Shown in pieces: positions 1-24,584 of a stretch of 24,584 bases of DNA. The notes under the pieces were generated by a model. It was not told the DNA's origin. It saw nothing but the letters and a program-made list of their open reading frames with translations, and made no database searches. Source of the DNA: a virus. The position numbers were made by a program, and so were the translations under genes. Positions within the stretch are counted from its first letter, which is position 1. Each line of letters starts with the position of its first letter. Location of the stretch: positions 53,794-78,377 of the IMG/VR virus record IMGVR_UViG_3300002242_000001. One strand, 5' to 3'.

Positions 1-178
1 TTAGTATATAACTCAGATACCCTACCCTTGGTATGAGCTCGGCTTAACTTTCTTTTCTGATATCTTTGCTGACCTTGCCGATGCGCTTACAAGAAACCCA
101 GAGATTGCAAATGATTTTAATAATTGTCATGACTTTTTAGTTCTGGCAGATGAGCTGATATATAGATTTAATACAGCT

Positions 179-658
179 ATGAATGACTTTGCTGAAAATG
201 ACAAAGATCTGTCTGACATGAAAGAAGTTGCAATCAAGACTGGATTTTTTAAGCCGCTTGATCGAATTATAAAAGGATTTGTCGGAGCCCAGGCCATGAA
301 AGCCCTGGCACGAAAAAATCAGGAATGTAAATATATCTCTGGGAATACTAACGGGAACAATTTCTTTAACATAAGCACATCAATTTCTGGAATAGAAGTA
401 GGAATTCAATATCAAAATAATTCTGTAAAGCTTTATCGAAACTCTACTAAGAGCACCCCTTATATCGACGAAAAAGTTCTTAAAATTGCTGAGGATATCA
501 CCGGAAAGAAAATGAAGTTCTCATCAGATAGAGGTAAAGGATTTAGATCTATTCGTCTTAGCGACAGGTCCACCCCGACTGACGTGTGGACTTTAGACGG
601 AAAGTCAAGGCTAATAGAGTTGACCCTAAGGTCGATTCAAGCGCTTAACACCGCGTAA
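179..658 (+). CDS. Unknown phage protein, probably 5'-incomplete
   Basis: I do not recognise this 159-residue product. It is lysine-rich at the N-terminus and becomes beta-rich after about residue 50, with no membrane segment or clear motif. The ATG at 179 is only the first usable start. The same frame stays open back to position 5, and those 58 codons read like an ordinary helical protein segment (aromatic and acidic helices). A TAG at 2-4 closes the frame at the very edge of the window. The true gene may therefore start upstream and be joined across a frame change near position 1-5, as happens in several other genes here. It lies 41 bases before the helicase gene in the same orientation. 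The coding call is fairly safe, but the start is not. Confidence 0.6.
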   Translation: MNDFAENDKDLSDMKEVAIKTGFFKPLDRIIKGFVGAQAMKALARKNQECKYISGNTNGNNFFNISTSISGIEVGIQYQNNSVKLYRNSTKSTPYIDEKVLKIAEDITGKKMKFSSDRGKGFRSIRLSDRSTPTDVWTLDGKSRLIELTLRSIQALNTA

Positions 659-699
659 ACCTGTTATAAACTATTCCAAAATAAGTTAAAATCTAAAAT

Positions 700-2341
700 A
701 TGATTACGCAAGATTCCTGGATCCAATATTTTCCACACGAAACGCCCCGCCCTGTGCAGATTGATGCCATCAACCGCGTTTTAAACACATTTCTAAATAC
801 AAAAAAGAAGTTCGTCATCGCGGAGATGGGCACAGGTTGCGGAAAGTCTGCAATTGGTGTTACTGTTGCACGTTATTTGCGAGAGAACGTAAAAGCTCAC
901 TCTGAAGAATACTTGCCTGGAGCATATTTTGTTACTACACAAAAGATCTTACAAGATCAATACGTGAATGACTTTGGCGGCTACGGCCCAATGAGAAATA
1001 TTAAATCCTCCAGTAATTACCAGTGCAAGTTCCATACACAAAACTCCTGCTCAGAGTCCCAGGCTTTACTAAGGACTGCAGAAAGAGATAGCAAGTTTTT
1101 CAAAGTATGTTCTGGAGGATGTGTTTACCGAAAAGCAAAAGAAGCGTTCCTAAAATCCTCAGAGTCAGTTGTCAACTTTCCTTATTTTTTAACTGAAGCA
1201 ACTTATAGCGGAAAAATCACTCCAAGAAACTTTTTGGTTTTAGATGAGGTTCACAACGCTGAGGATGAATTATCAAGATTTATTGAAGTAACAATCTCTG
1301 AGCGATTCGTTAAAAATACTTTGAAGATGAAATGGCCAGGAGATCAAACACAATTCCAGTCATTTAGCTGGATTAAGAATGATTATTTCCCGAAAGTTAA
1401 AGATCGGCTAAGTCACATTGAGGGAATACTTAAAAAGTTCGATGGCTTAAAAGATAAGCTAGATGAGTTCGCTGGATTCGCCAAGCAACACGATATGCTT
1501 AAGTCTCATGTCGATAGATTGTCTACGTTTATTCGTCATTACGACAAGGAAAATTGGGTGTGTGAATTTGTTGCGCCCTTTGCCCGATCATTAGCTAAAA
1601 TCATTTTCAAGCCTGTGGATGTATCTAAGTTTGCTAATGACTACTTGTTTCGCCTAGGAAATAAAGTCTTGATGATGTCTGCTACTATCGTAAAATCATA
1701 AATCATTCTGCAAATCCCTCGGAGTACCAGAAGACAACGTAGAGTTTATCAGCACCCCATCTCCGTTCCCGACAAAAAATCGCCCTATTATTGAGCTGTT
1801 AGTTGGAAAGATGAACGCGAAAGAAATAGATAACACTCTTCCTTTGATAGCTAAAACAGTAGAAGAGATTTTAAAGATGCATCCGAATGAGAAAGGTATT
1901 ATTCACTGCCACACGTTTAAAATCGCCAAGTATCTCTGGCAGAATGTGAGCCATGACGGCGATCGCCTTCTCATTCACGACTCAAATGACCGAGAAGAAG
2001 TACTTGAAAAACACATGCATATGTCAAAGCCCACAGTGTTACTCAGCCCATCAATGGCCGAAGGTGTGGATCTCCGAGGAGACTTCTCTAGATTTCAAGT
2101 AATCTGCAAAGTACCGTTCCCTTATCTCGGGGATGAAGTAATAAAGAAGAGAATGTCCAAATGGCCTGAGTGGTATCCTACCAGGACAGCTAAAACAATC
2201 GTACAGTCAGTTGGAAGAAGCGTAAGGTCATCTGAAGATCACGCAGTTACGTATATACTGGATGAGGGCTGGAGATATTTCTACAACAAGCACCGAAATT
2301 ATTTTCCACAAGATTTCAAAGAATGTCTTCAAAGGTACTAG
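700..2341 (+). CDS. DinG/XPD-family Fe-S DNA helicase (frameshifted in this sequence)
   Basis: Superfamily 2 ATP-dependent helicase of the DinG/Rad3/XPD type, about 546 residues once a one-base frame change is corrected. Visible motifs are Walker A MGTGCGKS (43-50), four cysteines at 109, 117, 137 and 141 in the position of the XPD/DinG 4Fe-4S cluster, and Walker B DEVH (182-185). Further on come the SAT motif (MMSATI), EGVDLRG and the C-terminal QSVGRSVRS arginine-finger motif. The reading frame from 700 stops at 1699-1701, just after SAT. The frame entered from about 1694 continues with SFCKSLGVPEDNVEF and PSPFP, the expected next helicase segment, and runs to 2341. Removing one A from the AAAA run at 1692-1695 restores a single protein. 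It probably unwinds DNA or removes R-loops during phage replication or repair. No strong Shine-Dalgarno precedes 700, but a TATAAA lies at 665-670. Confidence 0.9.
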
Positions 2342-2344
2342 TGC

Positions 2345-2686
2345 GTGACTGCTTCGGATCGTGATAGAGAACTGTTAGTCGACATCCAAGCCGGAGATTT
2401 ATTATCTCTACAGCCAGTTAAAAAAGACAATCTGATACTCATGCCCTGTCTTTGGCATTCAATTGACGTGATTGTCTGGCAAGAAGATATGAGCTTTTTT
2501 TATGACGGGCTTTATACTGAGATAACGTCGGGTGTCGTGGTTAAAAAGCATCTTTACACTAAGTGGCACGGAAAGCTATTCCAGGGTGTTGAAATTTTGA
2601 CACCGGCGGGTACAGCAAAGATAACACTCTCTGATCTAAAAAACGTTGATATCCTGTTGACAAAAGATCGACAGCATCCTATTTAA
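2345..2686 (+). CDS. Small beta-rich protein of unknown function
   Basis: A 113-residue product starting at GTG three bases after the helicase stop, so it is probably translated from the same message. The predicted composition is beta-rich with alternating hydrophobic residues (GDLLSLQ, LILMPCLWHSIDVIVW, GVEILTPAGTAKITL), suggesting a small barrel fold. There is no signal peptide, no membrane helix and no recognisable catalytic motif. The position suggests it could assist the helicase, but that is inference from adjacency only. An upstream in-frame alternative start is unlikely because the helicase gene occupies that region. Confidence 0.65.
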   Translation: MTASDRDRELLVDIQAGDLLSLQPVKKDNLILMPCLWHSIDVIVWQEDMSFFYDGLYTEITSGVVVKKHLYTKWHGKLFQGVEILTPAGTAKITLSDLKNVDILLTKDRQHPI

Positions 2687-2692
2687 ATCGAT

Positions 2693-2714
2693 GAGGAAAA
2701 ATAGCGGTTTCCTC
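2693..2714 (+). other. Intergenic inverted repeat (possible weak terminator)
   Basis: A 7-bp perfect stem GAGGAAA / TTTCCTC with an 8-base loop lies just after the unknown gene. No T tract follows, so a rho-independent terminator is not convincing. A second short hairpin (CCATC TAA GATGG, about 2741-2753) follows before the promoter-like stretch upstream of the first structural gene. The two hairpins may separate the helicase transcript from the structural gene, or process it. Confidence 0.3.
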
Positions 2715-2779
2715 CATCACTAAATCAAAGATGTTTTAGCGGCCATCTAAGATGGATTATTGAGCTTCGATTCTGAGGC

Positions 2780-2810
2780 TTGATATAGCTGTACAGTTTT
2801 TAATATTTTT
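2780..2810 (+). promoter_or_regulatory. Promoter-like element upstream of first structural gene
   Basis: TTGATA at 2780-2785 resembles a sigma70 -35 box and is followed 15-18 bases later by an AT-rich TAATATTTTT stretch as a possible -10. The same arrangement, CTTGATAT followed by TATTTTT, occurs at 5519-5553 in front of the other large structural gene. Both are followed by a GGAG-type ribosome-binding site. The repetition at two analogous places is the main support. Confidence 0.4.
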
Positions 2811-2825
2811 TTGGAGAACTTAATA

Positions 2826-3893
2826 ATGATTATCAACACAAATGTAGCGCTGCTTCCAGCTCTAGCTACTTCTTTTTCTACTCTGAAGGCCGCCGACGCC
2901 AATGTCTCAGGTGAGGCTTTTACCATTAACAGTTCTATGATTAACGTTGCAAAAGCATCTGGTGACTTAACTCCTGTACTCGGAACTGGCAAGTCCGAAG
3001 TAGCGGCCTCCGGCGTTTCACGATTTGCGCCAAGCCTTGATGCGCCAGTCGCTAAAGAGCAGGGTCTCGCAGTACAAGACGGATCAACAGGGTACTTCGT
3101 TTTTGCTGATGCAGCAGTCAATGTCTATGGGTTTGATGAGAAGTCAGGGATCTGGCTCCAAATAGGAAATCCAGCAGCCAAGTCAGGTTTCAACATTTCT
3201 ATGAACACTGACTACACACATGCACAGCACGGCAGTATTAACATCTCTCGTGTCTTCGTGCAAGACCCAGCATCCACTGCAACCGCTCGATCACAGTTCC
3301 GCATGGTACCGCAGAAAGGAGTTTCTGGTGCTGCCCTTGCAGTTTCTGAGACAAAATCGCAGTTTTCAAAAGACGTTGAGATCGACCAGGACTTGCAGGT
3401 GGATGGCACAATCTCTGCTACCAGCATCGATGCAGACAATCTTACAGCAAGAGCCGGCAGCGACTTGACGATTGCCCCAGGACAGTCAGGCGATGACATC
3501 ATGATTCTTTCATGGTCAGGATCCGAACATTTCAAATCAACTGATTCTGATGTGTCTTTGGGACCAATAGGTCTTGATGGGATTGCAAAGTTGAATGCGA
3601 CTAGTAATGACGTTCAACTGGGTCCAATCGGCTTAGATGGAATCTTCTTGAACATTGCCAGCAATACTGCCTCTTTTGGTAAAACAAATTCTGTGAATTT
3701 GAAAGCAGACTCCAACTTCATTTTCGCCGGCAAACCTGGCACAACTGAGAATGGTCTTTATGTTCACAAGGATCATGGCGTGTGCTTGGTATCTTCAGGT
3801 GGCAATGTGTTTGGTTTGAGAATTGATGATAGTGGTAACCTATCTACTACTTCACTTGGGAATGCTGTTTCTCTAGAAGTTCCTATGTGCTAA
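2826..3893 (+). CDS. Tail-fibre-like or virion surface structural protein
   Basis: A 355-residue protein rich in Ser, Ala, Gly, Thr and Asn, with few charged residues and predicted repeated beta strands, typical of phage fibre, fibritin or decoration proteins. The start at 2826 (MIINTNVALL) is preferred over an in-frame ATG at 2811 because TTTGGAGAA lies 6-10 bases upstream. The middle part contains VDGTISATSID-like segments, as found in trimeric fibre shafts. The motif LGPIGLDGI occurs twice, encoded at 3558-3584 and 3618-3644, giving a 20-residue repeat unit. The opposite strand is also open over part of the gene, but the encoded sequences there are low-complexity and unconvincing. A strong terminator follows. 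Specific receptor and virion position cannot be told. Confidence 0.75.
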   Translation: MIINTNVALLPALATSFSTLKAADANVSGEAFTINSSMINVAKASGDLTPVLGTGKSEVAASGVSRFAPSLDAPVAKEQGLAVQDGSTGYFVFADAAVNVYGFDEKSGIWLQIGNPAAKSGFNISMNTDYTHAQHGSINISRVFVQDPASTATARSQFRMVPQKGVSGAALAVSETKSQFSKDVEIDQDLQVDGTISATSIDADNLTARAGSDLTIAPGQSGDDIMILSWSGSEHFKSTDSDVSLGPIGLDGIAKLNATSNDVQLGPIGLDGIFLNIASNTASFGKTNSVNLKADSNFIFAGKPGTTENGLYVHKDHGVCLVSSGGNVFGLRIDDSGNLSTTSLGNAVSLEVPMC

Positions 3894-3920
3894 TAGTTCA
3901 TCTGGTATTTCTTAGACTTG

Positions 3921-3954
3921 AAAAGCCTGTCGAAAGACAGGCTTTTTTTTATTT
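3921..3954 (+). terminator. Rho-independent terminator
   Basis: A perfect 11-bp stem, AAAAGCCTGTC / GACAGGCTTTT, closed by a GAAA tetraloop, is followed by further T residues (TTTTATTTT). It lies 27 bases after the stop of the structural gene at 3893. The A tract on the left arm means it could also work on the other strand, but no gene faces it. Confidence 0.9.
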
Positions 3955-3979
3955 TCGGGAAGAAATACTTAGTAATACG

Positions 3980-4252
3980 ATGTTTTACTTTTCCGATGAG
4001 ATATTTCGACAGGCTTCATATAAAGATCTGTACTTTGGGAACATCCTGAGGGAGATTGACAGCGAGGTCTATGATGATCCCTCGTTCAAATGCCCAAGAA
4101 TAAAGAATCTTCTAGAGGATATAGAGAGTGTGAGCACAGAGATAGAAGTTTTTGCAATCCAAAACCCTATAAAACCACCGCCAGATGAGATAAAAGAGAA
4201 GATATCACAGATTTATGATACAGCTAAACGCCTGGGGGTTTATCCGGACTAG
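3980..4252 (+). CDS. Small acidic helical protein of unknown function
   Basis: A 90-residue product. I chose the ATG at 3980 because the longer reading from 3887 would cross the terminator hairpin and encode its poly-Phe stretch. The product begins MFYFSDEIFRQ, is mostly helical and acidic, and ends with a PPPDEIKEKI segment and LGVYPD. It has no motif that I recognise. It is the first gene after the terminator and lies 15 bases before the intramembrane protease gene, so the two may be cotranscribed. No strong ribosome-binding site is visible close to 3980. Confidence 0.6.
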   Translation: MFYFSDEIFRQASYKDLYFGNILREIDSEVYDDPSFKCPRIKNLLEDIESVSTEIEVFAIQNPIKPPPDEIKEKISQIYDTAKRLGVYPD

Positions 4253-4267
4253 GATACTTATTTTCGT

Positions 4268-5074
4268 ATGATCACATTTATTTTAATACTCTTGATCCTG
4301 ATTGGTGTGCATGAGCTCGGCCATCTGGTCGTTGGCAAGATTCTCAAAGTTCATCCCGAAGAATTTTCAATTGGATTCGGCCCAGCCATCCTTAGAAAGA
4401 AGTGGAGAGGTACCACATGGAAACTTGCTGCATTTCCTCTAGGGGGTTACGTTAGATTTAGAGGTGACAAAAATCTCGAGTCAACTGATCCTACATCTTT
4501 TTGGGGCTGCCCACCTTGGAAGAGAGCCGTAATTGCCTTCGCTGGCCCAGCTGTAAATCTGATTTTTCCATTCTTCTTGTACTTCTTTTACGCGTGGGGT
4601 CACGAGGTTCCGAGAGGGCCAGATGATATCCCGCCTCCACCCGGTGCAATCGTTGCGACAATCGACGCACCATGGGCAGCAAATATTTCGTGGAGAATCA
4701 CGACAGATATGTATAGCCAGATGTATGTAGGGTTAAAAGAGATGGTTACCAAGCCGCCCACAAAAGACACAATGGGCGGCCCAGTCATGATCTACGAGAT
4801 GTCGAAAGCGGCAGAAGAAACAACTGTAAAGCAACAAGATGCGGGACATATAATTGATCTACTAGCAATGCTCAGTATTAATCTAGGATTCTTAAATCTT
4901 CTACCCATTCCTGTGCTTGACGGCGGTCATATCGTAACGTCAGGAGTTGAAATGGCAATCAGAAGAAAAATCGGCATTAAGCTTCGTATGCGTCTCGCTC
5001 TGGTGGGAGTAGTACTCTTGCTGTCTATAATGGCGTTTGCAATATACTCAGATGTGCTCAGATATTTCATGTGA
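4268..5074 (+). CDS. Site-2 intramembrane zinc metalloprotease (RseP/M50-like), compact form
   Basis: A 268-residue multi-pass membrane protein of peptidase family M50. The first helix carries the zinc motif HELGH (H15, E16, H19), and FAGPAVN follows at about 91-97. The third metal ligand lies in the C-terminal LDG motif (LLPIPVLDGGH, D218) after a conserved GGPV segment. The regions order as in RseP: TM1 with HExxH, a periplasmic part, then two C-terminal membrane helices. At 268 residues it is far shorter than E. coli RseP (about 450). The section between FAGP and GGPV (about 110-170) is too short for PDZ domains and holds only a proline-rich remnant (IPPPPGAIV). Such proteases cleave anti-sigma factors or other membrane proteins. 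A phage copy might act on the host envelope-stress pathway or process a phage membrane protein. Neither substrate is visible here. Confidence 0.9.
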   Translation: MITFILILLILIGVHELGHLVVGKILKVHPEEFSIGFGPAILRKKWRGTTWKLAAFPLGGYVRFRGDKNLESTDPTSFWGCPPWKRAVIAFAGPAVNLIFPFFLYFFYAWGHEVPRGPDDIPPPPGAIVATIDAPWAANISWRITTDMYSQMYVGLKEMVTKPPTKDTMGGPVMIYEMSKAAEETTVKQQDAGHIIDLLAMLSINLGFLNLLPIPVLDGGHIVTSGVEMAIRRKIGIKLRMRLALVGVVLLLSIMAFAIYSDVLRYFM

Positions 5075-5083
5075 GGATAGTCT

Positions 5084-5602
5084 GTGAGAAACCTTCTGAT
5101 AGCAACGTTAGCATTTGCGCTACTAGGATTGGGATGGTTCGTACCGTCTGATCGCTCAGCCGAGCTTATCATCCAAGGTCACGATCATACTTGGGTTGGA
5201 AGTTATGCAAATATTAATTTTCAAATTGTGCCGCCCGAAGGTCTTCAACTAAAGGAAGACGCTCCGCTAAGAGTGAAAGTTGTTGTGACACCCAATCTAT
5301 CGACTTCTCCAGGTACTTTGCGCGCCAAAGAAGAAAATTTTATGCAGGGCGTTGCGATGTTTAACATTCTTGTCAGGGGAGAAAAGCCAGGTCTTGGCAA
5401 GGTAACAGCTGATGTCTCATACTTTCTATGCTCAGACACAATCTGTAAGAGATACACTGACACAATCAGCCATCCGGTTTACGTCAAAAAGACTAATTTT
5501 TTTATTCAGGCCTGTTTTCTTGATATGTATGCATGTTCGCTTTTAGTATTTTTAAAATCTAGCTCTCGGAGAAAATCTAATGAATCTAACTTCAATTCCT
5601 AG
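5084..5602 (+). CDS. Secreted DsbD N-terminal-like protein
   Basis: Starts at GTG 5084, preceded by GAGGA. The first about 22 residues are a hydrophobic export or anchor segment (MRNLLIATLAFALLGLGWFV). The rest is a beta-sandwich-like domain with two cysteines spaced CSDTIC near residue 120, followed by PVYVKK. This resembles the alpha domain of thiol-disulfide interchange protein DsbD, which carries a Cys pair near its end, though I can only match the pattern. It lies 9 bases after the site-2 protease, suggesting a joint function in the periplasm. The last 34 residues look unlike the domain and overlap the next gene by 23 bases. If the A5 run at 5486-5490 were A6, the protein would end at Asp-stop near 5496, right after the domain. 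That end may be the true one. Confidence 0.6.
   Translation: MRNLLIATLAFALLGLGWFVPSDRSAELIIQGHDHTWVGSYANINFQIVPPEGLQLKEDAPLRVKVVVTPNLSTSPGTLRAKEENFMQGVAMFNILVRGEKPGLGKVTADVSYFLCSDTICKRYTDTISHPVYVKKTNFFIQACFLDMYACSLLVFLKSSSRRKSNESNFNS
5520..5553 (+). promoter_or_regulatory. Promoter-like element upstream of LamG structural gene
   Basis: TTGATA at 5520-5525 is followed about 18 bases later by TAGTATTTTT. The pair parallels the one at 2780-2810 and precedes a gene with a clear ribosome-binding site (CGGAGAAAA, about 5568-5576). It lies inside the doubtful C-terminal extension of the upstream gene, which supports the view that this gene really ends near 5496. Confidence 0.4.
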
Positions 5603-7010
5603 TATCGGGGTCCATCGTGACACTGCGACTTCCACCGACCCAACGGGTCTTGAGGGCGCAGCCCCACTAAACGGTCAAACCGGGTTGTTTATCTTTTCCA
5701 GATCACCGATTCAAGTTTGGCAGCGCTCAGCTGCAGGAACCTGGTCTATCGCAGTCACTTTGACAGGTGCCGAAGGCTCCAGAAAGCACTCCATCAATTG
5801 GGGTGATCTGACACGCATCTATGTTAAGTCAACCTCTGGCTCTGACGTCACAGTTCGATTCGTGGGCCAGACAACATCCGCACCTGTCGCACAAGGTGCT
5901 GCGGTCAATACTTGGTCTGGATTGTCTGACACGCCAAACGCGTACGCAGGACACGGTGGAAAATATCCAAAGGTCAAAGCAAATGAGTCAGGAATTGAAT
6001 TCGTCGAGTCTGCCTCTGGCGCAGATGCATCTGGCAATATTACAATAGGCTCAGGTACCGACGCTGCTGGGTCTACAAACGCTCTGGCGCTTAAAGCTGG
6101 CACAGCTCCGACCTCAACAGTCGCAGATCAGGCGTTTGTTTACTCTAAACTGTACGCTCCTGAAGTGATCGCTTATTATCCTTTTAATGGAAATGACGGC
6201 GACACAGACCTAGCAACTCCGGGTTATGCAGATAATTCTGGAAATGGTCACTCGTTCACAGCTTCTGTCGGTGTTCCTTCTTTGTCATCCACTGCTCATC
6301 ATGGAAGCACGTCACTGCGCTTGGCAGGCGATCGACTCTACACTGATGATCACGCTGACTACGCATTCGGCACAGGGGATTTTACCATTATGATGTGGGT
6401 GAAGATCTGGACTATGGAGGAACCCATCGATATTCTTTATAGAACACTCGGTGCGTCAGTTGGAACCTCCACGCTTAAAATTTATGCGATGCCCTCTACC
6501 CATGCCGGAGGATACTCAGTTAAAATATTAGACGGCACGAATACTGAGGTGCTCAGGATCGATACCACCACTGCGGCTTTCGGACTCCGACAAGCTTTCA
6601 AGCACTTAGCAGTCATTAGAGAATCCGGAGTATTAAAAATCTATATGGACGGCATTATGGTGGGTTCAGCGCCATACACAACAGATATCACTGAGACCCA
6701 GCATGCTTTAGGAATGGGCTCCGGCTCCCAAGCATTTAATGGATGGGTTGACGATCTAGTCATCGCAAACGCGGCTCTCTATACGACGAATTTTACACCT
6801 CCCGTACCGTTCTCAGATTCTCAAGCAGCTTCTCTTCACGTCACCGACGGTGCCGGAAACGAGACAAAGATCTCTCCTCACAATAAAGCCGGTGAGTGGG
6901 AATATGTTTCTCGAAACAAGATTACAGGAAAATCTGTTCGAATTAACATGGAAAAGATGATTAAAAAGCTTGAAGGCTTCACAGGCGAGACGTTCATCGA
7001 AGAAGACTGA
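5580..7010 (+). CDS. Virion adhesin / tail protein with LamG-like domain
   Basis: A 476-residue structural protein. The N-terminal 100 residues form beta strands, with NGQTGLFIFS and VTVRFVGQTT segments. At about 112-145 comes the WSGLSDTPNAYAGHGGKYPKV motif, common in phage fibre and tail proteins. Residues about 195-410 form a concanavalin A/LamG-like jelly roll: IAYYPFNGN, DNSGNGH, STSLRLAG, FTIMMWVK, LKIYMDGIMVGSA and FNGWVDDLVIANAALY, the usual LamG strand signatures. The C-terminus (about 415-476) has ISPHNKAGEWEYVSRN and a charged helix KMIKKLEGFTGETFIEE, reminiscent of other phage tail proteins. LamG domains commonly bind glycans, so it may bind host surface polysaccharide. A weak hairpin terminator follows. 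Confidence 0.85.
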   Translation: MNLTSIPSIGVHRDTATSTDPTGLEGAAPLNGQTGLFIFSRSPIQVWQRSAAGTWSIAVTLTGAEGSRKHSINWGDLTRIYVKSTSGSDVTVRFVGQTTSAPVAQGAAVNTWSGLSDTPNAYAGHGGKYPKVKANESGIEFVESASGADASGNITIGSGTDAAGSTNALALKAGTAPTSTVADQAFVYSKLYAPEVIAYYPFNGNDGDTDLATPGYADNSGNGHSFTASVGVPSLSSTAHHGSTSLRLAGDRLYTDDHADYAFGTGDFTIMMWVKIWTMEEPIDILYRTLGASVGTSTLKIYAMPSTHAGGYSVKILDGTNTEVLRIDTTTAAFGLRQAFKHLAVIRESGVLKIYMDGIMVGSAPYTTDITETQHALGMGSGSQAFNGWVDDLVIANAALYTTNFTPPVPFSDSQAASLHVTDGAGNETKISPHNKAGEWEYVSRNKITGKSVRINMEKMIKKLEGFTGETFIEED

Positions 7011-7039
7011 GATTTTTTCAAAATTTAGCTTCATGGAAT

Positions 7040-7065
7040 CCCGTCCTTTGTGGCGGGTTTCTTGT
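7040..7065 (+). terminator. Probable hairpin terminator
   Basis: CCCGTC (7040-7045) pairs with GGCGGG (7052-7057), with one G-T pair and a 6-base loop, and is followed by TTTCTTGT. It lies 30 bases after the structural gene stop and just before the promoter-like element of the polymerase gene. The T tract is interrupted, so efficiency is uncertain. Confidence 0.6.
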
Positions 7066-7086
7066 GTAAATCTCATTTCTTCTGCG

Positions 7087-7092
7087 TATAAT
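7087..7092 (+). promoter_or_regulatory. Promoter -10 box before polymerase gene
   Basis: A perfect TATAAT 18 bases before the TTG start at 7110. A possible -35 (TTGTGT at 7062-7067) is 19 bases upstream. Transcription would begin near 7099, so the AGGAG ribosome-binding site would sit almost at the 5' end of the RNA. Comparable TATAAT boxes occur before the genes at 16173 and 23824. Confidence 0.55.
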
Positions 7093-7109
7093 AGTTGCAG
7101 GAGAAACAA

Positions 7110-10100
7110 TTGTCATTCAAGAATTTTAAAGTACCGAACCGATTTGTAGGCTTGCACGGCCACTCAGGGTTCTCAACATACGATGGCTTAGGCTATCCGG
7201 CTGATCATATTGATTTTGTTCTTGAGAATCAAATGGATGCCTGGGGCTTGACAGATCACGGCCACGGGTCAGGCCTCGCTCATGCTCACAAGCACTTTCA
7301 GAAGATGAAAAAAGCAGGTAGGAAATACCGCCAGGTTTACGGTGTTGAGTTCTATTTCGTCGAAGACTTAGATGAGTGGAAGAGACAATATGAAGGCCAT
7401 CGTGAGCGTATCAAGGCAGAGCGAGATGCAAAAAAAATCGAGTCTCTATCCACTACTGATGTCAATGTCGACAATGAAGACGAGCTCATGTCTGAGGGTC
7501 ACACGATTGAAAACGAGGACGAGACAAAGCAAGACTCTGGCGGTAAGCCTGAGTGGATGCGCAGATATCATTTGGTTGTAACTGCCCGCACGCCAAAAGG
7601 ATTAGCTAATTTATTTACGCTTGTTAAGCGCGGATTTCGAGACGGATTTTATCGATTCCCAAGAATCGATTTCAAGATGCTCAAGGAGTACGGAGAAGGC
7701 TTAAGCGTCTCATCCGCATGTGTAGGAGGAATCTTTAGTGGTCGCACATTTCAAGAATTTCCGGGTCTTTCTTTTAACGAGCTCGGGCCTGAACTCTTAG
7801 ATGATCCCGAAAAGAAAAAGCGCCTGATGTCCACGCTCGGAAATCTTACTGATAGGTTTGTCGATGCTGTCGGAGAAGAAAACTTCTTTTATGAGCTACA
7901 GTTTAACAAACTTTCAGCCCAGCATATGGTTAATCGCGCTCTGATAGAGCTTCATGACCAAACAGGAGTTAATCTTATTACGACTTGTGATTCTCATTAT
8001 CCGACTCCGAACAAGTGGGAAGCCCGAGAGCTTTATAAGAAGCTAGGCTGGATGGGCAAGGAAATGACCCCTCTGCCAGAGTTTGAAGAGCTCAAGTGCG
8101 AGCTATATCCCAAGAATGCTTCCCAAATCTGGGAGGAGTTTGAGCTTGGCTGGGATCAATACGATTTCTACAAGGGTCGAGAAGAGCTAATAAGCAATAG
8201 CATTGAACGTACCCACGATCAAGTCTGGGATCGCTATGAGGATATGTGGGTAGATTCAAAGGCTAAGCTGCCGAATTACGCTCTGCCTCAAAAGAGTCAT
8301 CCCAGTTACCCTTCTGCGCCCGATGAAACACCATTTCAGCAGCTAGCAATCAAAGTAAAGAATGCAATGATCAGCACTGGCCTAGCAGCTAAGCCTGAAT
8401 ATGTTGCTCGTGTTAAGGAAGAGCTGGACGATATCAAGTTTCTTGGGTTTGAGAATTACTTCTTGACTATGCATGACGTGTTTCACATGGCTGCGGAAAA
8501 AACCCTGTTTGGACCGGCTCGAGGTTCTGGTGGCGGTTCCCTTGTTAACTTTCTTTTAGGGTATCACCCAAATACGATCCAATTCCATATGGTCTGCTCT
8601 GGTCACGCTTCCTCGGCCGACACCGGACTTCTTGGCCAGACATCGATTCAGATGCTGGTGACCGGGATGCTTTGATCGATGCAGCCAGAGAGTTATTTGG
8701 TGAAGATGCAGTTATTCCTGTGTCTAATTTCAATACACTTAAACTCAAGTCGATTGTTAAAGATGTTGCTAAGTTTTATGATGTTCCTTTTCTAAGAGGT
8801 AAATGCTCTTACTGGACCTCTCCAGTCTGAAGTCGAGCCCCACGCTCGCGACGCCAATACTGAGAAATCTGTGTTCGTGCTTACACACGAGGACTGCATG
8901 AAATTTTCCAAGAAATACAAGGAGTTCATGGAGAAGTATCCAGATGTTGAGAAGCATGTGAGTACTTTGTTTATGGAGCAGAGATCTATTGGCCGACACG
9001 CCGGGGGTGTTCTAATTGCCGATGAGCGTGAACTTGAACAAACAATGCCGCTGATATCAGTTCGAGGTGATTTACAGACACCGTGGACTGAAGGAATGAA
9101 CTTCCGAAACTTAGAGGACAATGGTTTTATTAAGTTCGATTTCCTCGGTCTTACGCTAATGAAGGATGTGGAGAACTGCATCAAGCGCGTCTTGATAACC
9201 CAAGGAAACCCAAGTCCAACTTTCTTACAAATCAGAGATTTCTTTGACAAGCATTTAAATTGTAGGAACGTCTTGCAAGATGATCAAAAAGTCTGGCAAA
9301 ACACGTACCACAATTCAGATTTCGCCCCAGGGATATTCCAATTTACTGCCCAGGGAGCCAGAAACTTCTGTATGCAAGCCCAGCCTAGGAATATTGAGGA
9401 GCTTGCTGCTATCACAGCTATTTACCGACCAGGCCCCCTCAAAGCAAATGTTCATATCAAGTATGTCGAAGCCGGAAAAGATATTGACAGCATCATCTAT
9501 GATCACCCAGTGATTGAGAAGATTCTCGGCCCGACAAGAGGTTTCATTACTTTTCAAGAACAGTTTATGAGTCTTGCAGTTGAATTGGCAGGTTTCACCC
9601 CCGGTGAGTCTGACAAGATGAGAAAAACCTTAGTGAAGAAGTCGCTAGATACTATCGGCAAAAAAGGCTCAGAAAGAGATCAGCTACGAAAGCAATTCGT
9701 GGAAGGCGCCGAACGACTTCACGAGCTGGATCCTAAGATTACACATGCACTTTTTGACAAGATTGAGTTCTTCTCACTGTACGGATTTAACAAGTCACAC
9801 GCTGTTGCCTACGCTATTGACAGCTATTACGCCGCCTGGTTGTACACCTACTATCCCGACCAGTGGATCGCAACAGTTCTAGAATCTGAGAATAATTCTC
9901 CTCAAGGTCTGTCCAAAGCTATTCGTGAATCTAAGGCTCTTGGGTGTGAATTCGTTCCAGCAGATATTAACTACTCTGGAGATGAGTGGAACTACAATAC
10001 CGATCGACAGGCGTTTATCCCGCCTCTCTCTTCTATTAAGGGTCTAGGCGACAAGGCAATGGATGAAATTCTTGCTTCTCGACCCTTCAAGAGTTTAAAT

Positions 10101-11042
10101 GACTTGTTTTATGATGAAAGAGGAGAGTGGAGACACTCAAAAGTCAATAAGACATGCTTTGAAGCCTTGTGTCAAATCGAAGCCTTTTCTTCTCTCGAGG
10201 AATTCCGAGAAGGAAAGCTGGAAAATCACCGACAGCTTCTACAGATAATTTCTGACAACTATGAAAATATTCGAAAGGGCCGAGCTGCTGAGTCAAAACT
10301 CCGTGAGCGCCTAGCTAGGATTGGTGAGCAAATCAAGGATGAGTTTGACAAAGCCTTAAGAGTCTATGAAAAAACCAAGATGAACGACCTCCTTGACCAG
10401 GCAAACCAGCACATTTACAACTGCAGCATTGTAGATTGGTGCTACAGCGAACATGCAGCAGACTTACTCAAGGATATCGGGCATCCAAACCACAAGAGAC
10501 AGCTCCAGATTGACAAGTGCTTTGATAGACTACAAAACTATTATGAGCGCCGTGATAAGATTTCTTCTAGGATCGACGATCTTTTTGACATCGACTCCGC
10601 GATGCTTGGAGTTTCACACATCAAGGACTGGTCTCGAGATGAGAAGATAGTATTGTACCAGCAAATAACGTCAGCTATTAATAACGAGCTAGTTTTTCCC
10701 GAAGAAGTAATGAAACGAATTGAAAAAGCAGATGTAAGGTCTGTCTGTGAAATGACTGGGGGAGACAAAGGAGTGGCGTGGGGATGTGCAGCTGAGATTG
10801 TCAAGAAAAAGACTAAGAACGGCAAAGACTTTTATCGCATGAGAATGATGGATGATCAGAATCGTACATCCTGGCTTCGGGTTTGGGGCAAGTTTTTTGA
10901 TTGGGGTGAAGAACGAGGGCAAAAGATTTATTATGAACCTAAACCTTTTACATACTGGCTTATGGAGACAGAAGTTGATCCTAACTGGGGTGCTTCGACT
11001 GCCTCGTGGAAGATGAGAAAGATTCCACTCTATGATGATTAA
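7110..11042 (+). CDS. dnaE: DNA polymerase III alpha subunit, DnaE type with PHP domain (two frame breaks)
   Basis: Replicative family C DNA polymerase, about 1310 residues when corrected. The TTG start at 7110 follows AGGAG. The N-terminal PHP domain has HGH (16-18), TDHG (about 48-51) and later DSHYPTP. The palm has GPARGSGGGS (about 469), then PDIDSD (about 510-515) and FDFLGL (D about 677), giving the three catalytic aspartates. A finger region with GFNKSHAVAYA and a C-terminal OB-like part follow. Between finger and OB domain lies a long charged, coiled-coil-like stretch (about 1030-1180). The frame changes twice. After LLLG-type FLLG at 8559-8561 a -1 shift gives PKYDPIPYGLLWSRFL. Near 8792-8798 a +1 shift restores VNALTGPLQSEVEPHARDA. 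One G added to GGG at 8559-8561 and one A removed at 8794-8795 yield an uninterrupted polymerase. All catalytic residues are present. Confidence 0.95.
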
Positions 11043-11226
11043 GGCTGGAGATCTAGTTAGAGTAACTAAAACTGCAGTTCAAGACAGTCGGTTCATCAAG
11101 AAGGTCGGGGTCTTAGTTAGTGACAATGGTGTCGATGACTGCGGCCATCCAGAAGTGTTCATTCTGGTAGAAGGTAATATAATATGTGTATATCCGGACG
11201 GGTATGAGCTAGTGGAGAAGATTTGA
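11032..11226 (+). CDS. Small SH3-like protein
   Basis: A 64-residue beta-rich protein whose ATG overlaps the polymerase stop by 11 bases; ATG 11035 is an equally good start. GDLVRVTK, KVGVLVSDNG and a closing YPDGYELVEK give the pattern of a small SH3-like barrel, often seen as filler proteins in large phages. It ends in a TGA that overlaps the TTG start of the next gene. Function unknown. Confidence 0.7.
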   Translation: MMIKAGDLVRVTKTAVQDSRFIKKVGVLVSDNGVDDCGHPEVFILVEGNIICVYPDGYELVEKI

Positions 11227-12132
11227 TTACGTTTCCCGTGAATAAAATTGCCCTCGAAGGAACAGATCTCAGCGGCAAAACAACACTGTACAATGAGATA
11301 CATAAAAAATCAGGATTCAGATGGAACATGGATGATCGCTCGGGGCTGTCTATGTGTGTTTATTCCAGCCTTTACAATCGAGATGATTTCTATGCTAGGA
11401 AAAATCTTGAATTTAGAGATGTCAAATCTAAACAACCAGTTCCTTCTTTTATACCCAGCTTTAAATGTTCTTCAAGACAGGTTCTTAAGTCGAGGTGATG
11501 AAATACAGGATATCAATTCTCTTCATGAGCTTTATGTTCTTTTTGGCAAAGAGTTCGAAAAGTATTGTATGCTACCTAATTTTCATGTATTCCAGACGGG
11601 AAGCGCAAAAGATCAGGCAAGAGAGATCGTCAGACGGTTGCGACAGATGGAAAATATGACTGCAGAGAATATCGGAAACTATGTGCATGAGTTTGTAAAG
11701 TTTCAACCTGGCAAAGAATCAAATACAGTGCAGTTCCAATTCTACGATGATGGAACTTTTTCTACTGCTTCCGAGGCTATTATGAATACTCGTGGCGAGG
11801 AAGAGTATTATAGTAGTATTAAGCAGGCTTTCTTACAAAAGATTCAAGATGAAATCGAGGGAAGAAACCACTATAGCCGGAAAGAAACAATAGAATCCAG
11901 AAGATTTGTTTATGCAGGCGAAGAGTGTATTTCTTTCATTCAAGCGATAGTTAGAAACGACCTATTAGATGTGCATGCAGTGTTTAGGTCTTCAGACACA
12001 GGAAATAAGACTGGTACTGATATTCAATTCGTCCACTATTTAGGCAGAGAGGCTGCAAGAATGCTCAGATTGAACTCTAGAGATTATCGAGCCCGCTTCC
12101 GGTTTAACATAAACAGTGCACACATTGTTTAA
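11223..12132 (+). CDS. dNMP kinase fused to thymidylate synthase-family domain, probably dCMP-acting (frameshifted)
   Basis: About 302 residues after correction. The TTG start at 11223 follows GTGGAGAAG. The N-terminal part is a P-loop nucleotide kinase, with EGTDLSGKTT at about 12-21 and DRFLSRGDE later. The frame changes near 11421-11431, where removing one A gives NNQFLLLYPALNVLQDRF in frame. The C-terminal part matches the core of the thymidylate synthase family by spacing: Cys236, Gln five residues on, Arg256-Ser-Ser-Asp259 (20 and 23 residues after the Cys, as in C146, R166, D169 of E. coli ThyA), and a final SAH. The residue aligned with ThyA Asn177 is Asp (GTDI, codon at 12019). In the family, Asp here marks dCMP-specific enzymes such as T4 dCMP hydroxymethylase. 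The folate-binding N-terminus is reduced and the ThyA Tyr209 equivalent is Val, so catalysis is unproven. Confidence 0.75.
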
Positions 12133-12143
12133 ACGGGTGTAAT

Positions 12144-12572
12144 ATGGCAAATAAGAAACTCCGAATAGGATTTACATGTAGCAGCTTCGATCTTCTTCAT
12201 CCTGGGCATATTGTCATGCTAAAGGATTGTAAAAATGTTTGTGACTACTTAATTGTTGGATTGCAAACAGATCCTACTATTGATCGAAAAAATAAGAATA
12301 AACCAGTTCAAACGTTTGAAGAGAGAGAGATCATGATTAACTCAATTAAGCATGTTGACGAAGTTGTCAAATATGAGACTGAGTCTGATCTATATGATTT
12401 GATGGTCCGACTAAATCCTGATGTTAGAATTCTTGGGACAGACTGGAAAGACAAGGAATACACCGGGCACAATCTTGATATTGAAATTTACTGGCACAAC
12501 AGAGACCATGACTGGTCAACATCAGGCTTAAGAAACAGAATTTATCTTGCTGAGCTGGGTAAAAAATCCTGA
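12144..12572 (+). CDS. Cytidylyltransferase-family enzyme (TagD/RfaE-N-like)
   Basis: A 142-residue nucleotidyltransferase of the HxGH superfamily. SSFDLLHPGH gives the signature (H19, H22). ER at about 59-60 and the C-terminal STSGLRNRI (about 124-132) match the ISTSxxxRR-type motif of glycerol-3-phosphate cytidylyltransferase and ADP-heptose synthase relatives. The length fits a stand-alone transferase. It would activate a sugar, polyol or alcohol phosphate with CTP or ATP. The substrate cannot be read from sequence. It starts 11 bases after the kinase/TS fusion and stops 10 bases before the epimerase gene, so the three are probably one transcription unit. Confidence 0.85.
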   Translation: MANKKLRIGFTCSSFDLLHPGHIVMLKDCKNVCDYLIVGLQTDPTIDRKNKNKPVQTFEEREIMINSIKHVDEVVKYETESDLYDLMVRLNPDVRILGTDWKDKEYTGHNLDIEIYWHNRDHDWSTSGLRNRIYLAELGKKS

Positions 12573-12582
12573 GGAGAAATAA

Positions 12583-13512
12583 ATGATACGAAGAGCATTA
12601 GTCACCGGAGCAGCCGGATTTATTGGAAGCAATTTAGTTCGAAGGCTTCTCACAGAAGGGTGGGATGTCACTGGGGTAGATGATCTTAGTTCTGGAAGCT
12701 TAGATCTCATTGAAGGTTGCAAAGGCCTTAGGCTTGTGATCAATGACTTTGCCAGTGAGGTAATTTTAACCGAGGTTCAAAGCAAGGAATTTGATGTCGT
12801 TTTCCATCTTGCAGCAATTCCAAGAGTAAGCTACTCAGTCGAGCACCCTGCAAAGACAACTTTAGTAAATGTTGCAGGAACGTGTGCTTTGATGGAGGCA
12901 TGCCGAGGAAATATCGACAGGTTTGTGTACTCCTCCTCATCGTCAGTTTACGGTGGCGCCGACCAAATGCCCACTCCTGTTACTCATGAACGAGATCCAA
13001 AATCACCTTACGCGTGGCAGAAATCTTCTAACGAGGATCTTCTTCGAATGTTTGGAAAGTTATATGATTTTGACTCTGTGTGCTTGCGCTACTTTAATGT
13101 TTTTGGCCCAAATCAGATGGGAGATTCCCCTTATTCAACAGCTATCTCTGCGTGGTGTCATGCGGTAAAGGAAGGGCTGCCTCTTCGCAAGGACGGCTCC
13201 GGAGAACAGAGTAGAGACATGTGCTATGTTGACAATGTCGTAGATGTTAATATACGAGCAGCGAATCATGAAGGTACTTTTAGAGGTGAACCTTTTAACG
13301 TGGCATGTGGCGATCGAACCAGCAACAACCAGATTCTCGAAGCATTTCAAGAGAGGTTTGGTAGTCTAGAAATTGATCAAGCTCCATTCCGTCCGGGAGA
13401 TGTAATGCACACTCAGGCAGATATTTCAGAAACAGAACGAGTATTTGGGTACAAGCCGCTTGTTCGTTTTTGGGAAGGATTAGAGAAGACGTTTGAGTGG
13501 TGGGATATTTAA
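12583..13512 (+). CDS. NAD-dependent NDP-sugar epimerase/dehydratase
   Basis: A 309-residue extended short-chain dehydrogenase/reductase. The N-terminal Rossmann motif GAAGFIG (9-15) binds NAD. SSSSVYGG is followed by the catalytic YAWQK (Y143, K147), and a conserved RYFNVFGPNQ segment follows. This pattern is that of UDP-glucose 4-epimerases and related nucleotide-sugar epimerases/dehydratases. The GGAG site at 12572-12575 supports the start. With the cytidylyltransferase it suggests synthesis of an activated sugar, for modification of DNA, virion glycans or the host surface. No glycosyltransferase is present in this window. Confidence 0.9.
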   Translation: MIRRALVTGAAGFIGSNLVRRLLTEGWDVTGVDDLSSGSLDLIEGCKGLRLVINDFASEVILTEVQSKEFDVVFHLAAIPRVSYSVEHPAKTTLVNVAGTCALMEACRGNIDRFVYSSSSSVYGGADQMPTPVTHERDPKSPYAWQKSSNEDLLRMFGKLYDFDSVCLRYFNVFGPNQMGDSPYSTAISAWCHAVKEGLPLRKDGSGEQSRDMCYVDNVVDVNIRAANHEGTFRGEPFNVACGDRTSNNQILEAFQERFGSLEIDQAPFRPGDVMHTQADISETERVFGYKPLVRFWEGLEKTFEWWDI

Positions 13513-13561
13513 TAACTCTCGACCAGCAAGATACATATTTACAGCGCCAGGAGTGTTTTAA

Positions 13562-15508
13562 ATGGGTGGAATCGCATTCAAAGATGATGAGGGAAATTCT
13601 CTAGCTAGCGAAGTTGAACGAAAATACGTCGTTCCAACCCTTGAGGATTTATTCCAAAATCACTTAGAACCAGCAGGGGTAACAGCATACGAACCTGTCG
13701 GCTCAACCGGAAAGAAGTCTCTAGCAGGAGACTTAGATATTGCAGTTCATTTTAATGGTGACGACCCAAAACAAGTAAAGCAACTACTGTTTAGGAATCT
13801 TGCTTCTACGCTTGACCCTGACATGATTAAAGTAATCGGTCCCAATCTTACTATTCTTTACCCGATTAAAGACGACCCACAAAGCCGCCTCGCCCAGGTT
13901 GACTTGATGATCGCTGCAGATCTAACAGGGACAGCTTGGCTTATGTCCGGAACGGGGGATGAGGGAATAAAAGGAATATTCAGAAATATTATGCTTTCTC
14001 ATATTGCAGCCGAGAGAAGCAAACAGATGGACCCCCGTGAAAAGATTACAGTTGCCACACCAGGCGGCCTAGGAAAACTCCAGCTTGATCCTAGTTTAGA
14101 TCCAAGCCTTCCTAAGAATAAAAGAAAGTTTAAGCTTGTCGGCAGCCGAACTACTAATCCTCAAGAAATTTTAAAAGGATTAGGGATTAGCGCATCCCCT
14201 GCAGAGGTGTCCACGTTTGATGGTCTCGTTGATGTAATGACACAAGATCCTGAATTGAAAAGCATGCTCGTTACATTCAGTGACTATTTAAGCCAGCGAG
14301 CAGGAACATTACAACACCCACAGTTCCAGCGAGTATTGTCGTACGTGGATAAATCAATGAGTGAAAACGTAATTAGAAAGACGATCAGATTAATAATGGA
14401 GAAAGAGATGAAGAAATCTCAAATAAATGAAAAGCTTGTCCAAATAGGAGACGAAGAGCTTTATGATCTAACAGACGATAATCTTGAAGCACTTCGGACG
14501 TTTATTCGCGCTGAGCTTAAGGTTAACCAGTATGATCCCGACGAATCCCGACAAGGATATATTGATGCGATCGATGCAGTGAGAGGTGACGCACAGTTCT
14601 CAGATGCAATAGGTAAATACCCAGCGGATTATAAGAAGCTGGTTCTCGATTACTTAATGAAGATTGAAGACGGGCCTGAGAAGATCGCCCCAATGCTGTT
14701 TTCTCTCTCTGCTGGAAATTCATCACCAGTAGACATCAAACCGCAGTTTTTAGACATACTTCACTACAATGAAGGGCAAGGTCTCGGTCGAGGCGAACTT
14801 TTAACACCGCTTCTTTACGATAAGTCTTCTTGGGTCGGAGGTGCATCAGCTACTCACGATGTGGATATCGGAGATCAAGCCTGGGAAATTAAGCATCACA
14901 GATCTTTCAACGAACCTTTCGTTTTTGGCGGTGGCGCAAAATCTTTCTTTAGATCCCCCAATGCATTAGCTAAAGCTATATCTGACACGGGATACGACGT
15001 CAGCCAATTACAGACAATGGGAAGAGATGAGAGCCTAAAGGCAATCAAGGATATTGTTGACAATTACAAGCCCGTTTTAGAAGGTCAGCCCATCGATTCT
15101 GTTGGAAAGATGCTTTATCTCTTGGACGCAGTTGCTCGAGAACATGTTCTTCCTCACGGTGAAGCAGGAGTTCTGCTGTACCAGTCTAAATCAGCCGCTG
15201 GCTCTCCAACAAAGACAAGATTCGTTGATAAGGATGATCTTCGTTTTTACGCTTTCGGTGGAAGAAAGACAGGAAGATATCTTCTATACGCACCCGACCA
15301 GATCGAGCCTCCACGAGAAGCAGCATTCGGAGCAGCTTTATTTGACGAAGAAGCCGAAGAGGAAAAAGCAGAACCAGAAGCAGCCGACACCCCTGACCTG
15401 CCTGAAGAATCTCAAGAAGCCGAAGTAGAAGAGGAATCTGAGGAAGAGAATCTAAATGAGTCCTCACAAAATCGATGGCAACTTTTAGCAGGCATAGAAA
15501 ATGTCTAA
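13562..15508 (+). CDS. Large protein with nucleotidyltransferase-like N-terminus and PD-(D/E)XK-like region
   Basis: A 648-residue protein with a GGAG site. The N-terminal 120 residues show a polymerase-beta-type nucleotidyltransferase pattern: GSTGKKSLAGDLDI (47-60, with D57 and D59) and AQVDLMIAA (D114) as the third acidic ligand. A helical middle region (150-370) follows. Residues about 405-450 read GRGELL, HDVDIGDQAWEIKHH, giving E412, D433/D435 and E442-x-K444. That spacing resembles PD-(D/E)XK nuclease folds. The C-terminus is a long Glu-rich acidic tail (about 590-630) followed by ENLNESS and NRWQLLAGIE. I do not recognise a named family. The two fold suggestions rest on motif spacing only. 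It overlaps the next gene by 8 bases, and both may act together or be virion-packaged. Confidence 0.6.
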   Translation: MGGIAFKDDEGNSLASEVERKYVVPTLEDLFQNHLEPAGVTAYEPVGSTGKKSLAGDLDIAVHFNGDDPKQVKQLLFRNLASTLDPDMIKVIGPNLTILYPIKDDPQSRLAQVDLMIAADLTGTAWLMSGTGDEGIKGIFRNIMLSHIAAERSKQMDPREKITVATPGGLGKLQLDPSLDPSLPKNKRKFKLVGSRTTNPQEILKGLGISASPAEVSTFDGLVDVMTQDPELKSMLVTFSDYLSQRAGTLQHPQFQRVLSYVDKSMSENVIRKTIRLIMEKEMKKSQINEKLVQIGDEELYDLTDDNLEALRTFIRAELKVNQYDPDESRQGYIDAIDAVRGDAQFSDAIGKYPADYKKLVLDYLMKIEDGPEKIAPMLFSLSAGNSSPVDIKPQFLDILHYNEGQGLGRGELLTPLLYDKSSWVGGASATHDVDIGDQAWEIKHHRSFNEPFVFGGGAKSFFRSPNALAKAISDTGYDVSQLQTMGRDESLKAIKDIVDNYKPVLEGQPIDSVGKMLYLLDAVAREHVLPHGEAGVLLYQSKSAAGSPTKTRFVDKDDLRFYAFGGRKTGRYLLYAPDQIEPPREAAFGAALFDEEAEEEKAEPEAADTPDLPEESQEAEVEEESEEENLNESSQNRWQLLAGIENV

Positions 15509-16098
15509 TATGAAGATTTTAATGGAAGGGTGGAGAACCTTTCTAAATGAGCAAGATGATGACCAGTCGTTTTATTATCACTTGTCACCTGTTAAATTTG
15601 AGCAATTCACCCAGCAGCTCAAGCCGTCGCACATAGCCTCAGAGCCTGGCTTTCACTTCGGGACCAAGAAAACTGCATTAATAGTAGCAGATAAGCTTAG
15701 AAAAGAAGGCAGGGTAAAATCAGGCGATGTGGTCTACCTTTATAAAGTAAATCTTAGTATGACCAACCCCCTAACGAATGCCTGAAAACAGAATGGGATC
15801 CTGGGGTGTCACATCTATTGTTAACGAGATGTTTGAGGGTGAAACTTCATTTTCCCCTACAGACGACCAGCTTGATGAGTTCTATGAAGATGTGATTACG
15901 ACACCCGCTGGTGAGAACTTAAAAGACATGATGTTTGAACCCGACTTAGAAATAAAAGAATTCGTCAGCTGGTTTAATGACCAGGGTTACGACTCAATTG
16001 AGTATGACAATACTTTTGAAGGCGGCGGCACTTCATATGTCGTATTTAAACCAAGTCAAGTTAGCATTATTGACGTTGAGGAATATGAAGTTCCTTAG
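15501..16098 (+). CDS. ADP-ribosyltransferase-like protein (frameshifted)
   Basis: About 198 residues when a single-base frame change near 15769-15777 is corrected. The first frame ends in TGA at 15783-15785. The second frame continues PENRMGSWGVTSIVNEMFEG to a stop at 16096-16098. Removing one A near 15771-15772 gives NPLRMPENRMG, which reads naturally. The fold pattern is that of phage ADP-ribosyltransferase-like proteins: YHLS, then GFHFGTKKTALIVAD, a strand VVYLYKVNL-NPL, and the final GYDSIEYDNTFEGGGTSYVVF followed by PSQ. The N-terminus MKILMEGWRTFLNEQ looks like a short amphipathic peptide ending LNE. The family link is by pattern. Catalysis and substrate are unknown. T4 packages ADP-ribosyltransferases in its head, which is a possible parallel. 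Confidence 0.6.
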
Positions 16099-16142
16099 AT
16101 CAAATTGATCACAATAAAAGAATAAATTTTCTAACATCACGT

Positions 16143-16148
16143 TATAAT
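16143..16148 (+). promoter_or_regulatory. Promoter -10 box before IMPDH/GMPR gene
   Basis: TATAAT 25 bases before the GTG start at 16173, in a 74-base intergenic gap that is AT-rich. CGGAGAGA at about 16163-16170 is the ribosome-binding site. No good -35 box is visible. Confidence 0.5.
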
Positions 16149-16172
16149 CAATTATATCAAAACGGAGAGAGT

Positions 16173-17210
16173 GTGAAAATCCTCGAAACCCTATCTTATG
16201 ATGATGTCCTACTAGTACCGCAATATAGCGACATTCGATCTCGTTCAGAGTGCGATACATCTGTGGCGCTTGGGCCTGGTGTGAATCTAAAAATCCCAAT
16301 CATCTCTTCTTGTATGGATACAGTGACGGAAGATGTAATGGCAACTGCCATGGGAAATCTAGGCGGATTAGGAATTGTTCACAGATATAATTCTCCTCAA
16401 GAGCAGGCTGAAATAGTTCATCGAGCAGTGCAGACAGCAGCACATGAAACACCTATAGCCGCAGCAATTGGAGTAACAAATGATTACATGGAAAGAGCCA
16501 AGCTTTTGGTTAATGCTGGAGCCTCTGCTCTTTGCATTGATGTGGCACATGGCCATCACGTTCTAATGAAAGAAGTATTAACTAATCTTAGGGCTAACTT
16601 TGTCGACGGTCTTTGTATTATCGCAGGAAATGTCGCAACCCTGGAGGGTATAAATGATCTAGCAGATTGGGGTGCAAATGCAGTCAGATGCAACATAGGC
16701 GGCGGATCGATCTGTTCTACGAGGATTCAGACTGGGCATGGAGTTCCTGGATTGCATACTATTTTTGACTGCGCTAAGACAGATCGAGACGTGGCAATTA
16801 TAGCTGATGGCGGAATTAGAAACAGTGGAGATGCTGTGAAGGCATTAGCTGCTGGTGCAGATTGTGTGATGCTCGGATCAATGCTCTCTGGAACTGATGA
16901 GTCTCCAGGCGAATACGTCTTTTTTAATGGCGAAAAAAGAAAGACTTATAGAGGCATGGCAAGTCCTGAAGCACAATTTGACTGGCGTGGTCGTGCCAGC
17001 TCCCTAGAAGGAATTTCTACTACTGTGCCGTATAAAGGACCTGTTGAGGGTATAATTAATACGTTAGCGCAAGGTATAAGAAGTGGATTTTCCTATTCTG
17101 GATGTCGAACTTTAAAAGAACTCCATGCGAAAGCAAAGTTTGTAAAGCAGACAGGAGCAGGAGCAAAAGAAAGTGGCACCCATATTCTCGCACATAACAA
17201 AAATTCTTGA
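16173..17210 (+). CDS. IMP dehydrogenase / GMP reductase family enzyme, CBS-less
   Basis: A 345-residue TIM-barrel enzyme of purine nucleotide interconversion. Visible features are SYDDVLLVP at the N-terminus, SSCMDTVTE, the catalytic Cys loop NIGGGSICSTRIQTG (C181), IIADGGIRNSGD (phosphate site) and YRGMASPEAQ. The flap region ends SLEGISTTVPYKG (E279), with a C-terminal KQTGAGAKES potassium-site-like motif. The two CBS domains normally inserted after about residue 90 in IMPDH are absent, and the sequence lacks the Arg-Tyr-Phe flap motif of IMPDH. That makes GMP reductase (GMP to IMP) about as likely as IMPDH (IMP to XMP), although the C-terminus looks IMPDH-like. The GTG start follows a CGGAGAGA site. 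It fits a phage that rebalances host purine pools. Confidence 0.85.
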   Translation: MKILETLSYDDVLLVPQYSDIRSRSECDTSVALGPGVNLKIPIISSCMDTVTEDVMATAMGNLGGLGIVHRYNSPQEQAEIVHRAVQTAAHETPIAAAIGVTNDYMERAKLLVNAGASALCIDVAHGHHVLMKEVLTNLRANFVDGLCIIAGNVATLEGINDLADWGANAVRCNIGGGSICSTRIQTGHGVPGLHTIFDCAKTDRDVAIIADGGIRNSGDAVKALAAGADCVMLGSMLSGTDESPGEYVFFNGEKRKTYRGMASPEAQFDWRGRASSLEGISTTVPYKGPVEGIINTLAQGIRSGFSYSGCRTLKELHAKAKFVKQTGAGAKESGTHILAHNKNS

Positions 17211-17283
17211 CCAGCTAATTACGTCTTTTGTTTCCTCGGAGATGACTAGGGTTTCTTGCGAATCTACAGAGATAGGATCTGAT

Positions 17284-17874
17284 ATGAATCATAAAAAAAG
17301 ATATGCGTGGATCATCGACAACGGACACGGAGAATCAACCCCAGGGAAAAGATCGCCTCTTTTTGAGGATGGGACTAGACTGATGGAGTTTGACTTCAAT
17401 AGAAGAGTTTCTGGAAGATTAATGCAGCTGCTTGAATCAGCCGGAGTTGAATATCACAATCTTGTCCCAGAAGTTGAACCAGATATTTCGCTGTCTGAAA
17501 GAGTTTCTCGTGCAAATAGTCTTGAAACGGAATTTCCTCAAATTCTTGTATCAATTCACGGGAATGCCTTCGGGACTCAGTGGACTTCACCTGCTGGTAT
17601 TGAAACTTACTACTACTGCAAGAGTACAAAAGGTGAATCTATAGCTGATATATTTCAAAATAGATTGGCGATGACTACTGGTTGGAAAGACCGAGGAGTT
17701 AAGACTGCTAATTTTTATATTTTAAAACATACTGACATGCCCGCAGTGTTAACAGAAAATGGTTTCTTTACCAACAAGGAAGAGTGCAAAAAGATGATGT
17801 CAGATGAGTGGTGTGATAAAATTGCCCATGCACACTTTGATGCTATTATGGAGATTGAGAGAGAGGGATTATGA
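17284..17874 (+). CDS. N-acetylmuramoyl-L-alanine amidase (Amidase_3)
   Basis: A 196-residue zinc amidase that cuts the MurNAc-L-Ala bond of peptidoglycan. I chose ATG 17284 because the protein there begins directly with the catalytic domain. A longer reading from 17173 would overlap the previous gene with unrelated sequence. Ligands and catalytic residues are H15 in DNGHG, E35 in LMEFDF, H92 in SIHGNAFG and E158 in LTENGFFTN. The fold fills the whole protein, with no cell-wall-binding domain and no signal peptide. It would therefore need a holin or pinholin to reach the wall. This is most likely the endolysin, but a virion-associated lysin is possible. Confidence 0.93.
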   Translation: MNHKKRYAWIIDNGHGESTPGKRSPLFEDGTRLMEFDFNRRVSGRLMQLLESAGVEYHNLVPEVEPDISLSERVSRANSLETEFPQILVSIHGNAFGTQWTSPAGIETYYYCKSTKGESIADIFQNRLAMTTGWKDRGVKTANFYILKHTDMPAVLTENGFFTNKEECKKMMSDEWCDKIAHAHFDAIMEIEREGL

Positions 17875-18074
17875 TCAAGGCAAATGATCTAAAAAAGTTT
17901 AAAAAAGCAATTGAGGAAGCGATCAAGGATCTCCCGCAAGATATTAACATGGGATCTAATTCTGCTAGGAGTTATGCTAGAGACAAGATTTATGATCGAT
18001 TGATGGATGAGTTTCATATACGCCCAGCATCTAGTCATGATCTTCCTCCGCTCGAAATAGAGTTCGGCGGGTGA
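17871..18074 (+). CDS. Small charged protein of unknown function
   Basis: A 67-residue product whose ATG overlaps the amidase stop (ATGA). It is Lys- and Asp-rich and helical (KKFKKAIEEAIKDLP), with no membrane segment and no motif I recognise. The tight overlap on both sides makes it a real coding gene. The stop at 18072-18074 directly precedes the next start. Confidence 0.6.
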   Translation: MIKANDLKKFKKAIEEAIKDLPQDINMGSNSARSYARDKIYDRLMDEFHIRPASSHDLPPLEIEFGG

Positions 18075-18260
18075 ATGAGAGAAGGCGGAAAGCGCGTTCA
18101 ACTAAACATTGATATCTTCGAAATTATAATGAAAATATTCAACCAGAAAGGTAGATTCTGGCTTGTCCGTGTTCCATGCTTAAAAAGATGGCTCGCACAT
18201 CATATTGCGAATGAGATTGCCAAAAGATGCGAAGAGGAAATAGAGAATGAGACAACCTGA
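18075..18260 (+). CDS. Small amphipathic protein of unknown function
   Basis: A 61-residue product starting at the base after the preceding stop, and overlapping the thymidine kinase start by 14 bases. It contains an amphipathic helical stretch (NIDIFEIIMKIFNQ) and a basic middle (WLVRVPCLKRWLAHH). The tiling between two genes supports it. No function can be assigned. Confidence 0.5.
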   Translation: MREGGKRVQLNIDIFEIIMKIFNQKGRFWLVRVPCLKRWLAHHIANEIAKRCEEEIENETT

Positions 18261-18822
18261 GTTTATCATTTTTACTGGACCTATGTTCGGGTCAAAGACT
18301 ACTCGCTTAATGGGAGTAGTCGATAGATTTAAGTACCAGAATCGAAAAATTTTAGCATTCAAACCCAGGATGGATGATCGTTACGACGACCAAGATATCG
18401 TGACGCACAACGGAGGTAAGATATCAGCTAATGTAATCGAAGACGCTTCTGAAATTTTTATGCACCTTGCTGAAAGTGATGATGATGTATATGATGTCGT
18501 CGCTGTTGATGAAGCTTTTATGATAAAAGGAGTTGCAGATGTCCTTGTCTGGCTCTATCAGCGAGGAATTACGATCGTTGTTTCATCTTTGGATATGTCT
18601 GCTGCCTGCAATCCATTTGACGAGCTCCAGAAAATGTTGCCGTGGGCAACGAAGATTGAAAAGTGCCCAGCGGTTTGTCCAGTCTGTAGCAGAGATGCTT
18701 ACTATACATATAAAAAGAATAATGACGGAATAGAGATCGCCGTGGGCGGCGCAGAACTCTATGAACCTAGATGTTTTGAGCATCATCCCCTCATGAATAA
18801 GAGAGAGCACAATGATACCTAA
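18247..18822 (+). CDS. tdk: Thymidine kinase, TK1/type II family
   Basis: A 191-residue thymidine kinase that phosphorylates thymidine to dTMP with ATP. The P-loop reads GPMFGSKTT (11-19), and the catalytic Glu is in VDEAF (E89). The lasso and zinc region has CPVC (144-147) with C176 and H179 nearby. The usual P-loop is GPMFSGKST or GPMFSGKTT. Here the Ser and Gly are exchanged, so the Walker glycine before Lys is Ser. The DNA reads this as two clean codons, so it is not a simple indel. The gene overlaps its neighbours on both sides, in a salvage cluster with the DHH phosphoesterase and dCMP deaminase. Confidence 0.9.
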   Translation: MRQPEFIIFTGPMFGSKTTRLMGVVDRFKYQNRKILAFKPRMDDRYDDQDIVTHNGGKISANVIEDASEIFMHLAESDDDVYDVVAVDEAFMIKGVADVLVWLYQRGITIVVSSLDMSAACNPFDELQKMLPWATKIEKCPAVCPVCSRDAYYTYKKNNDGIEIAVGGAELYEPRCFEHHPLMNKREHNDT

Positions 18823-19696
18823 TCCTAGAGATGTAGATCTTGTAATCTATCACAAGAATTGTACTGACGGCTTCGGAGCTGCATATTCTGCATGGCGCCT
18901 GCTGGGAAATCGAGCTGAGTATGTTGCTTGCTCCCATGGAGAGGCCCCGCCCGATGTCAAAGGAAAGAATGTTGCAATATGTGACTTCTCTTTCAAAAAT
19001 GAAGTGACGAAAAAGATGATCGAGGAAGCAGAAGCCCTTGTTATACTTGATCACCACAAATCAGCGATGGTCGAGCTTCATGATATTCCCGACGCCATAT
19101 TCAATATGGAAAAATCCGGCGCAGTGATTACATGGGAATTTTTCCACCCTGGAAAAGACGTCCCAAAGTTTATTCAGTATATTGAAGATAGAGATCTATG
19201 GAAGTGGGATCTACCTTACTCGCGTGAGTTTGCTGCAGCCTTTGATATGGTTCCATTTAATTTCGAAGACTTTGATAAGTTTGTAGATGATTCTGTCTTT
19301 GATGATGCAGTGAAACGCGGCTCTTATATTCTCGCTTACTCCAAGACAGTTGTGAAGAAGATTGCATCCAAGGCGCTCCCCAGAAAATTAGCAGGCCATG
19401 AAGCACTAGTAGTTAATGCATCTCATTGGATGTCCGAGGTCGGAAGCGCACTTTCACCTCACTGTGACCTCGCAATGATCTGGTATCACGATCATAACGA
19501 CAAGAAGATCAAAGTTAGTTTGCGCGCCTTTCACGACAATATAGACGCCTCAGAAATTGCCAAGCAGTTCGGCGGAGGAGGCCACAAGTCAGCCGCCGGG
19601 TTCATTTGGGAAAAAGATATCGAGGAACTATTTGACAAACCAAAGCGAAGAAGAAGAAAGCAAAGTGAGCCCACAAAATCAAAAGACGATTCGTGA
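18812..19696 (+). CDS. DHH/DHHA1 phosphoesterase (oligonucleotide or nanoRNA hydrolase-like)
   Basis: A 294-residue member of the DHH superfamily, which hydrolyses phosphodiester bonds with two metal ions. Motifs in order are YHKNCTDGFGAA (12-24, H14 and D19), ICDFSF (D58), the DHH triad ILDHHKSA (D80-H81-H82), and the C-terminal DHHA1 motif GGGGHKSAAGF (254-264), which binds the nucleic acid end. The protein is too short for full RecJ, so it is more like NrnA/oligoribonuclease relatives. It likely recycles short oligonucleotides into nucleotides for the phage. The Lys/Arg tail (KPKRRRRK) is unusual and could bind nucleic acid. The start overlaps the thymidine kinase stop by 11 bases, and the end overlaps the next gene by 32. 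Confidence 0.9.
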   Translation: MIPNPRDVDLVIYHKNCTDGFGAAYSAWRLLGNRAEYVACSHGEAPPDVKGKNVAICDFSFKNEVTKKMIEEAEALVILDHHKSAMVELHDIPDAIFNMEKSGAVITWEFFHPGKDVPKFIQYIEDRDLWKWDLPYSREFAAAFDMVPFNFEDFDKFVDDSVFDDAVKRGSYILAYSKTVVKKIASKALPRKLAGHEALVVNASHWMSEVGSALSPHCDLAMIWYHDHNDKKIKVSLRAFHDNIDASEIAKQFGGGGHKSAAGFIWEKDIEELFDKPKRRRRKQSEPTKSKDDS

Positions 19697-19892
19697 TGCA
19701 ATTCTTGTAGCTGCTGATAACCTTAAGGGAAAGCTGCCCGAAAGCCCGCGTCACCCTAGCGGAAGAAATCCTTACGCGCACATTCCGAAAGTAATTATGA
19801 GTATCACAGGAAGCTCATACAAGGACCTCACAGATGATTATTTTGATATCGTTATGGAAATCATTGATCTTTGTGAAAGAAAACCATTTTAA
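19665..19892 (+). CDS. Small conserved-looking protein of unknown function
   Basis: A 75-residue product starting at GTG 19665, after a GAAGAAGAAAG purine tract. The open frame begins earlier at 19557, but that part is only the DHHA1 motif region read in another frame. The product is helical at both ends, with a central RHPSGRNPYAHIP segment, and begins SPQNQKTIRDAIL. No family is assigned with confidence. It sits between the DHH gene and the outer-membrane gene. Confidence 0.6.
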   Translation: MSPQNQKTIRDAILVAADNLKGKLPESPRHPSGRNPYAHIPKVIMSITGSSYKDLTDDYFDIVMEIIDLCERKPF

Positions 19893-19909
19893 AACAAAGG
19901 AGAAATAAA

Positions 19910-20440
19910 ATGAAATTCTTAAAATATTTTTTAATTGCAAGTTTAATGTTACCTGTTACAGCCCAAGCTGATGAGCAGCGTATCGGCTTTGTTGCTGGAT
20001 CTACTCACGGCGTAGGTCTAGCTTACTCTAAGCAATATAAGAGCGGTCATGGTTGGCAAGTCTCAGCACTACCAATTGTTGAAGACAACCTAGACTCAAC
20101 AATCTTTTTGGGAGCCGCTAAGTTTAAGACACTTAATTCCTCAAGCTGGGGAAGAGCATATTGGTCACTAGGAATCGCAACCCTGTACCGCAGAGATAAC
20201 GGTCTTTCATTCGAAGAAGTGTGCGACGACAACGGATGTGAAGAAACAGAAGTCCAGGGTGAAAAAGAAGAGTTTCTTATGATGTCATTTGGCCCAGGTG
20301 TCGGCCTCGAACGAAGGTGGAAGCAGTTTTCAATATCTCTTGAGCTTCCTCTTGCAATTCAGGTAGGTAGATCTAACAACCAGTTCGGTTTTGCTGGCAT
20401 GAGACCAATTCCTAACTTCTCTCTAATGTATTTCTGGTAA
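19910..20440 (+). CDS. Outer-membrane beta-barrel-like protein with signal peptide
   Basis: A 176-residue exported protein with a strong AAAGGAGAAAT ribosome-binding site. The signal peptide is MKFLKYFLIASLMLPVTAQA, with a likely cut at AQA/DE (20/21). The mature part is made of alternating, aromatic-rich beta strands (IGFVAGSTHGVGLAYS, GWQVSALPI, AYWSLGIATLYR, FSISLELPLAIQV) and ends in FSLMYFW, the C-terminal aromatic residue typical of barrel proteins recognised by the Bam complex. A pair of Cys in EVCDDNGCEE may form a loop disulfide. A small eight-stranded barrel is plausible. Phage-encoded outer-membrane proteins can block adsorption of other phages, but no such role is shown by the sequence. 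Confidence 0.75.
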   Translation: MKFLKYFLIASLMLPVTAQADEQRIGFVAGSTHGVGLAYSKQYKSGHGWQVSALPIVEDNLDSTIFLGAAKFKTLNSSSWGRAYWSLGIATLYRRDNGLSFEEVCDDNGCEETEVQGEKEEFLMMSFGPGVGLERRWKQFSISLELPLAIQVGRSNNQFGFAGMRPIPNFSLMYFW

Positions 20441-20441
20441 T

Positions 20442-20924
20442 ATGTCAAGATTTCCTGACGATCCAAGCTGTTATGACTGTGGGTGCGATACTAAGCCGGC
20501 ATGCCCAGGGTACCAACCCGACGGCAGGCCAGAGTGGAACAACGTTTGGATGAGAGTCGCTCATACAGTAGCAGAACGATCTTATGACCCAAGGTATAAA
20601 GTGGGTACCATTATCGTTTCTGAGGATAACACCCAGCTGCTTTCCTTGGGATACAACGGTAACTATAAGGGTGGGCCAAATAGAGTTGAGTCTGAAGAAC
20701 CTGGTGAATCTGGATTTATACATGCAGAACAGAATGCTCTTATCAAGTTGGACTACAACAATCCAAAGGTAAAAAAGATGTATATTACTCTAAGTCCATG
20801 CTCGCATTGTGCTAAGATGATTGTTAACGCAAATATCGATGAAGTGATATATGATGAGGAGTATAGAGACAGTCGAGGCCTTGATATTCTTCGCGAAGCA
20901 GGAGTAAAGGTAAAATCAATATAG
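20442..20924 (+). CDS. dCMP deaminase
   Basis: A 160-residue zinc-dependent deoxycytidylate deaminase that turns dCMP into dUMP. The catalytic motif is HAE (H94-E96), and PCSHC (C120, C123) supplies the other zinc ligands. GYNGNYKGGPN and the C-terminal YRDSRGLDILREAGV follow family usage. The N-terminus carries an extra Cys cluster (C10, C13, C15, C21), which may bind a second zinc. It starts one base after the outer-membrane gene stop. Together with the kinase/TS fusion and thymidine kinase it shapes the pyrimidine dNTP pool. If the phage uses modified cytosine, the enzyme would compete for dCMP, so its regulation matters. Confidence 0.95.
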   Translation: MSRFPDDPSCYDCGCDTKPACPGYQPDGRPEWNNVWMRVAHTVAERSYDPRYKVGTIIVSEDNTQLLSLGYNGNYKGGPNRVESEEPGESGFIHAEQNALIKLDYNNPKVKKMYITLSPCSHCAKMIVNANIDEVIYDEEYRDSRGLDILREAGVKVKSI

Positions 20925-20956
20925 TGTCTCATAGGTGAAATTGCTAATCTTAGTGA

Positions 20957-20984
20957 ATATTTATAAGCAGCCTGGAGTGTTAAT
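20957..20984 (+). promoter_or_regulatory. ATATTTA...GGAGTGTT leader upstream of head-region gene
   Basis: ATATTTATAAGCAGCCTGGAGTGTTA before the GTG at 20985 closely matches ATATTTACAGCGCCAGGAGTGTT before the ATG at 13562. The A/T box plus identical ribosome-binding region may be a phage promoter/leader unit. Only two copies are seen. Confidence 0.35.
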
Positions 20985-21295
20985 GTGAACAATATACTCA
21001 CAAAAGAGCGTTTAGCTCAGATCGTTGCAGAAGAACGTGCAAATCTTCAAAACACCCAAGAGGATGAGTGCAAAGCCAACAAGGCTGGATTAGGAAAAGA
21101 TCTGGGCGCAATAGACTCAGGATTAAAAGTGTGCGATAAAAATCAGGATTGGTTTACACAGTTGTTGATGTTTACCACGACGAAGTTTCTGAGTCAGATG
21201 CAAAGCATGAAAGAGGCGCTACGCTAAAGACTCCAGAGGGGCAGACATTTTTCGTGAGCGAAAAAGAACTTAAAAAGAATTATAAGGTAGAGTAA
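20985..21295 (+). CDS. Small unknown protein (frameshifted)
   Basis: About 103 residues after correction. The start is GTG 20985, with GGAG nearby. The first frame carries ILTKERLAQIVAEERANLQ and runs to GLKVCDKN, ending in a stop at 21225-21227 after an unrelated reading. Another frame from about 21140 gives SGLVYTVVDVYHDEV, then TLKTPEGQTFFVSEKELKKNY and a stop at 21293-21295. Adding one A to the A5 run at 21138-21142 joins the two as DKKSGLVYTVVDV. The N-terminus is amphipathic, and the rest is short strands. No function is recognised. It stands directly before the superoxide dismutase-like gene and may be part of the same set. Confidence 0.55.
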
Positions 21296-21300
21296 CAGTT

Positions 21301-21996
21301 ATGAAAAAGAATGAAGTTGCAGAACTAATTAAAGAGACCCTTACACTTGATAACGATACGAATCAAGAAGAGGTTTTGAATGAGGCTCTTGTAGCGCAAG
21401 TGAAAACGTATACGCTTCCAACTGAAGCGCTGTCACAGGCAAATAAGAAAAATCACTTTGAACTCTATGATGAGTACGTGAAGAGCTTTAATAGAATTAG
21501 CGCTGAGCTTGATGCAGTTTCTCGCTCTAGCGCAAATTCAAATCACTCTCTCTTTAGGTCTCTTAAAATAGATGAGACTTACAACTTAAATGCTGTTTAT
21601 CTTCACGAGCTTTTCTTTGCAAATATTGGTGATCTTCAAAGTGAGATTACAATGGATACTCTTTCATTTATGCGCTTAGAGAGAGACTTCGGATCATTTG
21701 ATGAGTGGCAACGTGATTTTCTAGCCTGCGCAACAGCTTCTCGATGTGGCTGGGTTGTAACAGGTTACAATACTTTTACACGAACATATATGAACTATGT
21801 TATTGATCTTCATTCTCTTAACGTTCCAGTCGGTGTAATTCCCGTGATTGTCATGGATGTTTGGCAGCATGCTTACTACAAAGACTATCTAAAGAACGTG
21901 ACTGAGTACGCAGTCAATATGATGAGGGAATTAAACTGGAACGTAATTGAGAGCCGATTTGAACGAACTGAGAAGATTGCAGAAGTTCTCAAGTAG
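21301..21996 (+). CDS. Fe/Mn superoxide dismutase-like protein
   Basis: A 231-residue protein of the iron/manganese SOD family. The four expected metal ligands can be placed: H52 (NHFELYDEYV), H102 (YLHELFFANIG), D186 and H190 (MDVWQHAYYKDY). Spacings of 50, 84 and 4 residues are close to those of E. coli SodA. The C-terminal LNWNVIESRF also fits the family. A 35-residue N-terminal extension precedes the domain and ends in VLNEAL. Length and ligands argue for a real metalloprotein, but Gln143-type and other second-shell residues were not checked. It could detoxify superoxide, or be a structural protein that kept the fold. Its neighbours are unknown genes, some with similar N-terminal peptides. 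Confidence 0.75.
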   Translation: MKKNEVAELIKETLTLDNDTNQEEVLNEALVAQVKTYTLPTEALSQANKKNHFELYDEYVKSFNRISAELDAVSRSSANSNHSLFRSLKIDETYNLNAVYLHELFFANIGDLQSEITMDTLSFMRLERDFGSFDEWQRDFLACATASRCGWVVTGYNTFTRTYMNYVIDLHSLNVPVGVIPVIVMDVWQHAYYKDYLKNVTEYAVNMMRELNWNVIESRFERTEKIAEVLK

Positions 21997-22005
21997 GAGA
22001 TATAA

Positions 22006-22647
22006 ATGGAAAACATGATCGAAAAATTGATTCTTGAGATGGTAAAAAATATTCATGAACAAGATGAGAACGACGAAGATAAGCACAAAGCAGTACCAAG
22101 CTCTCTCGATTCTCAGATTGATTCTTTGTTGATAAAGTACGATGCAGTATCTTCGGAAGCAGAAGGCCGAGCTCCTATGAGCGAGAATTCTTTTCCGCAG
22201 ACTTTGAGTTTTATACTTGAGCAGCTCGGCGACGATCCAGCTGATCCAGGCCCAGGCCAAGTCTTAGCGCAAGATGATGACCCTGCTGCTGACGAGGAAA
22301 AAGAAGTTGAAGACAAAGAAGTCGAAGAGATTGAAGGTGAGGAAGTAGAGATTGAGGAGCCAGAATCAGATCCACGCCTAGACGTTCAGATGTTTGCTGA
22401 AAGAGTAGCACGTCTTGCCTCCATGCCAGAGAAGCTCTTAGGCTATCTCTACGGTGATTTTGGCACGAGCTGAAAACTATGTTAGAGAAAATTATGATGA
22501 TTCAACAGCAAACGCCTTAAAAGAAATAGCTTTATTGATAATCATCGTCTAGAACTCCCAGAAGATGCTGTAGAGCGTGTTCTCGATTCTGATATTCCAC
22601 CACCAGCCGCCAAAGGCGCTGGTCCTGGTGGAGGAGCGGCTGCCTGA
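22006..22647 (+). CDS. Unknown acidic protein, possibly virion associated (two frame breaks)
   Basis: About 213 residues after correction. The ATG at 22006 follows AGGAGAT. The N-terminus MENMIEKLILEMVKN is an amphipathic helix. A very acidic, Glu/Val-repetitive stretch lies at about 98-125, followed by FAERVARLASMPEKLLGYLYGD. The frame changes near 22463-22468 (dropping one T in the TTTT run gives GDLARAENYVRENY). It changes back near 22516-22520 (adding one A to AAAA gives ALKRNSFIDNHRLELPEDA). The C-terminus is VLDSDIPPP followed by an Ala/Gly-rich tail. No family is assigned. The next start GTG directly follows the stop. Confidence 0.55.
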
Positions 22648-22932
22648 GTGAGCAAGTATAAAGATTTCGACCATCGAAAGTCAATTCACATTAAGCTTCT
22701 TACAGATACACATGCAGCTTTTCGAATAGAGCTAATTAAGAAAAAACTGTCTATGCAAGAAGTATTTGAGGACTTCGCCCAAAGAGTCGTCCGAGGAGAT
22801 GGATTCGCCCATCGAGTTTTAGACACTGTGGCTCGAAAGAAAAGAGAGAAGCATATTGAGCGGCTTTCTGAGACAGATGCTGAATCTATTTTCGACGCCA
22901 TTGCAAACAACGATTTTGATTCGAATGAATAA
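22648..22932 (+). CDS. Ribbon-helix-helix-like small protein
   Basis: A 94-residue product from GTG 22648, abutting the stop of the gene before it. The segment KSIHIKLLTDTHAAFRIELIKKKLSMQEVFEDFA has the short strand followed by two helices of ribbon-helix-helix DNA-binding proteins. Similar small proteins are common in T4-like phages. It may be a regulator, but a structural or accessory role cannot be excluded. The rest is a charged helix. Confidence 0.6.
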   Translation: MSKYKDFDHRKSIHIKLLTDTHAAFRIELIKKKLSMQEVFEDFAQRVVRGDGFAHRVLDTVARKKREKHIERLSETDAESIFDAIANNDFDSNE

Positions 22933-22937
22933 CAGAC

Positions 22938-23208
22938 ATGTGGGGAAAAAAAAGATAGCTATAATAAAAAAATCTCGGATCTGGCGCTCCGTCTAGCACA
23001 ACTAGAAGAGACAAATAAGGTTCTTGCTAGCACAGTAATGATACTTAATAAACGTCTAGATAAGCATATGCAGTTTATAGATTCGCTGAGTAGGACGAAT
23101 ACAGCTCTATTAAAAATACTAGATTTACAAAATTCCCCAGTGGGCAAAACTTCAGATGAAGTGAAATTCTTAGGTTTTGACTACGAGGATGAAGCGGAGG
23201 AAAAATGA
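22938..23208 (+). CDS. Small coiled-coil protein of unknown function (frameshifted at A8)
   Basis: An 89-residue product if the A8 run at 22946-22953 is read as A7. From ATG 22938 it then reads MWGKKDSYNKKISDLALRL and continues as an open frame to the TGA at 23206-23208. As printed, the frame from ATG stops at once (TAG). The product has a helical, Leu-rich coiled-coil middle (ISDLALRLAQLEETNKVLA) and ends in acidic FDYEDEAEE. The continuous open frame after the run, and its stop overlapping the next start, make it a real gene. No function is assigned. Confidence 0.5.
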
Positions 23209-23390
23209 TGCCAGCATTTGTTGATAAGTATGTTTCTAAGTTTATATCAAGAAAGTTCTTGGTTTGGCTTTGTTCGTGCGGTTTTCTTTACGGAGAACTT
23301 CTTACAGGAGAGCAGTGGACTTTTCTCTCTGTTGTTTATATCGGGGGTCAAGCTGCGATTGATGCCTTTTTGAAATGGAAGGGAAGATGA
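23205..23390 (+). CDS. Holin-like small membrane protein
   Basis: A 61-residue protein with two hydrophobic segments (about FLVWLCSCGFLYGELL and FLSVVYIGGQAAIDAFL), separated by a short polar turn, and a basic C-terminus KWKGR. That layout is common to small phage holins. ATG 23205 or 23208 follows GCGGAGGAAAA. It overlaps the next gene by a few bases (GATGAC). Assignment rests on topology only. The endolysin lies 5.5 kb upstream, not adjacent. Confidence 0.5.
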   Translation: MMPAFVDKYVSKFISRKFLVWLCSCGFLYGELLTGEQWTFLSVVYIGGQAAIDAFLKWKGR

Positions 23391-23785
23391 CTTCCTTGAT
23401 AAAATCAGTTAAAAAACTCTGGACATCTTCAAAGTCTGCAATTTTAATTTTTGGCGGATTTATGATCGGCCTCGGGCTTTGGTTCTTGCTTCGAGGCAAA
23501 GATGTCGACCCGTGGGAAATTTTAAATGAACAAAAGAAATCTCATGCGGAAGAATTAAAAGCAATAGATGAGTCTCACAGAGAATTAATTGAGAGAAATG
23601 CAGCTATTGATGAGAAGTTAAAAAATACTTTGCGTGTAATTGATGAAAAATATGCAGAGGAAAATAAAAAACTTGATCGAAAGACCAAGAAAGAAGTTGA
23701 AAAAATTGTCAAAGACACAAATCTCAGCCCAGAAGAATTAGCTAAAAAACTAGCTGAAGCAACGGGTTTATCTTTAGACAAGTAA
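23387..23785 (+). CDS. Membrane-anchored coiled-coil protein, spanin-like
   Basis: A 132-residue protein. I prefer ATG 23387, which overlaps the upstream stop and has GAAGGGAAG before it, to the in-frame ATG at 23375. One N-terminal membrane helix (about 16-35, SAILIFGGFMIGLGLWFLL) is followed by a long charged coiled coil (EEL, ESHRELIERNAAIDEKL, TKKEVEKIV) and a short helical tail. This is the architecture of inner-membrane spanins (Rz-like), which help disrupt the outer membrane, but other phage membrane coiled coils look alike. It lies next to the holin-like gene. Confidence 0.5.
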   Translation: MTSLIKSVKKLWTSSKSAILIFGGFMIGLGLWFLLRGKDVDPWEILNEQKKSHAEELKAIDESHRELIERNAAIDEKLKNTLRVIDEKYAEENKKLDRKTKKEVEKIVKDTNLSPEELAKKLAEATGLSLDK

Positions 23786-23789
23786 GAGA

Positions 23790-23795
23790 TATAAT
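23790..23795 (+). promoter_or_regulatory. Promoter -10 box before tubulin-like gene
   Basis: TATAAT immediately after the spanin-like stop (AGAGATATAATAAAG). No clear -35 is seen. A start near 23802 would leave a leader of about 22 bases with GGATGGAG as ribosome-binding site before ATG 23824. It would let the GTPase be expressed independently of the lysis-type genes. Confidence 0.5.
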
Positions 23796-23823
23796 AAAGA
23801 AGTAAATTGGATGGAGTATACCA

Positions 23824-24584
23824 ATGAGTGAATTCGATTTTGTTGATCATTACGAAGACCAGGAGGAGTCTGCTAATCTTCTCCCTGATAACGAAGCAGA
23901 GACTGCTATTAACTGTGCCTTTGTAGGAATCGGCGGAGGTGGATGCAAGATTGCTAAGGCATTTTTAGATTTAGGCTTTACAAAGACTCTTTTAGTCAAT
24001 ACTACAGACAAAGATTTCCAGTCTGGCATCGCCCAAGATCATCTCCTTGCCATGCCAGGAGCTGACGGCGTTGCTAAGAATATTGAGCTGGGGCGCAAGG
24101 TTTTAAATGACAATAGCGCGCTAGTTGAAGATGCATTACGCACTAGGCTCGGAAAAGTCGACTGGCTATTTGTTTGCGCCGGGGGCGGAGGTGGAACAGG
24201 TTCTTCTGCAGCTATTTTAGATCCTGTCTTTAAGAGGTTTCTTGAGATTAATGAAGCATCTGGAAAGGTTGTCTATGTTGTGACCTCCCCTACATCTCAA
24301 GAGAAGCTGAATTCGACAATTAAGAATAACGCAAAGTCGCTTGAGAGTGATGTTAAAACCAACCCACATATTGTACTTGATAATGAACGACAGTTGAATG
24401 CTTTCCGTGGTAAGGTCGGTGTTCTTGGTCTTTATCCTGCTGCTAACAAGGCTTTCGCAAAGATGTTTTGGCAGCTATTGAGACTTGCGTGCGAGCAATC
24501 TCCAATCCAGGCTTTCGACGGAAAAGATCTCGAGAGATTTCTTAGTTCTCCCGGGCGAATGGTGCTAGGATCAGCAATCGTTCA
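23824..24584 (+). CDS. Tubulin/FtsZ-family GTPase, 3' end outside window
   Basis: 253 residues of a tubulin-superfamily protein, open at the window edge. After a 28-residue acidic N-terminus, a Rossmann-like part begins INCAFVGIGGGGCKIAKAF (T1 loop GIGGGGC, 35-41). The GTP-binding signature is AGGGGGTGSSAAI (about 119-131), the tubulin/FtsZ T4 loop. Later segments (VVYVVTSPT, NERQLNAF) fit a GTPase domain. The T7 loop and C-terminal domain needed for GTP hydrolysis in the filament are mostly beyond the window. Phage tubulins (PhuZ, TubZ) build filaments that position replicating DNA in jumbo phages. This one has a G-box closer to FtsZ than the usual PhuZ form, as far as can be seen. A TATAAT and GGATGGAG site precede it. 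Confidence 0.9.
   Translation, partial: MSEFDFVDHYEDQEESANLLPDNEAETAINCAFVGIGGGGCKIAKAFLDLGFTKTLLVNTTDKDFQSGIAQDHLLAMPGADGVAKNIELGRKVLNDNSALVEDALRTRLGKVDWLFVCAGGGGGTGSSAAILDPVFKRFLEINEASGKVVYVVTSPTSQEKLNSTIKNNAKSLESDVKTNPHIVLDNERQLNAFRGKVGVLGLYPAANKAFAKMFWQLLRLACEQSPIQAFDGKDLERFLSSPGRMVLGSAIV

Follow-up and report, generated by a model that had tools for sequence, protein, structure and literature searches.

A P-loop nucleotide kinase fused to a minimal thymidylate-synthase-superfamily domain with a cytosine-type aspartate in a group of viral genomes

The kinase-TS gene and its surroundings

The window analysed here, 24,584 nucleotides long, makes up the final 24.6 kb of a viral record of 78 kb. 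It carries, in the interval from dnaE to a nucleotide-sugar epimerase gene, a gene with a TTG start at 11223 and an end at 12132, in which a P-loop kinase domain precedes a domain that we assign below to the thymidylate synthase (TS) superfamily (Table 1). In the window record this kinase-TS reading frame is broken, because its start and its remainder are read in different frames. The kinase part follows a single frame from the TTG, reading MITFPVNKIALEGTDLSGKTTL...DDRSG, and the rest, from about 11410, lies in another frame, with the switch at about 11.40-11.42 kb (11400-11425). Local frame disruptions were also found in dnaE (8575-8800) and in the gene at 15501-16098 (at about 15770), both of which are intact in relatives. 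This suggests sequence or assembly errors in the record, and such a fault is the simplest reading of the break in the kinase-TS gene. A frame break of biological origin was considered and is not favoured, given these other disruptions, the purifying selection acting on the part after the break and the existence of intact copies of the gene.

Table 1. Features of the kinase-TS locus, in window coordinates
Feature	Position	Strand	Basis
64-aa ORF overlapping both dnaE and the start of the kinase-TS gene, an arrangement of coupled-operon type	11032..11226	+	
N-terminal P-loop nucleotide-kinase domain, YorR/thymidylate-kinase-like, ~140 aa	11223..11640	+	ORFs; intact in L002/L007/L034; hhalign; YorR profile
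Walker A (P-loop) GTDLSGKTT	11259..11285	+	G-D-S-G-K-T-T positions invariant in alignment
DRS motif (DRx of thymidylate kinases)	11334..11342	+	alignment
Lid-like RxxxRGD kinase segment	11479..11499	+	R86, R90-G91-D92 invariant
C-terminal minimal TS-superfamily domain, 161 aa	11647..12129	+	PHROG 160; hhalign and shuffles; AlphaFold; fold matches
SRR, arginines predicted to bind phosphate; relatives donate them across the dimer	11896..11904	+	alignment; role from PMC6400193
Cys, equivalent to the nucleophile of TS (Cys146 of E. coli, Cys148 of T4 dCMP hydroxymethylase)	11926..11928	+	alignment
Gln at +5 from Cys	11941..11943	+	sequence
Arg-Ser-Ser-Asp (TS RSxD, phosphate/ribose site)	11986..11997	+	alignment
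Asp at +31, cytosine-type specificity position (ThyA Asn177, T4 dCMP hydroxymethylase Asp179)	12019..12021	+	invariant in orthologues; PMC5175136, PMC6400193
Asn-Ser-Ala-His end motif, His at +65	12112..12123	+	counterpart of G-x-x-H-x-Y around His207
Cytidylyltransferase-like nucleotidyltransferase	12144..12572	+	PF01467 5e-14; PHROG 7878
Nucleotide-sugar epimerase	12583..13512	+	PF01370 1e-50

Nine IMG/VR loci carry intact orthologues of 303 aa at 66-68% identity, and a distant contig, L034, carries an intact one of 301 aa (38% identity). The domain order was the same in all of them, and the start codon was TTG or GTG where it was read. Thus the fusion is kept down to 38% identity, with dnaE always adjoining and, in every orthologous locus that was read, the epimerase gene beside or near it. 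Purifying selection acts on the TS part, both between the window and L002 (pN 0.21 versus pS 0.88) and between L002 and L007 (pN 0.08 versus pS 0.65). Pattern scans of viral contigs and genome contigs detected no fused members outside ten contigs; tblastn with the TS domain and blastn with the whole gene gave no match in named phages, and the literature searched did not describe a dNMP kinase fused to TS.

Several other genes of the window were recorded. A 648-aa protein encoded at 13562-15508, which adjoins the epimerase in L002 and L007 too, had no Pfam match; its GSTGKKSLAGDLDIAV stretch looks like the start of a nucleotidyltransferase fold. The protein at 21301-21996 has a Fe/Mn superoxide dismutase C-terminal domain (PF02777, 4e-17), and a similar one occurs in the phage of L034. 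A membrane protein of peptidase family M50 (site-2-protease-like) at 4268-5074 is kept in relatives, and a Tubulin/FtsZ-family GTPase (PF00091, 5e-8) at 23824-24584 is cut by the end of the record.

Assignment of the two domains

The kinase domain contains Walker A, DRx and the lid arginines. A family profile, built with related phage kinases, matched YorR (PDB 2axp) with E=4.7e-13 and also matched thymidylate kinases, and all eight of the eight kinase family members matched PHROG 761, thymidylate kinase. By hhalign the domain was related (E=3.6e-16) to the kinases of votkovviruses, namely the pelagiphages HTVC119P and HTVC200P, and S28C10, which are its closest named relatives having a TS partner. 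Related mini-kinases were also present in Geobacillus phage GR1 and a faecal phage, with no TS partner seen adjoining.

The C-terminal part matched PHROG 160 (thymidylate synthase) with E=5.6e-4 in the window and, independently and at the same profile start position, with E=5.2e-5 in L034. Pfam PF00303 did not match the window domain, either by hmmscan even at E 10 or by genome search. When a four-sequence profile of the domain was aligned by hhalign with six Asp-type TS proteins, that is, those with Asp at +31, the score was 41.9 (E=8.5e-6) and all motifs were in register. The best scores of shuffled controls were 23.4 (300 shuffles of one side) and 21.8 (200 of the other), and a reversed target gave 9.6; these shuffles ruled out chance as the source of the motif spacing. 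Cross-comparisons of kinase with TS and of TS with kinase were negative. Against single proteins the profile scored 33.7 with AfhB of Escherichia phage HY126, 30.5 with the TS of pelagiphage HTVC200P, 28.6 with E. coli ThyA and 24.5 with T4 gp42, compared with at most 17.8 for six non-TS proteins of these phages. Such single-sequence comparisons are noisy, because Geobacillus E2 ThyA alone scored 9.0, which is background level, against the 28.6 of its E. coli counterpart. Sequence searches of the PDB returned weak unrelated matches with the full-length profile and nothing with the domain profile or with L034 alone.

Structure prediction pointed in the same direction. AlphaFold modelled the 161-residue window domain with a pLDDT of 79.8, a pTM of 0.78 and the element order of TS. 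In the full-length model the kinase half was of low confidence (pLDDT mostly below 50), so that model was used for the C-terminal part only. The top 50 Foldseek matches in the PDB were all TS-superfamily chains; ranks 1 and 2 were AfhB with dCMP (E=4e-5 and 2.2e-4), followed by MilA and T4 dCMP hydroxymethylase, and ranks 1-6 were all cytidylate enzymes. VIA-align gave Z values of 9.3 for MilA (145 of the 161 residues, 4.0 Å), 9.2 and 8.9 for AfhB and about 8 for ThyA, differences below 1 counting as ties, with 138-145 residues spanned for AfhB and MilA. Most TM-scores by query lay at 0.4-0.56, a moderate level that a trimmed fold would be expected to give. AfhB was thus the top match of the window domain in both Foldseek and single-sequence hhalign, although its lead over the pelagiphage TS was small by hhalign and VIA Z was tied. 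Taken together, orthologues, profiles and structure prediction support membership of the domain in the TS superfamily with a cytosine-type Asp, and they bear out the sequence-only reading that a P-loop kinase and a TS-family domain are combined in one chain.

Active-site residues and possible functions

We found all of the catalytic residues listed by the sequence-only reading at the spacing it gave, from the Cys through Gln +5, Arg-Ser-x-Asp at +20 to +23 and Asp +31 to the S-A-H ending at +65, and the SRR phosphate motif can be added to them. Across the family, from the window to L034, no change is seen at any of the nine TS-site residues, among them the SRR pair. As 55 of the 163 alignment columns are invariant, all nine would be so by chance with a probability of about 4e-5, a figure calculated on the few sequences available. 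The nucleophile of T4 dCMP hydroxymethylase is Cys148; protonation of cytosine at N3 depends critically on Asp179, and the phosphate is held by Arg123' and Arg124' of the partner subunit (PMC6400193). The specificity position is Asp in MilA, BcmA and T4 CH and Asn in TS and the SPO1 dUH, so that, as a rule, enzymes acting on cytosine have Asp and those acting on uracil have Asn (PMC5175136). Because of this division the cytosine-type reading of Asp +31, which had been proposed earlier and is invariant in the orthologues, is well founded.

The invariant set of the Asp-type TS proteins comprises Glu, Trp, Tyr-Gly, Gln, Arg, Cys, Arg-Ser-x-Asp, Gly, Asp, His and Tyr. In the window family, Arg-Arg, Cys, Arg-Ser-x-Asp, Asp and His are retained, whereas the N-terminal Glu, Trp and Tyr-Gly are missing, as are the final Tyr and the LG glycine. 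By sequence alignment, Glu58/Glu60, Tyr94/96-Gly and Tyr209 have no counterpart in any aligned member, and the Tyr209 position is occupied by Ile, Val or Leu. Also absent are the C-terminal tail and some 55-70 residues in which relatives have their folate site, so that most of this site is gone. The earlier remarks that the folate part is short and Tyr209 replaced therefore hold. Loss of the tail alone is no objection to activity, because T4 dCMP hydroxymethylase also lacks the tail of ThyA (PMC6400193).

These residues bear directly on a fused counterpart of T4 gp42 and gp1, that is, a folate-dependent dCMP hydroxymethylase and a hydroxymethyl-dCMP kinase in one chain. Asp +31, Cys, RSxD and SRR are as in gp42, which shares the lack of a tail (PMC6400193) and is among the structural matches. 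On the other hand, Glu60, described with Glu58 as conserved throughout TS/CH/dCH members (PMC6400193), and Tyr96-Gly are without counterparts, the segment with most of the folate contacts is absent, and AfhB, the closest single protein, uses chemistry other than folate hydroxymethylation. Nor was a MazG-type dCTPase found in the four records searched, which are fragments. As read from the alignment, the missing Glu and Tyr would be a real objection to a folate-dependent dCMP (hydroxy)methylase. Without catalytic Glu, Tyr-Gly and most of the folate site, the T4-style enzyme is not the best reading, and we consider it unlikely. The earlier proposal of a dCMP (hydroxy)methylase with a kinase is thus upheld for the fusion, the TS fold and the cytosine-type Asp, but finds no support at residue level for a folate-dependent enzyme; likewise structure prediction, which had been put forward as its check, recovered the fold while the alignment lacks most of the folate site.

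Genome content was relevant to an ordinary dTTP supply, in which a reduced thymidylate synthase would be coupled to a thymidylate kinase. The kinase does resemble thymidylate kinases, and dCMP deaminase, dUTPase and thymidine kinase are encoded in the same genome, together with nucleoside deoxyribosyltransferase, RNR and IMP dehydrogenase (RNR, dUTPase and IMP dehydrogenase were read from translations). However, every member has Asp and not Asn at +31, the catalytic Glu and Tyr are missing, and dTMP synthesis is already covered, since five of the six searched records contain ThyX. No DHFR, on which ThyA depends for regeneration of its folate, was found in the records searched. A dUMP/dTMP enzyme is accordingly the reading to which we give least weight, and it is very improbable.

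The ThyX genes include a divergent form, with RHRAGT instead of RHRxxS, that is common to the phage group; it lies upstream of the window (G000:C1:48744-49289; L024:10615-11580). In the phage of L034 a divergent ThyX occurs beside a canonical one (G001:12398-13021 and 27826-28386). The best named match of the divergent form is in Geobacillus phage GR1 (49%), where a deoxyribosyltransferase and a glycosyltransferase are located near it, and the same genome as L024:10615-11580 carries a nucleoside 2-deoxyribosyltransferase (L024:12617-13054) and a second nucleotide-sugar epimerase (L024:13933-14904). Phage SP-15 has two Thy1 proteins, one of them hypothesised to be a hydroxymethyluridylate synthase (PMC5977210).

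Loss of so much of the active site could also mean that the TS-like domain is catalytically dead, binding dCMP or dUMP/dTMP through its kept residues and serving the dNMP kinase as a dimerisation and allosteric or substrate-delivery module. Consistent with such a cytidylate-sensing kinase, the domain has lost Glu58/60, Tyr94-Gly, Tyr209 and most of its folate-binding segment but has kept its nucleotide-binding residues invariant, and ThyX already supplies dTMP. Yet the Cys nucleophile is invariant to 38% identity, which mere binding would not need, and the Asp-type TS genes adjacent to the votkovvirus kinases look catalytically complete. We consider a sensor, which is close to the regulatory or partner subunit named as an alternative in the sequence-only reading, to be a serious but doubtful possibility. 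Both a cytidylate-binding regulatory role and AfhB-like C5 hydroxylation fit at least as well as a T4-style hydroxymethylase.

The reading that we tentatively prefer, at somewhat under even confidence, is an enzyme that modifies dCMP at C5 by non-classical chemistry of the AfhB kind and feeds the fused kinase. The C-terminal domain would dimerise and bind dCMP, with SRR and RS on the phosphate and Asp +31 on the cytosine base. The conserved Cys would attack C6 and so activate C5, an oxygen group would be put on C5 without a classical folate site, as in the AfhB dCMP hydroxylase, and the kinase would phosphorylate this modified dCMP to the diphosphate on its way into phage DNA. What we infer here is the substrate, the cofactor, the chemistry at C5 and the coupling of both activities; the analysis as a whole suggests that the kinase-TS protein makes and activates an unusual DNA letter. 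The neighbouring nucleotidyltransferase may carry out a sugar-nucleotide step, and its association with the epimerase is suggestive, by analogy, of 5-hydroxycytosine glycosylation systems. GT1/GT2 glycosyltransferases (PF00534, PF00535) were not found in the four, partial records searched. More speculatively, and in our estimate rather improbably, a minimal TS-fold domain would perform C5 chemistry on dCMP without Glu/Tyr or folate and pass a 5-substituted dCMP straight to the kinase, and the phage group may then have a cytosine modification not seen before.

Since Pfam search misses the domain, the phages of this group would seem to have no genes for cytosine modification. If active, the protein would be a strikingly small TS-fold enzyme in which the catalytic Glu and the folate site are dispensable, and the fusion would point to a modified dCMP that needs phosphorylation; if inactive, it would be a TS-derived cytidylate sensor grafted onto a kinase. 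In both cases it is connected with the recently discovered ability of TS-superfamily enzymes to hydroxylate dCMP.

Comparison with known systems

AfhB (PDB 9iqu, 9iqc and 9ir2) is called a dCMP hydroxylase, and a monooxygenase with dCMP and FAD, in the titles of 9iqu and 9iqc; within the TS superfamily it is probably a synthase of 5-hydroxy-dCMP. According to PMC13390438, such synthases exist in phages and in Mosigvirus occur with epimerase and NTP-transferase genes. The window domain shares with AfhB the TS fold, a dCMP site with Cys, SRR, RS and Asp +31, the SAH end motif (the AfhB fragment ends VSAHVFER, with SAHVF at that position), a short C-terminus and the lack of the LG glycine. AfhB differs in being a stand-alone protein of 217-234 aa with no kinase and about 70 more residues in its N-terminal half, and in having RSQN where the window has RSSD. 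It also keeps Glu (AEDFW) and Tyr-Gly (FYG), both apparently absent from the window protein, and for this reason the full AfhB chemistry is not assured.

T4 gp42 (PDB 1b5e, 6a9a) resembles the domain in Asp +31, the Cys nucleophile, SRR, RSxD, the near-terminal His and the lack of a ThyA tail, but it has Glu60, Tyr96 and a folate site, its kinase is the separate gp1, and it matches Pfam PF00303, which the window domain does not. The CMP 5-hydroxymethylase MilA (PDB 5b6e) has the highest or tied structural Z and Asp at the same position; it is a ribonucleotide enzyme with Glu68, an extra helical C-terminal region and no kinase. For the kinase domain, YorR of SPbeta (PDB 2axp, 3kb2) is the best PDB sequence match and shares the P-loop, DRx and lid segments, whereas YorR and thymidylate kinases are stand-alone proteins of at least 173 aa with a longer NMP-binding region.

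The votkovviruses carry what looks like a split version of the fusion, in which a mini-kinase gene overlaps an Asp-type TS-family gene. It differs in consisting of two genes and in having a full-size TS of 252-282 aa with catalytic Glu and Tyr-Gly. Three of these genes (L011:3434-4282, L055:2961-3779 and L054:4479-5237) are annotated as thymidylate synthase, have Asp at the specificity position and overlap the mini-kinase; they are possibly mis-annotated cytidylate enzymes, and re-examination of the pelagiphage genes so annotated is suggested. In S28C10 the pair is flanked by an NTP pyrophosphohydrolase and a dCMP deaminase. Of the evidence from nature, this two-gene module makes the strongest case for a kinase and a cytidylate-type TS acting in sequence.

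Follow-up and report, generated by a model that had tools for sequence, protein, structure and literature searches.

The window, i.e. the whole stretch of 24,584 nucleotides analysed here, forms the end of a 78-kb viral record encoding Portal_T4, Peptidase_S77 (E 1e-23) and Gp23 (E 1e-63). The call of the open reading frame at 13562-15508 on the plus strand was reproduced. It starts with ATG and codes for 648 residues. The locus comprises the following features:

13562-15508, plus strand: 648-residue fusion protein with a PolX-like nucleotidyltransferase (NTase), a helical junction, a PD-(D/E)XK-like region, a Glu-rich linker and a scaffold-type C-terminal tag (sequence analysis)
13562-14251, plus strand: family-X-polymerase-like palm and thumb domain, residues 1-230, with MGGxAF start (alignment of 34 sequences, model, Foldseek, VIA)
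13730-13732, 13736-13738 and 13901-13903, plus strand: codons of the metal triad D57, D59 and D114 (alignment of 34 sequences)
14312-14446, plus strand: divergent helical junction, residues 251-295, matching the C-terminal end of the stand-alone L020/L021 proteins
14756-14962, plus strand: 100% conserved block, residues 399-467, with G-x-G-E412, D433-x-D435 and E442-x-K444, a PD-(D/E)XK-like set (orthologue alignment)
15338-15448, plus strand: Glu-rich, fast-evolving linker, residues about 593-629 (orthologue alignment)
15449-15505, plus strand: C-terminal tag NLNE|SSQNRWQLLAGIENV, residues 630-648, with an (L/I)xE site of the prohead-protease type (tag scans)
15501-16098, plus strand: ADP-ribosyltransferase-like (ART-PolyVal-like) gene, in two parts (15501-15785 and 15778-16098) because of a frameshift (ORF and relative comparison)
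15510-15551, plus strand: N-terminal ART leader MKILMEGWRTFLNE of the capsid-leader type (leader pattern scan)

Orthologues of the 648-residue protein occur in at least seven other IMG/VR contigs, with 70-73% identity over the whole length and a similar gene order around them (Pol III alpha, kinase-like, epimerase, 648-residue gene, IMP dehydrogenase, amidase, thymidine kinase). About three of the orthologues are distinct. In the orthologue comparison, synonymous sites approach saturation along most of the gene, with an amino acid identity of 58-76%. Residues 399-467 exhibit no amino acid difference at all, with about 50% of the synonymous sites changed. The reading frame is real, conserved and under purifying selection. 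All residues named in the preliminary description, which had been made from the sequence alone, are present and invariant among the orthologues (GSTGKK..AGDLDI at 47-60, D114, E412, D433/D435 and E442-x-K444), and the Glu-rich tail it reported was also found. The conservation of these residues goes beyond chance. Scans of the protein against Pfam and PHROGs gave nothing usable, and a sequence search of the PDB returned no match. With family profiles the PDB yielded chance-level matches only, e.g. tektin and LRRK2, and a tblastn match in a Lak phage, which falls within a DNA adenine methylase ORF, was judged a chance match as well. A model of the whole protein, built with four orthologues, reached a pLDDT of 43.

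Several genes of the record are split by frameshifts, namely those for a DinG-like helicase, Pol III alpha, the kinase-like protein, the ART and the scaffold (window 700-2341, 7095-11042, 11223-12132 and 15501-16098; L034 at about 6890). Since Pol III alpha and the kinase-like gene are intact in the relatives L026 and L030, and the ART in L030 only, indel errors in the assembly are suggested. The gene at 7095-11042 codes for a DNA polymerase III alpha of the bacterial type (PHP, fingers and HHH domains) in a phage with a T4-type head. Two uncharacterised proteins among the metabolic genes (window 5580-7010 and 2811-3893) look like structural or adhesin-type phage proteins.

For the N-terminal domain, direct profile searches against Pfam and PHROGs gave nothing usable, and the Pfam palm family PF14792 had no match in G000. 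An iterated search led to stand-alone relatives, among them L020/L021 (45-47% identity), Agrobacterium phage Atu_ph07 and Sinorhizobium phage Phosso, and an alignment of six sequences extended the set to 379 IMG/VR contigs. In an alignment of 34 diverse phage relatives, down to about 21% identity, D57, D59 and D114 are invariant, and the motifs GSTGxK..SGD(L/I)D, PI and Q-x-D-x-M vary little or not at all. The Pfam family matched by most members is DNA_pol_B_thumb (PF14791), with eight of the 34, all sub-threshold. Built with this alignment, a model of residues 1-280 reached a pLDDT of 91.4. A Foldseek search of the PDB with the N-domain model was headed by DNA polymerases lambda, mu and beta (E 3e-6), and VIA aligned 180 residues with Z 10.6, pairing 7-223 of the model with 139-338 of pol beta, a stretch that comprises palm and thumb but neither the lyase nor the fingers domain. 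The absence of a structural match from the VIA list was not counted as evidence. Against a viral library the model matched best with unnamed phage proteins and with Atu_ph07, and next with giant-virus PolX.

The N-terminal domain is therefore firmly placed in the polymerase-beta superfamily, as the preliminary description had proposed from the metal triad, and its predicted structure is specifically family-X-polymerase-like. The structure prediction and fold search which that description had suggested for the N-terminal part led to a confident model and to the palm and thumb of PolX. Similar to pol beta, lambda and mu and to viral minimal PolX (PMC5330486), the protein has a predicted palm and thumb, the metal triad and the SGDxD signature. 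In contrast to these polymerases it contains no lyase or fingers domain, gives no match to the Pfam palm profile, is fused to another domain and bears a capsid-type tag. The domain belongs to a large, mostly unannotated phage family of 379 IMG/VR contigs. The term "undescribed" used earlier holds for the pair of domains.

Directly downstream of the NTase, Atu_ph07 carries an array of paralogous genes coding for about 250-360 residues each (L009 7582-11759; AUZ94875-AUZ94871). The products each start with M(R/K)..QLxE, with LxE at residue 8, and several contain an LYRG/VYRG motif. Pfam gives the array no identity, and an assignment of these paralogues as ARTs was not confirmed by it.

The partners of the NTase point towards polynucleotide ends. 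In most marine relatives the domain continues into a C-terminal KxDG domain, which is Pfam DUF6267 / phrog_455 and in one relative matches Pfam RNA_ligase (E 7e-5). The stand-alone NTase adjoins a ligase-like gene in Atu_ph07, Phosso, L020/L021, L101 and L117. DUF6267 / phrog_455 of cyanophages corresponds to the ligase-like partner of the marine NTases. Cyanophages possess it without the NTase, beside genes for cytidylyltransferases, a class found in virions, whereas the window protein contains no such domain. The pair of NTase and ligase has the appearance of an ancestral theme. The window clade has a different, nuclease-like C-terminal part in place of the ligase-like domain, and the divergent junction at residues 251-295 may be the scar of this fusion. 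No ligase was detected in the window clade, the contigs of which are fragments.

Among the relatives, the ligases are as similar to RNA ligases as to DNA ligases. One alternative is a repair of RNA, with the N-domain replacing lost nucleotides on tRNAs that RNases of the host defence have cut, and the C-domain trimming RNA ends. Such a role resembles the partnership of RlaP NTases with RNA ligases in jumbo phages, for which tRNA restoration was predicted (PMC7824862); in both cases an NTase of the pol-beta superfamily is linked to ligase-like genes. However, with E values allowed up to 10, the RlaP profile PF10127 matched neither G000 nor the record of L005, and membership of the NTase family in RlaP was rejected on this ground. 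Atu_ph07 moreover carries a separate true RlaP at 154.9 kb. Family X DNA polymerases lead the fold search, and the window clade combines its NTase with a nuclease-like domain and shows no ligase within its fragments. Taken together, RNA repair is rather unlikely, though it deserves more weight than the other functional alternatives discussed below.

For the C-terminal region neither profile, sequence nor structure searches gave a match, and the full-length model is of low confidence there (pLDDT 21-40). Relatives of the domain outside the clade were found neither in viral contigs nor in GTDB genomes nor in 22 NTase-bearing records, and a search with the pattern GQGLGRGE returned only the window clade and chance reading frames. 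As no relative of this part is detectable outside the clade, it is the conserved motif block that speaks for a nuclease. E412, D433, D435, E442 and K444 all lie within this single block of 69 residues with 100% conservation, and they follow the catalytic order E...D...(D/E)-x-K of PD-(D/E)XK enzymes. The spacing D435-x6-E442-x-K444 is plausible in comparison with MutH-like enzymes. The block might also adopt another fold, with its acidic and lysine residues agreeing with PD-(D/E)XK by chance; the missing matches and the low pLDDT speak for such a coincidence, the length and complete conservation of the block, the correct order of the residues and their spacing against it. We regard a chance agreement as a serious but less probable option. 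Residues of about 296-578 are likely a metal-dependent nuclease of the PD-(D/E)XK type, and the nuclease assignment of the preliminary description is retained as putative.

The tail of the protein ends with LNESSQNRWQLLAGI, which is nearly the C-terminus of the scaffold of the same phage, LNESSESNRWALLAGI. The full C-terminus reads NLNESSQNRWQLLAGIENV, and the phage's own scaffold gene, frameshifted in the assembly, ends with ASLNESSESNRWALLAGINK. The local alignment of the two tails (LNESSESNRWALLAGINK in the scaffold, LNESSQNRWQLLAGIENV in the 648-residue protein) scored 58, whereas 2000 shuffles reached at most 49. In the 78-kb record the tag matched only the scaffold and the 648-residue protein, and the control gave 0 matches. 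Among viral contigs, 54 of 56 in-frame matches to NRWQxLAGI lie at most six residues from the C-terminus of the ORF, and at the 27 loci with a Gp23 match the tagged ORF adjoins the capsid gene, i.e. it takes the position of the scaffold. For the most part, the tag is borne by the scaffold gene that precedes the capsid gene. In L175 (83-2653) three consecutive genes end in a scaffold-type tag (NRWQVLAGI, NRWQLLAGM, DRWQVLAGI), one of them being HAD-like. These three genes are located directly upstream of neck/tail-type genes. The tag of the window protein also includes a site of the protease type, LNE|S. The scaffold of cyanophage S-CREM2 has no LAGI tag, so not every T4-like phage has it.

A tag identical in type to that of the scaffold might merely bring the enzyme to the prohead core for a task in assembly or on the DNA being packaged, with no need for delivery to the next host. 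T4-like phages do use a virion-associated head-completion nuclease of the restriction endonuclease fold, gp4 (PMC7824862). The gene studied here is, however, not part of the head cluster; metabolic genes surround it, and its neighbour is an ART with a capsid leader. In cyanophages, such leaders are a mark of cargo enzymes detected in virions. A role confined to head morphogenesis consequently appears improbable.

Signals that suggest packaging also occur in the relatives. The window protein itself starts with M-GG, without the N-terminal (L/I)xE leader of the marine relatives. In the leader-bearing relatives a short peptide precedes the conserved GG, and each of the 29 distinct leaders closes with (L/I)xE, the middle residue being variable. 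(L/I)xE is the cleavage motif of the T4 gp21 type (PMC9026906, PMC9958956). A pattern related to the start of the ART-like gene, E(N/D/H/Y)WRxFLNE, was found on unrelated proteins at most 25 residues from the N-terminus in 48 of 55 distinct matches. Its bearers include HAD, P-loop and nucleotidylyltransferase-like proteins, fold names that were read from motifs and not from profiles, as well as many unknown proteins. One bearer, L184, is a member of the NTase family with the leader MKLLLENWRKFLNE|GGNVF. A modular form, M-K-L-L-x-ENWRxFLNE, occurs on many unrelated enzymes of marine phages (L183-L262; e.g. L193, L197, L218, L184) and might allow capsid cargo to be recognised from sequence.

The published virion proteome of S-CREM2 (PMC10665884, Table 3) was used as an external check of the leaders. 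F(L/M)xE leaders are present there on a SAM hydrolase, a Cas9-like nuclease, an APH-like kinase, a cytidylyltransferase and one small protein, and all four non-lysis enzymes detected in the virion carry them. In numbers, five of 28 non-structural or unknown virion proteins have the motif compared to three of 167 undetected proteins (Fisher P = 0.0018), a P value that is optimistic because the motif was defined after some of those proteins had been viewed. The authors of the proteome also warn of a possible carry-over of abundant cell proteins (PMC10665884). A virion-detected hypothetical protein near the cytidylyltransferase, gp156 (L327 9513-10226), contains the NTase-like signature GGNANYNYTPYSDIDLH.

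The closest known counterparts are the internal proteins IPI-III and the ART Alt of T4, whose N-terminal capsid targeting sequences (CTS) are cut by gp21 (PMC9026906, PMC9958956). The T4-type head with an S77 prohead protease, a short terminal (L/I)xE peptide and an ART as companion cargo are in common. In contrast to T4, the signal of the window protein is C-terminal and copies the C-terminus of the scaffold, and the cargo is a PolX-like/nuclease-like fusion. As a targeting signal, this C-terminal tag is less well established than the N-terminal CTS of T4. Nevertheless, packaging of the 648-residue protein in the capsid of this uncultured phage has strong sequence support.

The companion gene fits cargo of this type. 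The overlapping ART-like gene mentioned in the preliminary description is present, but in the window it is split into two ORFs by a frameshift. In L030 it forms one ORF of 198 residues (8752-9348), which matches ART-PolyVal with E 1.6e-6 and 29.3 bits, below the cut-off of 31.2, and in L026 the gene is absent. Because of this absence and of the split in the window, the ART would be accessory cargo and not an obligate partner. The companion recalls ART-PolyVal (PF18760) and the polyvalent proteins, multidomain proteins that are injected with the phage DNA (PMC5512222). Unlike those, it does not code for a giant polyvalent protein but is a separate tagged gene, below the Pfam cut-off and frameshifted in the window.

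With such a neighbour, the protein could in principle be an injected effector for anti-defence or host takeover, its NTase modifying host proteins or making or degrading nucleotide signals and its nuclease attacking host DNA. The capsid leader of the ART-like gene suits this idea, and polyvalent injected proteins combine such domains (PMC5512222, PMC7824862). On the other side, the PolX palm and thumb and the ligase partners point towards polynucleotide ends and away from protein NMPylation or second messengers, leaving an effector of this kind with little probability. Since the relatives pair the NTase domain with ligases, nucleic-acid repair is indicated rather than anti-defence, and the anti-defence function suggested earlier was not upheld as such. 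The accompanying suspicion of an injected system gains strong sequence support from the scaffold-type tail, the protease sites and the ART leader.

On balance we slightly favour the view that this T4-like phage packages the 648-residue protein in its capsid and ejects it, and that the protein is an enzyme which processes nucleic-acid ends. Residues 1-230, a minimal palm-thumb nucleotidyltransferase of the PolX type, would add nucleotides to nucleic acid or fill gaps in it, and the PD-(D/E)XK-type nuclease of residues about 296-578 would trim ends. Loading of the enzyme into the prohead core may be due to its acidic linker and 19 terminal residues, which mimic the C-terminus of the scaffold; the prohead protease would then cut at LNE|S, so that the enzyme can exit together with the DNA. 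Once inside the cell, the enzyme could trim, fill or mend ends, either those of the phage genome that has just entered or those of RNA that the host defence has damaged. That a PolX-like transferase has a ligase or a nuclease as partner suggests trimming, filling and sealing of ends early in infection. Packaging, cleavage, the nuclease fold, the catalytic activities, the substrate (DNA rather than RNA) and the role are what we infer in this explanation; for the substrate, the fold favours DNA and the ligase type of some relatives RNA.

A more general and clearly more tentative proposal is that large T4-like phages possess a capsid-delivered repair kit. It would consist of a PolX-like enzyme with a ligase or a nuclease depending on the lineage, exchangeable loading peptides, one of them copied from the scaffold, and release by the protease, and the genome would be mended before phage genes are expressed.

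Capsid targeting peptides of T4 were defined on a few internal proteins. The present data suggest an address system in marine T4-like phages, in which two kinds of signal occur on many unrelated enzymes, namely leaders at the N-terminus, of the ENWRxFLNE and further (L/I)xE types, and a C-terminal tag derived from the scaffold (NRWxxLAGI). If this holds true, the injected proteome of uncultured phages would be readable from sequence. For the NTase family with its 379 contigs and for DUF6267, a testable function is thereby proposed, namely that they repair or process the ends of nucleic acids just as infection begins.
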